Positions 1 through 61,786 of a DNA stretch of 61,786 nt are shown here, in pieces. A model generated the notes under the pieces. It was not told where the DNA came from and searched no databases. It saw only the letters and a program-made list of their open reading frames with translations. A program made the translations under genes and the position numbers. Positions within the stretch are counted from its first letter, which is position 1. Each line of letters begins with the position of its first letter. This DNA is from a virus. The stretch is taken from positions 1-61,786 of the IMG/VR virus record IMGVR_UViG_3300031673_000038. One strand, 5' to 3'.

Positions 1-2
1 CT

Positions 3-1288
3 AATTTTAAAAACCCACATGATTTTGATAATTGGCTAAAATATACGAATAGAATTTTGGAAGATAAAGATACTGTTTCAAAGAAATTCAAAGAAGGATT
101 AAATTCTGGAGATGAAATTAGATATTCAAAAATATTTAGAGCATATAGGTTGCCGTCTAGCAAAAAGAATCTTATGAAATTTGAAGACGTAGATCTTGGA
201 AGATTTACAGATATTTTTAGTGGTTATGCCGATGTTATATCTGAACTTATATTTTCGCATGTATTAATTCCGCGAAAAGTTTTACCACCATTGACTGATT
301 ATAAAAATGAATACACGTATAAAGATCCAATAATTGTAGATAGAAGTTTCAAATACAACAAGAAAGGTGTTAAGGTTTTAAGAAATCAAAATAATCCATT
401 ATTTGTGTTTATGTGGGATTCACAATTAGGTGAAGTATTAGAAGTTGAAAATGGTGGCACTTCAGCAGAGACAGTTGAGGCCATGTTGTTTTCCAAACAA
501 TGGATAGTTCCAGGTGCTGATAATACAGATAACGATAAAGATTTGAATTTTTCATTTGATGATGATAATAGAGTTGTAATGTTTGCAAAACCACAATTTG
601 AAAGAAAAACAGTTTCTTTTACAATGTTTGATAAAGAAGAACTGTTTCCTACTTTTGCAAGCGCAAGTGCAAGAAAAGTTTTTGTAACAGGAAGAATACA
701 ATGCGATACACCGATAGTCTACGATGAACAACGTCCAAAGCGTTTACAAGATGCTTATTATGGTAACGCAAGATTAGTGACACAAGATATAAATGAAACA
801 GCGTCTTATGTTATAAGATATAATGCATATTTTCCAATTTTAGAAGGTGAAAATGGAAACGATATAGATTTTATAGAAGATAATTATGGTACTGGAAATA
901 TTATAAAAATTACTGATGATTTAGTGCCAGATTCAAAATTAGTAGATTGGAATAGAAGAGAATTGAATAGTTCAGAACCATTTGTAATCATCGATGATCT
1001 AAATCAATTAAAACAGATGGTAGAAATATTAATTGGTCAAGCACCAATTTATTACGAATCATTTGAAGTGGATGTTGGAAGAATAGATGCAAGTTACGAA
1101 GTTGGTGATAGAGTGGTACAAATAGTTAATAGTGAGTTATCTGATGGTTCTGGTGGTTATTATGGATTAAATGCTTTGATTGAAAAAATAGATATAGAAT
1201 CTCTTGGAGATGATGATGCATATACAATGAAATTAAGTATAAGAAACAATATTCCTCCAACACAACATCAGCTTGAGGAAAGACGGCA

Positions 1289-1292
<4 letters not shown>
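3..1292 (+). CDS. Tail/baseplate structural protein, 5' truncated
   Basis: The reading frame is open to the left window edge, so the gene starts upstream; at least 429 residues are visible. A TTG at 57 could be read as a start but has no ribosome binding site, and coding continues upstream of it. I recognise no catalytic motif. The C-terminal part (about the last 80 residues) is beta-rich and contains '[11 protein letters not shown]', a style seen in baseplate or tail-tip proteins. The next gene, a collagen-like fibre, overlaps its stop as ATGA, which supports a tail role by position. Family assignment is inference. Confidence 0.6.
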
Positions 1293-3637
<2,345 letters not shown>

Positions 3638-3648
3638 GGATAATATAA

Positions 3649-4698
3649 ATGGCTGATGGATTTCCATACGGCAGTTTTTATAGAACAAGAAGAGGGGGAT
3701 TTATTAAGTCTCCAGCAGGTATGAGGGGACGTCCTAAATATATTAATCCAGAATGGCAAATAGATCATGATTTTTATGGTACTGGAATTTATCCACAATT
3801 TATGTTGGCAATTGGTTCTAGTATTTATATGCAGATGTCAAATAGTTCAATAATAAAAAGAGATTCTGCTGGAAATTACTCTACAATAAAAACCGGATTA
3901 AGTATGGCAGGTTCTACTATTCCGAGTCTTGGCAATGATAATGGTCAATTATTAATAGATTCTCAACATTCAGGTAGAGATAAAGTTTACAAGTTGGATG
4001 ATGATGGAACACTAACTTTAGAAGAAATGCCAGATGCTGAATTTACATCACAAGGTTATGCTGGTCTTGTCAATAATGGAACGTATTTATTTTGGATGCA
4101 TTCACATAATTGGTTAACCTATTCACCCACAACAATGCATTATACAAATCGTTTTCGAAGAATAAGTCAATCAAATTGGGATAAAGAAACTTTTGAAATA
4201 CCGCCATCAGATTATAATGAGGTTTGTGCTTCTTTTTTAGATCAAAGATTCCAAAATGCTATAATGGCAAGAAGTCGGTATTATACAGGAGATGATAATA
4301 TTTTAACACAGAATCAATATGTTTCTGGATATGCACCTAATGGTCAAAATATGGGTATTTTTAATGGCGAATTATATACATGCAACGGTGCTTCACCTTT
4401 AAATGATGATTTATGGAAACTTCCTTCTTTAGATTCTGCGTGGGTTATTACAGATACAGGATTGGGTACATATTTTCAATCTTGCTATGGATATGGATCG
4501 TATTTATATATTTCTGCCTATGCTGGTAGTTATGAACATATAATATACAAATGGGATGGTTTGACTTTTGTTGTAGACAGTTTATTTATTACTGAAGGTG
4601 CTAGAGCTCCATATAGTGGATCTCATCGATTTATAACTTGTGGAAATTATATATATCTGTGTGCATTTGGTAGGATTTTGAAAAAACAAATTGCATAA
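3649..4698 (+). CDS. Putative fibre-associated beta-propeller-like protein
   Basis: 349 residues, starting at ATG 3649 behind AAGGA. There are no catalytic motifs. The sequence is rich in Gly, Ser, Tyr and Asn, with recurring segments of the kind 'GSSIYMQMSN', 'NNGTYLFWMH', 'NGELYTCNGA' and 'GNYIYLCAFG' spaced about 45-60 residues apart, as in kelch- or propeller-like repeats. Its position directly after the collagen-like fibre suggests a second fibre or adhesin component. This is inference from context and composition. Confidence 0.5.
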   Translation: MADGFPYGSFYRTRRGGFIKSPAGMRGRPKYINPEWQIDHDFYGTGIYPQFMLAIGSSIYMQMSNSSIIKRDSAGNYSTIKTGLSMAGSTIPSLGNDNGQLLIDSQHSGRDKVYKLDDDGTLTLEEMPDAEFTSQGYAGLVNNGTYLFWMHSHNWLTYSPTTMHYTNRFRRISQSNWDKETFEIPPSDYNEVCASFLDQRFQNAIMARSRYYTGDDNILTQNQYVSGYAPNGQNMGIFNGELYTCNGASPLNDDLWKLPSLDSAWVITDTGLGTYFQSCYGYGSYLYISAYAGSYEHIIYKWDGLTFVVDSLFITEGARAPYSGSHRFITCGNYIYLCAFGRILKKQIA

Positions 4699-4739
4699 AA
4701 ATGATTAATTAAATTGCGCTATCCAAATGTTATATATAT

Positions 4740-6581
4740 ATGGCATCAAAAATATACACAACTTTAAATCCAAATTGGGAGCTTTTGTTAACAGCTAAAT
4801 GCAAGAACTCTCACATGAAAGACAAATTAGTAGATAGTTTAAGGCAAATGCCAGTAATCTCTGCTGTTGAAAAAAGAAGGGATCAATATGTAACTTTTAT
4901 ACATCATATAGATAAATTGCGTAAGATTTGTTTAGAATCCAATATAAGATTATTCTTTTCAGAAAAAGTATTAAATGCAGAAAAGACATATAAAGGTAAA
5001 ATGAAAAGAATAGAAAATGCAAAACAAAATATTGAATTTGAATCTAAACTATGGACAGATGATGAAACAAAAAAAGTTTTATCTTATCAGGCACAGGCTA
5101 TAAATGTGTGTATTGAAGCAAAGAGATATCTGGTAGGTGATGATATGGGATTAGGGAAAACGATTGAAGCAATTGGAATTATATGTAAGGCAATAGAAGA
5201 TGATTATAAGAAATTCTTAATTGTTTGTCCAAATAGATTAAAATATCAATGGAGAGATGAAATATTAAGTTTTACAAAGATTGATCCTAAGCAAGTATCT
5301 GTATTTGATTCTTATAAAGATTTTGTTTGTCCACTGGGAATAACAAATACATTGAATTTAAGGACCATATGTTGCAAGAATTGTGATAGAAATGAAAAAT
5401 GTAAACGTGAAAGGTATGATCCTCTTGTTAGGTTTCGTTCACAAATAGTAGATAAAATGATAGCAATAGTTAATTTTGAAGTTATTGATAAATTTAAAGA
5501 TATAATAATTGGGCAACATTTTCAAGGAATATTTATAGATGAAGCATCTAGAGTTAAGAATATAAAAGCAATCACTACAAAAGCAATTATAAAAATCACT
5601 GAAGAAATGCCTAGAGATAGAATTGTCATACCAATGTCAGGTACATTTATTGAGAACAAAATTGACGAGATATATCCTTCTTTAACTTTTGTTCATAAAG
5701 GTTTGCTTGGTGAGTACCATAGTTTTCAAAACAATTATCTGGTTCGTGATTACTTTGGTAATGTGGTTGGACACAGAAACGAAAATAGATTAAAGAAGAT
5801 AATTAAATCTTGGATTATAAGAAGATCGGTAGATGAAGTGTGGAAAGATAGACCACCACTTATTGAAATGACAGAAGTTTGTCCAATGACGGAAATGCAA
5901 AGAAAAATTTATCTTGATGCAAGAGAAGGTATGCTTGCAGAATTGAAAGATAAATCTAAACAGAATAAAATTAATATGGCAGAGATAGGAGCATTGTTAA
6001 TTTATCTGATTCAAATATGCGATTCAACAGAAACAGTTGATCCAGAAATAAAAGAGAGTGGTAAATTAGAAGTATTGAAAGATAAAGTAGAAAATGATAT
6101 CGGGAAAAAGCACAAGATTCTTATATTTAGTTTCTTTGCCAATAAGATGATTCCAATTATTATAAGAGAGATGGAAAAATATGGTAAGTGTCTTTCTATT
6201 ACTGGTAAGACTGGACCAGAAGAAGCAGAAAAGATAAAGAAAAAATTTATAGAAATTGAAGATTATAAATTTTTAATCTGTAGCGATAGTATGGCGTATG
6301 GAGCAAATTTGCAGGCTGCAAGATATGTGGTTAATTTTGATCTTCCTTGGAATCCTGCAAAAATAGATCAAAGAATAAGACGTGTATATAGGAAAGGACA
6401 AAAGCATACAGTGACAGTTATTAATCTTGTAACACAGGGTACTATAGAAGATATGATTCTAGAGAAATTAAGTTTTAAGAGAAAGATATTCGAAAAATTC
6501 CTAGGTGCATCGTTAGGATCTAAGCCAACACTATCGTTAGAAGATATGTTGAACATACTGAATAAAAAACCAACCTTTTAG
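4740..6581 (+). CDS. SNF2/RAD54-type DNA-dependent ATPase (SF2 helicase family)
   Basis: 613 residues. Walker A is 'GDDMGLGKT' (133-141), Walker B is 'DEAS' (267-270), and the C-terminal lobe carries 'QRIRRVYRKGQ', the SNF2 form of motif VI. This fold uses ATP to translocate on duplex DNA and remodel protein-DNA complexes or replication forks. A Cys-rich insertion containing 'CCKNCDRNEKCKRE' between the two Walker motifs may bind zinc. No convincing Shine-Dalgarno precedes ATG 4740, which sits in an alternating TA run, so the start is uncertain. A hairpin overlaps the stop. It lies between tail and replication genes and is probably the first replication or recombination gene. Confidence 0.85.
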   Translation: MASKIYTTLNPNWELLLTAKCKNSHMKDKLVDSLRQMPVISAVEKRRDQYVTFIHHIDKLRKICLESNIRLFFSEKVLNAEKTYKGKMKRIENAKQNIEFESKLWTDDETKKVLSYQAQAINVCIEAKRYLVGDDMGLGKTIEAIGIICKAIEDDYKKFLIVCPNRLKYQWRDEILSFTKIDPKQVSVFDSYKDFVCPLGITNTLNLRTICCKNCDRNEKCKRERYDPLVRFRSQIVDKMIAIVNFEVIDKFKDIIIGQHFQGIFIDEASRVKNIKAITTKAIIKITEEMPRDRIVIPMSGTFIENKIDEIYPSLTFVHKGLLGEYHSFQNNYLVRDYFGNVVGHRNENRLKKIIKSWIIRRSVDEVWKDRPPLIEMTEVCPMTEMQRKIYLDAREGMLAELKDKSKQNKINMAEIGALLIYLIQICDSTETVDPEIKESGKLEVLKDKVENDIGKKHKILIFSFFANKMIPIIIREMEKYGKCLSITGKTGPEEAEKIKKKFIEIEDYKFLICSDSMAYGANLQAARYVVNFDLPWNPAKIDQRIRRVYRKGQKHTVTVINLVTQGTIEDMILEKLSFKRKIFEKFLGASLGSKPTLSLEDMLNILNKKPTF

Positions 6582-6600
6582 GGTTGGTGTGTGTTTAAAA
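6569..6600. terminator. Bidirectional-looking terminator after SNF2 gene
   Basis: A 7-bp stem (ACCAACC 6569-6575 with GGTTGGT 6582-6588) overlaps the TAG stop. On the + strand it is followed by a weak T tract. Read on the - strand the same stem is followed by six T, which makes a better intrinsic terminator. Confidence 0.6.
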
Positions 6601-6613
6601 ATAGTGTCGGCGC

Positions 6614-6642
6614 TTGCATAGATTGTTCTACGACCGTTTAAC
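6614..6642 (+). promoter_or_regulatory. Promoter of the replication operon, TTCTACGA class
   Basis: TTGCAT at 6614-6619, a 17-nt spacer, then TTTAAC at 6637-6642. The spacer has TTCTACGA at offset 7-14, exactly as in the elements at 44094 and 49793. It lies just after a terminator and just before the first replication gene. Confidence 0.6.
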
Positions 6643-6705
6643 TGTGTGGCTTGTGTAATGTTAGCCTTTTGTGTGGCGAAAATAGTTAAGTGTTCGGAGG
6701 TTAAA

Positions 6706-7581
6706 ATGGGTATAGTTATTGGAAGTGATATGTTTGATGAATTATTAAGATTAAAAACAAAGATGGATATTAGAATAATGTTAATGATTTTAAATTTTAA
6801 TATGTTAGATGAAGAAACGATAACATCTAATTTAAGAATAAGTGTTAAGACTTTACAAAAATCTTTAACTAGATTAATAGAAAGAGGTCTTGTTAAAAGA
6901 ATGAGACATAAGACAAATAATAGTGTTCGTTTAATTATAAGTAAAAGATATAATTCTATAGAACCATGTAATGAATGTAAATATTCTAGTGTAGATAAAG
7001 GAATATATTTATGTGGTCTAGAAAAGATAAAATGTTTGTATGATAAATATAGAATAGGACATGGAATTTGTAATTTAATGAAACAAGAATATGAAGAAAT
7101 TAATGCGTTAGAAAATTTGCGTGGTAATATAGGAAAAGGTGGACAAACAAAAGATGATATTAACGAATGGTCCTATAAAGATTTTGTATTATTCTACATG
7201 GAGCAGTTTAAAATTCATTTTCCAGATGCAATAGCACAAACAGAAATGTTATCGATCAGGTTAAATATGAAGAAGCTAATGAAGCTTATTAGAGAGAAGG
7301 TTCGTGAGAGTAAATGGCGTTATGTGGTTAAACATTATATTTCAAAAAGGATGAATGAATGTGTAGAATTAAAAACTTTAATTAATCCAAGCATGTTGTT
7401 GGAACCAGTTTCTATAAGGAAATTTTTAGATGGTAAGGGGTGTAAAATTGTGGATCTAAAATATTGTAAATTCAACAATATATTTTGTTCTTATATGAAG
7501 GATGAAAAATGTGAATTAGAAAAATCAAACATTAGTTGCGATAAAGAATTAGTAGAAAGAATGAAAGAGAGATACAATTGA
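6706..7581 (+). CDS. Winged-helix replication protein, possible helicase loader
   Basis: 291 residues. ATG 6706 is chosen because GGAGG lies 7 nt upstream; an upstream GTG (6646) lacks this. Residues about 20-65 form a helix-turn-helix or winged-helix segment with 'TITSNLRISVKTLQKSL' and 'LIERGLVKRM'. A Cys cluster follows ('CNECKYSS', later 'CGLEKIKC'), which could bind metal. The gene overlaps the DnaB-type helicase gene by four bases and heads the replication operon, so an initiator or helicase-loader role is likely by position. No ATPase motif is present, so it is not a DnaC-type AAA+ loader. Confidence 0.5.
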   Translation: MGIVIGSDMFDELLRLKTKMDIRIMLMILNFNMLDEETITSNLRISVKTLQKSLTRLIERGLVKRMRHKTNNSVRLIISKRYNSIEPCNECKYSSVDKGIYLCGLEKIKCLYDKYRIGHGICNLMKQEYEEINALENLRGNIGKGGQTKDDINEWSYKDFVLFYMEQFKIHFPDAIAQTEMLSIRLNMKKLMKLIREKVRESKWRYVVKHYISKRMNECVELKTLINPSMLLEPVSIRKFLDGKGCKIVDLKYCKFNNIFCSYMKDEKCELEKSNISCDKELVERMKERYN

Positions 7582-8978
7582 AAAAAGGTGAAGTTAAAGT
7601 TTCCGATTTTAGAGATATAGAATCGGAAAAAATTATAATTGCTGGATGTCTAAGAAATAGTGAAGTAATAGTTAAGTGTAAAGAAAATATAAGACCTGAT
7701 TTCTTTAGTAGCAGTAAATTAAAATGGATATATGAACAAATAATATCATTCTATGAAAGTCAAGATTTAGTTTTAAATACAGATGCATTCAAAATTCACT
7801 TAGAATCTAAACCATTAAAATTAAGAAAATCTTTTTTAAGATTATGGGAAAGCACATTGTTGTTAAAAAAGAAAGCAAATTTGACAACTTGTATGGCAGC
7901 GATTATGAAAATTGCTAAACTTGAAAAAGCAAGAACTATGGAGGCAACTATATCTAGAATACTTAATAATCTAACCAAAGCTCTAGAGGGTGGACAACAA
8001 TATATTGATTATGCAGTTAAAGATTATATGTCAATAACTGGCAATCTAGAAGAAAAACCAATGTTCATCACATTGTCTGATCCTATATCTAAATTCCAAG
8101 ATTTCAAAAAAGAACATATGAAAATACAATTAAATCCAAGAGAATACTTAGGTATTAAAACTGGAATAGAACAATTAGATAATGTTATGGGTGGTTTGCG
8201 TCCATCAGAATTTGGTTTAATTTCTGCACCTCCTGGTCGTGGTAAGTCTATAATGCTTTTAGATTTTTCTTACAATTGCTTTCTTTGTTTTGGAGACGCA
8301 TTGTATGTGACTATTGAAATGCCAGCCAGTCAGGTCATGATAAGATTGTATTGCAGATTATCTGGAATCAATTATAAATTCTTTAGAGACTACACATTAT
8401 CTACAGATCATTTTAATATTTTAGAAAGAAAAGTAAATAAGTTCATGACTGAACATCCATACAAATTTAACGTAATGGATATTCCTCAATCTTGTACAGT
8501 TACAATATTGAAGAATGAAATAGAATCATTTATTAAGAAAAATAAGCCGCCGAAATTAATAGTGATTGATTACATGAATATTTTAAAAGGTGGATATGAT
8601 TGGCAGAAACAATTAGAAATAGCTGTAGGTATCAAGCAAGAAATAGCGCGTTATTTCAAAATTCCAACATGGTCAGCTAATCAGATGGCAGTTGCAAAAG
8701 CTGAAAAAGAACATTTGAAAGCATCAGATTTGGCGTTTGCAAAGAATATTATTGACAATATTGACGTTGGTATAAGTATCGGATTGACAGATGAAAGTGA
8801 ACAAGATGAAATTTATAATATAGATTTTATCAAAACCAGAGACTTTGCAGCTAAAGGATTTGTTTTACAGGCAGATAAGTCAAAAATGACTTTTATTAGG
8901 ACAAGCAAAAACAGTGCTAGTAAGGACAAGGTTGAAGTAAAAATGAAAGAAGAAATAGGAGGAAACATAAAAACATGA
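7578..8978 (+). CDS. dnaB: DnaB-family replicative DNA helicase
   Basis: 466 residues, the usual size for the family. The N-terminal helical domain spans about 1-150. The RecA-like motor has Walker A 'SAPPGRGKS' (216-224), the 'EMPASQV' motif typical of DnaB, and Walker B 'LIVIDYMN' (Asp331). The hexamer would unwind DNA at the fork 5' to 3', powered by ATP. The start is TTG 7578, overlapping the previous stop as TTGA; no ATG gives a full N-terminus. It sits inside the replication operon. Confidence 0.93.
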   Translation: MKKGEVKVSDFRDIESEKIIIAGCLRNSEVIVKCKENIRPDFFSSSKLKWIYEQIISFYESQDLVLNTDAFKIHLESKPLKLRKSFLRLWESTLLLKKKANLTTCMAAIMKIAKLEKARTMEATISRILNNLTKALEGGQQYIDYAVKDYMSITGNLEEKPMFITLSDPISKFQDFKKEHMKIQLNPREYLGIKTGIEQLDNVMGGLRPSEFGLISAPPGRGKSIMLLDFSYNCFLCFGDALYVTIEMPASQVMIRLYCRLSGINYKFFRDYTLSTDHFNILERKVNKFMTEHPYKFNVMDIPQSCTVTILKNEIESFIKKNKPPKLIVIDYMNILKGGYDWQKQLEIAVGIKQEIARYFKIPTWSANQMAVAKAEKEHLKASDLAFAKNIIDNIDVGISIGLTDESEQDEIYNIDFIKTRDFAAKGFVLQADKSKMTFIRTSKNSASKDKVEVKMKEEIGGNIKT

Positions 8979-10045
8979 TAGTGGTTCCGATTGAAAACAT
9001 TAAAGAAATAATTTCTTATGAACAGCATAAGAAATTGGCAACAAAAAATTTAGATTATGTTTGTGGAGAACCTATAATCTTTAAGAAAAATGGTTCTTTA
9101 GGAATATATGATTGTTTTGTAAATTCAAAACATACAAATCTTGGATTTAGATTAGCTTATTTTCTTTGGAATTTGAAGGGTAGCAATATGTTGGCTCCAC
9201 TAAGCTATTATAGTAAACATGTCAACAATCTTACAGACGACAACATAACATTGCGTGGAGCATATGGGCCAAGGATGAGATTTTGGATTGGTGCAGATCA
9301 ATTGCAAGAAGCAATAAATACAAATTCTAGAATAGATGATCCTGAAGATTTTGTTAAACCTATGGGCGTAGATCAATTGCAGAAATGTTTTGAAGACTTA
9401 GAATCTGGTGGCATAGAAACAAGTAGTTGTATTATATTTGATCCATCATTAGATTTTGAAGATAGTAATAATATACCTGATTTGATTTCCATAACATTCA
9501 AACGTATTGGCGATAGATTAGATATGATAGCTAATTTTGGAACAGTGCAATTGGATGGAGAATTTGTAAACGATTATTTCTTCTTATCTTTGCTTCATGC
9601 TTGCATGTGTTCATTGATGAATAAGAAAGGGTTTATCTATTTCTGTATAGCTAATCCAAAATTCGGTGAAGAAAAAAATGAATTTTATGATTACAATTAT
9701 AAATGTAATGATTTAATGCCGCAAGATTTTTTGATAGATGCTTTCTGGGATAATATATTTAGATTATATGATTTTGAAAAACATCTTCGTTGTGCTGTTT
9801 TCAAAGAATCTGTACATTCAGAACAGATTGATTTGGAAAATCATTGTAGGATGTTAATGGATAAATTTATAGATCCAATTGAAGATGCATTCTGGCAAGA
9901 TTTTGGAAAGACAATTTTGATATGCAGTTTGTTAAAATATGGCGAAAGCAATTATCAAAATTACATAGAAGATGTTTTAGATTCCATGGAGAATGGAGGT
10001 TTTAAGAAAGAAATAATAGAAAAAATGGAAAGAGAAAAGAAGTGA
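8975..10045 (+). CDS. Thymidylate-synthase-fold protein lacking the catalytic cysteine
   Basis: 356 residues, ATG 8975 behind AGGAGG. It aligns along most of its length with the TS-family protein encoded at 37335: 'GAYGPRMRFW' matches 'AGYGPRLRNW', and 'VDQLQKCFEDL', 'IIFDP' and a 'RLDMIANFG' strand follow in the same order. At the place of the catalytic Cys this protein has Asp169 ('NIPDLIS'), and the RSND phosphate-binding motif is replaced by 'FGTVQLDGE'. It is therefore unlikely to methylate or hydroxymethylate a nucleotide by the known mechanism. Its place between helicase and HU-like genes suggests a recruited structural or nucleotide-sensing role; this is inference. Confidence 0.7.
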   Translation: MIVVPIENIKEIISYEQHKKLATKNLDYVCGEPIIFKKNGSLGIYDCFVNSKHTNLGFRLAYFLWNLKGSNMLAPLSYYSKHVNNLTDDNITLRGAYGPRMRFWIGADQLQEAINTNSRIDDPEDFVKPMGVDQLQKCFEDLESGGIETSSCIIFDPSLDFEDSNNIPDLISITFKRIGDRLDMIANFGTVQLDGEFVNDYFFLSLLHACMCSLMNKKGFIYFCIANPKFGEEKNEFYDYNYKCNDLMPQDFLIDAFWDNIFRLYDFEKHLRCAVFKESVHSEQIDLENHCRMLMDKFIDPIEDAFWQDFGKTILICSLLKYGESNYQNYIEDVLDSMENGGFKKEIIEKMEREKK

Positions 10046-10392
10046 AAAATTATAAGATAGAAAAAGGGTTAGGATCTAAGACTGATCCAGAATTGGTATC
10101 TGAATTATCTAGGATTATGAAATTACCAGTACAAGAAGTAAAGACAATCATAGATTATATAATGAATGGTATTAAAAAGAATCTAGAGACAAATGGGGTA
10201 GTAAATATAAGAAAGTTCGGCAGGTTTTATATATGTAAGAGGAAACGTGCTAAGTTTAAAAATTTCAAAGGAATAATGGTAGAAATACCAATTTCTTATT
10301 CTGTGAAATTTAAAGCATCTTCTTCTTTGAGGAGTTTGGTTAATAGATCTTTAGTTGTCAATAAAGGAAAGGCATTGCGTGAAAAATCTTGA
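10042..10392 (+). CDS. HU/IHF-family DNA-binding protein
   Basis: 116 residues with the HU fold: an N-terminal helical pair ('DPELVSELSRIM', 'EVKTIIDYIMNGI') followed by 'VVNIRKFGRFYICKRKRAKF', the conserved strand pair leading to the DNA-binding arms, and a C-terminal helix 'SSSLRSLVN'. Such proteins bend DNA and help build initiation or packaging complexes. GTG 10042 overlaps the preceding stop as GTGA. The protein is slightly longer than bacterial HU (about 90 residues) at both ends. Confidence 0.85.
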   Translation: MKNYKIEKGLGSKTDPELVSELSRIMKLPVQEVKTIIDYIMNGIKKNLETNGVVNIRKFGRFYICKRKRAKFKNFKGIMVEIPISYSVKFKASSSLRSLVNRSLVVNKGKALREKS

Positions 10393-13300
10393 GTATAATG
10401 AACACCACTGTCATACCCATTTTAGCGTTGGAGATTGTATTATAAAAATATCTGATCTTGTAAAGAGATCCATAGAATTAAAAAGAAAAACAGTAACTAT
10501 ATGTGATCACGGAACATTAGGTGGTGTGTATGAATTATTTAAAGAATGTAAAGGTAAAGACATAAGACCAGTCGCAGGTTTAGAAGCGTATTACGTAGAT
10601 GACATAGAAAACCAAGCATCATCAATTCCATACAATTATGCTCACACAGTTTTGCTTGCCAAGAATAATCAAGGTTGGTTCAACCTAAAGACATTGCAAG
10701 CATTATCGTGGGAGAAAGGCTATTTTAAAAAACCAAGAATAGATATGAAAATGTTGAAAGATCATAGAGAAGGGCTAATATGTTCTACTGCATGTGTAGG
10801 AGGATTGATAGGCTGGAATCACCTTGAAGAAATGGATAAATTCCATACAGATAAAGATGTTAAGAAGAGAATACTTTTAGAAAGAATAAAATTCTTTACC
10901 GATTTATTTGGCGAAGATTTCTATTTTGAAATATCATTAAACGATTTAGAAATACAAAGAAAGCTGAATAAGTATATTGTGAAACTCTGCAAAAAGTTTA
11001 ATGGGAAATTGCTTATAACTTGTGATAGCCACTATATTTATAGAAAAGATTTTCACGAACATGATATAGTAAAGTGTTACAGTAGAAAGAAAACATTATC
11101 TGAAGAAAACAATGGTACTTATCCTACACATGAAGTATATTTAAAGAGTGGAGAACAAAATTATAACTCATGGCAAGCGTTTCACGATGATTATTTAAGT
11201 GAAGAAGATGTGTTGTTAGGTTTGAAACATTCAGTGGAGATTTCTAATAAAATTGAAAAAGTAGATTTAACACCTACTGATAGGGTTTGTTTACCAGAAT
11301 TTTGTGCAAAGCCTCACGAAGAATTTGATAAGTTAATAGATTTTGGTTGGCAGAAGAAATTAACTCCAGTACAACAATGTTCTAATGTATATCAAGATAG
11401 ATTGAAAATGGAGAGAGGAGTTATTGGTAAGTTAAAAATGGAATCTTATATGTTAGTCTGTGCTGATATTATTAGAAGAGCAAGAGAAATGAAAATACCA
11501 GTAGGTCCGGGACGTGGTTCAGTTTGTGGAAGTTTAGTTGCATTCTTAATGGATATAACACAAATAGATCCAATAAGATTTAACATTATATTTGAAAGAT
11601 TTTTAACAGAAGATAGACTTTCATTGCCAGATATCGATATGGACTTTGGTAGAGACGGCAGAGAAAAAGTGAAGAATGCAGTTAAGGAATTATATGGTGA
11701 AGAAAAATTTGCAGCGATCATAACATATCAAGATTGGAAACCACGTAACCTTATTAAAGACATAGGTAAAGTATTAGGACACGATTTCCAAGAGATGAAT
11801 GCGGTAACTAAAAAGATTAATGATAAAACAAGAAAATTTAACGATGATGAATATCCTATGAGTCCAGAAACATTGATTTGGTTAGGTGAGAATAAAGAAA
11901 TTTATGAACCTGCATTAAAGTTAGAAAGTGTTAATAGAGCAAAGGGTGTACATGCATCTGGAATGATATTGACACCAACAAAACTAGAAGACTGGGTTCC
12001 GACAGCATTTACAATCGAAACTGCATCAGATGAAAGAAAGCCTGTTAAAGTTTCAGAATGGGATATGTATGGTCTTGAAGATTTAAATATATTAAAGATA
12101 GATTTTTTAGGATTACAAACATTAGATGTCATTGAGACAACTGTAGATATGATAAATGTTGGTGAAAAGAAAATAGATAATATATGGAATACATGTTTAA
12201 ACGATTTAGAAAATGAAGAAGTGTTTAAGACTATTTGTGAAGGCAAGATTATAGGAATGTTCCAATTAGAAACTTCAGAAGGAATGGCAGAGCTTGTCAA
12301 GAAATTACAGCCAAAATGTTTCTATGATATTGTTATGTTGATTAGTTTATATAGAACTGCTATCTTGAAGGCAGGAATGGCAGACGAATACGTTAATAGG
12401 CGTAATGGTAGAAATTTTGATTACATGCATCCAATTATAGAGCCAGTGTTAAGAGATACGTTAGGATGTCTAGTATTCCAAGAACAGTTAATGGAAATTG
12501 GTGTTGTCGCAGCAGGAATGACAAGATCAGAATCAGATAATTTTAGAAAGGCAACAAAGTTAAAAGATTTAGAAAAATTTAAAAAGTGGGAAAATAGGTT
12601 TATAGAAGGATGCGTAAAGAATAAGGTTGATGAATCTACTGCTAGAGAACTTTGGGCGTGGTGTATAAAGTGGGCAGGTTACGGTTTCAACATCAGCCAT
12701 GCAACAGCTTATGGATTGATAACTTATACGACCGGATGGTTAAAGACATATTATCCACGTGAATACATGGCATCATTAATGTCTTATAATTCTGGTGATA
12801 AAGATATGATGCCTAAATATCTAGAAGAATGTAAAAAATTAAAGATAAAGATTAGTAGACCTAATATAAATCTTTCAGATGTAAACTTTGTTTTAGGAAA
12901 ACAAAAGGTGATACAACCATTTTCTATTGTATCAAATGTGGGAGAAAAAGTAATAACAGAAATCTTAAAAGAAAGAGGTAATGGTAAGTTTAAATCTTTC
13001 GAAGATTTTATGGGTAGAATAGATTTAAGGGTTTGCAATGTTAGAGTTTTGGTTAATCTAATATTAGCAGGAACATTCAACAATATTGAAGAAAAGACTA
13101 TTGAAGAAATATATAGTGATTTTATAGATAGTAGAAATGAGAAGAAAGTGTTTAGACAATACTATTGCCCAGACTGTAAGTTTAGATTCCCTTGCGTAAT
13201 AAAGGCTGAAGATTTAGAAACTGCTGCTTGTAGTAATTGTGGAAGTGGAGATGTTACTTTTGATTTCGAAAGCGAAAAGTCTAAGAAATCTTTATTCAAC

Positions 13301-13687
13301 AAGATTTTTATTCAAAATCAAATTTATGGTTTTGCTGTAATGGATAATCCTTTGAAAAGATATGTAGATATTATTTCACATTATGATGCAGAATATTTAA
13401 GCGCAATAGATGATTACGAAAATGATGTTATGCTTGTTGTCGCAGCATATGTTAAGAATATAAAAAAGTGGACAGATAAGAAAGGTGGAGAAATGGCATT
13501 TGTCGATTTATCGGATGGAGAGTTCGATTGTAGTATGACAGTTTTTGCAAGTGCATGGGAAAAACTGCAAAACGAAATCACTAAGAATTGTTGTTACATA
13601 GTTCTCGCTAAGAAAAATCGTGGAAATAACCTTTTATATGTAGATAGAGGTCCAATAAAATCAAAGGTAATAAAGTTAGGACTTTAA
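10379..13687 (+). CDS. dnaE: DNA polymerase III alpha subunit (DnaE type)
   Basis: 1102 residues. It has an N-terminal PHP domain ('HCHTHFSVGD', residues 9-18, and 'CDHGTLGG'), the palm with 'GPGRGSVCG' and the catalytic 'PDIDMD' (Asp418, Asp420), a third acid in 'IDFLGL' (Asp575), and 'HASGMIL' and 'GYGFNISHATAYG' in the fingers. A four-Cys zinc ribbon ('CPDCKF' to 'CSNCGSG', about 930-957) precedes an OB-like domain. GTG 10379 is preferred to TTG 10355 because AAAGGAAAGG lies at proper distance. This is the replicative polymerase. I see no separate proofreading subunit or sliding clamp in the window. The zinc ribbon is not typical of E. coli DnaE. Confidence 0.95.
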   Translation: MKNLEYNEHHCHTHFSVGDCIIKISDLVKRSIELKRKTVTICDHGTLGGVYELFKECKGKDIRPVAGLEAYYVDDIENQASSIPYNYAHTVLLAKNNQGWFNLKTLQALSWEKGYFKKPRIDMKMLKDHREGLICSTACVGGLIGWNHLEEMDKFHTDKDVKKRILLERIKFFTDLFGEDFYFEISLNDLEIQRKLNKYIVKLCKKFNGKLLITCDSHYIYRKDFHEHDIVKCYSRKKTLSEENNGTYPTHEVYLKSGEQNYNSWQAFHDDYLSEEDVLLGLKHSVEISNKIEKVDLTPTDRVCLPEFCAKPHEEFDKLIDFGWQKKLTPVQQCSNVYQDRLKMERGVIGKLKMESYMLVCADIIRRAREMKIPVGPGRGSVCGSLVAFLMDITQIDPIRFNIIFERFLTEDRLSLPDIDMDFGRDGREKVKNAVKELYGEEKFAAIITYQDWKPRNLIKDIGKVLGHDFQEMNAVTKKINDKTRKFNDDEYPMSPETLIWLGENKEIYEPALKLESVNRAKGVHASGMILTPTKLEDWVPTAFTIETASDERKPVKVSEWDMYGLEDLNILKIDFLGLQTLDVIETTVDMINVGEKKIDNIWNTCLNDLENEEVFKTICEGKIIGMFQLETSEGMAELVKKLQPKCFYDIVMLISLYRTAILKAGMADEYVNRRNGRNFDYMHPIIEPVLRDTLGCLVFQEQLMEIGVVAAGMTRSESDNFRKATKLKDLEKFKKWENRFIEGCVKNKVDESTARELWAWCIKWAGYGFNISHATAYGLITYTTGWLKTYYPREYMASLMSYNSGDKDMMPKYLEECKKLKIKISRPNINLSDVNFVLGKQKVIQPFSIVSNVGEKVITEILKERGNGKFKSFEDFMGRIDLRVCNVRVLVNLILAGTFNNIEEKTIEEIYSDFIDSRNEKKVFRQYYCPDCKFRFPCVIKAEDLETAACSNCGSGDVTFDFESEKSKKSLFNKIFIQNQIYGFAVMDNPLKRYVDIISHYDAEYLSAIDDYENDVMLVVAAYVKNIKKWTDKKGGEMAFVDLSDGEFDCSMTVFASAWEKLQNEITKNCCYIVLAKKNRGNNLLYVDRGPIKSKVIKLGL

Positions 13688-13763
13688 AAGGAGTTGTTAG
13701 TTTTTGTCAGAAAACAGTTGTAGTAAAGTGCAGGTAAACGGTCAACGAACAAGGAGAATCGAG

Positions 13764-14516
<753 letters not shown>

Positions 14517-14525
14517 GGAAACCAA

Positions 14526-15167
14526 ATGGCAATTTCTGAAAGAGATCCAGTAAAAAAAGAAATAATAGCAAAATCTCAACTGAAGTCAGTTGGGATAGAA
14601 ATGGAAAAAACTAGGACAGGTATAAAATTTGTTTATGAAAACAAACAAATTATTTCTGATCTCGATCACTTAGGTTTCAGTTTAGACATACTGAAAGTTC
14701 AGGGAGGAGAAATGCCCCTCCCTGAACTTGCTGTACATGTAGACGAACAAGCAACATTAGAATCATATTGGTCGGCGATTGCTGAAAAATCAAGATATGA
14801 ATTAATGCTAGAACAAGATAAATTCAATTGGTGGTATGAATCAAAATATTCAAGATGCTTTAATGAATTACAAATGAATGGCGTACCCAAACCTATACAG
14901 AAAGAAGTGGAAGCTAGAATATCTTTTAAGTATAAAGAAATAATGGAAAGAAAGAAGAAAAAATTAAGAGATGCAGAATATAGATATAGATTGTTATGTA
15001 ATGCATGTCATGCTTCTTTGGTAACCAAAGGAAAGATGTTACAAACATTAAGAAATATAATTCAAGGTGGAAATACAAAGATGCCAATAACAGATGTGCC
15101 AACTTTGGAAATAGAAACAAAAGAAACTAAAAGTTTAGATATAACAAATTTAAGAATAGGTAGTTAG
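14526..15167 (+). CDS. Possible UvsY-like recombination mediator
   Basis: 213 residues behind AAGGA. No family is certain. The arrangement recalls T4 UvsY: a central helical region with Trp and Tyr ('LEQDKFNWWYESKYSR'), a basic stretch ('MERKKKKLRDAEYRYR'), then 'LLCNACHASLVTKGKML', similar in layout to the UvsY C-terminus. It lies directly before an SSB-like gene and recA, where a mediator loading recombinase on SSB-coated DNA would be expected. The assignment is inference from layout and position. Confidence 0.4.
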   Translation: MAISERDPVKKEIIAKSQLKSVGIEMEKTRTGIKFVYENKQIISDLDHLGFSLDILKVQGGEMPLPELAVHVDEQATLESYWSAIAEKSRYELMLEQDKFNWWYESKYSRCFNELQMNGVPKPIQKEVEARISFKYKEIMERKKKKLRDAEYRYRLLCNACHASLVTKGKMLQTLRNIIQGGNTKMPITDVPTLEIETKETKSLDITNLRIGS

Positions 15168-15218
15168 CGTTTTAGGATTGCGATTTTAGTTTTAAAACAA
15201 GGCAAAGGAGAAATAAAC

Positions 15219-15671
15219 ATGCCAGAAAAAGAGACGAAGGTGAAAAAGGTTTCTGTGAGCAGCCTGTTAGCTACAGACGCAGAACCTCGTAAGTACGTTG
15301 AACCAGATGAATGGTACAAAGCTACCTTGGAAAAGGCAGAACCTGGATCTGGTAACTACGGACCTTACATCAAGTTTTTCTTTAAGTTGATCGATGGTCA
15401 ACTTGAGAATAGTTCTGAATCTGCCAAAGGCGTTCAGATGCAAACAATCATTGATGCAAACCTTTCTCCTGGAAAGAAACTGTGGGAATGGTTGAAAGTC
15501 ATGATTAATGAAGAACCCAAGATTGGTCAGAATTACGATCTCACAGCATTTTACGGTGATAAGTTTCGTATTCTGATTCGTGACAAGAAAAAGAATCAAG
15601 ATAAATCAGCTCCACGCTATCAGGTCATTGATGGAATCAAGCGTCCGAGACCTAAGACAGAAGAGAAGTAA
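15219..15671 (+). CDS. Putative single-stranded DNA-binding protein (OB-like)
   Basis: 150 residues behind AAAGGAG. It is beta-rich, with 'WYKATLEKAEPGSGNYGPYI' and 'KFFFKLID' as the likely first strands and 'QNYDLTAFYGDKFRILIRDK' as later ones; this is the style of phage OB-fold SSB or DUF669-like proteins. Codon choice is richer in C and G than in neighbouring genes, which suggests high expression, as expected for an SSB. Its position next to recA and before a strong terminator supports the call. There is no acidic C-terminal tail like that of bacterial SSB. Confidence 0.5.
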   Translation: MPEKETKVKKVSVSSLLATDAEPRKYVEPDEWYKATLEKAEPGSGNYGPYIKFFFKLIDGQLENSSESAKGVQMQTIIDANLSPGKKLWEWLKVMINEEPKIGQNYDLTAFYGDKFRILIRDKKKNQDKSAPRYQVIDGIKRPRPKTEEK

Positions 15672-15686
15672 TGTGGTGGGCAGGAA

Positions 15687-15719
15687 TGTGCTGTAGTCTT
15701 CGGATTACAGCACATTTTT
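15687..15719 (+). terminator. Rho-independent terminator with UUCG tetraloop
   Basis: A 12-bp stem (TGTGCTGTAGTC with GATTACAGCACA, one G-U pair) is capped by UUCG and followed by TTTTT. It separates the SSB-like gene from recA. Confidence 0.9.
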
Positions 15720-15740
15720 GTAGATAAAAAGGAGTTCACT

Positions 15741-17918
15741 GTGGGAATTTCGTTAGACGACTTAATTGCGAAGACTCGCGAAAAGTTCAGTGAGAATTCG
15801 ATAGTAATGAAATTGACAGAAAAGGCTATTAAGATAGTACCAGCTTGGAAAACAGGAATACCTCAACTTGATTTAGCTATAGGTGTAGGAGGTTTTCCTA
15901 AAGGACGTATCATAGAAATTTATGGACCTGAATCTTCAGGTAAGACAACTGCTGCTTTGACTACGATTGCACAAGCACAAAAACAGGGAGCTTGGGCATG
16001 GTATGGTGATATGGAACATTCTTTAGATCCAGCTTGGTGTAAACGATTAGGTGTGGATTTAGATAAGTTACTTTTAAGTCAACCATCTCATGCCGAAGAA
16101 TGTTTAACATTGACACAGCATTTTATTGAAAGTGGTGTAATTGATATAGTTGTGGTAGATTCAGTATCTTCATTAGTACCAAGGGCAGAATTAGAAGGTG
16201 AGTATGGCGAGTCACATATGGGGTTACAAGCAAGATTAATGTCACAGGCAATGCGAAAACTGACTTCAATAATTTCACGCACAGAATGTACCGCCATATT
16301 CATCAATCAAATACGTGAAAAGATTGGAGTTCGATGGGGATGTTTTGATTATGATTCGCGAATTTGTTTAGCAGATGGTACTACTGAAAAAATCGGTAAA
16401 ATAGTAAATCAGAAAAAAGACGTTAAGGTATTATCTTTAAATAAAGAATCAAATACTATAGAATCTAAAAACATAATTGGATGGTTTAATAATGGTGTAG
16501 AAGATAATTTTTTAGAATTCAAAACAACTGCTCCAAATAAATGTGGATATTCTAAATTTAGAGTAACATCTAATCATAAAATGATTTTATGTGACAATGG
16601 AAAATATATAGAAAAAAATGCTGGTGATTTTAGAGTTGGAGATTTTTTGTTAAGTTATGATTCACATAAAGATTGTAAATATTTTAAAGATTTACTTATA
16701 GGTTCTATGTTGGGAGACGGTTCTTTAAGAAAAATTAGTTATCATAAATCTGGATTTAGGTTGGGTCATTGTAAAGAACAAGAAGGATATATTAGATGGA
16801 AAGCAAATTTATTTAAACCAATTTTAGGTGGAGAAGTAAAGCAAGAAAACAATACAACAAATTTTAGATATGATACTAATGCAGATATCAGATTAGAAAA
16901 ATATAGAAAAGAAATTTGTAATGGGAATTATAAATTTAAAAACGATTGGTTTGGATTTAAAGAATGTGGTTTATTAGCTTTGACTATTTGGTATTTAGAC
17001 GATGGAACTTATGTACTAACTAAAGAATTGTGGGGTGCTGGTAGAACATCAATTTGTTCTAAATTGATGAATGAAGAACAATTAAATTGTGCAGCAAATT
17101 GGATAGAATCTTTAGGAATTAAAAAACCACAGGTAAAAATTGGAAAAGGATTGTATTTTAATGGTGGTGAACAAACATTTTCTTTTCATAAAGCAATATC
17201 CAAATATGTGCCTGAATGTATGCATTATAAATTACATTCAAAATTTTGCAATATTCCTAAATTAGAAAATAAGTGTGAAATAGACATTGTGAATGAAAAC
17301 ATTCCAGTAGAAATTCTTAAAAAAGAAATAAATTATAGACATACCAAAGGTAGAAAACGATATAAATATGATTTAGAAATTGAAGATAATCACAACTATA
17401 TTGTCGGTGGACCAAATGGTGTCATAGTTCACAATTCACCTGAAACAACTTCTGGTGGAAGAGCTTTGAAATTCTATGCATCGGTTCGTGTAGATGTACG
17501 TAGAACTGGTGAGATAGGAACTAAAGGTAAATCAATAGGATGTACAACTAAACTTACGATTAAGAAAAATAAAGTTGCTCCACCATTTAGAATTTGTGAA
17601 GCAGATTTAATTTTTAGTAAAGGATTCGATCTTGCAAGAAATTTATTAAGTACAGGATTGTTGATGGGAGTAATAGTTAAGGAAGGTAAGACATACTCAA
17701 TTACAGGTCTTAAGGAAGATAAAATGCAACTAGGAGTAGGAAAAAATTCTGCTATCAGTTTCATAGAAGAATTTGAAAAATCTTCAAAAGAAAATGGTGA
17801 AAAAAGTATATATGATTTCATAATAGATAAAATAAAAGAGGGTGGTGATTTACCAGCTTCTGAAGAAGACAGTGACGATACAACTGAAGCAAAAGAAATA
17901 GGTGATGATGTCGATTAG
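15741..17918 (+). CDS. recA: RecA recombinase precursor with intein
   Basis: 725 residues, GTG 15741 behind AAAAAGGAG. Extein 1 (1-200) has Walker A 'GPESSGKTT' (62-70), '[10 protein letters not shown]', Walker B '[12 protein letters not shown]' and '[10 protein letters not shown]'. Extein 2 (566-725) resumes at '[16 protein letters not shown]', matching RecA loop L2 onward, and ends in an acidic tail. The joined exteins are 360 residues, the normal RecA length. The intein interrupts loop L2, a conserved site that is cleaved only when foreign RecA DNA lacks the insert. Role: strand exchange and repair of replication forks. It is followed by a strong hairpin terminator. Confidence 0.95.
16341..17435 (+). 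other. Intein with LAGLIDADG homing endonuclease inside RecA
   Basis: 365 residues (201-565 of the precursor). It begins with Cys ('[13 protein letters not shown]'), has block B 'VTSNH', two LAGLIDADG-type motifs ('[12 protein letters not shown]' near 319 and '[11 protein letters not shown]' near 413), and ends 'GVIVHN' before Ser566. Cys1, the terminal His-Asn and the +1 Ser are what class 1 splicing needs, so it looks active. Both endonuclease motifs keep their acidic residues. Confidence 0.92.
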
Positions 17919-17930
17919 CGTGTTCTGTAG

Positions 17931-17976
17931 TTTTAGGGTGTTTTGTGGTGGTGCCAACATACCACCCACCCTAAAA
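17931..17976 (+). terminator. Terminator hairpin after recA
   Basis: The outer stem TTTTAGGGTG (17931-17940) pairs with CACCCTAAAA (17967-17976). The inner stem GGTGGT pairs with ACCACC around an 8-nt loop. The stem arms are A/T-rich at the base, so it may act in both directions. Confidence 0.75.
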
Positions 17977-18002
17977 ACGTGTTCGTAGAACAAATTGTGC
18001 AA
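17954..18002 (-). repeat. Inverted copy of the TTCTACGA promoter element
   Basis: Read on the - strand: TTGCAC (18002-17997), 6 nt, TTCTACGA (17990-17983), then GGTGGTATGTTGG (17966-17954), with 30 nt between TTGCAC and GGTGG. The + strand element at 44094-44142 has the same three parts at the same spacing. No good -10 is seen here, and the last part lies in the recA terminator. Confidence 0.55.
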
Positions 18003-18055
18003 ACACAAAATGGCTCGCCTACAGTTAGTTAGGCATGGTTAAGGGGTTTAAGGTA

Positions 18056-18532
18056 ATGATTAAAGGTTTTGTTGATAAAAGAATATGTATGCCATCTGTA
18101 GCCAATACAGGTGATGCTGGTTTGGATTTGAAGATAGCAGTGAAAGGTCCAATTAGGATTAGACAACATGTAGTGTATAAGATACCTACGAGTTTGTATG
18201 TAGAAATTCCTCTTGGAAAATGTGGCATTGTTTTAGAACGATCTGGATTAGGTAGTAGAGGAATTTCTATATTAGGTAGAGTTATAGATTCTCCTTATCG
18301 TGGTCAAATTTGTGTATTGCTTCAAAGAAGTGCAATGTTCTTTTGTGACTTAACACGTGAGATGTCTACAATTGAAGACTTGCAGGAACCTGAATTTAAA
18401 GAAGGTGATAAAATAGCGCAGATGTTAATATTGAATCATGATGAACCTTTGGTTGAATATGTTAAAACTTTAGATGAATTAACAAAGACAGAACGTGGTG
18501 AAAAAGGATTTGGGAGTAGTGATAAAAAATGA
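18056..18532 (+). CDS. dut: dUTP diphosphatase (trimeric type)
   Basis: 158 residues. All five dUTPase motifs are present: 'DAGLDL', 'ERSGLGSRGI', 'GRVIDSPYRGQI', 'GDKIAQMLI' and C-terminal 'RGEKGFGSS'. It hydrolyses dUTP to dUMP and pyrophosphate, keeping uracil out of phage DNA and feeding dTMP synthesis. I chose ATG 18056 because the upstream ATG at 18035 lies in a GGTTAAGGGGTTTAAGG leader that recurs as a transcript start region elsewhere in the window. It overlaps the next gene by ATGA. Confidence 0.93.
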   Translation: MIKGFVDKRICMPSVANTGDAGLDLKIAVKGPIRIRQHVVYKIPTSLYVEIPLGKCGIVLERSGLGSRGISILGRVIDSPYRGQICVLLQRSAMFFCDLTREMSTIEDLQEPEFKEGDKIAQMLILNHDEPLVEYVKTLDELTKTERGEKGFGSSDKK

Positions 18533-18879
18533 AGCGCGAATGGAAAAAGAAACTCAAATCTCTAGATAGAGAGAAAAAGAAACAGAAGAAATTGTCTAAA
18601 AAAAGAAATAGTAAAAATAAAAGATGGCCTGCTATTTTCTGCATTGAAGAAAAAAAGTTTATTGGAGTTTCTTATAATATGCTGACTTGTAAATTTGGAA
18701 TAATACAAAAACAAGTTATTAAAGATCATTGGTATCCAGAAGTTTGTAAATTTAGAAGTAAAGAATATGAAATTGATTTCAAGAAATTTAATAAAGGTGA
18801 TGAGGTCACTTGTCCTAAGTGTGGCGGGAAGGTTGATTTTAGGGTGTGGTTGTCTGCTACTACTCCAGAGTTTGTGTGA
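18529..18879 (+). CDS. Small basic zinc-ribbon protein
   Basis: 116 residues, overlapping dut by ATGA. Residues 1-32 are nearly all Lys and Arg ('KKKLKSLDREKKKQKKL'), suiting nucleic-acid binding. The C-terminal end carries 'CPKCGGKVDFRVW', half of a zinc ribbon; 'CKF' and an earlier Cys could provide the other ligands. Its role is unknown. It is translationally coupled with dut and the Rad50-like gene, which suggests a DNA-repair link. Confidence 0.55.
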   Translation: MKREWKKKLKSLDREKKKQKKLSKKRNSKNKRWPAIFCIEEKKFIGVSYNMLTCKFGIIQKQVIKDHWYPEVCKFRSKEYEIDFKKFNKGDEVTCPKCGGKVDFRVWLSATTPEFV

Positions 18880-19937
18880 TGATAAAGAAATTAAAATTAA
18901 TCAATTTTCAAATACACAAAAAGATTACAATAGAATTTGATGAAAAATTTAATGTCATTGTTGGACACAATAATGCTGGCAAGAGTTCTATCATTAGAGC
19001 TTTATATTGGGCATTTTATAATGAACCTGTTGGAGATTGGATGCGTAGAATAGAAGATGGAGAAATGCTTGAAACTTTAGTAAAGATAACATACTTCAAT
19101 GGAGACGTTGTTAAAAGAATAAAAGGTACAGGATTAAATAAATATGTGGTGAATGATGAAGAGTTTGAAAACTTTGGTTATGGTGTACCACAAAGAGTAA
19201 AAGAAATTCTAAACGTACACCAATTCAAAACTAATAAGTTTGAATTTCCACTTAATATATTCATGCAAGATGACCAACCATTTTTAATCCACGAAACTGG
19301 TCCAGTTAAAGCTAGTGTCATAGACGTGTTAACTGGAGTATCTTTATTACAGAAATCTATTACCGAATTTAATAAAGAACGATTAGAAAATTCAAAACTA
19401 AGCAAACAACTTTCTGATCAGATCGATGAAGACAAAAGTTTATTAGAATCTTTACCAGATTTGAAAAAAGCAAATGAATTAGTAAAACAAGCAGAAGTAA
19501 TACAAGAAAAATTAGATAAAGTAAAATCTGGAATCGATAGTTTAAGAACATTGAAAGATAAATATAAACTTGCAATTGAATTAATTAAAAAAATTGATGA
19601 TCAACACATAGATACAGATAAGTTAATAAAATTAAAAGAAAGATTAGAAGATTGTTCGGTTAATCTAAAAATTTGTAAAGACTTGAAATTTAAATACGAC
19701 AAATCAATAAAAGTTGCAGAAATACCAAATATTGATTTATCAAAAGCAGTAGACAATATGGAAAAGATTTCAGAGTTAAAAGATAAATGTGAAAATCTTA
19801 AAAGACAAAGAAGCAAATTGAATGATAGTGAAATAGAATTGGAAATAGTAAATACACATATGCCATTGGTTAAAAAAGAATTGAAAGATTTATGGAAAGA
19901 ATTAGGTGTTTGTCCTTTGTGTGGGGTAAAGCAATGA
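18879..19937 (+). CDS. Rad50/SbcC-like ATPase, N-terminal half ending at zinc hook
   Basis: 352 residues, starting at ATG 18879 (overlap TGATG). Walker A is 'GHNNAGKSS' (29-37), followed by the usual 'RALYWAFYNE', and a long coiled coil spans about 160-335. The protein stops just after 'CPLC' (Cys345, Cys348), the Rad50 zinc-hook motif that normally sits mid-protein. Signature and Walker B motifs are missing here but present in the gene at 21129. With the Mre11-type nuclease encoded next, it should form an end-processing complex. The stop is a clean TGA coupled to the next ATG, so truncation by sequencing error is unlikely. Confidence 0.85.
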   Translation: MIKKLKLINFQIHKKITIEFDEKFNVIVGHNNAGKSSIIRALYWAFYNEPVGDWMRRIEDGEMLETLVKITYFNGDVVKRIKGTGLNKYVVNDEEFENFGYGVPQRVKEILNVHQFKTNKFEFPLNIFMQDDQPFLIHETGPVKASVIDVLTGVSLLQKSITEFNKERLENSKLSKQLSDQIDEDKSLLESLPDLKKANELVKQAEVIQEKLDKVKSGIDSLRTLKDKYKLAIELIKKIDDQHIDTDKLIKLKERLEDCSVNLKICKDLKFKYDKSIKVAEIPNIDLSKAVDNMEKISELKDKCENLKRQRSKLNDSEIELEIVNTHMPLVKKELKDLWKELGVCPLCGVKQ

Positions 19938-20911
19938 CAAAATTATTGTTTTTTACTGATTGTCATTTTCGCCATAGGACACCTTTAAATAGAACAGATG
20001 ATATATTAGAAACTGCGTTAAGTAAGATGGAATTTATATTAAGGTTTGCTAAGTCTGAAGGATGTATACCGATTTGTGGTGGAGATTTTTGGCACACGCC
20101 TTCACAACCAGATTTCGTTGCAGTAAGGGTTGCAGAACTATTTGAAAAATATAATCTAACAACATACTTCTTAATAGGGAATCATGATTGTATAGGAGGT
20201 AATATTGAATCGTCTTACAAAGAAGGTAAATTGGGACTTTTCAAATATTATTCTTGGTTTAAATTCTTGGCCACTAATCCAATAGAAACAGACGATGTTA
20301 TAGTAGAAGGTTATGATTTTTCACGCGAATTAGAGTGTCCAGAACATATACCTTGTGAAGATATAAAATTAAAAAAGATTAGAATAGCAATAGTTCACAG
20401 TATGATAACAGATGACAATGCAGTAATTGTGAATGGAAAAAGTAAGACTGTTAATTGGTGTTCAATACAAACTGCTGTAGATATAGTAATGACAGGACAT
20501 TATCATCCAGGTTTTGATATAAAACAAAATTCATTAGGAACCTATTTTGTTAATCCAGGATCTATGGTAAGGTTGGAAGCATCAAAAATAGAAATGAATC
20601 GTGTTCCAAAATTTGCATTAATAAACATAGACTCTGGCAAGATAGACATTAGATATGTAGATTTACCATACAAAAAAGATGTGTTTAATATAGATTCAAA
20701 AAACAAAATTAATTCTTCAGAAGAAGAAAAACAAAAATTTATTGATGCATTAGATTCATTGAAAGACGATGAGATTATGGCAGGAAATATACTTTCTATT
20801 TTAGACAACTTTGATATAAACAAGCTTCCAACTGATTTAAAAAAAATAATAACAGAGAAAATCATTAAACGTTGTAAAGATAAGGTGGCAGCATTAGGCG
20901 AGGAGACATAA
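19934..20911 (+). CDS. sbcD: Mre11/SbcD-like nuclease
   Basis: 325 residues, ATG 19934 overlapping the Rad50 half by ATGA. It carries the metallophosphoesterase motifs in order: 'FFTDCHFRH' (D-x-H), 'GGDFWH', 'GNHD', 'IVHSMI' and 'GHYHPG'. These bind two metal ions for exonuclease and endonuclease action on DNA ends. It lies between the two parts of the split Rad50-like ATPase, its expected partner. The C-terminal region is charged and helical and may be the ATPase-binding segment. Confidence 0.92.
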   Translation: MTKLLFFTDCHFRHRTPLNRTDDILETALSKMEFILRFAKSEGCIPICGGDFWHTPSQPDFVAVRVAELFEKYNLTTYFLIGNHDCIGGNIESSYKEGKLGLFKYYSWFKFLATNPIETDDVIVEGYDFSRELECPEHIPCEDIKLKKIRIAIVHSMITDDNAVIVNGKSKTVNWCSIQTAVDIVMTGHYHPGFDIKQNSLGTYFVNPGSMVRLEASKIEMNRVPKFALINIDSGKIDIRYVDLPYKKDVFNIDSKNKINSSEEEKQKFIDALDSLKDDEIMAGNILSILDNFDINKLPTDLKKIITEKIIKRCKDKVAALGEET

Positions 20912-21154
20912 ATGGAAGATCCAGCGAAACGCATACGTAAGATTCAAGAAAAGATAAATAATTTGAAAGCACAGAAAATTTCTGCAGAGAAATCAAAAGA
21001 GGAAGTTATTGTAGAATTAAATGTTATGGGGGTTAAGATAGAAGATTTAGAAAAAACAATTAATGATAAACAGGAGCAAAAAGAAAAATTAGAAAAAGAA
21101 TTAGAAAAAGTATTAAAGGAGGCAGAAGATGTACTTGCAAGAAATCAAAACTAA
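20912..21154 (+). CDS. Small coiled-coil protein of the split Rad50 operon
   Basis: 80 residues behind AGGAGA. Almost the whole protein is a charged coiled coil ('IRKIQEKINNLKAQKI', 'EDLEKTINDKQEQKEKLEKE'). It overlaps the following gene by 26 nt in another frame. It lies between Mre11 and the C-terminal Rad50 half, which has only about 55 residues of coil. This protein may therefore supply part of the missing descending arm of the Rad50 coil; this is inference from position and composition. Confidence 0.65.
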   Translation: MEDPAKRIRKIQEKINNLKAQKISAEKSKEEVIVELNVMGVKIEDLEKTINDKQEQKEKLEKELEKVLKEAEDVLARNQN

Positions 21155-21728
21155 AGTAGCAGAATTGCGTGGTAGAAAGAATGAAATTAAAGGTAGGATA
21201 AAAGAAAATGAAGTAGAATATAGGTTGCACGAAAAAGATAAAGAAGAGTTGGAAAGATGTATACAGTTATTAACATTCATAAGCAACCTTAATCAAGATA
21301 AAATAATAGAATTATTTCAACACACTATAGCAGCAGGACTTAAAGATCTTTTTAGCGATGATTATGATTTTAAATTCGATATGAAGACTAGAGGAAATTC
21401 TTCTTCATGTGATTTTTTAATTAAGACCGATGCATGTGATATGTGGACAGATATAAAGATGTGTCAAGGAAGATCAGTGCAAGAAATTATAGGTACAATA
21501 TTTAGGATTGTATTAGTTAAACTAGACAAGAATAGTAGAAAAATAGTTATCCTCGATGAACCTACTGGTGGCATTGAAGGAGAGCGTCAAGAATTGATGA
21601 GTAGGTTTTTAAGCGAAATATGTTTAAAGTTTGGAATTCAATTGATAATTGTTACACATAGTGAAGAATTAACTGAATATGCTTCTAAAAGGATTGATTT
21701 AGAAAGCATTAATAATGGCAAAGACTGA
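21129..21728 (+). CDS. Rad50/SbcC-like ATPase, C-terminal half
   Basis: 199 residues, ATG 21129 with AAGGAGG 7 nt upstream. A short coiled coil (1-55) is followed by 'CQGRSVQEIIGTIFRI' (112-127) at the place of the ABC signature, Walker B plus D-loop 'IVILDEPTGG' (139-148), and the H-loop 'VTHSEE' (His177). It has no Walker A and no Cys-x-x-Cys hook. It must pair with the N-terminal half at 18879 to make a complete ATPase site. Its own strong ribosome binding site argues for separate translation and not frameshifting. Confidence 0.85.
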   Translation: MYLQEIKTKVAELRGRKNEIKGRIKENEVEYRLHEKDKEELERCIQLLTFISNLNQDKIIELFQHTIAAGLKDLFSDDYDFKFDMKTRGNSSSCDFLIKTDACDMWTDIKMCQGRSVQEIIGTIFRIVLVKLDKNSRKIVILDEPTGGIEGERQELMSRFLSEICLKFGIQLIIVTHSEELTEYASKRIDLESINNGKD

Positions 21729-22173
21729 ATCAATATTTTCTGCACAAGTAAGAAAAGAATTAAAATTAGTTTATGGTGATGAGTGTTTCGTTCAGTTACT
21801 TCCAGATATGCGTAGAACAGGTAAAAAACCATTTGATTTCTTTTTTGTTTACAATTCTATTTTTATAGCTATAGAATGTAAATTGTCAGATGGAAATTCA
21901 TTTAACATTGTTAATGATGTTAGACCTCATCAAATTCCATGCCTATTCGGTGTAGAAAAGGCTGGAGGTAAAGCATTCTTTCTTATTTGTTTTAGAAAAC
22001 ATGAAACATCTTTCATTTGTACTCCAAGTAAGATTGGGTATATGGAAGAGAAAAAGATGTCAGATAGACTAACAATAGAAGATTTTAGAAATCACACAAC
22101 AGAAATGGGTAGATTTAAGATAGGAGGAAAAACAAGATGGGCAGTAGAAAAGTTAGTAGAAGAATGTCAATGA
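21715..22173 (+). CDS. RecU-like PD-(D/E)XK Holliday junction nuclease
   Basis: 152 residues, overlapping the Rad50 C-half. The nuclease core reads 'PFDFFFVYNSIFIAIECKLS', i.e. D-x(n)-E-x-K, followed by 'NDVRPHQIPCL', the Arg/His-Gln segment seen in RecU and related resolvases. An upstream basic 'RRTGKKP' fits the DNA-binding face. Likely role: resolving recombination junctions before packaging. The family is fairly clear; junction specificity is inferred from the recombination-gene context. Confidence 0.75.
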   Translation: MAKTESIFSAQVRKELKLVYGDECFVQLLPDMRRTGKKPFDFFFVYNSIFIAIECKLSDGNSFNIVNDVRPHQIPCLFGVEKAGGKAFFLICFRKHETSFICTPSKIGYMEEKKMSDRLTIEDFRNHTTEMGRFKIGGKTRWAVEKLVEECQ

Positions 22174-22502
22174 GTGTTACTAGTCTTTCAACTTTAAACC
22201 CGAACAAAGAATATCTTGAAATAACGAAAGAACTAAGAAATTATGTCTTGACTAGAGATAATGATTTGTGTCAAATGTGTGGTATGCAAGGTGACCACAC
22301 ACATCATGTCATATATAAAAGTTTAGGTGGAAAGAATTCTGCAAATAATTTAATCACTTTATGTGAAACACACCATACTGGAAACGAAGGTGTACACGGG
22401 AAATTAGGAAACATGAAAGCATTACTGCAAGACAAAATTGAAAAGAACGAACAAAGATTAAGAAAAAAGTTAAACAATTCGTACACCAAAAGAATTTTAT
22501 AA
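22137..22502 (+). CDS. HNH endonuclease
   Basis: 121 residues, ATG 22137 behind AGGAGG. The core is 'CQMCGMQGDHTHHVIYKSLG' with 'NNLITLCETHHTGNEGVHG': two Cys pairs or triads for structural zinc and the His-Asn-His set for metal-dependent DNA nicking. It overlaps the RecU-like gene by 37 nt. It may be a free-standing homing endonuclease or a phage processing nuclease; nothing nearby is interrupted. Confidence 0.8.
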   Translation: MGSRKVSRRMSMSVTSLSTLNPNKEYLEITKELRNYVLTRDNDLCQMCGMQGDHTHHVIYKSLGGKNSANNLITLCETHHTGNEGVHGKLGNMKALLQDKIEKNEQRLRKKLNNSYTKRIL

Positions 22503-22541
22503 TGAAGTAGTTTCAAGTTATATCACACAAGGAGAATGAAA

Positions 22542-22769
22542 ATGATAAAAGTGTGTAGAGTTTGTAAAATTCAATTCAACACAGAGCAAGAATTAACTAT
22601 TTGTGATGATTGTACAAAATCTATAGTGTTAGCAATATCAAAAGATGAAGAAAGTATTGTCAATCTGGGGAAAAGATTATTTGGATTATCTGCACAAACA
22701 TTTGGTATAGGAGGGACTGGCACGGTAGCCGACTTTTTTCGTAGAGAAATTAACCAAGTTTCAAAATGA
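22542..22769 (+). CDS. Small zinc-binding protein
   Basis: 75 residues. ATG 22542 gives 7 nt spacing from AAGGAGA, whereas ATG 22536 touches it. The N-terminus 'CRVCKIQFNTEQELTICDDC' is a two-pair Cys zinc finger. The rest is helical with 'GKRLFGLSAQTFGIGGTG'. Function unknown. It sits directly before a sigma-like gene and could modulate transcription, but there is no direct sign of that. Confidence 0.6.
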   Translation: MIKVCRVCKIQFNTEQELTICDDCTKSIVLAISKDEESIVNLGKRLFGLSAQTFGIGGTGTVADFFRREINQVSK

Positions 22770-22770
22770 A

Positions 22771-23382
22771 TTGGTAGAATTTTTAGAAGAATATAGACCA
22801 TATATAAAATTCTGTTGTGAGAAAAAACAGTTTTTGAAGAATCAATTTGAAGATATGGATTCTTTTGTTTGTACAGAATTGATAGCACTTTTTCATAAAA
22901 GAAATAAATATACAGATTTTGATTGGGTTGTAAGATGTGTGATTAGAAGAAAAGTATTGCACTATGTAGCAACTTATATTAGAAAAAACAAAAAGTTAGT
23001 ATTCCCTTCTGGTAACAAAAAAGATAATGAAGAAGATCATGGTAATGAATCTGATTTTAATGTAGATGAAAAGACTTATGAATATATTAAACATAAGACT
23101 GTAAACGATGAAACAAAAAATAGATTATTGAAAGAAACAATAGATAATGTGAAAGATATGTACGAAAAAATTAAAGTTCCACCACTGTATACTTTCTTTA
23201 CAGAGTGGGATAGGGAATATATGGAAGTAGTATTAGAATTGTATGATCTCGATTCAGAATTAGATAAGAAAGATATTATGGAATGTATGGGTTATGAAAA
23301 AGGTGAGACAGCACAATTTAATTCAAAACTACTATCTCTTAGGACAAAGCTACACAGTTATTTTAATGTGGAAGAAATTTAA
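22771..23382 (+). CDS. Sigma-factor-like protein, divergent
   Basis: 203 residues, apparent TTG start with a weak ribosome binding site, so the start is uncertain. The N-terminal part resembles sigma region 2 ('DMDSFVCTELIALFHKR', then 'DFDWVVRCVIRRKVLHYVAT' where the -10 recognition helix would be). The C-terminal 'EYMEVVLELYDLDSELDKK' and 'IMECMGYEKGETAQFNSKL' resemble region 4 with its helix-turn-helix. It shares this layout with the clearer sigma-like protein at 25416. Likely role: redirecting host RNA polymerase to middle or late phage promoters. Remote homology, moderate confidence. Confidence 0.5.
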   Translation: MVEFLEEYRPYIKFCCEKKQFLKNQFEDMDSFVCTELIALFHKRNKYTDFDWVVRCVIRRKVLHYVATYIRKNKKLVFPSGNKKDNEEDHGNESDFNVDEKTYEYIKHKTVNDETKNRLLKETIDNVKDMYEKIKVPPLYTFFTEWDREYMEVVLELYDLDSELDKKDIMECMGYEKGETAQFNSKLLSLRTKLHSYFNVEEI

Positions 23383-23394
23383 AAGGATGATAAA

Positions 23395-24555
23395 GTGAAA
23401 TTAGAAAAGAAAAGAGTTTTGTTGATTAATTGGGTACTTCTTGATGTTGGTGGGATTACCACATGGTCCCACCAAATAGTTAAGGGGTTTGAAAAAATTG
23501 GGTGGCAGGCAGATCATTATTATGCTACACGAACAGGCAGATTTAAATGTTCAGAAACAGATTTTACACCTATAGGTGATAAGTTTAAACGTGGAGAAAA
23601 AGTGCCTTCTAAATCTTTAGGATTTAAAGGTGCTTGGAATAAAGAATATTATGTGCAGTTGTTAGAAAACTATGATTACGTAATATTTGTTCATCCTTCA
23701 CCACACCCTACAAAAGGGAATCTTGCAGCAGAAGGAATGTCAGAATGGAAAGATTTATATACCTTATGTAACAAACCAAAAGTTGTTATCTTCCATGATA
23801 AGAAATGGCACAAGACTAATGAATGGTTTATAGAAGTTCACGATTATATAGATGTTATACTTGCTGCACAGCATAATTTTATAGAATCTGTGGAAAGTTA
23901 TGCCAATCTTCCTGGAAAAAAGATTCTAACAGATTGGTTGTATTTCCCAATAGATACAGATAACTGTGCTACAAATTATCCTGACATACAAAGAGAACAA
24001 AGATTGTGCATGTGTCCACAGTGGATCAAGTGGAAAAACCACATGATGATCCTTGAAACTGGTAACGATATAAAGGTTCCAATTCATTTTTATAATGGTG
24101 GCATGGAATATCACAAACTTGTATGGACTTCTGATTGGAACAGTTCTATTAGAGTTGATTGGGTAGAAGATTGTTATGTCACAAAAGAAAACAAGCATGA
24201 GTATCACGGTTTTCAATCTTATGATGTGATTAAGAGTGTTTACAAAAAATCTTTAGGTAGTATAGATATGACTACTCGTACTTACCAGAACTATACACAT
24301 CATGAATGTAGCTTATATGGATGTGTTCTTCTTTGCACAGAAGAATGTAGACAGGGACCATATAACCACATTTTTGATGGAGAATATTGGCCTATAGATG
24401 TGGCAGATGTTACTAAATCAATCAACGACTTTATAGACCTGCCAGAAAAAGACAAAGAAGGAATAAGACAAAAGGCTTTTGTTAGAACAAAAGAAAATTT
24501 TGAATGTGCGAAGATAGCTGAAAGAATTAATTCAATCGCTGAAAGTTTACCTTAA
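23395..24555 (+). CDS. Glycosyltransferase (GT-B fold, GT4-like)
   Basis: 386 residues, GTG 23395 behind AAAGGATG. The N-terminal Rossmann part has 'VGGITTWSHQIVKGF', the Gly-rich start of GT4-type enzymes. The middle has 'KVVIFHDKKWHKTNEW', and the C-terminal domain has 'SLGSIDMTTRTYQNYTHHE', the likely nucleotide-sugar site with a Glu near its end. It transfers a sugar from an activated donor. Together with the nucleotide-sugar genes at 28-30 kb it would belong to a glycan-modifying pathway. Acceptor unknown. Confidence 0.7.
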   Translation: MKLEKKRVLLINWVLLDVGGITTWSHQIVKGFEKIGWQADHYYATRTGRFKCSETDFTPIGDKFKRGEKVPSKSLGFKGAWNKEYYVQLLENYDYVIFVHPSPHPTKGNLAAEGMSEWKDLYTLCNKPKVVIFHDKKWHKTNEWFIEVHDYIDVILAAQHNFIESVESYANLPGKKILTDWLYFPIDTDNCATNYPDIQREQRLCMCPQWIKWKNHMMILETGNDIKVPIHFYNGGMEYHKLVWTSDWNSSIRVDWVEDCYVTKENKHEYHGFQSYDVIKSVYKKSLGSIDMTTRTYQNYTHHECSLYGCVLLCTEECRQGPYNHIFDGEYWPIDVADVTKSINDFIDLPEKDKEGIRQKAFVRTKENFECAKIAERINSIAESLP

Positions 24556-24563
24556 TAAAAGAC

Positions 24564-24593
24564 TTGTTTAAAATTTTCTAGATATGTTATACT
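24564..24593 (+). promoter_or_regulatory. Promoter, TGT-extended -10 class
   Basis: TTGTTT (24564-24569), 18 nt, TATACT (24588-24593) preceded by TGT. Downstream is GGTATGTAGGTAAG, a start region shared with other promoters here. It drives the Lys-rich protein gene at 24725. Confidence 0.7.
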
Positions 24594-24724
24594 GGTATGT
24601 AGGTAAGTTGTCTATCTGGTTAAAGAAAGGAGGATAAAAAAGTAAAAAGATCGTAAACGCTTGATCGGATAGTGTGGTTAAATGTGTAGGTAAGAGAGAA
24701 ACCCCATAGGCAAGGAGAAGCAAA

Positions 24725-25273
24725 ATGTCTGACGAGAAGGAACCCAAAGGTGAAGTTAAGGCTGAGAAGGAACCCAAGAAGGAGAAAGTGGTCGAGGTAA
24801 AGGAAGTTATCTTGAGAGCAGCCAAGGCTAACTCCAAGACAGCTATCCATCCGGCGACTGGTACAAGGTTTGAGCCGGGATCGGCTCGACAGGTGGCTTT
24901 CGAGATCATTGCCAACGCTGTCAAGGAAGGTAAGAATGCCAAAGACATTCGTGCCATTCTTGCTGGCACCAAGAAGGAAAAGGGCGCAAAGTTCAGCTTG
25001 GACGCTGGCTACCTGAACTACGTTTACGCAACTCATCCTGAGATGTTTAAGGTCTACAATAACGGTAAAGTTGAGATGATTGCTCAGCCTAAGCCGGATC
25101 CGGAAGCTGCTAAGAAACTGGAAGAAGAGAAGGCAGCGAAGAAGAAGAAGGCTGAAGAGGCTCGTGAGAAACGCCGTAAGGAAGCCGCAGACAAGAAGGA
25201 AAAGGTTGCAGGAGACAAGAAAGAAAAGAAAGTTGATGGAGAGAAGCCTTCTAAGAAAGAAAAAGAAGGTTGA
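24725..25273 (+). CDS. Lysine-rich protein with central folded domain
   Basis: 182 residues behind AAGGAG. Residues 1-25 are Lys/Glu-rich. About 28-115 look folded ('TAIHPATGTRFEPGSARQVA', 'HPEMFKVYNNGKVEMI') in the manner of a small winged-helix or HARE-like module. The last 65 residues are nearly pure Lys, Glu and Ala ('KKLEEEKAAKKKKAEEAREK'). Codons are markedly richer in G/C-ending forms than those of neighbours. With its own promoter and terminator this suggests strong separate expression. It may bind DNA through its basic tail. Function unknown. Confidence 0.6.
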   Translation: MSDEKEPKGEVKAEKEPKKEKVVEVKEVILRAAKANSKTAIHPATGTRFEPGSARQVAFEIIANAVKEGKNAKDIRAILAGTKKEKGAKFSLDAGYLNYVYATHPEMFKVYNNGKVEMIAQPKPDPEAAKKLEEEKAAKKKKAEEAREKRRKEAADKKEKVAGDKKEKKVDGEKPSKKEKEG

Positions 25274-25307
25274 TCTAAAAAGTCCTACAACTTAAGAGAA
25301 GTACACC

Positions 25308-25337
25308 AAAAGAGTAGGGTAAAACCTACTCTTTTTT
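25308..25337 (+). terminator. Rho-independent terminator
   Basis: AAAAGAGTAGG pairs with CCTACTCTTTT around a 6-nt loop and is followed by a T run. It ends the transcript of the Lys-rich protein gene. Confidence 0.9.
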
Positions 25338-25350
25338 GTTTTTTAAACAG

Positions 25351-25379
25351 TTGCATAGACTGCCAGCAGACTATATAAT
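25351..25379 (+). promoter_or_regulatory. Promoter of sigma-like gene
   Basis: TTGCAT (25351-25356), 17 nt, perfect TATAAT (25374-25379). It begins 14 nt after a terminator and leads into the sigma-like gene at 25416, so host RNA polymerase could start this gene early. Confidence 0.75.
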
Positions 25380-25415
25380 TAAAATAGTGGGGGCATTAAA
25401 GAAAGGGTTTTATAA

Positions 25416-26057
25416 ATGTCAACCAGAGGTTCAACTGCAGAAAAAGTTTACGTAAGATTACAGGCGCAGGTACGTAAGATTATTATAACCCTTAAGATGC
25501 AGTTGGGTTTATATTACGATACTGATGAAATAATGAATGAATCTCAAGCAAAATTCATTAAACTTTTTGACTATTATAATGACGACCAACAATATCTTAG
25601 GTTTATGTTTTCTGTTATTAAAAATTTGATGCGTGATATACGTAAAAAAGAAATAAAATTCCATAAATTTCATGTAACGATTTCAAGTGCAAGTTTTAAT
25701 CTTCCAGGACAAGATTTTTCGCACGACGACCATACTATTCTTCAACAGATTGCAATAGATACAAAACGTGAAACTAATCCTTTGAGTAGTATAGAATCTA
25801 AAGATATTGTTGAAGCAGTTACTAGATCTCTAAAACGCGAAGTACATAGAGAAATATTTTTGCATATTATAGAAGGAAAATCAAATATAGAAATTGCTCA
25901 AGAATTGGGATTCTCGGCAAGCTACATTAGTGTTATCCGTGTTCGTTATATCTGGCCGCTAGTACAAAAGATTATGAATATATCTAATGAAGATTATTTT
26001 AGGTTAACAGATTCTGGTAGAGTAAGTTGTACATTATCTGCAGACTTAGAAGTGTAG
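25416..26057 (+). CDS. Phage RNA polymerase sigma factor
   Basis: 213 residues. Region 2-like helices are 'DTDEIMNESQAKFIKLFDYY' and 'YLRFMFSVIKNLMRDIRKKE', the latter matching the -10 recognition helix of extracytoplasmic-type sigma factors. Region 4 is 'IEGKSNIEIAQELGFSASY' followed by 'ISVIRVRYIWPLVQKI', a clear helix-turn-helix. The linker between them holds a Ser/His/Asp-rich segment. It would steer host RNA polymerase to a phage promoter class. The gene has its own sigma70-type promoter after a terminator. It is the better supported of the two sigma-like genes in the window. Confidence 0.75.
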   Translation: MSTRGSTAEKVYVRLQAQVRKIIITLKMQLGLYYDTDEIMNESQAKFIKLFDYYNDDQQYLRFMFSVIKNLMRDIRKKEIKFHKFHVTISSASFNLPGQDFSHDDHTILQQIAIDTKRETNPLSSIESKDIVEAVTRSLKREVHREIFLHIIEGKSNIEIAQELGFSASYISVIRVRYIWPLVQKIMNISNEDYFRLTDSGRVSCTLSADLEV

Positions 26058-26084
26058 TTATTATAGTAGCTAAGGAGACATAAA

Positions 26085-26720
26085 ATGGTAGAACTTCCTG
26101 TTGTCTATGCTTGGAGAGAAGATGAAATTAGTGGTTTACACCATAGAGCAGATTGGAATTATAAAATAAATTGTAATTCAATAACTAATGTTATAGAGTG
26201 GGCAGAAAAATTTTCAGGTAATCATAGATTGTTAAGCGATGTAGGAATCCCATTAGAAAGATGTGTGATAGCTGCTTACCAGATAGGATATTTGTTCGAT
26301 TATGTTGAAATGAAAAAAGATGATGCTTTCTATAAATTTATGAGTGAGGGATTGGCAAGTATTTTGCTACACACAATAGCTTCTTACGAAATGACTGGAA
26401 GAGGAACACAGAATATAAAAATAATATGTAGTCATGGAAAATGGTCTGAACTTTGTAGAATATTAAATTGTTCTAATCATGCATATGAATATAATGAGAT
26501 TCTTTTAAAATTGAGTGAAGCGATGTTTAAATATCAACGATGGATTCTTTATGAACATATGGGCAGAACTAAGCGTTGGAATGAACAAGAATTTGTTGGA
26601 CAGTATACAGATATAATGTTTTGTTGTTGCAGACTTGCGAATAAATTTAATGTATCTTTAGAAGAAGGTTTTGCATATACGATGTCGAAGATACAAGATG
26701 GAGAAATCAAAAGACATTAA
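26085..26720 (+). CDS. Uncharacterised helical protein, faint MazG-like C-terminus
   Basis: 211 residues behind AAGGAGA. Mostly helical and Cys-rich. The C-terminal 'EFVGQYTDIMFCCCRLANKF' and 'VSLEEGFAYTMSKIQDG' faintly recall the all-alpha NTP pyrophosphatase (MazG-like) helix pair, but the E-x-x-D metal motif is incomplete. The middle ('ERCVIAAYQIGYLFDYVEM') is not recognised. It follows the sigma-like gene and is probably cotranscribed with it. Confidence 0.4.
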   Translation: MVELPVVYAWREDEISGLHHRADWNYKINCNSITNVIEWAEKFSGNHRLLSDVGIPLERCVIAAYQIGYLFDYVEMKKDDAFYKFMSEGLASILLHTIASYEMTGRGTQNIKIICSHGKWSELCRILNCSNHAYEYNEILLKLSEAMFKYQRWILYEHMGRTKRWNEQEFVGQYTDIMFCCCRLANKFNVSLEEGFAYTMSKIQDGEIKRH

Positions 26721-26736
26721 TAAAATGTCAATTGAT

Positions 26737-26766
26737 TTGCTTTAGATTTATCTATAGTTGTTTACT
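26737..26766 (+). promoter_or_regulatory. Promoter before the 26805 gene
   Basis: TTGCTT (26737-26742), 18 nt, TTTACT (26761-26766), with TG just upstream of the -10. The downstream GTGCAGGTAGGCAACC resembles other leaders in the window. Confidence 0.5.
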
Positions 26767-26804
26767 TTATAAGTGCAGGTAGGCAACCATTTTAGGAGAA
26801 GGGA

Positions 26805-27137
26805 ATGCCAAAAATCCATGACGTACAAACTTTCTTGTACACAATGTGTGGAGACAAGACTATTAAGCAAAACCTAGTTGAAGTTTTTGAAAACATCGAA
26901 TTAATGGTTGGACAAAGAGCCAAGCAGGATGAAAATTTTGATTTTCAAATAAGGCTCGATGTAAAAATGACAAAAGAGGAAGATGCCGATGTAAAAGAAT
27001 TAACAAATTCAATCATTAAAGTTTTTCAAGATAAAGATAAAATTGAAGAGTCAGAACTTTTGCCAGTTGCAGTAGACACACATGGTGATCCAGTGTACAA
27101 ACGAAGGCAAGACATAGATAAAGAAAGAAAAAAATGA
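26805..27137 (+). CDS. Hypothetical protein upstream of flap exonuclease
   Basis: 110 residues behind TAGGAGAAGGG. Mixed alpha/beta with an acidic middle ('KMTKEEDADVKELTNSIIKV') and a basic C-terminus ('YKRRQDIDKERKK'). No known motif. Its stop overlaps the start of the flap exonuclease gene as ATGA, so the two are translationally coupled. Confidence 0.6.
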   Translation: MPKIHDVQTFLYTMCGDKTIKQNLVEVFENIELMVGQRAKQDENFDFQIRLDVKMTKEEDADVKELTNSIIKVFQDKDKIEESELLPVAVDTHGDPVYKRRQDIDKERKK

Positions 27138-28120
27138 AAGTGGCAATTTTAGATGGCAACAATATGTCGTTCGCCATCTATTCTCAATTTAAAGAGAGCA
27201 GGGGTGGGTTACTCAAAACTTCAATGGGTATTCCCACCACTGTTATCTTTGGATTACTTCGCACACTAGATGCGTTAGTAAAGAAAACAGAATTCGATAG
27301 GATAGCTATTTGTTGGGACGTAAGTGGATCCTATTATCGTAGAAAATTATATCCTCTTTACAAGAAACATCGAAAATATATAGATATGAAAGATTATTTT
27401 GCCGAACTAGATTCTGCGCGTAAGTATCTTGAAATATTCGGGATCAATCAGTGTATTGCTAAAGGTATTGAAGCAGATGATGTTATGGGATATTTAGCGT
27501 GGTCATTAAAGAATCAAGGGCATAGAGTAGTAATAATTTCAAACGATAAAGATTTTTATCAAGTTTTAAAGAAAGAAGATATTAGAATCTATAGGCCAAT
27601 TATGGATCATTTTAAAACAGAACGTGATATTATGGAAGAGTTTGGTGTGAATCCAAAACAATTGATCAGAATGAAAGCATTAATGGGTGAAGATAGCGAT
27701 TTTATTCCAGGTTGTCTGGATGTCGATGAAACAAATATGAAACTTATAAAATGCAAATTTGGTGAAGCAGCAGCCAAGAAGGTATTAGATGGAAAGAAAA
27801 ATTTAGCAGATGCAATAGATAATTGTACGATAGATAAGTGGAAAGATAGATTGAAAAAAAAGCGAAAAAATATAATGATGTCTTACAAATTGGCTAGGAT
27901 TAGAACTAAAGAAGAAATGTATGAAGATTGGGAAAAAGAATTGCTAAAGGGTTTGGTAGATAAAGCAATACAACAAAATCAAATCAAAGTTAAAAAAGTC
28001 ATGAGAATTAATAGTGATCTGGAAATTAAATTAGTTAATATTCCAACGGTATTACGTAGATTGGGTGTTAAAGTTATCGGTAATGTAAGCGGTTGCATTG
28101 GAGGAGAAATAAAGACATGA
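27134..28120 (+). CDS. 5'-3' exonuclease (FEN/PolA N-terminal family)
   Basis: 328 residues. Metal-site acids appear in order: 'ILDGNNM' (Asp7), 'AICWDVSGSYYRRKLYP' (Asp plus the Arg/Lys gateway), 'GIEADDVMGYLA', 'ISNDKDFYQ' and 'GEDSDFIPG'. A helix-hairpin-helix region follows. This family removes RNA primers and 5' flaps during Okazaki fragment maturation. As the window has no PolA-type polymerase, this free-standing enzyme probably works with the DNA ligase encoded at 35578. Confidence 0.92.
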   Translation: MKVAILDGNNMSFAIYSQFKESRGGLLKTSMGIPTTVIFGLLRTLDALVKKTEFDRIAICWDVSGSYYRRKLYPLYKKHRKYIDMKDYFAELDSARKYLEIFGINQCIAKGIEADDVMGYLAWSLKNQGHRVVIISNDKDFYQVLKKEDIRIYRPIMDHFKTERDIMEEFGVNPKQLIRMKALMGEDSDFIPGCLDVDETNMKLIKCKFGEAAAKKVLDGKKNLADAIDNCTIDKWKDRLKKKRKNIMMSYKLARIRTKEEMYEDWEKELLKGLVDKAIQQNQIKVKKVMRINSDLEIKLVNIPTVLRRLGVKVIGNVSGCIGGEIKT

Positions 28121-28887
28121 GGATTGGTATTTTAGGAGGTACAGGTTTATTAGGAACGGAAATAAAGAATTATTTTGTTAGAAACTTTAATTTGAGAGAA
28201 ACTAAATATCCATTTGGAACTATATTAGAAAATGATAATATGATGGTTATGTTCCCATATCATTCAGACTGTGATCTTAATTCACCAATAGATTTATCGA
28301 ATTCATTTTTCAAATACAATCTTGATATTGTAATCCATGCTGCATCGTATACTCAAGAAAGATTCAAGAAATATGGACGTAACAAAACCTATATTGTCAA
28401 CTGTGAATCACCGTCTGTAGTTTGTAGAGAAGCTAAAGATGTAAAGATAATTTATATTTCAACAGATTATGTGTTTGATGGTACTGTTGGAAATTATTGT
28501 GAAGGAGATGTTCCAAATCCTTTAGGATTTTATGCTAAGACAAAATGGTACGCTGAAGGAATATTTTTATCTAGCGGACATAGAGTTATACGCACAAGTT
28601 TCTGTGGACCAACTTGGCCTTACGATTTTGCGTATGAAGATAAATATTCTTCAAGAGATACGGTTAAAAAAATAGTTCCATTGATAGTACATTGTTCCTT
28701 GCTTTATAAATTGTGGAGTGGTATTTTGCATGTTGGTACAGAAAGAAAAAGTTTTTATGAATTAGCACAGAATATCAAACCAGATGTAAAACCAAACAAG
28801 ATACAAGAAGGTTCAGATGTTCCTCGCGATACAAGTTTTGATTTGACAAAAATGAAAGGAATTTTGGGCAATGACTACAACTTTTAA
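28117..28887 (+). CDS. RmlD-like dTDP-4-dehydrorhamnose reductase family protein
   Basis: 256 residues, ATG 28117 behind GGAGGAG. It has the Rossmann motif 'GGTGLLGTE' (residues 6-14), then 'VIHAASYTQ', 'ISTDYVFDG' and the catalytic 'YAKTKWYAE' (Tyr-x3-Lys). This is the short-chain reductase form that makes dTDP-6-deoxyhexoses. It overlaps the flap exonuclease gene and the next, RmlC-like gene, with which it forms a nucleotide-sugar pair. Exact sugar product unknown. Confidence 0.8.
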   Translation: MRIGILGGTGLLGTEIKNYFVRNFNLRETKYPFGTILENDNMMVMFPYHSDCDLNSPIDLSNSFFKYNLDIVIHAASYTQERFKKYGRNKTYIVNCESPSVVCREAKDVKIIYISTDYVFDGTVGNYCEGDVPNPLGFYAKTKWYAEGIFLSSGHRVIRTSFCGPTWPYDFAYEDKYSSRDTVKKIVPLIVHCSLLYKLWSGILHVGTERKSFYELAQNIKPDVKPNKIQEGSDVPRDTSFDLTKMKGILGNDYNF

Positions 28888-29365
28888 GGTAGGTAAAATT
28901 GATGGGATACACGTTCGAGATCTACATGTAAATGTAGATGATCGAGGAATTCTTGTTGAGCTTATGCGTGACGATTGGTGTGATGAATATTTTAATAAGA
29001 TAAGTTTGAAACAAATTTATCTTGTTGCAAACAAGACAAAGGCGGTTAGAGCATTTCATAAACATGATAGGCTTGTTGATTATTTTTGTATCATTCAAGG
29101 AAATGGTAAATTCGTTTTTGTAGACGACAGACCAGATTCGAAGACATTTGAAAATATGGAAATTATAAATGTTACAGATCAAAGATTGCAATTAATTACA
29201 GTTCCTACAGGTGTATTCCATGGTTGGAAGGCAGACATTGGCACTATTCTTATTTCTGGCGCAAGCACACTATATAAGGGGGAGAATAAAGCGTTTGGAT
29301 TAGATGAATTCAGAATTCCTTGGGATACATACGGCGCTGGAGTATGGGAGACACAGAACAAATGA
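28871..29365 (+). CDS. RmlC-like dTDP-sugar 3,5-epimerase (cupin)
   Basis: 164 residues. It has the cupin features of the family: 'DDRGILVELMRDDW' at the start of the barrel, 'KAVRAFHKHDRLVDYFCIIQ' with the catalytic His, and 'VPTGVFHGWKA' later. It epimerises keto-deoxysugar nucleotides. It overlaps the reductase gene at 28117 by 17 nt and the next epimerase by ATGA, so all three are coupled. Confidence 0.8.
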   Translation: MTTTFKVGKIDGIHVRDLHVNVDDRGILVELMRDDWCDEYFNKISLKQIYLVANKTKAVRAFHKHDRLVDYFCIIQGNGKFVFVDDRPDSKTFENMEIINVTDQRLQLITVPTGVFHGWKADIGTILISGASTLYKGENKAFGLDEFRIPWDTYGAGVWETQNK

Positions 29366-30411
29366 AAGAAAAAAGAGAGAAGATAATAGTAACTGGCGGA
29401 GCGGGATTTGTTGGATCGCTCCTAATCCAAGAATTACAAAACAAACACTTCACAAGAGAAAATCTTATTTGTGTTGATCAAGGATTGTTTGGATTCAATG
29501 AAGTTCATAAGAAATGTGCTCATCCTGAAAATTTATATAAGACTTCTGTTAGATCTTTTACTGCTAACAGAACTCTTATGGCAAAGCTGTTGAGCCAGAC
29601 AAAAATTGTTATTCATTTAGCAGGTTTATCTAATGATCCAATGGCAGATTATGATGCAATAGCAAATAAAGACATGAATTGTTTACAAACAGAAATGATC
29701 GTTGATAGGTGTGTCGAGTTTGGTGTACCGAGATTTGTGTTTGCTAGTTCCGCTTCTGTATATGGAGACATGGAAGAAAATCTTTGTATAGAAGATGGTC
29801 CAATAAGTCCTAAATCAAACTACGCTTTATCCAAAGCTATGGGCGAAAAATATATTCTAAATAAGAAAGGATTAAAACCAGTTATATTAAGGAAAGGAAC
29901 ACTGTATGGTGTATCACCTAGGATGAGATTAGATCTTGCTATCAACACAATGGTTACTAATGCTGTAAGATTCAAGAAAATAGAATTGTGGGGTGGTGGT
30001 GAAAATTGGAGACCTTTAGTTCACGTATCAGACGCTGTGCGCCTGTATATGAAAATCGTGATGATGTCTGAAAATGAATATAACAAATTTAGCAAGGGGA
30101 AAATATACAATGTAGTCGGTTGTAATTATAGGATGTCTGAATTAGGATTGCAAATAGCTGGAATTTTGGATGTTCCAGTAAAGGCAAGATATGATATGCC
30201 AAAAGATATCAGAACATATAGGACAGATGGTTCTAAATTGTTTAAAAACATTATGTTTGAATTTGATAATAATTTATATAATGCAGTCAGCAATATAAGA
30301 AAATGGGCTGAACATAATGATCTTGATAATCCAATTTATTACAATATGAAATGGATTAAGAATTGTGAAAAAGTATTTGATAGCTTTAATATGAGATTTA
30401 CTTTAGTTTAG
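29362..30411 (+). CDS. NAD-dependent sugar epimerase/dehydratase
   Basis: 349 residues, ATG 29362 (ATGA overlap). Extended short-chain dehydrogenase: 'VTGGAGFVGSLL' near the N-terminus, 'VIHLAGLSNDPMADY', 'SSASVYGD' and 'YALSKAMGEKY' (Tyr-x3-Lys), then 'RPLVHVSDAV'. It is likely to act on a UDP- or dTDP-hexose. It ends the nucleotide-sugar cassette before a hairpin. Confidence 0.85.
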   Translation: MKEKREKIIVTGGAGFVGSLLIQELQNKHFTRENLICVDQGLFGFNEVHKKCAHPENLYKTSVRSFTANRTLMAKLLSQTKIVIHLAGLSNDPMADYDAIANKDMNCLQTEMIVDRCVEFGVPRFVFASSASVYGDMEENLCIEDGPISPKSNYALSKAMGEKYILNKKGLKPVILRKGTLYGVSPRMRLDLAINTMVTNAVRFKKIELWGGGENWRPLVHVSDAVRLYMKIVMMSENEYNKFSKGKIYNVVGCNYRMSELGLQIAGILDVPVKARYDMPKDIRTYRTDGSKLFKNIMFEFDNNLYNAVSNIRKWAEHNDLDNPIYYNMKWIKNCEKVFDSFNMRFTLV

Positions 30412-30436
30412 AATTATAGAATGATATATTCTTTGT

Positions 30437-30464
30437 TGAGGGGACATGTCAACCCTCATTTTTT
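30437..30464 (+). terminator. Hairpin with T tract before the 30483 gene
   Basis: TGAGGG (30437-30442) pairs with CCCTCA (30453-30458), followed by six T. A weak promoter-like TTTAGT-17 nt-TATATT (30402-30430) lies just upstream, so it may be a terminator or an attenuating leader. Confidence 0.6.
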
Positions 30465-30482
30465 CAGAAAAGGAGATGTAAA

Positions 30483-30788
30483 ATGGCTAAGGTTCTCGTT
30501 CAGGTTTTTGTTGGTCCGAACAAATTTATGGAAGGCAAGACTGTGAACGTGTACGATACATATGCAAACGCTCTTGCTCATGCTGCGACTGGTCTTGCTA
30601 CAATTGCGGCGATGGCTCCGTTAACTGGCGCAGAAGGTGATGCAGTTAGTCAGACTGCCAAGACTGCCGGTCTTGTGGCAGATCAAAATGGCATGGTTCA
30701 CTTCTACATTGAAGCGAGCTCTGTTTGTTATCTGATGTCTGCCGGTCTGTGGGGTCCGCCTCGCAAAGTTGTTGCACATTCAGCGTAA
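30483..30788 (+). CDS. Small Ala-rich protein, possibly a virion surface protein
   Basis: 101 residues with a strong AAAAGGAG site. Ala, Gly, Val and Thr dominate ('YANALAHAATGLATIAAMAP'), and the beginning and end look like beta strands ('KVLVQVFVGPNKF', 'GMVHFYIEASSVCYLMSAG'). Codons are richer in G/C endings than in the flanking sugar genes, which suggests high expression. A small decoration or fibre protein that receives the glycan made by the cassette is one reading; no homologue is recognised. Confidence 0.5.
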   Translation: MAKVLVQVFVGPNKFMEGKTVNVYDTYANALAHAATGLATIAAMAPLTGAEGDAVSQTAKTAGLVADQNGMVHFYIEASSVCYLMSAGLWGPPRKVVAHSA

Positions 30789-30858
30789 TAATTTTGATTA
30801 TTCAAAAGCATGGGTTGACAGAACGTCAGCCCATGTTTTATTTGTAGGGAAAAATATT

Positions 30859-33156
30859 ATGGGTGAAAAATTCAATATCTGTTTAGAAAAACATTTGCTT
30901 GATTTAAAGAAATCATTTTGTAGATTTAAAATAGAAGATTTTATTAAAGATATTCCAAAACTTTATGAAGAGAAAAAAGATTCAAATATAAAAATATGTC
31001 TAGTTAGATATGGTGCAAGAGGAGATGTGTTACTTGTAACGCCTATCATTAAAAAGATAAAAGAAATATATAAGGACATTCATATAACTGTATCTACAGA
31101 TCATCCACAGATGTTACAAAATAATCCAAACGTTGACAATATTATTCCCATAAAAGAAGATTATTCTAAATTTGATAGAACATATTTTTTATCTTATGAA
31201 TTTAATCCAAGTGTACACGTAGTAAAGGCTTATGCTGAAAGAATTGGAATAGATGTAGATGATTATAAACCGGAACTTTATTTAACAGAACAAGAATTAA
31301 AAGAAGCAAGCATGATATTGAATAAAATAAATCATAAAAAATTTTTTGTCATTCATACAGAATGTGATTGGTTGACAAGAAGATGGCACAATTGGGAAGA
31401 TCTTATAAAGAAAATAATGGCAGAAAAAATGTTTAAAGATTATAATATTATAGAGGTTGGAAGAGGTGAACAAAAGTTTTCACAATTGAATATACCAATG
31501 TTGAAGCATAATAATATTCGTATAATAGCTGCAATTATCCAACATTCTGAAGGATTAATCTGTATAGATTCTGGAATTATGCATTTAGGTGTCGCTTTGA
31601 ATAAGCCAGTGTTTTCTATATTTGGTATCACAGATCCAAACAAGAGATTGCCTCAAAGGTGGATACCTTTAGCTACACAACATGATGGACATACCTCAGG
31701 CATCCACCATTTGAATCCTATACCATCTGAATTTGAACCTAAAAATATACAAGAATGTATTGATGATATGAAAAATTTAGATAGCAAACTTATACATACA
31801 AAGATCAAAGAATTTTATGGAAACATTAGACCAAATTTTTCAATTATAGTCCCGTCGTACAATAAATACGAGTATACTTATAGATGCATAATGTCAATTT
31901 TGATGCAAAGCGAGTGGATGAGTTGTGCTGAAATAATAATAGCAGATGATTCTTCTAAAGAAGATACAAGAAATAGATTAAAAATATTTGACAAGCTATG
32001 CAATGTAAAATATTATGAAGAGAAAGTAGGATTTACAAAGAATTGTAATAGAGCAGTAAAAGAAGCAAAAGGTGAGACAATAATTCTATTAAATAACGAT
32101 ACAGAATTATTAACTAAAGATTGGTTAAAGTATGTATGGGAAAATCTGGAAGATGAAAAAGTTGGTATAGTGGGAGCTAAGTTATTGTATCCAAACATGA
32201 CAATTCAACATGCTGGATGTGTTTGTGATGGTAAACATTTTAGGCATATCTATAAACATCTTCCAAGAAATTATAAGTATGCTTGTGAAAGAAGAAATTA
32301 TGATTGTGTCACAGGTGCATTCATAGCTGTGCGTAAAAAAGATTGGATAGATTTAAACGGTTTTGATGAAAGATTTAATCAATCTGCTGAAGATACAGAT
32401 TTTTGTTTGCGTATGTGTTTTGAAAAAAACAAAGCAGTTATTTACGATAATCGTATAGAATTTATTCATTATGAAGGAATAACGTATGGATTAGAAAAAG
32501 AATTTGATCAAAACAATGTTTACCTTTTGAAAGAAAAATGGAAAGATAAATTTATAAACGAAATGCCTGTATATTGTGAAAGAGAATTTAATGTACCAAT
32601 TTTTCCACCTTATCGTTTGGAATTTGGTTCTGGGTTTGATCCAAATAAAGGATACATACATGTAGATATACAAAGTATAGATGAACGTGGGCAACTACCT
32701 CATTTAGAAATAAATTGGGATATTAGTAAAAAGATTCCTATAGGCGATCAAAAAGTTTCAGAAATATTAGCCAATCATGTTATAGAACATTTGGGTTGGT
32801 TAAAATTGATTCCAGTTTTAGAAGATTGGTATCGTTTACTTTGTACCAATGGAAAATTATTTATTCGCACTCCTAATCTTGAATATATTGCAAACATGTA
32901 TAGAAATAATAAAATTTCAAAAGAACATCCAGACGACGAAACAAATATAAGGAAATATTATGGAGATTTAAGTCCAAGTATGTGGGCAAATTTGAAATTA
33001 TTTAGTGGACAGACTTATGCTGCGAATTTTCATAACCTTTGTTTAGATTCAAAGACGTTAGTAAATATAAGCAGAAAGATTGGATTTAGATATTGTCAAC
33101 CGTTTAATGGCAGAGAATATTCTCCAGGTGAGATTCGCATGGTGTTGATAAAATGA
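30859..33156 (+). CDS. Three-domain GT9 - GT2 - methyltransferase fusion
   Basis: 765 residues from ATG 30859; a TTG at 30769 could add 30. Domain 1 (about 15-310) is heptosyltransferase-like: 'LVRYGARGDVLLVTPI', 'CIDSGIMHLGVALNKP' and 'FGITDPNKR'. Domain 2 (about 325-570) is a GT2 glycosyltransferase: 'SIIVPSYNKYEYT', 'IADDSS', 'LLNNDTELLTKDW' and 'SAEDTDFCLRM'. Domain 3 (about 590-765) is methyltransferase-like: 'LEFGSGFDP', 'HVIEHLGWLKL' and 'LFIRTPNLEY'. One polypeptide could add two sugars and cap or modify the chain. It is the central enzyme of the glycan cassette. Confidence 0.85.
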   Translation: MGEKFNICLEKHLLDLKKSFCRFKIEDFIKDIPKLYEEKKDSNIKICLVRYGARGDVLLVTPIIKKIKEIYKDIHITVSTDHPQMLQNNPNVDNIIPIKEDYSKFDRTYFLSYEFNPSVHVVKAYAERIGIDVDDYKPELYLTEQELKEASMILNKINHKKFFVIHTECDWLTRRWHNWEDLIKKIMAEKMFKDYNIIEVGRGEQKFSQLNIPMLKHNNIRIIAAIIQHSEGLICIDSGIMHLGVALNKPVFSIFGITDPNKRLPQRWIPLATQHDGHTSGIHHLNPIPSEFEPKNIQECIDDMKNLDSKLIHTKIKEFYGNIRPNFSIIVPSYNKYEYTYRCIMSILMQSEWMSCAEIIIADDSSKEDTRNRLKIFDKLCNVKYYEEKVGFTKNCNRAVKEAKGETIILLNNDTELLTKDWLKYVWENLEDEKVGIVGAKLLYPNMTIQHAGCVCDGKHFRHIYKHLPRNYKYACERRNYDCVTGAFIAVRKKDWIDLNGFDERFNQSAEDTDFCLRMCFEKNKAVIYDNRIEFIHYEGITYGLEKEFDQNNVYLLKEKWKDKFINEMPVYCEREFNVPIFPPYRLEFGSGFDPNKGYIHVDIQSIDERGQLPHLEINWDISKKIPIGDQKVSEILANHVIEHLGWLKLIPVLEDWYRLLCTNGKLFIRTPNLEYIANMYRNNKISKEHPDDETNIRKYYGDLSPSMWANLKLFSGQTYAANFHNLCLDSKTLVNISRKIGFRYCQPFNGREYSPGEIRMVLIK

Positions 33157-33491
33157 AAAAGATAATATTATTCTTATGTTTTATTTCTTTATTTGGATAC
33201 TGTGAAGAAACAGTAAATCCATCCAATACTAGAGAGTTATTACCAGAGATAGAAAAATTGATGAAGAAATATCCTTTAAAAAAGAAAACATTAGTTTGGG
33301 TTGTTAGAGCTGATGCATCAGCTTGGTGTGAAGATCCTGTTGAGGAAAGAAGAATTGTTATATTAGATCAAGGTTTAGAAAGAAATAAGGAATTACTAAG
33401 ACATGAATGGAACCATCTATATAAAAAAGATAATGGTGATTTAAATTGGAAAACCGATGAATCTGCAATTAAGGCAGAAAAAGAGAACTAG
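33153..33491 (+). CDS. Exported mini-metallopeptidase-like protein (HEWNH)
   Basis: 112 residues, ATGA overlap with the fusion gene. Residues 1-19 form a signal peptide ('MKKIILFLCFISLFGYCEE'); the residue before Cys is Tyr, so a lipoprotein is doubtful. 'LLRHEWNHLYKK' contains the zinc-peptidase motif His-Glu-x-x-His, with acidic residues downstream ('DESAIKAEKEN') that could supply the third ligand. Size and lack of other domains make it unlike classical zincins. It would act in the periplasm or outside the cell. Activity is inferred from one motif. Confidence 0.5.
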   Translation: MKKIILFLCFISLFGYCEETVNPSNTRELLPEIEKLMKKYPLKKKTLVWVVRADASAWCEDPVEERRIVILDQGLERNKELLRHEWNHLYKKDNGDLNWKTDESAIKAEKEN

Positions 33492-33500
33492 GAGATAAAA

Positions 33501-34271
33501 ATGTTTCAGTGTGGTTACGATACGAATGGTAAGAGATTATTTAAAAATGATGATCCTTTTGTGAGACAAGTACAATTTTGGAACGATGCATGTTGGAACA
33601 GAATTGTACCAATGAATACAAAAGGTTTAACTTATCTTGATATTGGATGTTGTAATGGAGTTTTCATGCATAGATTTGAACAGAGTGGTGGAGAAGCATT
33701 TGGATTAGATGTACATCCAGATTGGACAAATAAAAACGAATCAGTAAATCCTTTACTATATGGCAAACCATTAGAAGATTATAGTGAAGATTATAGAATG
33801 TATAGAGGATTGTATGGCAATAAACTCAAGGCAATTATAGGCGGATTTGAAGATGGAAAAATAGTTCCAGATTGTGGAGAATATGATTATGTTAGCATTA
33901 TGAATGTGTTAGAATATGTTAAAGATCCACGTCAATGTGTAGAAGCGGCACTTGCAAAAGCAAGAAAATGTTTATTCTTTTGTACAGACATAGATCATGA
34001 AAAACTTACACAGTTTCCAAATATAGAAAATTTTGCGAAACAGTTATGGGTCTTCAATGTAAAAGACATAATGAGTTGGGTAAGTCCATATCCTAATATT
34101 GTATGGACATACGATACAATAGCTCCACATCCTTGTAGATATCAAATGTTTATTGCTATATTCAAAGATCCAAAAGATGCAATGAAAATTAATGTGTCAC
34201 GATTTAGTACAGATTCTGAATTTGAAATCACAGAGACATATAAAGAACGAGGTGGTTATGTTAGTAGATGA
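33501..34271 (+). CDS. SAM-dependent methyltransferase
   Basis: 256 residues behind AGGAGA. Motif I is 'YLDIGCCNGVFMHRFE' and motif II 'AFGLDVHPDW'; 'YDYVSIMNVLEYVKDP' is the position of motif IV with 'NVLEY' replacing the common 'NVLEH'. It follows glycosyltransferase genes and overlaps a second methyltransferase-like gene, so its substrate is probably a glycan or a sugar intermediate. Confidence 0.8.
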   Translation: MFQCGYDTNGKRLFKNDDPFVRQVQFWNDACWNRIVPMNTKGLTYLDIGCCNGVFMHRFEQSGGEAFGLDVHPDWTNKNESVNPLLYGKPLEDYSEDYRMYRGLYGNKLKAIIGGFEDGKIVPDCGEYDYVSIMNVLEYVKDPRQCVEAALAKARKCLFFCTDIDHEKLTQFPNIENFAKQLWVFNVKDIMSWVSPYPNIVWTYDTIAPHPCRYQMFIAIFKDPKDAMKINVSRFSTDSEFEITETYKERGGYVSR

Positions 34272-34857
34272 AATAAAAATTGGTGCTCCTGAAGATGTAT
34301 CGCAAAATATGCAAGATAATTTTGTGTTACATTGGCATCCTAATTTTGATACAGATTGGAAGAAACACAATTTTCTAATGTCTTATCTTAAAGAAAAATT
34401 TAAAAATAAAAGAAATTTAGAAATTGGTTATAGATGGAATGGTAGATTTTTTTATAATTCTAAGGTATTAGATTTATACGATCCTCGTGTTGATATAGAT
34501 TATAGAGTAGACATTTGTGATGCAAAAATAATTCCAAATGAAAGTTTTGATTTTATTTCTTGTTTTTCTGTATTAGAACATATACCAAAATTTTGGAAAG
34601 CTGCAGAAGAGATACAGAGAATATTGGTTAAAGATGGAATATTGTTTTGTTGTATTCCAGCCTGTTGGCCTTACCATCCTACATGTGGAGAAGGACAAAA
34701 TATGGGAGGTGATTATTGGAGATCTACTCATGAAGGATTAGTATCTTTGTTTGATAAATTAGAAAAAATAACAGTATTTTATTCACCTCCTTCTAATAAA
34801 AATGGAGAACATCTAACATTTGGGTGGGGATTGAATTATGTAGGGATAAAACGATGA
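34258..34857 (+). CDS. Methyltransferase-like protein with degenerate SAM motif
   Basis: 199 residues, ATG 34258 behind GAGGTGG. The C-terminal half matches type 11 methyltransferases ('ESFDFISCFSVLEHIPKFWK', 'QRILVKDGILFCCIP'). The expected Gly-rich motif I is altered to 'LEIGYRWNGRFF', and the beginning is short, so SAM binding may be weak or absent. It overlaps both neighbours. It could be a partner subunit of the preceding enzyme. Confidence 0.65.
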   Translation: MLVDEIKIGAPEDVSQNMQDNFVLHWHPNFDTDWKKHNFLMSYLKEKFKNKRNLEIGYRWNGRFFYNSKVLDLYDPRVDIDYRVDICDAKIIPNESFDFISCFSVLEHIPKFWKAAEEIQRILVKDGILFCCIPACWPYHPTCGEGQNMGGDYWRSTHEGLVSLFDKLEKITVFYSPPSNKNGEHLTFGWGLNYVGIKR

Positions 34858-35513
34858 AATTAATTTGTGGAATGCCTAGAAGTGGAACAAAATATCTGCT
34901 CAATATGTTTAACAAATATGGAAAAGATATGAAACCAAAGATATATTGTCATAATACAAATTTTAATAGTTCATGGTCTACTAATGAAGCAGAAGCAATT
35001 TCTTATGCTTACCATAGAGGAATTGAAGGTTATTTGTTGATAAATCTATTTCAAGCTCTTCCTGAAATTTGGAAAGAAGATAAAACTGACGATACAGAAG
35101 TTATGTACAAACAACCTCAACTTTGTTTTCTTAGAAAAGAATTAATTTTGTTTTCAGAAATTATAATTTGTAAACGTCCAGTAGAATCTTGGGTAAAGAG
35201 TGCGAGTATTTATAGTCATGCACAAATATATGTAGATAGAAAAAATAGACCAATGTGGTTGAAAAAGTATGACGACAGGATATATAATTCTTCAGATAAA
35301 TTTTTAGAATTGGGTAAAATATGGGAAGAAAATTGTGATGAATCAATTGAATTTCTGAAAATTAGAAAAATAAAATATCATATTTGTGAATTTGGAAATA
35401 TAGAACATTATAAGAATTTATTTTCACATTTTGAATTATCAACACAAGCAATAGAAGATTGTTTAAAGAATTGGGCTGGAAGTAATACTGATTCAAACTA
35501 TAAACCTTTTTAA
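34854..35513 (+). CDS. Sulfotransferase-like protein
   Basis: 219 residues, ATGA overlap. The N-terminal 'LICGMPRSGTKYLLNMF' is the P-loop-like 5'-phosphosulfate-binding motif (PRSGT) of sulfotransferases. The segment 'IIICKRPVESWVKSASIYS' fits the 3'-phosphate-binding motif with Arg and Ser. It would move sulfate from PAPS to a sugar hydroxyl, fitting its place at the end of the glycan cassette. Substrate unknown; the family is fairly clear from the two motifs. Confidence 0.72.
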   Translation: MKLICGMPRSGTKYLLNMFNKYGKDMKPKIYCHNTNFNSSWSTNEAEAISYAYHRGIEGYLLINLFQALPEIWKEDKTDDTEVMYKQPQLCFLRKELILFSEIIICKRPVESWVKSASIYSHAQIYVDRKNRPMWLKKYDDRIYNSSDKFLELGKIWEENCDESIEFLKIRKIKYHICEFGNIEHYKNLFSHFELSTQAIEDCLKNWAGSNTDSNYKPF

Positions 35514-35577
35514 ATCAAAAGATTAGCATAGAAGCTAAATAGACTGGTTAATAGGTTAGGTGCATAAGGGGGCAACC

Positions 35578-36843
35578 ATGCCACTACAACCGTCAGAGAC
35601 ACTAAGGCAATGTTCAGAGATTACCTCTACCATTGCCAAGCAAGCCATACTTGCGGCTAACGGTACGGAAGAACTGAAGAAAATTCTAAATTATACTCTT
35701 GATCCATTTAAAGTCTTTGGGATAAAACAGTTTGAGTTTGTAGAACCATTAGATTTTGGAAAAGTATGTACTACTGAACAACAAAGATATGAAGCTATGT
35801 TTGATTTGCTCGATGCGTTGATGAAACGTGAAGTGACGGGTGATGCAGCTAGAAATAGAATTAGATTGTTGTCAAGTGCTATGATAGAAAGTGAACAAGA
35901 AGTATTTTATAAGATTCTCAAGAAAGATTTAAAATGTGGAGTAGCTGAGGGAATTGTAAACAAAGTTTTCCCCAAACTTATTCCTGAATTTGAAATTCAA
36001 CTTGCCCAACCATCGAAGTTTTTGAAACGTGTAAAATATCCTTGTCTTGTACAAGCGAAGTATGATGGAGTACGAGTAGTGGCTCTAGTAGAACCACAAG
36101 AAAATAGTGTCACATATTATTCACGTAATGGAAAACAGTTTATGAATTTTAGTTGTTTTGATAAAGAACTTCTACAGTTAGCACACAAAGAACCTAAGAT
36201 GTTTGATGGAGAAGTTATTGGTCCAAGAGGTGATGATTTCCGTGGAATTATGCAACAGTGTCGTAGGAAATTTGATGTAGAACCAAAAGGTTTGAATTTT
36301 AATGTGTTTGATTGGATGCCAATGCATCACTTTGTAAGACAAGCTACAACATTAACACAGACAAACAGAACTAGCTATCTTGATGAATTATGTACAATAA
36401 CAGAATTAGAATCTAAGCGTGTATTCATAGTTGTCGGAGTAAAGTGTTATAATGAAGAACAATTGATGGCATATTATGATAGCTGTGTTGGTGAAGGTTT
36501 TGAAGGAATAATTATAAAAGATCTAGAAGGTGAATATGAATTTAAACGTAGCGTTAGCTGGATCAAGATGAAACCTTCAGACACAATAGATCTAAAGGTG
36601 ACAGAAATTCAAGAAGGAAGAGGTAAGTATGCTGGCAAGTTGGGAGCATTTATTGTAGAACGTGAAGGAGTAACAATTAATGTTGGGAGTGGTTTGAAAG
36701 ATGATGAGCGTGTATCTTTAGAAGAGGCACAAAAGTTATATGTAGGCAAGGTGATTGAGATTGAGTACGATTCAGTGACCCCAGATGGGTCATTAAGATT
36801 CCCAAGGTTCAAATGCGTGAGGGAGGACAAATGCAAACCATAG
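35578..36843 (+). CDS. ATP-dependent DNA ligase
   Basis: 421 residues, ATG 35578 behind AAGGGGG (a GTG at 35560 is upstream). Motif I is 'AKYDGVRV' with the adenylated Lys161, motif III 'MFDGEVIG', motif IV 'GEGFEGIIIKD', and motif V 'VSWIKMKP'. An OB domain follows ('IDLKVTEIQEGRGKYAGKLG'). It seals nicks after flap removal. Size fits T4/T7-type phage ligases. The end overlaps the next, HNH gene by 13 nt. Confidence 0.93.
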   Translation: MPLQPSETLRQCSEITSTIAKQAILAANGTEELKKILNYTLDPFKVFGIKQFEFVEPLDFGKVCTTEQQRYEAMFDLLDALMKREVTGDAARNRIRLLSSAMIESEQEVFYKILKKDLKCGVAEGIVNKVFPKLIPEFEIQLAQPSKFLKRVKYPCLVQAKYDGVRVVALVEPQENSVTYYSRNGKQFMNFSCFDKELLQLAHKEPKMFDGEVIGPRGDDFRGIMQQCRRKFDVEPKGLNFNVFDWMPMHHFVRQATTLTQTNRTSYLDELCTITELESKRVFIVVGVKCYNEEQLMAYYDSCVGEGFEGIIIKDLEGEYEFKRSVSWIKMKPSDTIDLKVTEIQEGRGKYAGKLGAFIVEREGVTINVGSGLKDDERVSLEEAQKLYVGKVIEIEYDSVTPDGSLRFPRFKCVREDKCKP

Positions 36844-37322
36844 TGGCTGAATCACTACAGGATCTTTATAAGATTTTTGATAATAGAATTATTAAACCTT
36901 CTCCTGATGGTAAATTTCAAGATTGTTGGTATTGGACTGGAGTATGTTTTTCTTCTGGTTATGGAGCATATTATTTTGATGGAAAAGTTTTAAGAATCCA
37001 TCGTTTTGCCGCTCATCTTTGGTTGGGATTCGATTTAGATTCCAAATCGTTAGTTTGTCATAAGTGTGATAATCCTAAATGTTTTAATCCAGAACATTTA
37101 TTTATTGGAACATCGTTAGATAATATGCAAGATAAGAAAAACAAGGGAAGATGTAGTAGGTTAAGTAATGAATTGAATCCTATGTGTAAAATTTCTAACA
37201 AATTTGTTTCTGAAATTAGAGATTTATTTGAAAATAAAATTTATAAACAATGTGAATTAATGAGAATATATGGAATTAGTAGAGTTCAAGTTTGTAGAAT
37301 TGTTAATTACAATCAGAGATAA
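36831..37322 (+). CDS. HNH homing endonuclease with helix-turn-helix tail
   Basis: 163 residues, ATG 36831 behind GGAGG. The core is 'LRIHRFAAHLWLG' and 'LVCHKCDNPKCFNPEHLFIG' with 'NMQDKKNKGR', the HNH_3 type. The C-terminus 'CELMRIYGISRVQVCRIVN' is a DNA-binding helix-turn-helix. The first 14 residues ('MQTIVAESLQDLYK') resemble the start of the next gene ('MFTIIAENLQESIK'), which suggests it captured or replaced the 5' end of the TS-family gene. It sits between ligase and TS-family genes as a free-standing selfish element. Confidence 0.88.
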   Translation: MQTIVAESLQDLYKIFDNRIIKPSPDGKFQDCWYWTGVCFSSGYGAYYFDGKVLRIHRFAAHLWLGFDLDSKSLVCHKCDNPKCFNPEHLFIGTSLDNMQDKKNKGRCSRLSNELNPMCKISNKFVSEIRDLFENKIYKQCELMRIYGISRVQVCRIVNYNQR

Positions 37323-37334
37323 GAAAGGAATAAA

Positions 37335-38399
37335 ATGTTTACAATAATTGCGGAAAATTTACAGGAAAGTATCAAACTGATTCTTAAAAAATTATTAACA
37401 GAAGGAAGTGAAATAATTGTAAGAGAGAAAAAAACATTAGAACTTCATCCTTGTTTTATCCAAATCAATAATCCCCGAAAAAGAACATTGCTTTTCCCGA
37501 AAAGAGGAAATAATCCATTTGCGACTTTGGCTGAGACTTTATGGGTGTTAGCTGGAAGAAATGATATGGATTTTTTATCTAAATTTCTTCCTAGAGCTAA
37601 AGATTTCAGTGATAATGGGTTAGATTGGCGTGCCGGATATGGCCCACGTCTTAGAAATTGGAAAGGATTTAATGATAAAAATGAAATTATAGAAGTAGAT
37701 CAAATCAAATTTGTGGTAAAGCAATTACTTAAAGATTTCAATTCTAGACAAGCCGTTATATCTATTTGGGATCCTGCTAAAGAATGTACGATTGATAATA
37801 CTCGTGATTATTGTTGTTCTAATTGGATACATTTTATGGTTAGAAATAATGTATTGGATTGTTGTGTTGTGATTCGCTCAAATGATCTAATTTTTGGTAT
37901 GAGTGCGATTAATGTATATGAATTTACAGTCATTCAAGAAATTATAGCGAATTGTTTGAACATAAATGTTGGTAAATATTTTCATATGTCGGATTCAATG
38001 CATGTTTATGAAAACTTTAATGGATTCGAAGGAATTGAAAAATCTAAAAATTTATTGAAAAATTATATAGATTTACCTAATCTTCCAACATTCGAGTTTG
38101 CTAGACAAGGAGTAGAATTAGGTATTTATCTATCTGCTATAGAAAATTGTTGCGATGTATTGTGTGATAATAAAAATAGATATTATACTGAATTTAAAGA
38201 TCTACAACAGATATACTATTTACTTGAATGGTATATGATGAGAGATATTTCAAAAGATACTTGGAAAGATATAATGAAACTGATATCTTTTACAGATTTA
38301 AAAGTCGCGTGTGATTATTGGGTTCATAAAAATATTTTCAAAGAAAAAGATACTGGCAGAGAATTAATTGATAAATGTATAGACGAATGTAAGACGTAG
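37335..38399 (+). CDS. Thymidylate synthase / dNMP hydroxymethylase family enzyme
   Basis: 354 residues. Motifs in order: 'RAGYGPRLRNW', 'RDYCCSNWIHFMVRN' with the nucleophilic Cys at 160 or 161, 'LDCCVVIRSNDLIFG' with the phosphate-binding Arg181-Ser-Asn-Asp, and 'KYFHMSDSMHVYENF'. It methylates or hydroxymethylates dUMP or dCMP using folate; the base preference cannot be read safely here. It is longer than bacterial TS at the C-terminus. Neighbours are RNR and ligase, and dUTPase would supply dUMP. If it makes a hydroxymethyl base, phage DNA could be modified. Confidence 0.82.
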   Translation: MFTIIAENLQESIKLILKKLLTEGSEIIVREKKTLELHPCFIQINNPRKRTLLFPKRGNNPFATLAETLWVLAGRNDMDFLSKFLPRAKDFSDNGLDWRAGYGPRLRNWKGFNDKNEIIEVDQIKFVVKQLLKDFNSRQAVISIWDPAKECTIDNTRDYCCSNWIHFMVRNNVLDCCVVIRSNDLIFGMSAINVYEFTVIQEIIANCLNINVGKYFHMSDSMHVYENFNGFEGIEKSKNLLKNYIDLPNLPTFEFARQGVELGIYLSAIENCCDVLCDNKNRYYTEFKDLQQIYYLLEWYMMRDISKDTWKDIMKLISFTDLKVACDYWVHKNIFKEKDTGRELIDKCIDECKT

Positions 38400-38446
38400 T
38401 TAATATAAATGTCTGATGTACAATGGGTTGCGTCTGGAGGAAACCA

Positions 38447-40705
38447 ATGTTTCATTTTGAAAAATGTGAAGATGTAGGTGATCATTTATTCAAGACAAAT
38501 CCTCCACAAAAAACTTGTTTCGTTAAAGAAAGATTTGAATTAGAAAAGAAAACTGTTGATTTATTAAGAGCATTGAAACCTAATTTTGGTTATGATGGAT
38601 TTGGTGAATTTCTTTTTTATAGAACATACAGTAGAATAAAAGATGACAATTCAAATGAAAATTGGGCAGACTGTGTTATTCGTGTAGTGAATGGTGTAAT
38701 GTCTATTCGTAAAGATTGGTATATAAAGAATAATATCTTTTGGGATGAAATCAAATGGCAAGGTTTTGCTAAACATCTTTCATTTAGTATGTTTAATATG
38801 CATTGGCTCCCACCTGGACGTGGACTTTGGTCAATGGGTACTGATTATGTTTATAATACTGGCAGCATGTCATTATTCAATTGTGGGTTTGTAACATTGA
38901 ACGATATTCCCAATAACCTACATTGGATGATGGATGCATTAATGAATGGAGTAGGTGTCGGATTTGGAATCACAAAAAATTCAAGAATAACATGTGTGAC
39001 GCCTACTGATACAAACATAAGAGTTATTATCGATGATTCGAGAGAAGGTTGGTGTGATTCTGTAAAAATATTGCTTGAAAGTTATACAATGCCAGGACAT
39101 CCAACAGTTAAATTTGACTATTCATTAATAAGAAAAGTTGGATTACCAATTAAAAGATTCGGCGGTATATCTTCTGGACCAGAACCTTTGATAAAGCTTC
39201 ATGAAAATATAAGAAAATATTGTTCTAGATATTTATGTTCAAACAGTCATAATTATTCTTCCACAATGTTGAAAGCAGATTTGGCTAACCTTATTGGATG
39301 TTGTGTTGTAGCTGGAAATGTCAGAAGATCTGCTGAAATAGCTATAGGTTCAATTGATGATACAGATTTCTTAAATTTAAAGAATTATGAAGATGAAAAA
39401 TTTGATTATAGAAAAGAACATGGATGGATGTCCAACAATACAGTAAGGCTTGAATCTGCAGAAGATTTTGAAAAATTAGATGATGTGGCTAAGTCTATAT
39501 TAAAACGAGGAGAACCTGGATATTTGAATTTAATGAATGTCAGAAATTGTGGTAGAGTAGGAAAAGATGATAGGGTGCAAATCGATGAAGCAGAAGGGTT
39601 AAATCCATGTGGCGAAATTCCGCTAGAAAGTTATGAACTTTGTAATCTTGCAGAATCAATACCAACAAGATGTAGAAACGTAGAAGAGTGGTATGATGCT
39701 TGTCGCTACGCAACATTTTATTGTTCTACAGTCAACTTGCTTCCAACGCATAGACAAGAAACAAATTCTATAATGTTTAAAAATAGAAGGATTGGTGTTG
39801 CGTTAATGGATTTTGTTGGTTGGAAACATGCATATGGAGTTTGTAAAACAACAAGATGGATGCGTGAAGGATATAAAATAGTAGAAAAAACAAATAAAGA
39901 ATTAGCTATAGAAGCTGGTATTCGCGAAAGTATACGTAAGACAACAGTGAAGCCTGGAGGAACAGTTCCTAAACTTACAGGAAAATCTAGTGGTATTGGT
40001 TATCCCAACTTTAAAATAATGAAACGTCGTGTAAGAATACAAATGAATTCTCCTATACATAAATTCTTGGTTGCGCATAATGTCCCACATGAAAAAGATT
40101 TATATTCTGATAACACAGAAGTATTTGAATTTGCAATAAAAAGCGATTGCCCAAAAGAAGCTAAAGATGTTTCTATTTGGGAACAGGCTATGAATATAGT
40201 TTTAGTTCAGCGTGAATGGGCTGACAATGCAGTTTCAAATACAATTTGTTTCAAACCTAAGTGGATTCTACTAAAAGAAACATGTATAAAGAATCCAGAT
40301 ATTAAAGATATTATGGATCTATTAGAAGAAATGGTTACAGAATTTGGTGTTGCAGAACCTGATAGTTTTTATGGTATATGGGAAACATTCGATCACGATT
40401 GTTCTTACAAGATGATATCAGATATTGATGATAAGAGAATCATAGTTAAGTTGTATGAATTTAATACAAAGAATGAAGAAGATGAAATAGAATCTGTGCT
40501 GTCTTCAATAGCTCCATTAACAAAATCTATATCTATGTTGCCCCATACTTCTAAAGGTGTTTATAAGCAAATGCCAGAAGAAGAAATGACAGAAGATGAA
40601 TATCAAAATTGGAAAAAGATAGTAACACCATTTGATTGGAGTAAATTATCAAAATACCAAGCACAAGGTGAAAAGTTTTGTGATGGTGATAGATGCTCTG
40701 TGTAA
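38447..40705 (+). CDS. nrdJ: Adenosylcobalamin-dependent (class II) ribonucleotide reductase
   Basis: 752 residues, ATG 38447 behind GGAGG. It resembles the monomeric Lactobacillus-type enzyme (about 739 residues): 'LFNCGFV', 'NNTVRLES', 'LNPCGEIPLESYELCNL' with the radical Cys388, 'VKPGGTVPKLTGKSSG', and a C-terminal redox pair in 'CDGDRCSV' (Cys745 and Cys750, five apart as in that enzyme). It reduces ribonucleotides without oxygen or a second subunit but needs the host's B12 coenzyme. It supplies dNTPs for replication. Confidence 0.92.
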   Translation: MFHFEKCEDVGDHLFKTNPPQKTCFVKERFELEKKTVDLLRALKPNFGYDGFGEFLFYRTYSRIKDDNSNENWADCVIRVVNGVMSIRKDWYIKNNIFWDEIKWQGFAKHLSFSMFNMHWLPPGRGLWSMGTDYVYNTGSMSLFNCGFVTLNDIPNNLHWMMDALMNGVGVGFGITKNSRITCVTPTDTNIRVIIDDSREGWCDSVKILLESYTMPGHPTVKFDYSLIRKVGLPIKRFGGISSGPEPLIKLHENIRKYCSRYLCSNSHNYSSTMLKADLANLIGCCVVAGNVRRSAEIAIGSIDDTDFLNLKNYEDEKFDYRKEHGWMSNNTVRLESAEDFEKLDDVAKSILKRGEPGYLNLMNVRNCGRVGKDDRVQIDEAEGLNPCGEIPLESYELCNLAESIPTRCRNVEEWYDACRYATFYCSTVNLLPTHRQETNSIMFKNRRIGVALMDFVGWKHAYGVCKTTRWMREGYKIVEKTNKELAIEAGIRESIRKTTVKPGGTVPKLTGKSSGIGYPNFKIMKRRVRIQMNSPIHKFLVAHNVPHEKDLYSDNTEVFEFAIKSDCPKEAKDVSIWEQAMNIVLVQREWADNAVSNTICFKPKWILLKETCIKNPDIKDIMDLLEEMVTEFGVAEPDSFYGIWETFDHDCSYKMISDIDDKRIIVKLYEFNTKNEEDEIESVLSSIAPLTKSISMLPHTSKGVYKQMPEEEMTEDEYQNWKKIVTPFDWSKLSKYQAQGEKFCDGDRCSV

Positions 40706-40740
40706 GTTTACGAAGTAGGTCCATTGAAAAGGAGAGTAAA

Positions 40741-41244
40741 ATGAGAAAGTTTGTTTGGTTGGTTCCGGTTCTTCTACTCGGATGCTTCGTAGCTTTCGGG
40801 GAAGACACTGTTGTAAAGGTTGAAGAAAAGGGTTCTACTTTTTTGACAATACTCTCCCATTTGATGGAAGTTATTGTCGCCACCTTGACTGCTGTATTCG
40901 CTTGGTTTGTCAATTGGATTATTTCCAAATCTACATTAGATCAGGCTACTAAGGACGCCATCCTTGCTCTTGAGGCTGGTGTTGAAGCTGCATGGAATGA
41001 GCTTGGTAGATCTTTCAAAGAGAAATCTGCAGATGGTTCACTTACAGCAGAAGAGAAGAAACAGCTTCGTGAATTGGCATGGGCTAAAGCGAAGCAGGTT
41101 GCGAGTTCAGGTGGTGTTAAAGTTCTTGGCAAGTGGGGCATGGAAATTGCATTTGCCAAGATTAGAGACATTGTGACGAAACGCAACAAAGATAAGGCTG
41201 CAATCAAGGCAGTAGAAGTTCCTGGAACGCCCACTCCTGCTTAG
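40741..41244 (+). CDS. Putative holin (LLH-like)
   Basis: 167 residues, ATG 40741 behind AAAAGGAGAG. An N-terminal hydrophobic segment ('FVWLVPVLLLGCFVAFG') may be a signal sequence, and a second lies near 'VIVATLTAVFAWFVNWII'. A long charged helical tail follows with 'KSADGSLTAEEKKQLRELAW', the pattern of the LLH holin family. Holins form the inner-membrane lesion that starts lysis. The next two genes also look like lysis functions. No endolysin gene is recognisable next to it. Confidence 0.6.
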   Translation: MRKFVWLVPVLLLGCFVAFGEDTVVKVEEKGSTFLTILSHLMEVIVATLTAVFAWFVNWIISKSTLDQATKDAILALEAGVEAAWNELGRSFKEKSADGSLTAEEKKQLRELAWAKAKQVASSGGVKVLGKWGMEIAFAKIRDIVTKRNKDKAAIKAVEVPGTPTPA

Positions 41245-41253
41245 AGGTAAGTC

Positions 41254-41433
41254 ATGCAGTTTCTTCTTCAGTTGTTAACAATGATATTCGGGGAGCTGAT
41301 TAAACAGCTCCCCGAATTTCTTACGAAATTGTTTTCTTCTAGCGAAACAGTGGAGGTGAAAGATGGTAACATTTACGAAGAAACTGATGATAGTTTGCTT
41401 GACAATGATGCTATTGACAAGTTGCTTGGGTAA
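41254..41433 (+). CDS. Small amphipathic peptide nested in lysis cassette
   Basis: 59 residues, ATG 41254 behind GAGGT. The N-terminal 27 residues ('MQFLLQLLTMIFGELIKQLP' onward) form a strongly amphipathic or hydrophobic helix; the rest is acidic. It overlaps the lipoprotein gene by 71 nt in another frame. A terminator-like hairpin lies inside its coding sequence. Size, position and helix suit a lysis or membrane peptide, but no family is recognised. Confidence 0.5.
   Translation: MQFLLQLLTMIFGELIKQLPEFLTKLFSSSETVEVKDGNIYEETDDSLLDNDAIDKLLG
41287..41322 (+). terminator. Strong hairpin within the small lysis gene
   Basis: A perfect 12-bp stem, TTCGGGGAGCTG (41287-41298) with CAGCTCCCCGAA (41305-41316), loop ATTAAA, then TTTCTT. 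It would attenuate transcription or block ribosomes between the holin-like and lipoprotein genes. Confidence 0.65.
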
Positions 41434-41725
41434 TAAGGTCGAATATGTTCAAGTTCGTTTAGATAAAGTTCCAGAAGATACAAAAGGATCTTTGCGTCCA
41501 GCAAAGAGACAGAAAATAACCGTAGCATTAGATAATGGACCTAATCAAGAATCCAAAGCAGGCAAAATAGAAATTGGACCAGAATATATTTTAGTTTTTG
41601 AAAAAGATTTTGCGAAGATAGCAAAAGGTGCGAAAGCATACAATAATACAAAAGAAAAACTTACAGACTATTTAAAAGAGGGTAAGGTATCTCAAGAAAT
41701 TTATAATAGTGTCATTGAAAAGTAA
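41363..41725 (+). CDS. Lipoprotein, possible spanin component
   Basis: 120 residues behind GGAGGTG. A signal peptide ending in the lipobox 'LLTSC' (Cys about 21) predicts a lipid-anchored, exported protein. The mature part is Lys-rich with a helical C-terminus ('KAYNNTKEKLTDYLKEGK'). Following a holin-like gene and overlapping a small peptide gene, it could be an outer-membrane spanin subunit; no inner-membrane partner with a clear coiled coil is seen. Role inferred from context. Confidence 0.55.
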   Translation: MVTFTKKLMIVCLTMMLLTSCLGNKVEYVQVRLDKVPEDTKGSLRPAKRQKITVALDNGPNQESKAGKIEIGPEYILVFEKDFAKIAKGAKAYNNTKEKLTDYLKEGKVSQEIYNSVIEK

Positions 41726-41730
41726 TAGAT

Positions 41731-41760
41731 TTGTTTTAGATTTATAGGAATAGTTATATA
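41731..41760 (+). promoter_or_regulatory. Promoter before the NYN gene
   Basis: TTGTTT (41731-41736), 18 nt, TATATA (41755-41760), then CCTATGGCTATGTAAGGG, matching the other members of this promoter class. Confidence 0.72.
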
Positions 41761-41808
41761 CCTATGGCTATGTAAGGGTTACATGGCACATCTAGCAAGG
41801 AGATAGTC

Positions 41809-42435
41809 ATGGGTGAAAAAAGTTTGGACATCAAAGATTTTAACGGTGGGACTAGGGTTGGTGTTTTTGTTGATGTGCAGAATATGTATTATTCTGCCAA
41901 ATCGCTTTATGAAAGTAAGCTAAACTACAATCGTCTTCTTCCATTCATTGCAAATGGAAGATCGATTATTGTGGCTAATGCTTATGTTCTATCTAAGACA
42001 GAAGTTAATGTTTCTGATTTTACGAATATGCTTTATGAAAATGGGTTTGATGTTAAAAAGAAATTTATGGAATTTAAATCACGTAAAAATCCTACGACTG
42101 GTATTGAGACACAAGTTAATACAATTAGTTGGGAAATTGGTATTGTAATTGATATGATCAAATGGGCACCTAAATTGGATTGCATTGCTTTAGTTTCTGG
42201 AAATGGAAATTATTTAGATGTGGTTCGACATATACAAGGAATGTGTCGTGTTGAGATTTTCTCTTTTGAAAATAGCACGGCAGGATTGTTAAAGAGGGAT
42301 GCAAATGATTTTATCCCTCTGGACAATGCTGAAGATGAAGGTGAAAACTTGCTTATCCCAATGAATAATAGCAAGGTTGCTGAAGATGTTGAAGTTACAA
42401 ACGATGAAGAAGAAACTGTTGGGAACAAGAAATAA
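41809..42435 (+). CDS. NYN (PIN-like) domain protein with altered active site
   Basis: 208 residues behind AAGGAGA. The LabA/NYN-type beginning 'VGVFVDVQNMYYSAKSL' keeps the first Asp and the Asn. The usual second cluster Ser-Gly-Asp-x-Asp-Phe reads 'LVSGNGNYLDVV' here, with both Asp changed to Asn. NYN domains are metal-dependent RNases, so this one may bind RNA without cutting. The C-terminus is acidic. It has its own promoter and precedes a structured RNA candidate. Confidence 0.7.
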   Translation: MGEKSLDIKDFNGGTRVGVFVDVQNMYYSAKSLYESKLNYNRLLPFIANGRSIIVANAYVLSKTEVNVSDFTNMLYENGFDVKKKFMEFKSRKNPTTGIETQVNTISWEIGIVIDMIKWAPKLDCIALVSGNGNYLDVVRHIQGMCRVEIFSFENSTAGLLKRDANDFIPLDNAEDEGENLLIPMNNSKVAEDVEVTNDEEETVGNKK

Positions 42436-42444
42436 AGAGCCATA

Positions 42445-42583
42445 GGTTGCGGTGCCAGAGTGCCCGAGAATCCGGCCATGTGTGACACGTCAGGGCAGCG
42501 ACTGGGAAATCCTAGGTAGTACCAGTCTGTCTGTTGGGAATCTTGACCTCTGTTGACTACTACACAGGACCGCAACCATTTTT
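42445..42583 (+). ncRNA. Structured RNA candidate closed by a 9-bp stem
   Basis: GGTTGCGGT (42445-42453) pairs perfectly with ACCGCAACC (42569-42577), followed by ATTTTT as in a terminator. Inside are TGCCC/GGGCA (42461-42465 with 42493-42497) and GACTGG/CCAGTC (42500-42505 with 42522-42527), plus further short pairings. It is richer in G/C than its surroundings, and no convincing reading frame fills it. It could be a processed small RNA or a cis element for the zinc-ribbon gene 23 nt downstream. No known RNA family is recognised. Confidence 0.55.
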
Positions 42584-42605
42584 AAGACTAGGAGGTCCAA
42601 AAATT

Positions 42606-42947
42606 ATGCCACGAACTTCAGACTTTAAGTGCACATCGTGCAGCTTTGAACAAGAATTACTGTTCAAAGACTCGGATGATCTATCAATAAATAAAGACCA
42701 CATTCAATGTCCCAAATGTAAATCTAAGATGCAAATGCTTTTTGGTATGCCAGGAGTAATTGTAGGTGAAACTGGTGATGAGTTCAGCGCAAAACCTTCT
42801 AGTTACTGGAGAAATGCAGAAGCAAATAGGATTAAGAGACAAAGGAAAGAACAAGATGAACAGCGAGAAAAAGTCGTGTACAAAGATAAAGAAACTATCC
42901 AAAAGATTAAAAATCATCAATTCAATACAGGAAAATTTGACGAATAA
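42606..42947 (+). CDS. FmdB-like zinc-ribbon protein
   Basis: 113 residues, ATG 42606 behind AGGAGG. The N-terminal zinc ribbon has 'FKCTSCSFEQELLF' and 'IQCPKCKSKMQMLFG', the spacing of small regulatory-protein (FmdB) zinc ribbons. The C-terminus is Lys/Glu-rich and helical ('ANRIKRQRKEQDEQREK'). Function unknown. It follows the structured RNA candidate directly and overlaps a smaller gene. Confidence 0.7.
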   Translation: MPRTSDFKCTSCSFEQELLFKDSDDLSINKDHIQCPKCKSKMQMLFGMPGVIVGETGDEFSAKPSSYWRNAEANRIKRQRKEQDEQREKVVYKDKETIQKIKNHQFNTGKFDE

Positions 42948-43095
42948 TCACGTATATTGTAGAAGTTTTGATTTAGAAAAATTAGGAGAACATGTTTATA
43001 TTTGTAAAGTCTGCAAGACAACATACAAAGTATTGGAAGATGAAAATAAAAAAGCAGTAGGAGTTAAAGTATTGAAAAATGAAACAAGAACCTAG
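42856..43095 (+). CDS. Small zinc-finger protein before primase
   Basis: 79 residues from ATG 42856 (AAAGGA upstream); an earlier in-frame ATG at 42766 is possible. The start is basic ('KKSCTKIKKLSKRLKI') and the end has 'YICKVCKTTYKVLE'. It overlaps the zinc-ribbon gene by 92 nt in another frame and the primase gene by 17 nt. The long overlap makes the exact start doubtful, but coupling to primase is clear. Confidence 0.55.
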   Translation: MNSEKKSCTKIKKLSKRLKIINSIQENLTNNHVYCRSFDLEKLGEHVYICKVCKTTYKVLEDENKKAVGVKVLKNETRT

Positions 43096-44080
43096 AGAAT
43101 TTATGCAAGACCTTTTATCAAATGCTGGATGTAAAAATATCCATATAGTGGGTGAAAATATTAGATGTCAATGTCCATTCCATTGGCCCAAACACAACAC
43201 AGATGCTTTCAGTATCTCATTTAATAAAGATAATGGATTTGGGTTTAGATGTTTTTCTTGTAAAGAAAAAGGTGACGTAATAAAGTTAATTTCACATCTA
43301 AATTCTTGTACATACAAAAAGGCAGAAAAACTTTTTAAGAAACGAACATTACTGACAGATATTTCATTAGTATATTTAAAAGATATGATGAAAAAGTTTA
43401 AAAGCCCAGATAAAATTGAAAATATTTTTAATCTGGAAATGCCACCAAAAGCAGTCAATGAAGACCAAATGTTTGAATACTTAAATACTAGAAATAGATT
43501 ACAACAACATGGGATTATGATGGTAAAATATATCGTTAGCAAATATGCTCTTTACTATTGTGATTCTGGAAGATACATGAATAGGATTATATTACCATTA
43601 CGTTCTAAAGATGGAAAGTTTGTATACTTCACAAATAGGGCAACACAATCTTGGAGAAAGAAAAATATATTTGAAAAGGGAAGTGATGCAACAAATCATT
43701 TGTATGGTTTGTATGAGACAGATGGTGAAAAGAAATGCTTCTTAGTTGAAGGTCCATTTAATGTATTTCAATTGAAAAGTTTTGCAATTAGGAATAATAT
43801 TACAGATTACGCTTTTGTGAGTAATATGGGTACAGACGTTACTGAAGAAAGAGCATCAATATTAAGCAAGATGTTTGGTGCATGTTATATCTTATTTGAT
43901 CACGATAAAGCTGGATTAGATGGACAAGATTCTGCTTACAATCTTTTAACAGAATACATGCAAACGTATAAGATGTCACAATTTATATATCCAGGAAAAG
44001 ACCCTGCTGTCTGCAACAGTGAGCAATTATGGAAGATATTTAAGTCCAAACCCACAAAGCGGTTACTTGTAGGTTTTTAG
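43079..44080 (+). CDS. DnaG-type DNA primase
   Basis: 333 residues. The CHC2 zinc finger is 'CQCPFHWP' (Cys30/32, His35) with 'FRCFSCKEKGDVIKLI' (Cys58, Cys61). The TOPRIM domain has 'CFLVEGPFNVFQL' (Glu224) and 'ILFDHDKAGLDGQD' (Asp274, Asp276). It makes RNA primers for the DnaE polymerase at the fork opened by the DnaB-type helicase. It is shorter than bacterial DnaG (about 600) and lacks the helicase-binding domain. It is the last rightward gene before the leftward block. Confidence 0.9.
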   Translation: MKQEPREFMQDLLSNAGCKNIHIVGENIRCQCPFHWPKHNTDAFSISFNKDNGFGFRCFSCKEKGDVIKLISHLNSCTYKKAEKLFKKRTLLTDISLVYLKDMMKKFKSPDKIENIFNLEMPPKAVNEDQMFEYLNTRNRLQQHGIMMVKYIVSKYALYYCDSGRYMNRIILPLRSKDGKFVYFTNRATQSWRKKNIFEKGSDATNHLYGLYETDGEKKCFLVEGPFNVFQLKSFAIRNNITDYAFVSNMGTDVTEERASILSKMFGACYILFDHDKAGLDGQDSAYNLLTEYMQTYKMSQFIYPGKDPAVCNSEQLWKIFKSKPTKRLLVGF

Positions 44081-44093
44081 AGCCTTTTTGCCT

Positions 44094-44122
44094 TTGCACT
44101 ATTGCGTCTACGACCCTCTAAA
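44094..44122 (+). promoter_or_regulatory. Promoter-like element, TTCTACGA class, facing leftward genes
   Basis: TTGCAC (44094-44099), a 17-nt spacer with GTCTACGA at offset 7-14, TCTAAA (44117-44122). GGTGGTATGTTGGTAGGGTAAG follows. Only a 7-codon frame (44155) follows before antisense to the leftward genes. Confidence 0.5.
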
Positions 44123-44158
44123 TGCAGCAGGTGGTATGTTGGTAGGGTAAGTAAATGG

Positions 44159-44452
44159 CTAAGGAACAAAAAATATAGTTTCATTTTGGTCTACCCAATA
44201 ATATCCATAATTTTGAATTCCTATAAGTAGCATTATTTCTGCAACTTCTATTTCTTTATATGGAACATCGTCCTCGTCATCCTCATCAAATTTTTCTTTA
44301 TCAATCACATTTTCTTTATTAGTCTTTATATCCATAGCAATGACGGGAAAATGTGTACATGTTATATTTTTCCCCAAAATATCTTGTTTGGTCAATTCTG
44401 TAAATAATTCAGATTTTAAACAAACGCTATGTGGAGTAAATGGAATAAACAT
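44159..44452 (-). CDS. Hypothetical acidic protein
   Basis: 97 residues; start 44452 gives 9 nt spacing from AAGGAG, while an ATG at 44461 touches it. Contains an acidic run ('DKEKFDEDDEDDVPYKEIEV') and an aromatic C-terminus ('YGYYWVDQNETIFFVP'). No recognised motif. It is the last gene of the leftward operon, 78 nt from the convergent primase gene. Confidence 0.6.
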   Translation of the reverse strand: MFIPFTPHSVCLKSELFTELTKQDILGKNITCTHFPVIAMDIKTNKENVIDKEKFDEDDEDDVPYKEIEVAEIMLLIGIQNYGYYWVDQNETIFFVP

Positions 44453-44465
44453 TATAGTCATCTCC

Positions 44466-44870
44466 TTAGAATGTAAAGTATGAATGATCTGGTCTAGATC
44501 TATCATCTATCAAATATTTTGCGAAATGTCCACCAATGGGTTTATTGAAAATAGCTATATCTGTATAAGGAAGATCGTAACAGCGCATATATTCTTCTAA
44601 TTCGTGCATAGCTTTTGTTCCATAAATAGGATACTTTTCTTTAATTCCAATGTGATTGTTACATCTTGCTGCCCAAATGAAAACTGTAATTCCTTTTTCT
44701 TTGCATTTAATTAAGAAATCACGTATTCCTTTTTTAGGAGGACCCATGTCAGGATAACAATCGTATTCGGTTATTGTTCCATCAAAATCTAGAAGTATAA
44801 CATCACCCTTTTGTAACTTGACTCGCAGGTGGTTCTGTTTCTGTCCTGTACGTTTTGTAAGTTTTTTCAC
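44466..44870 (-). CDS. HAD-superfamily phosphatase
   Basis: 134 residues, GTG 44870. The motif 'VILLDFDGTITEYD' gives the nucleophile Asp-x-Asp. 'FIWAARCNNH' is at the place of motif II, and 'YLIDDRSRPD' supplies the final acids. The size suits a small phage HAD enzyme such as a nucleotide or polynucleotide 3'-phosphatase. It overlaps the preceding gene by 68 nt in another frame. Substrate unknown. Confidence 0.78.
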   Translation of the reverse strand: MKKLTKRTGQKQNHLRVKLQKGDVILLDFDGTITEYDCYPDMGPPKKGIRDFLIKCKEKGITVFIWAARCNNHIGIKEKYPIYGTKAMHELEEYMRCYDLPYTDIAIFNKPIGGHFAKYLIDDRSRPDHSYFTF

Positions 44871-45261
44871 TTTTGATTAACCTTTCGCAAAATCCAACTA
44901 TTGGTTTCAACTTTTCTGCGTTGTTGGGATGTTCAGAAAGACGAATAACAGATTTAGTTTCTTTATCATATTTGAACATAAAAGTCAACCTAGCTACAGC
45001 AACCATAATGAATTCTTTTTTACTTAATTCACGTCCACGTTTATTGTAAAATTTGCGAACCATTCTGTACATTGAAGGGAAAATTGTGTTAGTTTTATCT
45101 ACGATCATCTTTAATTGTGCATTAAAAGCGATATCACCTTTAATGACTTTTTCAAAACCTTCCTTTTCAGCTACTAAAGCTAAGGAACATTTGAAAGCTC
45201 TACCTTGGTGTTTTTTAAGCCAAGGAAATAAAACTCGTTTTTTAGGTTCTTTGTTTGGCAT
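44803..45261 (-). CDS. Hypothetical basic protein
   Basis: 152 residues, ATG 45261 behind AGGGGA. Basic and helical ('YRMVRKFYNKRGRELSKKEF', 'MVAVARLTFMFKYD'). No domain recognised. Its start codon lies inside a 15-nt inverted repeat (45253-45298), which could form a hairpin over the initiation region. Part of the leftward operon. Confidence 0.6.
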   Translation of the reverse strand: MPNKEPKKRVLFPWLKKHQGRAFKCSLALVAEKEGFEKVIKGDIAFNAQLKMIVDKTNTIFPSMYRMVRKFYNKRGRELSKKEFIMVAVARLTFMFKYDKETKSVIRLSEHPNNAEKLKPIVGFCERLIKSEKTYKTYRTETEPPASQVTKG

Positions 45262-45298
45262 GATTATCCCCTTACCTACGAGAATAACCATGCCAAAC
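45253..45298. repeat. Inverted repeat around a start codon
   Basis: GTTTGGCATG (45253-45262) and CATGCCAAAC (45289-45298) are perfect complements. The match extends inward to 14 of 15 positions, leaving a 17-nt centre that holds the ribosome binding site. It may be an operator or an RNA hairpin controlling the 45261 gene. Confidence 0.5.
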
Positions 45299-45314
45299 GC
45301 TCAGATATTAATTC

Positions 45315-45752
45315 CTATTTTGCCTCAAGCGCAGCTTTCTGTTTTTTAATCAATTCTTCTTCTGTTGGGAAATCACCAACTTTATCATCTGGGCGAACCA
45401 TGAAATACAATTCAGGCACCTTTTCCAACTTTTTGAACTTATATCTGCCTTTAATAAATCCAAGCTCTGCAATACTCTTTGGCAGACACACATAAACAAG
45501 ACGTGAATTTTTGCCATAGCTGCTCAACTTTCTATCGCTCTTACCATTAGCAGGGAAGAAACCAATGCGTTTCTTTTCTTTGTCAATTTTGATGATGATA
45601 GCAACCACACCTTCAGGAAATAAGGAACGAGCCATATTAATCCTGTAGACAGGTGTTTCGCGCACCTTAGACATTACAATTGCAACTTCGTCATCTGCCA
45701 TCCTTGTTGCAAATCCACCACTTGGTCCTGCCGGTATTTCTTCCCAAGACAT
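45315..45752 (-). CDS. Hypothetical beta-rich protein
   Basis: 145 residues behind AAAGGAG. Begins 'MSWEEIPAGPSGGFATRMAD', with central strands ('GVVAIIIKIDKEKKRIGFFP') and a charged helical end. The opening style recalls small phage DNA- or ligand-binding proteins of unknown role. It has a promoter-like region upstream (45797-45826). Confidence 0.55.
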   Translation of the reverse strand: MSWEEIPAGPSGGFATRMADDEVAIVMSKVRETPVYRINMARSLFPEGVVAIIIKIDKEKKRIGFFPANGKSDRKLSSYGKNSRLVYVCLPKSIAELGFIKGRYKFKKLEKVPELYFMVRPDDKVGDFPTEEELIKKQKAALEAK

Positions 45753-45796
45753 GTGATTCTCCTTTCGCTTTGTTTCGCATACATACGCTGTATGCT

Positions 45797-45826
45797 TATA
45801 TACACCATACCACAGTAGCAGTTCTA
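45797..45826 (-). promoter_or_regulatory. Weak promoter for the 45752 gene
   Basis: On the - strand TATATA (45802-45797) is preceded by TGG-TG, an extended -10; the -35 is poor (TAGAAC). It lies 45-74 nt upstream of the start. Confidence 0.4.
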
Positions 45827-45861
45827 AAGCTAATGGCTTACATACTAAAAATTCAAATATT

Positions 45862-46953
45862 TTACAAATCTGGAGGCATATCTGGATCTAAATCAAGTAT
45901 ATTGTCACTATCTTCTTCTGGTATGGATTTAGAAATTGTAGAAATGATAACTGGAGTGGGTTTTTTATAGTCTTCACCAGACATCTGTCCGATAATATAA
46001 TCGTTAAATCTTGTAGAAAGTCCTGGTCCTCCAGAAGAAGTCTTGTCTATGACCATAGCAATTTGTTTTTCTGTAAGCCCATACACAAGAGCTGTCTTTA
46101 ATTGATTAGTAATTATATCACGCCAGAAATCTTCAAAGTTTTGTTTATTCTTATTGAGGATAACAAGTACATTCAGTGCATCAATAAACTGTGGGTTTTC
46201 CATTCTTGTTACAAGTTTGATGAAGAAATCTACTGCTTTAGGGGAAGCACGTAAACTCTCGATCTTACTACCAATGTCGCGAACTGTATTATAGATTTTA
46301 GATTCGACATCTATGTCAGAAACATCACTAACAGAAATTATATCTTTTACTTCAGCACAAAGTTCAGGATAAACAGTAAATGCTCTTGCTACAAGAGCAC
46401 CATAGGTTGCAGCAATCTTAGACTTCTTGTCGTATTTGTTTACAAGACGGTAAATTAGAAGAGCGATGTTTTTAGGAATAGGTTTATTGTTATCGATGAA
46501 GAGTTGTACTTCTGGAGGAATTTGGTTTTGTTCTTTGAGAAAATCTAATCTTGTTCTTAGTACATTATCTTTAAGTAGCTGTTCATTAAGAGTAGCAAAT
46601 TCTTCTTGAAGCTTAGTAAAATCTTCTAAATCTTTTTTAACAAACTGTCCACCACGAAGAAGATTGCGCAAATCAGCACCATCAAGACCAGTGAGTGTTT
46701 TAATACAACTAGAACCAATTGGTCCATATTCGTTAAGCCAGTATTCGTAACGAATTGCATGTCCGCATCTACATTGACCACACATTGCACCAAGATCAGT
46801 GCAGTAAATGTCTTTAGGTAACACAACAATTTCTGAACCGTCATCTTTCTTGATGGTTAATCCAGAATGTGCTGTGTCGTTCCCCCAAAATTGAACGAAG
46901 TAATGGCTGCTCCGTTGTTTTGCGTACTCAGTGAGAAACTGTTTGTTATCCAT
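45862..46953 (-). CDS. Hypothetical protein with N-terminal Cys-rich module
   Basis: 363 residues behind AAGGAG. Residues 50-85 have 'CTDLGAMCGQCRCGHAIRYE' and 'GPIGSSCIKTLTG', five or more Cys plus His, suitable for zinc. The rest is helical with several 'DNNKPIPKNIALLIYRL'-like repeats and an acidic C-terminus. The Cys module plus 'GSSCIKTLTG' resembles nucleic-acid-associated phage proteins, but no function is assigned. It is adjacent to the helicase gene in one operon. Confidence 0.6.
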   Translation of the reverse strand: MDNKQFLTEYAKQRSSHYFVQFWGNDTAHSGLTIKKDDGSEIVVLPKDIYCTDLGAMCGQCRCGHAIRYEYWLNEYGPIGSSCIKTLTGLDGADLRNLLRGGQFVKKDLEDFTKLQEEFATLNEQLLKDNVLRTRLDFLKEQNQIPPEVQLFIDNNKPIPKNIALLIYRLVNKYDKKSKIAATYGALVARAFTVYPELCAEVKDIISVSDVSDIDVESKIYNTVRDIGSKIESLRASPKAVDFFIKLVTRMENPQFIDALNVLVILNKNKQNFEDFWRDIITNQLKTALVYGLTEKQIAMVIDKTSSGGPGLSTRFNDYIIGQMSGEDYKKPTPVIISTISKSIPEEDSDNILDLDPDMPPDL

Positions 46954-47146
46954 TTTTTATCTCCTTAGCTTCAAATTGATTACAACCAAATTCTGGTGAA
47001 GTGATAAGATTAGCAGTTAATCCTGAATCATCATCAGCAGTCGCTTTAATTGTGAAGAAGTTATTTCTATAATGATTTACCTTATCACAACTATTTTCTT
47101 CTGTTAAATCTACATTCCAATATTTACAATCTTTACATTTACCCAT
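46946..47146 (-). CDS. Small Cys-cluster protein
   Basis: 66 residues behind GGAG. 'CKDCKYWNVDLTEENSCDKV' plus a late Cys ('EFGCNQFE') form a C-x2-C...C...C pattern typical of small metal-binding phage proteins. A 51-residue gene at 55020 has the same style ('CRYCKYHKD'). It overlaps both neighbours by 8 nt. Function unknown. Confidence 0.6.
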   Translation of the reverse strand: MGKCKDCKYWNVDLTEENSCDKVNHYRNNFFTIKATADDDSGLTANLITSPEFGCNQFEAKEIKNG

Positions 47147-49148
47147 TTTCTATCTCCAATGCTTTTTCGTAAATTTTATCACCGAGCACAGCTCTGCCAA
47201 CTTTTTCTTTTTGCATCAAATCTTCGCGAGACTTAATACCATTAGAAATCAAGTTTTCGGAACGTTTCTTACCAATGCCGGGAAGCATACAGAGTTTTGC
47301 TGCATCCCAACCTACACCGTAAGAAACACGAATAGCACATTGTTTGATGAAATTATCAGCATCAAGTTTGGCATACATTTTATCAATCAATATAAGAGCT
47401 TGTGCTACACGCTCTGTATCATAAATATAGTTACGAGCCATAGCGATACAACCACTTGGGAAATCTTTGTTTTCTGTACCTTTCAACTGCAACCAAATTC
47501 CTAGTGCCATTGTTTCAGCACTACGGCAAGGTCCAAGATTAGAAAGTTCGTTTTGGAAATTACGTACTTCGTCTTGGCAATCCTTAGGTATATAATTCAT
47601 ACCATTTGAACGCACACAACTCCACATCCAAGCAATAGCAGCATCATCTGTACGTTTTGATTCTACTAAAATCCTAAGATTGTTGTACCAATGCCAAATA
47701 TCAAAAGGACTAAAGTAAAGCCAAGAAGCAACGCGACCTAAACCAGTAGCTTTCAGTGTAAGCCCATCTTCTAAAACTTTAATTGCATTAACTTCAATAA
47801 GTTTTTCAACTAGTTGCGTAACCCATTCTTTACTTACTTCTGCACCTTGATGACGAGCTAGGCAACGGTTGTAGAAATCCCATACACCTTGTGCATTAGT
47901 GATATCACCTTCAGCAATTTCTGCAACAACATGGAAGGCAAAGGTATCCAAATCAAACATTTGAGATTTTGCTTCAGGCATATTGTTAATGAGGAAATCT
48001 GCTTCACTTGCAGACCTATCTCCAACAATCCAATGGACATCACCGCGTGGGTCAATTCCAGGACGACCAGCACGACCACCCATTTGTTTGATGTCGTAAG
48101 GGTGTACAGGGGAAAGGCCACGTTTATCGTCTAGAATCATGACACGTCTCGCTGGAAGATTAACACCATAGGCAAGTGTAGAGGTAGCAACCATAATCTT
48201 CGCAGATTTAGTTCTAAAACCATTTTCTAAACTAACACGTTCACCTTTTTCCAAATCAGCACAATGGAAAGGTATTGTTTCACCATCTGGATTAATTACT
48301 TTACTATCGGAAATTTGATTTACAAATCTTCTACCATCGTTTTTAGAATGGCAGAAAATTAACCACATATCTTTAGGATATTGTTTAATCACATCTTCTG
48401 CCTTTTGGAACATTTTTGATTTGTTTATATGGTACGAACCGTAACCAGAAGATTCTTGGTACGTTTCTACATGCCATTCAAGAGGTTGAGGACGCCAATC
48501 TGACACAATAGTTATCGTTTCTTTGTTGTTGAGTTTAGTTAACCATTCACCAAGTTGAGGTAGATTTGGCAATGTAGCAGACAACAAAACAATTCTGCAA
48601 TTAGGGTTAAGATTAGTAAACCGCATGATTGCGGCTTCAAGTTTGTGACCTCTCGCTTTTAATGAATCTTCACCTTGGTTAAGCATTCCAATAATGTGTG
48701 CTTCGTCAATAATAAGTGTAGTCGTTTCGAGCAACCATACATTACCTTCTGTCTTCATACGCCGTGAACGACTGTCTAACATTTCAGATGTCATGACAAT
48801 GATTTTGTTTTCAAGCAACTCTTTCTTTTTGGCGTCCGTAAGTTTGTAATCGCCTGAAAGAATGCTTACGCCATATTGTTTAAAGGTATGGCCTTCTTTT
48901 GTCCAATCGTCGTATTTTTCTTGAACCAATGCTCGCATTGGAGCAAGAAAAATAGCTCTTGCACCATTAGTTATAGAACTATTTATACAGAGTTCTGCTA
49001 TAACAGATTTGCCACTTCCTGTTTGTGCCGCTATGACGACATTTTTATCATCATCCTTATGCGGATAAAATTGGCTTTGGAATGGATTAAATTCAGAAAA
49101 TTTGTAACCCATGTTTGGAAATGTTGATGTTTTGACCAAATTGTTCAT
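47139..49148 (-). CDS. Hel308/Ski2-like superfamily 2 helicase
   Basis: 669 residues. Walker A is 'AAQTGSGKS' (40-48); 'LAPMRALVQEK' follows; the DEAH box is at 148-151 ('LIIDEAHIIGML'), then 'LLSATLPNL', 'STLAYGVNLPARRV' and motif VI 'QMGGRAGRPG'. A winged-helix and ratchet region follows. The C-terminus has a helix-hairpin-helix ('LCMLPGIGKKRSENLISNG'). This full layout is that of archaeal Hel308 and HelQ enzymes, which unwind lagging strands at stalled forks. It is the main gene of the leftward operon, with its own promoter at 49175. Confidence 0.9.
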   Translation of the reverse strand: MNNLVKTSTFPNMGYKFSEFNPFQSQFYPHKDDDKNVVIAAQTGSGKSVIAELCINSSITNGARAIFLAPMRALVQEKYDDWTKEGHTFKQYGVSILSGDYKLTDAKKKELLENKIIVMTSEMLDSRSRRMKTEGNVWLLETTTLIIDEAHIIGMLNQGEDSLKARGHKLEAAIMRFTNLNPNCRIVLLSATLPNLPQLGEWLTKLNNKETITIVSDWRPQPLEWHVETYQESSGYGSYHINKSKMFQKAEDVIKQYPKDMWLIFCHSKNDGRRFVNQISDSKVINPDGETIPFHCADLEKGERVSLENGFRTKSAKIMVATSTLAYGVNLPARRVMILDDKRGLSPVHPYDIKQMGGRAGRPGIDPRGDVHWIVGDRSASEADFLINNMPEAKSQMFDLDTFAFHVVAEIAEGDITNAQGVWDFYNRCLARHQGAEVSKEWVTQLVEKLIEVNAIKVLEDGLTLKATGLGRVASWLYFSPFDIWHWYNNLRILVESKRTDDAAIAWMWSCVRSNGMNYIPKDCQDEVRNFQNELSNLGPCRSAETMALGIWLQLKGTENKDFPSGCIAMARNYIYDTERVAQALILIDKMYAKLDADNFIKQCAIRVSYGVGWDAAKLCMLPGIGKKRSENLISNGIKSREDLMQKEKVGRAVLGDKIYEKALEIENG

Positions 49149-49174
49149 ACAAACCCCCTTGTTTACCTATAGGT

Positions 49175-49203
49175 TATATACAGTCTTAGACCGGTTTACA
49201 CAA
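49175..49203 (-). promoter_or_regulatory. Promoter of the Hel308-like gene
   Basis: On the - strand: TTGTGT (49203-49198), 17 nt, TATATA (49180-49175) preceded by TG, then ACCTATAGGTAA. Member of the extended -10 class. Confidence 0.75.
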
Positions 49204-49207
49204 ATCA

Positions 49208-49525
49208 TTAATTGGGTTTTTTGATTTCTACCCAACATACATAATCAGCTATTTCTGGGTAGTCGCAATCGCGTGGTCCATATTTAGTGTCTTCCATTTC
49301 TACAGTGATCCAACCGTTTTCTTTCGCTTCATCTATGAGTTTTTGTGCATAACGAGTTTCCATGTGACCAATTATGTCTAAGTTTTTATTTGAAAGTAGT
49401 GCTTGCTTTTTATTGAATCTAAATATAGCTATTACATAGACTGTTATTTTTGGATCAGAATTTTCAATAAATCCATATGGAATTTTATTTCGCATTTTCC
49501 AATATTTAGTCAGTTCAGTTACCAT
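49208..49525 (-). CDS. Hypothetical protein
   Basis: 105 residues. Beta-rich beginning ('KITVYVIAIFRFNKKQALLS') and an alpha-beta end ('KLIDEAKENGWITVEMED', 'YPEIADYVCWVEIKKPN'). No motif recognised. It overlaps the upstream membrane-protein gene by 7 nt, and a weak ribosome binding site (TTGGAAT) precedes it. Confidence 0.55.
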   Translation of the reverse strand: MVTELTKYWKMRNKIPYGFIENSDPKITVYVIAIFRFNKKQALLSNKNLDIIGHMETRYAQKLIDEAKENGWITVEMEDTKYGPRDCDYPEIADYVCWVEIKKPN

Positions 49526-49707
49526 AATTTTATTCCAAAAAATTGATTAATTGTCCATGCTTTACCAGCTTCATTTCTGCCTGTTGTATCTACGACGTGC
49601 TGTGTATTTCTAGAAAGTCCTATCACTAAACAGATTATTGTACAAAATGCACAGATTATGAGTGGTAAAGCCAAAAGTAATATAAGGGTAGTAAAAATCA
49701 ATCCCAT
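49519..49707 (-). CDS. Small membrane protein
   Basis: 62 residues behind AAGGAG. Residues 1-32 are strongly hydrophobic ('MGLIFTTLILLLALPLIICA' and onward), giving one or two transmembrane segments; the C-terminus is polar. It is the first gene of the leftward block and is driven by the promoter at 49754. It may alter the host membrane early in infection; this is inference. Confidence 0.6.
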   Translation of the reverse strand: MGLIFTTLILLLALPLIICAFCTIICLVIGLSRNTQHVVDTTGRNEAGKAWTINQFFGIKLW

Positions 49708-49753
49708 GATGTCTTGTCTCCTTGTATCGTTAAACCCCTTACATGCCTACCTT

Positions 49754-49783
49754 TATATAACCCCACAAGTATTAAAAGAACAA
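49754..49783 (-). promoter_or_regulatory. Promoter of the leftward block
   Basis: On the - strand: TTGTTC (49783-49778), 18 nt, TATATA (49759-49754), then AAGGTAGGCATGTAAGGGG, a leader shared with other members. Confidence 0.7.
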
Positions 49784-49792
49784 CTACTAATA

Positions 49793-49821
49793 TTGTCTTT
49801 ATGTTTCTACGATACTATATT
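49793..49821 (+). promoter_or_regulatory. Promoter, TTCTACGA class, upstream of 49968
   Basis: TTGTCT (49793-49798), a 17-nt spacer with TTCTACGA at offset 7-14, TATATT (49816-49821). It is divergent from the leftward promoter 10 nt away and tandem with the one at 49864. Confidence 0.65.
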
Positions 49822-49863
49822 TAGATAAGTTCAAACAATTTATATTCGTTAGATAAAAAGGAT

Positions 49864-49892
49864 TTGCGGTTACTATCTTTGAAGTGTTTATT
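49864..49892 (+). promoter_or_regulatory. Second promoter upstream of 49968
   Basis: TTGCGG (49864-49869), 17 nt, TTTATT (49887-49892) preceded by TG, then ACCTTTGTGGGTTGGG. Confidence 0.6.
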
Positions 49893-49967
49893 ACCTTTGT
49901 GGGTTGGGTGTAATTTGTAGATGCAGATTAACCCTTCTTACAGAAAATTATGGTTAGGAGATTTACC

Positions 49968-50495
49968 ATGTCAAGCGAAGTGAGGAATGTAACAAAGGAA
50001 GAAGTTGGTAAGGAAATCATTAAGGAACGCAAGAAAGTGCGTAAGGCAGAGAAAAGTGGTGAGCGTATTCTTCTCACTCCTCCTCCGCCACCGCCAATCA
50101 GTCTCAAAGATGTTCCGAACCCACTGATCGAATCAAAAGGTCTGAAACGTGCTCTGGCAGTTGCAATCGTTGCCGAATGTACACGCGACGGTAAGTTTGA
50201 TGAAGTGCGTGCTGGATTGATGGTACGATCTAGCGGTATCTTGTTTAAGGCAGGTTATAAGGAAAACGCAGAGACCAATCCACTTACCCAATCTGAATGG
50301 AGTGGTCGACCTTATGTGCGTTTCGTAACGAACACGTCTGAAGGTAAGGTGTATATGGAAAAGTTTTCAGAGAAAGTTGAAAAATGTAAGGCTTTTGCAC
50401 ACGAACTCTTGCAAGCCTATAAGGAAGAACGGGCCAAGCAGAAAGAAGCTAAGATCGAAGCACAAAAAGAAATTGCTAAGGAGGTAACTAAATAG
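49968..50495 (+). CDS. Hypothetical protein, probably highly expressed
   Basis: 175 residues, ATG 49968 behind TAGGAG. The first 35 residues are Lys/Glu-rich, then a proline run ('LLTPPPPPPISLKDVPN'), a folded-looking middle ('GLKRALAVAIVAECTRDGKF', 'GRPYVRFVTNTSEG') and a Lys-rich helical tail. Codons are richer in G/C endings than average, and two tandem promoters precede it, so strong early expression is likely. Overall layout resembles the Lys-rich protein at 24725. Function unknown. Confidence 0.55.
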   Translation: MSSEVRNVTKEEVGKEIIKERKKVRKAEKSGERILLTPPPPPPISLKDVPNPLIESKGLKRALAVAIVAECTRDGKFDEVRAGLMVRSSGILFKAGYKENAETNPLTQSEWSGRPYVRFVTNTSEGKVYMEKFSEKVEKCKAFAHELLQAYKEERAKQKEAKIEAQKEIAKEVTK

Positions 50496-50517
50496 GATTT
50501 CTTCAGTGAGTTTAATG

Positions 50518-50548
50518 GATGGGTGGAGTATACCATACTCCACCCATC
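50518..50548 (+). terminator. Perfect 14-bp hairpin between genes
   Basis: GATGGGTGGAGTAT pairs with ATACTCCACCCATC around a 3-nt loop. No T tract follows; GGGGAAAA and the next start codon come directly after. Likely a transcript-end stabiliser or a translation-control hairpin. Confidence 0.5.
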
Positions 50549-50558
50549 GTGGGGAAAA

Positions 50559-50735
50559 ATGAAGAACGAATATAAACGCAGGTTTCAAGAAGTAATAGAT
50601 AAGATAGGAATAGATAGTGCCTTAAAGATCGCTAATGAACGACTTTTAGAAATTAAATCACAACCACAAGAACAACAAGATAAACTTTTGATAGAAATCT
50701 ATGAAGAATTTATTAACAGTCAAATGAATAATTAA
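50559..50735 (+). CDS. Small helical protein
   Basis: 58 residues from ATG 50559, 10 nt after a strong hairpin, with GGGGA as a modest ribosome binding site. Charged and helical throughout ('YKRRFQEVIDKIGIDSALKI', 'PQEQQDKLLIEIYEEF'). No family recognised. The hairpin covers the upstream region, so its translation may be controlled. Confidence 0.5.
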   Translation: MKNEYKRRFQEVIDKIGIDSALKIANERLLEIKSQPQEQQDKLLIEIYEEFINSQMNN

Positions 50736-50740
50736 AAGAG

Positions 50741-50769
50741 TTGTTTTAGAATACCTAAGATTATATTAT
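50741..50769 (+). promoter_or_regulatory. Promoter before the DUF2786 gene
   Basis: TTGTTT (50741-50746), 17 nt, TATTAT (50764-50769), then ACCTTTGGGCAG. Nearly identical in -35, spacer length and -10 to the one at 60585. Confidence 0.78.
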
Positions 50770-50804
50770 ACCTTTGGGCAGTAAAAGTTTAAAGGAGTGT
50801 AATA

Positions 50805-51533
50805 ATGAAGTCAAAAGAAGAAGTAATTGCTTTAATCCGCAAGTTGTTTAACCTTGGAAACAAGGACCGCAATTCTTCTGAATCAGAAGCAGAAGCAGCT
50901 TTGCAGAAGGCACAGGAATTATTACAAAAACACAATCTTGATATGTCAGAGATTGCGATTGACAATACTCAAGAAAAAGTGGTTGGTATTGAGATTGAAA
51001 ATGAAATTGTGTTTGAATTGAAACGTAGTAGTATGTCATCTTGGGAAAAGACATTAATAGTTGTGATCGGAACAGCAACAGAAACAAATGGATACTTTAA
51101 TAAGGTATATAGAAGTGGTAATTCTATACTATGGCAAGTAGGTTATATCGGAACTGAATGGGATAGGTCAATTGCTAAAGAGCTCTATCTTTATCTTCAT
51201 GAAAAGATTTATAAAATGTCTAAGCAATTTTATGGAAGCGATATGCCGTCCCAAAGATGCTTTATGGAAGGATTTGTTAATAGACTTTATCATCGTGTTA
51301 AAGAACAAATTGATAGTTTTAAGAAAGAAACTACTGGTAATCAAAAGTATGAAATGGTTATATTTGAAAAGAAAAATGCCATTGAAAAATATGGTAAAGA
51401 CGTGTTACATCTTAGAAAATCTAAGGCTAGGTGTAGCGGTGGAGAATGGAATGGTGATGCTTACCGTCACGGCCAACGTGAGGCTGAAAAAGTAGATTTG
51501 GGTGTCAGTAAAGATTTAACACATAGGGGGTAA
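50805..51533 (+). CDS. DUF2786-domain protein
   Basis: 242 residues behind AAAGGAG. The N-terminus 'IRKLFNLGNKDRNSSESEAE' and 'KAQELLQKHNLDMSEI' is the DUF2786 helical hairpin found in many phages. A larger conserved-looking region follows ('SWEKTLIVVIGTATETNGYF', 'CFMEGFVNRLYHRVKEQ'). Function unknown for the family. It has its own promoter. Confidence 0.75.
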   Translation: MKSKEEVIALIRKLFNLGNKDRNSSESEAEAALQKAQELLQKHNLDMSEIAIDNTQEKVVGIEIENEIVFELKRSSMSSWEKTLIVVIGTATETNGYFNKVYRSGNSILWQVGYIGTEWDRSIAKELYLYLHEKIYKMSKQFYGSDMPSQRCFMEGFVNRLYHRVKEQIDSFKKETTGNQKYEMVIFEKKNAIEKYGKDVLHLRKSKARCSGGEWNGDAYRHGQREAEKVDLGVSKDLTHRG

Positions 51534-51534
51534 C

Positions 51535-51777
51535 ATGATAAAATTAAGAATAGACCAGAGCAAAATACAACACGATAACTACATAGATTCGTGTCTAGTA
51601 GTTCTTGGGGTCATTGAGGAAATTAATAATCAGTTGAATACTGAGGATCCTGTTATCACACCAGAACAATTTTTGAAAGCAACTGTTCGTGCTAAGTCAG
51701 AAATTAACTTCTTAAGTTTGTTAGATAAACAACAGATATTGAAAGATAATGAAAACCAAATAGTTTGGAGTACATGA
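51535..51777 (+). CDS. Small hypothetical protein
   Basis: 80 residues behind AGGGGG, one base after the previous stop. Mixed helix and strand ('SCLVVLGVIEEINNQLNTED', 'QFLKATVRAKSEINFLSLLD'). No recognised motif. Cotranscribed with the DUF2786 gene and the next, winged-helix-like gene. Confidence 0.55.
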   Translation: MIKLRIDQSKIQHDNYIDSCLVVLGVIEEINNQLNTEDPVITPEQFLKATVRAKSEINFLSLLDKQQILKDNENQIVWST

Positions 51778-51778
51778 A

Positions 51779-52027
51779 ATGAAACCAGAAGAAATGATGT
51801 ACACAACTGTTTCAATACTTGTAATAATTTATAGAAAATCTTCTAAATCTATATCTTTAAGGGACTTATATATAACTTTGAAAAGAGAAATGCATTGCAC
51901 AGTTCAAGAGAGTTTGAAAATTGTACATGTTCTAAAAGACTATGGTTATGTTGAAATTGAAGATGGGATTTGCAAAGTCACAGGTAAAGGTGGAGAAGCA
52001 GCAAGACAGGTGATGGTTCACATGTAA
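51779..52027 (+). CDS. Small winged-helix-like protein
   Basis: 82 residues. 'SISLRDLYITLKREMHCTVQ' and 'SLKIVHVLKDYGYVEIEDGI' with 'CKVTGKGGEAAR' follow the helix-turn-helix plus wing pattern of small transcription regulators. GGAG lies 9 nt before ATG 51779. It may be a phage regulator; no homologue is named. Confidence 0.5.
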   Translation: MKPEEMMYTTVSILVIIYRKSSKSISLRDLYITLKREMHCTVQESLKIVHVLKDYGYVEIEDGICKVTGKGGEAARQVMVHM

Positions 52028-52036
52028 GGTAATCAT

Positions 52037-52056
52037 AATTACCTTTACGAAAGGAG
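52037..52056 (+). promoter_or_regulatory. RBS hairpin, AATTACCT family (member 1)
   Basis: AATTACCT (52037-52044); CCTTT pairs with AAAGG around ACG, and the 3' arm is part of the AAAGGAG ribosome binding site of the gene at 52064. Confidence 0.6.
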
Positions 52057-52063
52057 AGCCTGC

Positions 52064-52216
52064 ATGGATGCCTTGGATCGGCTTCGCAAACGAAAGCGGT
52101 TAGTGAAGTATACTGAAGTAACCATGTTATTAAAATGTGCGTTACGGCCAAAGAGGAAACCAAATATCCGTAAATGGGCAGAGCGATTGGCAAAAGATAC
52201 AGATGTGAACGACTAG
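52064..52216 (+). CDS. Small basic protein
   Basis: 50 residues, ATG 52064, with AAAGGAG in an upstream hairpin. Very basic ('LDRLRKRKRLVKYTEV', 'LRPKRKPNIRKWAERLA'), suggesting nucleic-acid or ribosome binding. First gene of the GC-rich island. No family known. Confidence 0.55.
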   Translation: MDALDRLRKRKRLVKYTEVTMLLKCALRPKRKPNIRKWAERLAKDTDVND

Positions 52217-52232
52217 AGTCAACCGGAGGAAC

Positions 52233-52280
52233 TAACCCCATGAAGTATCAGGGGTCAACCCCCTATACTTCATGGGGTTA
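52233..52280 (+). repeat. 21-bp near-perfect stem-loop leader
   Basis: TAACCCCATGAAGTAT (52233-52248) pairs perfectly with ATACTTCATGGGGTTA (52265-52280). Inside, AGGGG pairs with CCCCT. It lies between GGAGGAAC and the AATTACCT hairpin of the gene at 52328, replacing the smaller hairpin found at 52874 and 57639. Confidence 0.7.
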
Positions 52281-52287
52281 CAAAGGA

Positions 52288-52319
52288 AATTACCTTGCGC
52301 CTACGAGGCGCGGAAAGGA
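52288..52319 (+). promoter_or_regulatory. RBS hairpin, AATTACCT family (member 2)
   Basis: AATTACCT (52288-52295) then GCGCC/GGCGC stem around TACGA; CCTT also pairs with AAGG in the ribosome binding site (GAAAGGA) of the gene at 52328. Confidence 0.6.
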
Positions 52320-52327
52320 CGTGAGTA

Positions 52328-52600
52328 ATGACCGAGAAAAAAGTGTTGGCAGGATTCGGGATCGTAGTCGCTGATCGTGGATTCGTCTACGTCGGGAATT
52401 TAGAAATTACGCCCGAGTGGTGCATTGTGACGAACGCGAACAACGTGCGATATTGGGGCACCACGAATGGGCTTGGCGAGTTGGCGCAGAACGGACCGAC
52501 CAAAAAAACCAAACTTGATCCAATCACTACGGTGCGAATTCCTATGCGTGCGGTGATTGCAGTCATTGAATCGGAGGAATCGAAATGGAAATGCAAGTAA
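52328..52600 (+). CDS. Small hypothetical protein in GC-rich island
   Basis: 90 residues behind AAAGGACGTGAGTA. Beta-rich: 'VLAGFGIVVADRGFVYVGN', 'EWCIVTNANNVRYWGTTNG' and 'TTVRIPMRAVIAVIESEE'. The strand pattern suggests a small SH3- or OB-like fold, common in phages for small moulding proteins. It overlaps the repeat-protein gene by 16 nt. Confidence 0.55.
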   Translation: MTEKKVLAGFGIVVADRGFVYVGNLEITPEWCIVTNANNVRYWGTTNGLGELAQNGPTKKTKLDPITTVRIPMRAVIAVIESEESKWKCK

Positions 52601-52821
52601 CGCTTGACGGGTCCGGGTACGGGTACGGGGACGGGGACGGGTACGGGTCCGGGTACGGGTACGGGTACGGGTCCGGGGACGGGTCCGGGTACGGGTACGG
52701 GGACGGGGACGGGTACGGGTCCGGGTCCGGGTACGGGTACGGGTACGGGTACGGGTCCGGGTCCGGGTACGGGGACGGGGACGGGGACGGGTCCGGGGAC
52801 GGGGACGGGTACGGGGCGTAA
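52585..52821 (+). CDS. Gly-Tyr/Asp/Ser dipeptide-repeat protein
   Basis: 78 residues. ATG 52585 is preceded by CGGAGG at 7 nt, which selects this frame over two other open ones. After 'MEMQVTLD' every second residue is Gly and the alternating partner is Tyr, Asp or Ser ('GYGYGDGDGYGSGYGYGYG'). All Gly codons are GGG and all others end in C, so the tract is an expanded GGGNNC hexamer. Such a protein is expected to be disordered and Tyr-rich, possibly condensate-forming. No homologue recognised; it could also be a by-product of a DNA or RNA structure. Confidence 0.6.
   Translation: MEMQVTLDGSGYGYGDGDGYGSGYGYGYGSGDGSGYGYGDGDGYGSGSGYGYGYGYGSGSGYGDGDGDGSGDGDGYGA
52609..52817 (+). repeat. GGGNNC hexanucleotide tract with quadruplex potential
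   Basis: About 35 uninterrupted copies of GGGTAC, GGGGAC or GGGTCC. GGG recurs every 6 nt on the coding strand, so both DNA and mRNA could form G-quadruplexes. It is by far the most G-rich stretch in an AT-rich window. Confidence 0.9.
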
Positions 52822-52860
52822 GATCCTGTATTTCGCAACGCGGGGAGTGCAATGTAAAGT

Positions 52861-52940
52861 GAGGAACCACGTGGCCGTGCAGCGGTTGCACGGCGGACGG
52901 AAAGAGAAATTACCTGACGCCTTTAGTGGCGTAAAAGGAG
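52861..52940 (+). promoter_or_regulatory. Composite leader: 55-nt repeat copy 1 plus RBS hairpin (member 3)
   Basis: 52861-52915 is copy 1 of a 55-nt element with an 8-bp hairpin (GCCGTGCA/TGCACGGC, loop GCGGT) ending in AATTACCT. Then ACGCC/GGCGT forms a hairpin and AAAAGGAG is the binding site for the gene at 52947; CCT can pair with AGG. Confidence 0.7.
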
Positions 52941-52946
52941 AATCCG

Positions 52947-53162
52947 ATGGGAAAGTGCAAGTGTGGCGTTGGCGACATGTTCTACTCACATCTACACGAA
53001 AAAGGGTGTCCGTGCGCGGATGATCCATCTCTGACTGCACCCGAAGACCCGAGGGATAAACGAATCATGGAACTGGAGGCCCGCGTCGCGGAATTGGAGC
53101 ATCCAACTAGCGTTGACATGCAGGCTCCCCACGATGCCGTAAAACGAATGCAGTCAAGATAA
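52947..53162 (+). CDS. Small zinc-binding / coiled-coil protein
   Basis: 71 residues, ATG 52947 behind AAAAGGAG. The N-terminus 'MGKCKCGVGDMFYSHLHEKG' with 'CPC' has Cys and His for zinc. The C-terminal half is a short coil ('RIMELEARVAELEH'). It is the last gene of the first GC-rich island. Function unknown. Confidence 0.55.
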   Translation: MGKCKCGVGDMFYSHLHEKGCPCADDPSLTAPEDPRDKRIMELEARVAELEHPTSVDMQAPHDAVKRMQSR

Positions 53163-53167
53163 ATTAA

Positions 53168-53185
53168 GTTACCTTACCAAAGGAG
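53168..53185 (+). promoter_or_regulatory. RBS hairpin, AATTACCT family (member 4)
   Basis: GTTACCT (53168-53174); CCTT pairs with AAGG around ACCA, with the arm inside AAAGGAG of the gene at 53192. The first base differs from the consensus (AGTTACCT). Confidence 0.5.
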
Positions 53186-53191
53186 AATAAA

Positions 53192-53392
53192 ATGGAAATT
53201 AAGTTTCCACATGTTGAAGTAGAATTGGTTGGTCAAAATGGAAACGCTTTTGTTGTTTTGGGAGCATGTACATCGGCAGCAAAGAAAGCAGGATTGACTA
53301 AAGAACAAATTGATGAATTTACTGAAGAAGCAATGAATGGTGATTATGATCATTTGTTGCAGACATGCATGAAATGGTTTGATGTGAGTTGA
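53192..53392 (+). CDS. Small hypothetical protein
   Basis: 66 residues behind AAAGGAG. 'KFPHVEVELVGQNGNAFVVL' (strands) and 'ACTSAAKKAGLTKEQIDEF' (helix) with 'CMKWFDVS' at the end. This strand-helix pattern recurs in small phage proteins of unknown role. It lies 6 nt before a tRNA gene. Confidence 0.55.
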   Translation: MEIKFPHVEVELVGQNGNAFVVLGACTSAAKKAGLTKEQIDEFTEEAMNGDYDHLLQTCMKWFDVS

Positions 53393-53398
53393 TCTGTT

Positions 53399-53485
53399 GC
53401 TCCGGTGGCGGAATTGGGATACGCAACGGTCTTAAGAACCGTTGGTCTTACGACCATGAGGGTTCGACTCCCTCCCGGAGCACCA
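53399..53485 (+). tRNA. tRNA-Leu (anticodon UAA)
   Basis: The 7-bp acceptor stem GCTCCGG/CCGGAGC, anticodon arm with loop CTTAAGA (UAA), a long variable arm (GGTCTTACGACC) as in class II tRNAs, T-arm GAGGG-TTCGACT-CCCTC and an encoded CCA end. Reads TTA, a frequent codon in this AT-rich genome. Confidence 0.95.
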
Positions 53486-53544
53486 AATTGTATAGAAATA
53501 TTATTTTAAGACGGTTAGAGCAAGTGTACATAAGGTAGGTACAT

Positions 53545-53623
53545 TGGAGCGAAAGTCTGGTTGACTCGAGGTGTCTTATAAACACCTGTCCGTAGAAGGG
53601 TTCGATCCTCTCCGCTCCAACCA
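53545..53623 (+). tRNA. Atypical tRNA, probable tRNA-Ile (anticodon UAU)
   Basis: Acceptor stem TGGAGCG/CGCTCCA, discriminator A and encoded CCA. Anticodon arm GGTGT-CTTATAA-ACACC gives UAU (reads ATA). The T-loop TTCGATC is normal. Odd points: A at position 8, a 5-nt D-loop (AGTC-TGGTT-GACT), three bases between D and anticodon stems, a 9-nt variable region and one T-stem mismatch. It may still be functional, or be decaying. Confidence 0.6.
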
Positions 53624-53638
53624 TTTTTGGAGAAAATC

Positions 53639-54304
53639 ATGAATATCAAAGAATTAATCAAATTAAGATCTGATCAATTAAATAATGAAAATAGACCAAT
53701 TATAAAAGAACAATTGATAAAAGATTTTGAATTTATGTCATTTCAAGAAGTTGCTGATTTTTACGGCGTATCTGTAGAAAAGATACAAAGTTTAAGATAT
53801 ATTCTAGATATAGATGAAAAATCTTGTTGGGGTTGGGATAAACGAAAATTGTTGACTGAAGAAGAAAAACGAAAATTTGAAAATTGGAACATATTAAAGT
53901 CTATAGTTGGAAAAGAAATTACTACTTTTCATCTTGGAAGTTTTATAGAATCTAAATGTCAGAGTAGATTTATACAGTTAGGATATGAAATATTTATTCC
54001 ACTGAATGAAAGTTCTGAAGTAGATTTTATTTCAAGCATTAATGGGAGTTTTGAAATTATACAATGTAAGAATTGTAATTTTGATGGAGAAAAAGTAAGT
54101 ATAAATGGAACAAAACATTCAAATTTAGAAAATATTAAATATAGAAATATTGATTTCATTGTTTCTTATATAATGTTTATAGATATATTTATAAAAATTC
54201 CATATTCAAAATTTGATAATAAATCTGGTTTGACTTTGAGAGTAAAAGAAAGAATGTCAAAACATCATGATAATCCAGAATATCTTGAAGATTATTTGTT
54301 TTAG
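53639..54304 (+). CDS. PD-(D/E)XK endonuclease, homing-type
   Basis: 221 residues, ATG 53639 behind TTGGAG. An N-terminal helix-turn-helix ('FQEVADFYGVSVEKIQSLRY') is followed by 'GSFIESKCQSRFIQLGYEIF', 'ESSEVDFIS' and 'EIIQCKNCNFDG': the Glu, Asp and Q-x-K order of the PD-(D/E)XK family linked to group I introns. It starts 16 nt after a tRNA gene, a usual target for homing enzymes, and may be a free-standing selfish gene. Base composition is as AT-rich as the main genome. Confidence 0.75.
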   Translation: MNIKELIKLRSDQLNNENRPIIKEQLIKDFEFMSFQEVADFYGVSVEKIQSLRYILDIDEKSCWGWDKRKLLTEEEKRKFENWNILKSIVGKEITTFHLGSFIESKCQSRFIQLGYEIFIPLNESSEVDFISSINGSFEIIQCKNCNFDGEKVSINGTKHSNLENIKYRNIDFIVSYIMFIDIFIKIPYSKFDNKSGLTLRVKERMSKHHDNPEYLEDYLF

Positions 54305-54378
54305 TAAAAGGATTTATGTTGAGTGGGTTGTGAAATGTTGTATGTAAGTAGGGTAGGTTGTTCTTTGAATACAAGATT

Positions 54379-54446
54379 GGGACCACACACTAAGGATGGC
54401 GTCCCTGGAAACCCCTCCTCCACAGTCATCCGAGGTGTGTGGTCCC
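54379..54446 (+). ncRNA. Long hairpin exposing CCCCTCCTCC
   Basis: GGGACCACACAC (54379-54390) pairs perfectly with GTGTGTGGTCCC (54435-54446); GGATG pairs with CATCC inside. The apical region contains ACCCCTCCTCC (54411-54421), complementary to Shine-Dalgarno sequences. It ends 22 nt before the gene at 54469. Confidence 0.55.
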
Positions 54447-54468
54447 TTAAATTTAGAAGGAGAAGAAA

Positions 54469-54771
54469 GTGAAAATTGTTAAAGTTGTAAGATACAAATC
54501 TATAAATGGAACAGAATATTTAACTAAACTTTCAGCATTAAAAGCAGATTTTAAATTCAGAGTTAGGAAACTTATAAATAAATTAGATATAGAAGATGAA
54601 CAAGATCTTATTTATAATGAAACAATTAAATTAGCTCCTATCTTAGGAGATTTTTTGAGACAATATGAAGATTTGACAGAAGTTGAAAAACAGACAGAAG
54701 ATAAGAATGTTGTAGAAGATTGTAGAAAGAAAATTGTAGATAATGAAGATAACGACGAGGAAGAAGATTAA
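54469..54771 (+). CDS. Small hypothetical protein with acidic tail
   Basis: 100 residues, GTG 54469 behind AAGGAG. Basic N-terminus ('VKVVRYKSINGTEYLTKLSA'), helical middle and an acidic C-terminus ('VDNEDNDEEED'). No motif. It ends 2 nt before tRNA-Thr, so the tRNA cluster is probably cut from its transcript. Confidence 0.55.
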   Translation: MKIVKVVRYKSINGTEYLTKLSALKADFKFRVRKLINKLDIEDEQDLIYNETIKLAPILGDFLRQYEDLTEVEKQTEDKNVVEDCRKKIVDNEDNDEEED

Positions 54772-54773
54772 TT

Positions 54774-54845
54774 GCCACCTTAGCTCAATGGTAGAGCTCC
54801 GCATTTGTAATGCGGGGGTTTCAGGTTCGAGTCCTGAAGGTGGCT
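54774..54845 (+). tRNA. tRNA-Thr (anticodon UGU)
   Basis: Acceptor GCCACCT/AGGTGGC, D-arm AGCTC...GAGCT, anticodon arm CCGCA-TTTGTAA-TGCGG (UGU), T-arm TCAGG-TTCGAGT-CCTGA. No encoded CCA, unlike its neighbours. Reads ACA. Confidence 0.95.
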
Positions 54846-54847
54846 GT

Positions 54848-54923
54848 GTCCTCGTAGCACAATGGATAGTGCAACAGATTTCTAATCTGTAGGTTGCAGG
54901 TTCGAGTCCTGCCGAGGATGCCA
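54848..54923 (+). tRNA. tRNA-Arg (anticodon UCU)
   Basis: Acceptor GTCCTCG/CGAGGAT with a terminal G-U pair, anticodon arm ACAGA-TTTCTAA-TCTGT (UCU), T-arm GCAGG-TTCGAGT-CCTGC, G discriminator and encoded CCA. Reads AGA, a very common Arg codon here. Confidence 0.95.
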
Positions 54924-54928
54924 AGTTC

Positions 54929-55003
54929 TGCGTTCGTAGCTCAGTTGGTAGAGTAGCGGACTTTTAATCCGTTGGTCGTGGGTTCGAACCCCACCGAACG
55001 CAC
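54929..55003 (+). tRNA. tRNA-Lys (anticodon UUU)
   Basis: Acceptor TGCGTTC/GAACGCA, D-arm GCTC...GAGT, anticodon arm GCGGA-CTTTTAA-TCCGT (UUU), T-arm GTGGG-TTCGAAC-CCCAC. No encoded CCA. Reads AAA. Confidence 0.95.
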
Positions 55004-55019
55004 TTAAAGGAATAACGAA

Positions 55020-55175
55020 ATGAGAAAAATATGTAGATACTGCAAATATCACAAAGATGTTGTTGGATATGTTGATCCTAAATGGTTTAATAGACCCATT
55101 AATTGGATAAAATGCAAGATCACGAATAAAGTTCACGTAGAAACACATTCTTGCTTAAGATGGAAAATGAAATAA
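55020..55175 (+). CDS. Small Cys-cluster protein
   Basis: 51 residues, ATG 55020 behind AAAGGA, 16 nt after tRNA-Lys. 'CRYCKYHKDVVGYVDP', then 'KCK' and 'HSCLRW' give a four-Cys pattern like the 66-residue protein at 46946. Function unknown. Confidence 0.5.
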   Translation: MRKICRYCKYHKDVVGYVDPKWFNRPINWIKCKITNKVHVETHSCLRWKMK

Positions 55176-55318
55176 TTTGTACATTATATGTGCTGTGCCT
55201 AACAATAAAATGGTTATCAACGACTATTTAGCTGTGTCGTGGAGTATATTCTAAACCGTTTGTGTATGGCAGGTAGTGCAAGGTTTAAAGTTGTCTAGGA
55301 ACCAATGGGAGAGGCAAA

Positions 55319-55609
55319 ATGAAAACAATTTATATGTATCAAACGGAAGATGGTTTAACATATACTTCTGAAGATAAACCAACCTTGTGTGATGAAATGT
55401 GTTGTGACCAAGGAGTTTTGCGTATATTTAGAATGATGGCAGACACAACAAATAATGAAAAGATAACAGTTATAGTCTTACAAGAATTATTGGGTGGTGA
55501 AAAATGGCAACAAGTTCCTGGAAGTGATATAAAGTTAGAAGATCCAAACGATACCGATTCTAGACCCTTTCATTACCCAAGGGAGAGTGGTCACGCCAGT
55601 AGGGACTAG
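55319..55609 (+). CDS. Small hypothetical protein
   Basis: 96 residues behind GGGAGAGGC. Starts 'MKTIYMYQTEDGLTYTSEDK', which recalls small phage proteins describing an input strand pair; a Cys cluster follows ('CDEMCCDQGV'). The end of the gene runs into the 5' arm of a large stem-loop (55589-55652). Confidence 0.5.
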   Translation: MKTIYMYQTEDGLTYTSEDKPTLCDEMCCDQGVLRIFRMMADTTNNEKITVIVLQELLGGEKWQQVPGSDIKLEDPNDTDSRPFHYPRESGHASRD

Positions 55610-55652
55610 GTTTACTGCCCCTAGTCGCTTCGATTAGGCTGCTGGCGTGACC
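55589..55652 (+). ncRNA. Large bipartite stem-loop
   Basis: GGTCACGCCAGTAG (55589-55602) pairs with CTGCTGGCGTGACC (55639-55652), 14 bp with one G-U. Inside, GACTAGG pairs with CCTAGTC around a 9-nt loop. No T tract follows. It overlaps the stop of the 55319 gene and could protect or regulate its mRNA. Confidence 0.6.
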
Positions 55653-55679
55653 TTAATTTCAAACAATTTAACTTAAGAC

Positions 55680-55708
55680 TTGTGTTGAAACGGTGTAGAG
55701 TGTTTAAT
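55680..55708 (+). promoter_or_regulatory. Promoter before the 55741 gene
   Basis: TTGTGT (55680-55685), 17 nt, TTTAAT (55703-55708) preceded by TG, then ACCTATGGGTTAAGGG. Confidence 0.75.
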
Positions 55709-55740
55709 ACCTATGGGTTAAGGGTTTAAAGGAGAGCAAC

Positions 55741-56055
55741 ATGGATTTGGAAAAAGCACTAAATGATTTAACACCAGCGAACCAAACAGAGATAGCTTTT
55801 AAGATTCTGTTTGATCAATGTGCTATACGTAATTTTGGGAATGGTGATAGCGAATCGTTAGCTAAAATTTTTGAAATGATTAACAGGCAACATCCTACTC
55901 ACCAACAAAGTATGGCAAGATTTATACAGAAAATCATATCGTTTTATGCAGATCAATATGAAAAAGGTTACTGTGATATGAGGAATGAAGCGTCCTGCAA
56001 ATTGTTTGCAGAGTTGCACAAGATTTCTAAGGAAAACCATTTGCCATTTTTCTAG
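55741..56055 (+). CDS. Small helical hypothetical protein
   Basis: 104 residues behind AAAGGAGAGCAAC. All-helical look ('QTEIAFKILFDQCAIRNFG', 'QSMARFIQKIISFYADQYE'), no recognised domain. First of four closely packed genes to 56808, driven by the promoter at 55680. Confidence 0.55.
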   Translation: MDLEKALNDLTPANQTEIAFKILFDQCAIRNFGNGDSESLAKIFEMINRQHPTHQQSMARFIQKIISFYADQYEKGYCDMRNEASCKLFAELHKISKENHLPFF

Positions 56056-56063
56056 GAGGAGCA

Positions 56064-56312
56064 ATGTATAGGATTCTAAAAACAAGTGGTGAAGTACAAA
56101 CTGGAGACACTATTACTTTGAAAGAAGCTCAAGGTATTGTGAAAGGTTACGTCGAAGTTATTAAACTTCCAAAGAAAAAGTTTATGCTTGTAGATGAGGA
56201 AGCTAAACTTAAAATTCATCCAGAAGTAAACACAAAAGCATCTGATTTGGTTGGAATGTTGATTTACGGCGATGTGGTGGTGTTAGACAAAATGGGCGAT
56301 TTGAAAGGATAA
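56064..56312 (+). CDS. Small beta-rich hypothetical protein
   Basis: 82 residues behind TAGGAGGAGC. 'MYRILKTSGEVQTGDTITLK', 'VEVIKLPKKKFMLVDEEAKL' and 'LIGMLIYGDVVVLD'-like end ('LVGMLIYGDVVVLDKMGDLK') match the DUF3846-like style of small phage proteins. Function unknown. Confidence 0.6.
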   Translation: MYRILKTSGEVQTGDTITLKEAQGIVKGYVEVIKLPKKKFMLVDEEAKLKIHPEVNTKASDLVGMLIYGDVVVLDKMGDLKG

Positions 56313-56317
56313 GAAAA

Positions 56318-56539
56318 ATGGATAAAGCGAATTTTGCATTCACATTAAACAGTAAAAGGTATGTGATGGAGAATATGGTTCTTATAGCAGATGGTGCAAT
56401 TAGCGATCCTGAATATTGTGAATATGAATTAGCTGTTTTTGTTGCAGAATTGCTTGAAGAAAAAACAAGATTGATGGAAGAAAATGGAAGACTTAGAAAA
56501 GATTTGAGTAGTGAAATACAAAGAAAGGGTGACAAATGA
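56318..56539 (+). CDS. Small hypothetical protein
   Basis: 73 residues, ATG 56318, with AAGGATAAGAAAA upstream. A beta-like start ('NFAFTLNSKRYVMENMVLIA') and a coiled C-terminus ('LLEEKTRLMEENGRLRKDLS'). It overlaps the next gene by ATGA. Function unknown. Confidence 0.5.
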   Translation: MDKANFAFTLNSKRYVMENMVLIADGAISDPEYCEYELAVFVAELLEEKTRLMEENGRLRKDLSSEIQRKGDK

Positions 56540-56808
56540 AACAATCACTTCCCGACGTAATCCGTAGTACACACGGCAAGATCTTCCGTGCTACATTTAT
56601 CAAACGTAGCACAGGAGAAAGGCGTGTTCTTGTTGGACGCCTTGGTGTGAGAAAATACACAAAAGGTGAGAAGTTGAATTATGTGCCAAGTGAACACGAT
56701 CTCATTGGAGTATTTGATATGCACAAAGTTGGATATAGAATGATACCAATTGAGGGATTGTTGGAAGTCAAATTCAAAGGAAAGGTACATAAAATTCAAA
56801 CAAAGTAA
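56536..56808 (+). CDS. Widespread small phage protein (SH3-like style)
   Basis: 90 residues, ATGA overlap. 'STHGKIFRATFIKRSTGERR', 'VLVGRLGVRKYTKGEKLNY' and 'LIGVFDMHKVGYRMIPIEGL' follow the pattern of a small beta-barrel family common in tailed phages and of unknown function. Codons are richer in G/C than neighbours. Confidence 0.6.
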   Translation: MKQSLPDVIRSTHGKIFRATFIKRSTGERRVLVGRLGVRKYTKGEKLNYVPSEHDLIGVFDMHKVGYRMIPIEGLLEVKFKGKVHKIQTK

Positions 56809-56816
56809 AAACAGAT

Positions 56817-56845
56817 TTGCTTAAAGATGTGCAAGAATGTATATA
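56817..56845 (+). promoter_or_regulatory. Promoter before the AT-hook protein gene
   Basis: TTGCTT (56817-56822), 17 nt, TATATA (56840-56845) preceded by TG, then CCTTTTAGCGGCAACC. Confidence 0.7.
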
Positions 56846-56892
56846 CCTTTTAGCGGCAACCAATAGGGGTTGTCCAAGTCAGGGGTAAGAAA

Positions 56893-57168
56893 ATGGCTAA
56901 ACGTGGAAGACCGAAACTCTCTCATCTGGACTTGGCTACACAACGAAAGAAAAAGGCAGAATTAGCAGATCTTAAACTTACCAAAGTGTTTGGATTTCGA
57001 CGTAGCAGATTCGCGTTGACTAAGTCTGATTTGGTGCAGTCAGGATATATGAAAACCTTTATTAAGGGTCCGATTATTAAGACCGTAGATCAGGTTGCCA
57101 AAGAACAGGCAATGCTTGAAGAAGAGCGCAAGTATGCTGGAGAGTTATCTGGTATACATAGGATGTAA
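56893..57168 (+). CDS. Small protein with N-terminal AT-hook
   Basis: 91 residues. Residues 3-8 'KRGRPK' match the AT-hook core that binds the minor groove of AT-rich DNA. The rest is basic and helical ('ATQRKKKAELADLKLTKVFG', 'RRSRFALTKSDLVQSGYMK'). It would suit binding to the AT-rich phage genome or host promoters. Own promoter upstream. Confidence 0.55.
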   Translation: MAKRGRPKLSHLDLATQRKKKAELADLKLTKVFGFRRSRFALTKSDLVQSGYMKTFIKGPIIKTVDQVAKEQAMLEEERKYAGELSGIHRM

Positions 57169-57202
57169 GATAAATGCAATTAACTGTCAGGGAGGACGCC
57201 AG

Positions 57203-57409
57203 ATGAAAGTGTTTAACGCCTCGTACAGCAGTCAGTTGAAGTACGGAGGATATGAGAATAAAGAGTTTGTGATTGTGGCTACAAGTGAAAGCGTGGCCTT
57301 GGGCTTGGCCCTGCACGAGCTTCCGAAATCTGAAAAGGAAGATTGGTCGTTGACTGAAATACCTCTCGATGACGAGGGTGTGCATTTCGTTTCGTCGTGC
57401 GCAAGTTAA
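57203..57409 (+). CDS. Small hypothetical protein, start of second GC-rich island
   Basis: 68 residues, ATG 57203 behind GGGAGG. 'KVFNASYSSQLKYGGYENKE' and 'FVIVATSESVALGLALHELP' suggest strand-helix structure; the C-terminus is acidic. Function unknown. It marks the start of the second island of high G/C codon use. Confidence 0.55.
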   Translation: MKVFNASYSSQLKYGGYENKEFVIVATSESVALGLALHELPKSEKEDWSLTEIPLDDEGVHFVSSCAS

Positions 57410-57424
57410 TAGGAGGAACCACAC

Positions 57425-57622
57425 ATGGGCAAGAATGCAGCCAGACGTAAGCGCCGCAATAAAATGTGGATGCACAGATGGTTTACTTGCGGATCGTGGC
57501 ACGGATTCGATTTTGCAGACTGGTGTTTCAGTCGTCGGCTTTTCGACGAACGAGACGTGCCTCTTTACAGCGACATGCCGAGTAGATTTCGCATTCCAAA
57601 AGTGTTCAGGTGTTTAAGATAA
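57425..57622 (+). CDS. Small basic aromatic protein
   Basis: 65 residues behind AGGAGGAACCACAC. 'KNAARRKRRNKMWMHRWFTC' at the start is very basic; Trp, Phe and Arg dominate the rest ('GFDFADWCFSRRLFDERD'). No family recognised. Its upstream GGAGGAACCAC is the same 11-mer that opens the 55-nt leader elements. Confidence 0.5.
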   Translation: MGKNAARRKRRNKMWMHRWFTCGSWHGFDFADWCFSRRLFDERDVPLYSDMPSRFRIPKVFRCLR

Positions 57623-57625
57623 CCA

Positions 57626-57690
57626 GAGGAACCACGCGGACGTGCAGCGGTTGCACGTCGGAACGAAAGCGAAATTACCTCCGAAAGGAG
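57626..57690 (+). promoter_or_regulatory. Composite leader: 55-nt repeat copy 2 plus RBS hairpin (member 5)
   Basis: 57626-57680 is copy 2 of the 55-nt element; its hairpin is GACGTGCA/TGCACGTC with the same GCGGT loop, one pair changed from C-G to A-T on both sides. AATTACCT follows, then CTCC-GAAA-GGAG, a GNRA hairpin that contains the ribosome binding site of the gene at 57697. Confidence 0.75.
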
Positions 57691-57696
57691 TTAGCG

Positions 57697-57936
57697 ATGT
57701 GGCGGTTACTTCATTTTCTGTTTGGGTGGGACTACATTCACTGGCACAATAGCGCAGATCAAGGGATAGCCAGGGTACATGTAGCCGCAGACGGCACGGT
57801 ATTTTACTGGCGATACCACGGGTGCTGCGTGCTGGATAAGATTGAGCACACCGACGATGTTGTTTGGCTAACGTGCCAGCCGGAAGCGTACAAGATCAAG
57901 CGCCGATGCCCACATCAAGCCGAGTGCTGTCAGTGA
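57697..57936 (+). CDS. Small hypothetical protein
   Basis: 79 residues, ATG 57697, with its GGAG in an RNA hairpin. 'MWRLLHFLFGWDYIHWHNSA' then strands ('RVHVAADGTVFYWRYHGCCV') and 'CPHQAECCQ' at the C-terminus. The opening resembles membrane-associated small phage proteins. Function unknown. Confidence 0.55.
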   Translation: MWRLLHFLFGWDYIHWHNSADQGIARVHVAADGTVFYWRYHGCCVLDKIEHTDDVVWLTCQPEAYKIKRRCPHQAECCQ

Positions 57937-57990
57937 GGACTCGACAAAGGCTAAGGGGACGCAGGGCGTTAAAGTCGCGAAGGAGGCCGG

Positions 57991-58494
57991 ATGAAAGCGC
58001 ACATTACCGAAGTGAGAGTCGTAACAGAGTCGGACGTTGACCCGGACGTATCCTACATCGGGGAATACACGGATACCGCGTCCGACTGGGCTATCTGCCG
58101 GCATTGCGGCGAGTACCTATCGCTATGCGGAGATGAACACGAGACGCCAGACAAGGGCCGGGAATACCGGTTCTTCATACCCTACGCGGGAGGAGAAAAG
58201 CCGGGTACAAAAGAATACATCACGTACGGGAAACAGGACTTTTCACGCATGGAATCTTTGCAAAATGGCGGGTGGTGCTTTCTCGGAATCGTCGCAAAGG
58301 CAACAGTTGTAATAGGCGGAGTATGTCAAACCATCCGAAGCGGTGGCCTATGGGGAATTGAATCAGACAGTGAAGATTCGTACATAGAGTCTGTTGTCAG
58401 TGAGGAGTTGAGCGAGTTGGGCGCACAGTTGTCGGCCATCGGGCTAGGCAATCGAGCCATTGAACACGCCATGAAGAACGCAATCAGGGAGTAG
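57991..58494 (+). CDS. Hypothetical protein with Cys module
   Basis: 167 residues behind GAAGGAGG. 'CRHCGEYLSLCGDEHE' may bind zinc. Beta-rich centre ('WCFLGIVAKATVVIGG') and helical C-terminus ('VVSEELSELGAQLSAIGLGN'). GC-rich codon use. Last full gene of the second GC-rich island; function unknown. Confidence 0.5.
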   Translation: MKAHITEVRVVTESDVDPDVSYIGEYTDTASDWAICRHCGEYLSLCGDEHETPDKGREYRFFIPYAGGEKPGTKEYITYGKQDFSRMESLQNGGWCFLGIVAKATVVIGGVCQTIRSGGLWGIESDSEDSYIESVVSEELSELGAQLSAIGLGNRAIEHAMKNAIRE

Positions 58495-58525
58495 TTTTCC
58501 GTGGACCAAGCAAAGGAGAAAGACA

Positions 58526-58564
58526 ATGCAGACTAGTTACGATACAATATCCATATTTTCATAA
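58526..58564 (+). other. 12-codon frame after a perfect RBS, possible gene remnant
   Basis: AAAGGAG lies 7 nt before ATG 58526, but the frame stops after 12 codons, just where the GC-rich island gives way to AT-rich DNA. It may be a truncated gene or a leader peptide. The rest of 58565-58692 shows no gene. Confidence 0.3.
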
Positions 58565-58692
58565 TTTCATATTTAAAAGAGAAGAAATAAAAATTCCCCT
58601 ATGCTCATAACAATCGCTATATACATACCTTTATTATTTGATTATCGGTAACTTTTACGGGAAAAATCTAGTCTTAAAAGTTTATATTTGAT

Positions 58693-58721
58693 TTGCAATG
58701 AACAATGTTAGATTTTATACT
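58693..58721 (+). promoter_or_regulatory. Promoter before the 58770 gene
   Basis: TTGCAA (58693-58698), 17 nt, TATACT (58716-58721), then TAGGTTGTGCAGTAAGG. Confidence 0.7.
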
Positions 58722-58769
58722 TAGGTTGTGCAGTAAGGTTGTCAAGGATTAACACGAAAGGAGAAAGTC

Positions 58770-59048
58770 ATGTCAAGAGATGCAGAAGTACAGCGAATAA
58801 TGCTTCACTTATCTGTTATTCTTTCTACTGCCTATGAACTTGATAAAGGCACAACACCAACTCCCAAGGGACCAATGTATTTAGGATTCATGCACCAAGG
58901 ACATAATATTGATTACTTTAATAAACTGATGGAAATTGGTGATATGATGAATTATTGGAAATCTACAAGCGAAACCATCTGTTTGACTGAACTAGGAATT
59001 GAAAAGGCAAAGAAACTTAAAGAAATAGAAACAGCACACAATAGCTAA
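58770..59048 (+). CDS. Small winged-helix-like protein
   Basis: 92 residues behind AAAGGAG. 'EVQRIMLHLSVILSTAYELD' and 'TICLTELGIEKAKKLKEIE' suggest a helix-turn-helix and wing helix like those of phage antirepressor-type regulators. Function inferred only from fold impression. Confidence 0.45.
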   Translation: MSRDAEVQRIMLHLSVILSTAYELDKGTTPTPKGPMYLGFMHQGHNIDYFNKLMEIGDMMNYWKSTSETICLTELGIEKAKKLKEIETAHNS

Positions 59049-59155
59049 TTCAAAAGACTTGCAATAGGATTTGTGTTGAGTGTTTTTAGATTGTAAGCTG
59101 CAAGTGTAGGGTAAGGGGTTAATAGGAACCCCTTAAAAAGATAGGGGGTTGGGCC

Positions 59156-59440
59156 ATGACAGTCAACCAGTTAGTTAACCAGAACGTGGAGTCGGAATTT
59201 ATTGTAAAGGAGATTGGGCAGCGAATAAATAACAAAACCTCTGATGAGGAATTGTTAATGTGGAAGCATGTTGAGATTGAGAAACTCGTTGACCAAACGA
59301 TTAAGCAGCAATTGGAGCAGGGTGAGTTCCGACCGATAGTCGTTGCAAAACTTCAGTTGCGTTGGACTTGGTTGAAACAGCAAGCCATCGCAGAACTTGA
59401 AATGCGTGGCACAATGGAAGTCTACAGTAGAGTGCGGTAG
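59156..59440 (+). CDS. Small helical hypothetical protein
   Basis: 94 residues. ATG 59156 follows AGGGGGTTGGGCC. Charged helices ('MWKHVEIEKLVDQTIKQQLE', 'QLRWTWLKQQAIAELEMRG'). No recognised motif. Its end and stop lie in a hairpin (59422-59470) whose loop exposes CCCCTCCTCC. Confidence 0.5.
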   Translation: MTVNQLVNQNVESEFIVKEIGQRINNKTSDEELLMWKHVEIEKLVDQTIKQQLEQGEFRPIVVAKLQLRWTWLKQQAIAELEMRGTMEVYSRVR

Positions 59441-59470
59441 GACACCCCTCCTCCTCGCACTAGACTGTAG
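59422..59470 (+). ncRNA. Hairpin exposing CCCCTCCTCC at gene end
   Basis: CTACAGT-AG-AGTGCG (59422-59436) pairs with CGCACT-AG-ACTGTAG (59456-59470), 13 bp with a symmetric 2-base internal loop. The 19-nt loop holds ACCCCTCCTCC (59444-59454), the same 11-mer as at 54411. Confidence 0.55.
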
Positions 59471-59474
59471 GTTA

Positions 59475-59514
59475 GGGACCAGGAGACCCTATGCTCCTGG
59501 TCCCGCTTTATTTA
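59475..59514 (+). terminator. Terminator hairpin
   Basis: Perfect 11-bp stem GGGACCAGGAG (59475-59485) with CTCCTGGTCCC (59494-59504), loop ACCCTATG, then a weak T-rich tail (GCTTTATTTA). Confidence 0.75.
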
Positions 59515-59542
59515 TAAGATAATCTCCTAAAGTTATATTTGT

Positions 59543-59779
59543 ATGATAATGGATGCAAAACTCTTTAAGTTATTAAAGAAATATCCACCATTAACAATCA
59601 AATTTGAATGTAGTGTATGTATGATTGAATTCAATCATACATATTTCTATGATAAAGATAGAGAAGAATATGAAAAATTTACAGACGCATTAGAAAAGGT
59701 AAAACAATTAGAAAATGAAGGAGAACTATTAGAAAATTTGATTTTTGTAGATATGTGTAAAGATTGTAGAAATAAGTAA
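59543..59779 (+). CDS. Small zinc-binding protein
   Basis: 78 residues; ATG 59543 or 59549 may start it, with no strong ribosome binding site. 'KFECSVCMIEFNHTYFYDKD' and C-terminal 'VDMCKDCRNK' supply two Cys pairs for zinc. Function unknown. Confidence 0.5.
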   Translation: MIMDAKLFKLLKKYPPLTIKFECSVCMIEFNHTYFYDKDREEYEKFTDALEKVKQLENEGELLENLIFVDMCKDCRNK

Positions 59780-59799
59780 TAATATAAAGGAGAAAACTC

Positions 59800-59979
59800 A
59801 TGCGCAGATTTTCAGGATTACATTATCCACGAATCACCAAGAAAGAAAAAGAGCTAGAAATTCCGACTAAAAACGAACCTGGAAAAATCAGAGTCCATAA
59901 GACTGTAATGAAAAACACTCTTACAAACTTAATTAGAAAGCAAATAAAGAGTAGCAAAGAAAAACCCAAGACTGTATAG
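59800..59979 (+). CDS. Small basic protein
   Basis: 59 residues, ATG 59800 behind AAAGGAG. Basic and short: 'MRRFSGLHYPRITKKEKELE', 'TLTNLIRKQIKSSKEKPK'. No homologue known. Spacing and binding site support it as a real gene. Confidence 0.55.
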   Translation: MRRFSGLHYPRITKKEKELEIPTKNEPGKIRVHKTVMKNTLTNLIRKQIKSSKEKPKTV

Positions 59980-59999
59980 TGTATTTGGGTAGTAAAGGC

Positions 60000-60019
60000 A
60001 TCGCAGAATAGGCTGCGAT
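60000..60019 (+). other. Small hairpin before the 60037 gene
   Basis: ATCGCAG (60000-60006) pairs with CTGCGAT (60013-60019) around 6 nt, 18 nt upstream of the next start. Possible mRNA end or leader structure. Confidence 0.4.
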
Positions 60020-60036
60020 CAACAAAGGGGTAGAAA

Positions 60037-60213
60037 ATGAATAGGAAACATGTTGTTCTGAAGAATGCAACCACGACCAAGTGTGGTTTGAGTCTCACAA
60101 GGGCTCGCATCAAAAACTCTGTTGATGGACACAACATTTCAAAGTCCACCTGTTGCTTCTGCAATAAGAAGGAAATTGACCGTCGCTATCCGAAGGAAGA
60201 AGTTAAAGAGTAA
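60037..60213 (+). CDS. Small basic Cys-containing protein
   Basis: 58 residues, ATG 60037 behind AAAGGGG. 'KHVVLKNATTTKCGLSLTRA' and 'STCCFCNKKEIDRRYPKEE' place Cys residues for a possible zinc site. Function unknown. Confidence 0.5.
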   Translation: MNRKHVVLKNATTTKCGLSLTRARIKNSVDGHNISKSTCCFCNKKEIDRRYPKEEVKE

Positions 60214-60293
60214 GGATTGTCGCCTCAGAACCTTGCGGTGCTATCGGGGCCGACTAGATTAAGGTTAACCGCTTATAGGTAAAGGAGATAATC

Positions 60294-60560
60294 ATGGCTT
60301 TAGACACTAGGTTAGAAATTGAAGATAGTTTTGATGAAAAACCATCAAGAGTTGATGGATATGCAGAAAGATTAATTATCGCAGATATGGTGAAAGAAGC
60401 TAAAACCAAAAAGCTCAACGAAACAATGGATAAGTATCATCGTAGACATTCACGATTTCAGATGTTGTTAATGACAATGGTTGCTGGTGGAATCTATTAT
60501 TTGTATGAAATTGGTTGTTGGGAAATGATTAAAGATTTCTTTATTAGTATGTCTCAATAA
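60294..60560 (+). CDS. Small membrane protein
   Basis: 88 residues behind AAAGGAG. Charged N-terminal 50 residues, then one hydrophobic helix ('FQMLLMTMVAGGIYYLYEIG', about 56-75). Likely inner-membrane with a short outer end. Function unknown. Confidence 0.55.
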   Translation: MALDTRLEIEDSFDEKPSRVDGYAERLIIADMVKEAKTKKLNETMDKYHRRHSRFQMLLMTMVAGGIYYLYEIGCWEMIKDFFISMSQ

Positions 60561-60584
60561 TTGTCAAATGAGTTGTAAAAGGAT

Positions 60585-60613
60585 TTGTTTAGAATGTGGC
60601 AAGATTATATTAT
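60585..60613 (+). promoter_or_regulatory. Promoter before the SWIM protein gene
   Basis: TTGTTT (60585-60590), 17 nt, TATTAT (60608-60613), then ACCTTTAGGCAAAGGGG. Confidence 0.78.
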
Positions 60614-60638
60614 ACCTTTAGGCAAAGGGGTTTAGGTA

Positions 60639-60914
60639 ATGGAAACCATCGGTTCTACAATTAGTACGGAACGCCATGCGCAAGTGATGGCGATGTTTCA
60701 GAAAGCTGCTCTTGGTTGGCGCGAAAGAGTAAAAGCTAAAAATCCACAACCACAGTTGTTTCAACCTAAAATCCTTGGTCGTGTTGAAAGTAGTTCTAAA
60801 CCTGGAACTTACCAAGTAGTTTCTACAGATAAAAAAGGACAAGTAAGGTGTTCTTGTCCAGGTTTCCGTTACCGTGGGCATTGTCGCCACATTGACATTG
60901 TGTTAGGAGGGTAA
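60639..60914 (+). CDS. SWIM-type zinc finger protein
   Basis: 91 residues. The C-terminal 'GQVRCSCPGFRYRGHCRHID' is the C-x-C-x(n)-C-x-H pattern of SWIM zinc fingers, which bind DNA or proteins. A strand 'GTYQVVSTDKKGQVRCSC' precedes it as in the family. The first 40 residues are helical. Own promoter upstream, and GGTTTAGGTA as a weak binding site. Confidence 0.7.
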   Translation: METIGSTISTERHAQVMAMFQKAALGWRERVKAKNPQPQLFQPKILGRVESSSKPGTYQVVSTDKKGQVRCSCPGFRYRGHCRHIDIVLGG

Positions 60915-60915
60915 T

Positions 60916-61131
60916 ATGGGAAATACGATTTGGCATTCGCGTGATGGCAAAATGGTTAAGATTGGAAAACCTAATGGACCAGTTAATAATTATAATTTCT
61001 TAATTACTTGTCATTATGGAGATTGGAGTGGATTTGGTTCTCTTGCAGAATGTGAATCTCGTATACCTGAACTTGAAAAATACATGGCAGAAACAGGAAG
61101 AAGTGATAATTACTGCATAGTTGAGAGATAA
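60916..61131 (+). CDS. Small hypothetical protein
   Basis: 71 residues, one base after the SWIM gene, behind GGAGG. 'GKMVKIGKPNGPVNNYNFLI' and 'FGSLAECESRIPELEKYMAE' show mixed strand and helix. No recognised motif. Confidence 0.5.
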   Translation: MGNTIWHSRDGKMVKIGKPNGPVNNYNFLITCHYGDWSGFGSLAECESRIPELEKYMAETGRSDNYCIVER

Positions 61132-61142
61132 AGGAGAAAATC

Positions 61143-61307
61143 GTGGATTTAAAGAACAAGATGCCAGAAAGTTTGTTGAAAGACACAAAGCGTGAAGATA
61201 GGATTATTATGTTACAAGAAGAAATTCGTGTATTAGAATTACAGATAAAAACAAGGCAAGAAATTCTTAAGAAATCTCAGTCAGAACTTAAAGAATTGGA
61301 GGGATAA
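61143..61307 (+). CDS. Small coiled-coil protein
   Basis: 54 residues, GTG 61143 behind AAAGGAG. Nearly all helical and charged ('LQEEIRVLELQIKTRQEILK'), a likely coiled coil. Its TAA stop ends directly before the next ATG. Confidence 0.5.
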   Translation: MDLKNKMPESLLKDTKREDRIIMLQEEIRVLELQIKTRQEILKKSQSELKELEG

Positions 61308-61568
61308 ATGAAGTTAGATTCAACAATGGAAAGTCGTATAATAGATGCATTAAATAATACATGGGATGCAATTGGTGCTGACATCTTAGAAGCTAATGGT
61401 AAAAAAGACATAACTAGAGAACTTGTCATTGAAGTTGTATTGGATGCAGATTCTTTTAGTATGTATGGTGATGATGAAGAAGCAGTTGCAGCTTTCAGGG
61501 TTTTAGAAAAAGAAGAAAGAAAGGAAGTGCTTCGAAAAGCATTTCCTTACAATAGGTACGGATACTAA
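61308..61568 (+). CDS. Small hypothetical protein
   Basis: 86 residues behind GGAGG. 'MESRIIDALNNTWDAIGADI' and 'AVAAFRVLEKEERKEVLRKA' are helical. No family recognised. Confidence 0.5.
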   Translation: MKLDSTMESRIIDALNNTWDAIGADILEANGKKDITRELVIEVVLDADSFSMYGDDEEAVAAFRVLEKEERKEVLRKAFPYNRYGY

Positions 61569-61578
61569 GGAGAGGGGC

Positions 61579-61786
61579 ATGGTTAAAGCAAGAGTAACGT
61601 TTCCTCATTTCTACCCTGAAGGTAGTTTGGGACACAATGATGTCACAGCAAGAGAAGGTCATTATATAGAAGCAAACAATAAATATGAATTAGAAAAGAA
61701 ATTGTGTGATATGGTACTCAAAGAGAAAAAGTCTATTGATGTTCAAGACTGGCCTTCAGGCAAAAATCTCACAAGAATCTCACCTG
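61579..61786 (+). CDS. Hypothetical protein, truncated by window end
   Basis: At least 69 residues from ATG 61579 behind AAGGAGAGG; the frame runs off the right edge. Begins 'MVKARVTFPHFYPEGSLGHN' and continues 'YIEANNKYELEKKLCDMVLK'. No domain recognised. Confidence 0.5.
   Translation, partial: MVKARVTFPHFYPEGSLGHNDVTAREGHYIEANNKYELEKKLCDMVLKEKKSIDVQDWPSGKNLTRISP

Follow-up and report, generated by a model that had tools for sequence, protein, structure and literature searches.

Rad50 and SbcC, gp46/gp47 of phage T4 included, are the closest described relatives of the genes analysed here. With them the phage genes share an ascending arm tipped by a CxxC hook, an Mre11 partner gene and a recombination neighbourhood, and an N-lobe and a C-lobe detectable by profile and fold are common to both. 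In the usual view, hook and head of Rad50 have to be linked by a long coiled coil within one molecule. Rad50/SbcC is one polypeptide, whereas the phage form consists of two, broken right after the hook and accompanied by an extra conserved small protein (K). The arms of Rad50/SbcC match, whereas the phage descending arm measures about 52-65 residues in most members, and 52 against about 190 for the ascending arm in the window, i.e. the whole 61,786-nucleotide stretch of viral DNA analysed here. The signature motif is LSGGE in Rad50/SbcC, RGGGV in most of the phage family and CQGRSV in the window. Lobes, hook and partner indicate a Rad50-like way of working; since neither a single chain with matching arms nor the canonical signature is found, the locus is filed as a split Rad50-like variant and not as a regular member.

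SbcC and SbcD are described as practically universal in a survey of jumbo phages which, in the part considered here, does not mention a split (PMC7824862). An unsplit mini-Rad50 of 508 aa, adjoining the recombination protein Bet, is encoded by Paenibacillus phage phiERICV: its N-lobe is weakly related to the N-terminal half of the split form (E 1e-24 with the iterated N profile), its CxxC (CRVC) lies mid-chain and its C-lobe is degenerate. Other phage enzymes are likewise encoded in cooperating pieces that reassemble, namely the NrdA of phage Aeh1 and, in phage 25, the DNA polymerase gp43A/B (PMC2988022). These splits are isolated and traced to, or associated with, insertion of a homing endonuclease, whereas the Rad50 split is widespread and old.

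In PHROG the components are catalogued as unrelated families, and a shared split-Rad50 origin is not stated there: PHROG 16465 ("exonuclease") matches the N-half of the window (E 7e-43), PHROG 15167 ("ATPase") the C-half (E 4.5e-15) and PHROG 7303 K (E 0.003). Our search of the open literature found no description of a split Rad50/SbcC in phages, and the form appears to be undescribed. With the split recognized, three PHROG families, among them the wholly unknown 7303, fall to one machine, and the seemingly partial SbcC genes of many phages are explained.

Gene order and coupling in the window

The locus consists of five tightly packed genes, all on the + strand:

18879..19937, + strand: Rad50 N-half, 352 aa; ABC N-lobe, helical arm and C-terminal zinc-hook motif
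19934..20911, + strand: Mre11/SbcD-like nuclease, 325 aa from ATG 19934; stop TAA 20909-20911
20912..21154, + strand: K, helical protein, 80 aa; apparently helix-turn-helix-like, conserved G40, no CxxC
21129..21728, + strand: Rad50 C-half, 199 aa; 52-residue coil, then ABC C-lobe
21715..22173, + strand: RecU-type resolvase

A dUTPase gene and a RecA gene with an intein lie just upstream of the N-half. The N-half gene runs from ATG 18879 to the stop TGA at 19935-19937 and the C-half stops at 21726-21728; inspection of ORFs and sequence returned the coordinates that the original prediction had given for the split locus. The coupling of the starts, which it had also described, is equally visible: the N-half start overlaps the stop of the preceding gene (TGATG), the Mre11 ATG at 19934 overlaps the N-half stop (ATGA), the K ATG at 20912 abuts the Mre11 TAA (TAAATG), and the C-half ATG at 21129 lies within K with AGGAGG just 5' of it. 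That a sequencing or assembly error broke one Rad50 gene had been doubted from the start, and its probability is now negligible: a whole Mre11 gene and K separate the halves, and the same split is present in independently sequenced isolates and many contigs, in about 40 clusters of phages.

The two lobes, the hook and the nuclease

The motifs of the two halves are located in the window as follows:

18963..18986, + strand: Walker A, GHNNAGKS (read from the sequence; G29, G34 and K35 invariant in 33 N-halves)
19266..19268, + strand: putative Q-loop glutamine, residue 130 (invariant in an alignment of 22 N-halves, nearly so in one of 33)
19911..19922, + strand: CPLC zinc-hook motif, 4 residues before the stop (C345 and C348 in at least 90% of 33 N-halves)
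21132..21287, + strand: N-terminal coil helix of the C-half, residues 2-53 (AlphaFold2, DSSP)
21462..21479, + strand: signature-motif position, degenerate, CQGRSV (C-half alignment; alignment to Rad50)
21540..21560, + strand: Walker B, KIVILDE (D143 and E144 invariant in 26 C-halves)
21657..21659, + strand: H-loop histidine, residue 177, IIVTHS (invariant in 26 C-halves)

The N-half matches Pfam AAA_23 (E 2.8e-17) and NCBIfam Rad50 (E 5e-15), and the profile of its family matches Rad50 N-lobes among PDB sequences (5f3w, E 5e-14). The Walker A originally predicted for it is present, and glutamine 130 is, from its position, the likely Q-loop residue. The AlphaFold2 model (pLDDT 78.6, pTM 0.42) resembles the N-lobes of RecF, SMC and Rad50 alike (Z 10-13), so that the fold by itself does not single out Rad50. 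The assignment to Rad50 comes from the tail. When the C-terminal 79 residues of 20 N-halves were made into a profile and searched against the PDB, the two best matches were crystals of the Rad50 zinc hook (1l8d, E 2.7e-6; 6zff, E 3.7e-6). CPxCG is aligned in both and the match stops at the hook apex, which places the break at the tip of the zinc hook. In the window the N-half ends in CPLCGVKQ (final residues KELGVCPLCGVKQ), where CPLC reads as the CxxC hook of Rad50. Across the family, 72 of the 75 N-halves (many near-identical) end 4-19 residues after CxxC. The exceptions are two Magritte-like N-halves without CxxC, so that the hook is not kept in every case, and one with CPIT. This count, together with the hook matches of the tail profile, argues that the cut is not at the hook by chance; the claim of a Rad50 cut exactly there is thus upheld.

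Rad50 C-lobes are the top PDB matches of the C-half family profile (3qkr_B, E 9.4e-15), and the best structural match of the AlphaFold2 model of the window C-half (pLDDT 85.8) is Rad50 1f2u_B (Z 14.5, rmsd 2.5, 136 residues). Among the motifs originally announced for this half, Walker B and the H-loop are intact and the signature is not: LSGGE/Q is absent from the window C-half and from most relatives, and two nearly invariant family glycines at this position are replaced by R and S in the window, which makes the ATPase activity of the window copy uncertain. The D-loop is also non-canonical. R126, after the signature position, is invariant in C-halves and aligned with the Arg of FRLA in the Rad50 signature helix. 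The same prediction had credited the C-half with almost no coil, which understates the 52-residue helix that AlphaFold2 places before the lobe.

The degenerate signature, and the fact that the C-half is unlinked from the N-half in many jumbo-type phages, would suit two separate proteins, the N-half a zinc-linked DNA tether and the C-half a regulator of its own. We consider this very improbable, since Walker A and Q-loop on one side, Walker B and H-loop on the other, are kept family-wide in complementary halves, a single lobe cannot make an ABC ATP site, and the N and C genes are co-inherited.

The gene behind the N-half encodes a recognizable nuclease. The window protein matches Pfam Metallophos (E 2.7e-7) and its family profile matches Mre11 structures (E 1e-9). 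The calcineurin-like phosphoesterase motifs of Mre11/SbcD nucleases (D-H, D, NH, H, H-H) are found in the window with the metal ligands D9, H11, D51, N83-H84, H155, H189 and H191, and the metal-ligand residues are nearly all invariant in 14 relatives.

Distribution of the split among phages

Profiles from other phages were needed to find relatives of the window halves; with the N-half or the C-half of the window as single queries, the scan of viral contigs gave no matches. HMMs for N, K, C and Mre11 were built and iterated. With the C-half profile, 41 loci were found in IMG/VR and a further one in an assembly of the Sutcliffiella horikoshii genome, and the N-half profile yielded 31 further loci. 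Contigs are often fragments. Because many of the loci are near-identical, we count by cluster: the N-halves form 40 clusters at 70% identity and 32 at 50%. The order N-K-C-Mre11 occurs in 11 clusters, N-K-Mre11 with C elsewhere in 13, and N-Mre11-K-C, the order of the window, in 6; the remaining clusters are incomplete. The search for the same four-gene order in other phages, suggested with the original prediction, succeeded in Microcystis phage Mvi-JY20, where the genes overlap and their order is identical to that of the window. Bacillus phage vB_BboS-125 encodes an N-half of 471 aa ending in CPLCEQTHKGGGC, a K of 78 aa, a C-half of 211 aa and an unannotated Mre11. Both halves are also present in the 485-kb uncultured phage LR745208 and, at distant genome sites, in Tunturiibacter phage Tunturi_5 and Microbacterium phage Magritte; jumbo phages are among the carriers. 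None of the ORFs examined matched both the N and the C models. Judged from these sequences, the split is old and common to highly divergent phages.

In several genomes the halves lie tens of kb apart, yet co-occur. Searching whole records recovered an N-half elsewhere in 6 of the 9 records with a C-half and no nearby N-half, and a C-half elsewhere in 11 of the 18 records found by their N-half (8 of the 9 above 130 kb). Most of the misses among the latter 18 are short contigs; only one half was recovered from G004 (151 kb) and G016 (223 kb). Such retention of unlinked halves together is as expected of a machine assembled in trans. All four components are present in 33 of the 41 tabulated genomes. 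K was located in 36 of the 41 by local search (one more match, on the minus strand, was discounted), and the whole-record search adds it in several of the genomes without a local match. Correlations between the distance matrices of N, K, C and Mre11 (r 0.90-0.97, dominated by clade structure) lend weak support to their co-inheritance. The survey confirms that the split at the zinc hook is real and conserved in this Rad50-type ATPase, and that Mre11 and K constantly accompany it.

One might suppose that the halves are rejoined into a normal Rad50 by protein trans-splicing, frameshift or RNA-level joining, all the more as inteins are present in the RecA of the window and in the Walker A of three related N-halves. 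This is scarcely credible: the 4-19 residues past CxxC are too few for a split intein, the halves are separated by other genes or by tens of kb, and in the window both are provided with a start and a ribosome-binding site of their own.

Proposed assembly and the place of K

The reading that we favour, and regard as probable, is a phage Mre11-Rad50 complex with Rad50 in two pieces assembled in trans and K as an accessory. From the N-half would come the ABC N-lobe, with Walker A and Q-loop, and the complete ascending arm ending in CxxC; from the C-half, the C-lobe (Walker B, H-loop) with a short stub of descending arm. The two lobes would join in trans as one ABC head held by their beta-core, by the C-half coil (residues 2-53), which may pair with the first helix of the N-half arm (154-191), and by Mre11 docked at this base. 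Assembly in trans is physically possible: in the Rad50 head crystals 1f2t and 1f2u the N and C parts are separate chains, A and B, with distinct sequences. The split NrdA and DNA polymerase of phages, which are known to work, are a precedent. ATP would bring two such N+C heads together and thereby license Mre11 to cut or resect DNA ends, and zinc could bridge two N-half tails via their C-terminal CxxC. K would most likely bind the N-half arm where the descending strand is missing, as a clamp or linker. The processing of DNA ends would serve phage recombination, a role suggested by the adjoining RecA, RecU and dUTPase genes and by the known role of Mre11-Rad50.

A profile built from K genes recovers the window K at E 1e-12. 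Against the PDB, K gives coiled-coil background matches only, the best at E 0.005 to a synthetic helix. From the sequence, K seems to fold as a pair of helices on either side of a conserved turn (G40, with P/E nearby). It has no CxxC and looks like a hookless helical hairpin, which corrects the "pure coiled coil" of the original prediction; the conserved central turn is more in keeping with a hairpin than with one long strand. K measures about 75-100 aa across the family. It stands directly after the N-half in jumbo-type phages, with an overlap or a few bases between them (e.g. L087, L083, L077); in other phages it immediately precedes the C-half.

These positions bear on the proposal that K is the missing return arm, running antiparallel to the N-half arm and bridging the hook to the C-half coil in a three-piece coiled coil. 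K is helical, accompanies the set throughout, adjoins one half or the other, and in the window an arm of about 192 residues against 80 for K plus 53 for the coil is not absurdly mismatched. The family makes this unlikely. Arms of N-halves are anywhere from about 150 to 349 residues long, and in Bacillus-type phages either 301-303 or 348-349, yet there K has 77 residues and the C-half coil 61 in both classes; over the whole family, arm and K length correlate at rho -0.42 (uncorrected for phylogeny). With K and coil constant while the arm varies, a residue-for-residue 1:1 pairing with the whole arm does not hold, and the central turn is more hairpin-like than expected of a single long strand. 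Several copies of K per arm could rescue the idea. K is thus probably not simply the missing arm. What stands of the three-piece ATPase originally proposed is a complex of several pieces, the natural reading of a split whose companions are conserved; K as replacement arm is not supported in the form proposed. From its co-inheritance and adjacency we infer that K is an accessory subunit.

For the N-half arm of the window, AlphaFold2 predicts three helices (154-191, 195-277 and 288-342) interrupted by breaks. The two Bacillus-type classes lie 46-47 residues apart, and self-similarity at lag 47 (z 4-7) marks a 47-residue repeat in 8 of 10 Bacillus-type arms; the repeat is undetectable in the window arm. 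We tentatively extend the favoured reading to a possible, widespread phage lineage of Mre11-Rad50 without covalent link between the lobes or full descending strand, its arm a solenoid or zigzag of repeats of about 47 residues, its hook free at a C-terminus and K coupling arm to head. Should the covalent link indeed be dispensed with, signals from hook to head would pass by non-covalent contacts or be unneeded. To judge by the split, a machine of the Rad50 type may do without an unbroken chain. A Rad50 that is cut at the hook and has lost most of the returning strand, and that occurs naturally, is old and is common, provides a ready-made test of the roles of hook, arm and covalent linkage, and its small pieces make assembly, ATPase, zinc bridging and nuclease separable by mutants.

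Two kinds of unusually long ORF were considered as fusions and rejected. A 358-aa ORF in L050, taken at first sight for a K-C fusion, is an over-long ORF in GC-rich DNA. The N-halves of 762-782 aa in L076, L079 and L088 are not recombinase fusions; they contain inteins inside their Walker A.

Mre11, AP2-domain and HNH genes near the split Rad50

In Bacillus phage vB_BboS-125 (NC_048735.1), a full-length Mre11-type gene lies at 9247-10227, between gp36 and gp37, and is unannotated in the RefSeq record. An AP2-domain gene (7407-7979) is present in the same phage between the genes for the N-half and the small helical protein K. A homing-type insertion might be related to how the Rad50 split arose. 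In the window, a gene for an HNH endonuclease (22137-22502) overlaps the end of the RecU-type gene.

Inteins in RecA and in Rad50 N-halves

Inteins were observed in the following genes:
window 15741-17918, RecA gene, intein-bearing
L076 4945-7233, intein-bearing N-half
L079 and L088 4834-7182, intein-bearing N-halves

The RecA intein of the window contains a splicing domain (residues 208-565) and a LAGLIDADG endonuclease. In the three related phage contigs (L076, L079 and L088), the Walker A motif of the N-half is interrupted at the site GK|S.

Arm repeats and unusual C-half and K reading frames

Tandem repeats of 47 residues occur in the N-half arm of several phage loci (L016, L046, L038, L044 and others), and between phages with these repeats the arm length varies by about one repeat. 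The C-half ORFs of loci L037 (7076-7990) and L038 (5299-6186) are longer at the N-terminus by about 85-95 residues, which include a repeated segment of the PISP(I/L)LARQVPSSYKGTV type; this extension may be an added domain or reflect an over-long start. Finally, a TAG is reported in frame within the K match of phage record G017 (C1:27736-28005), possibly a stop recoded in that phage.
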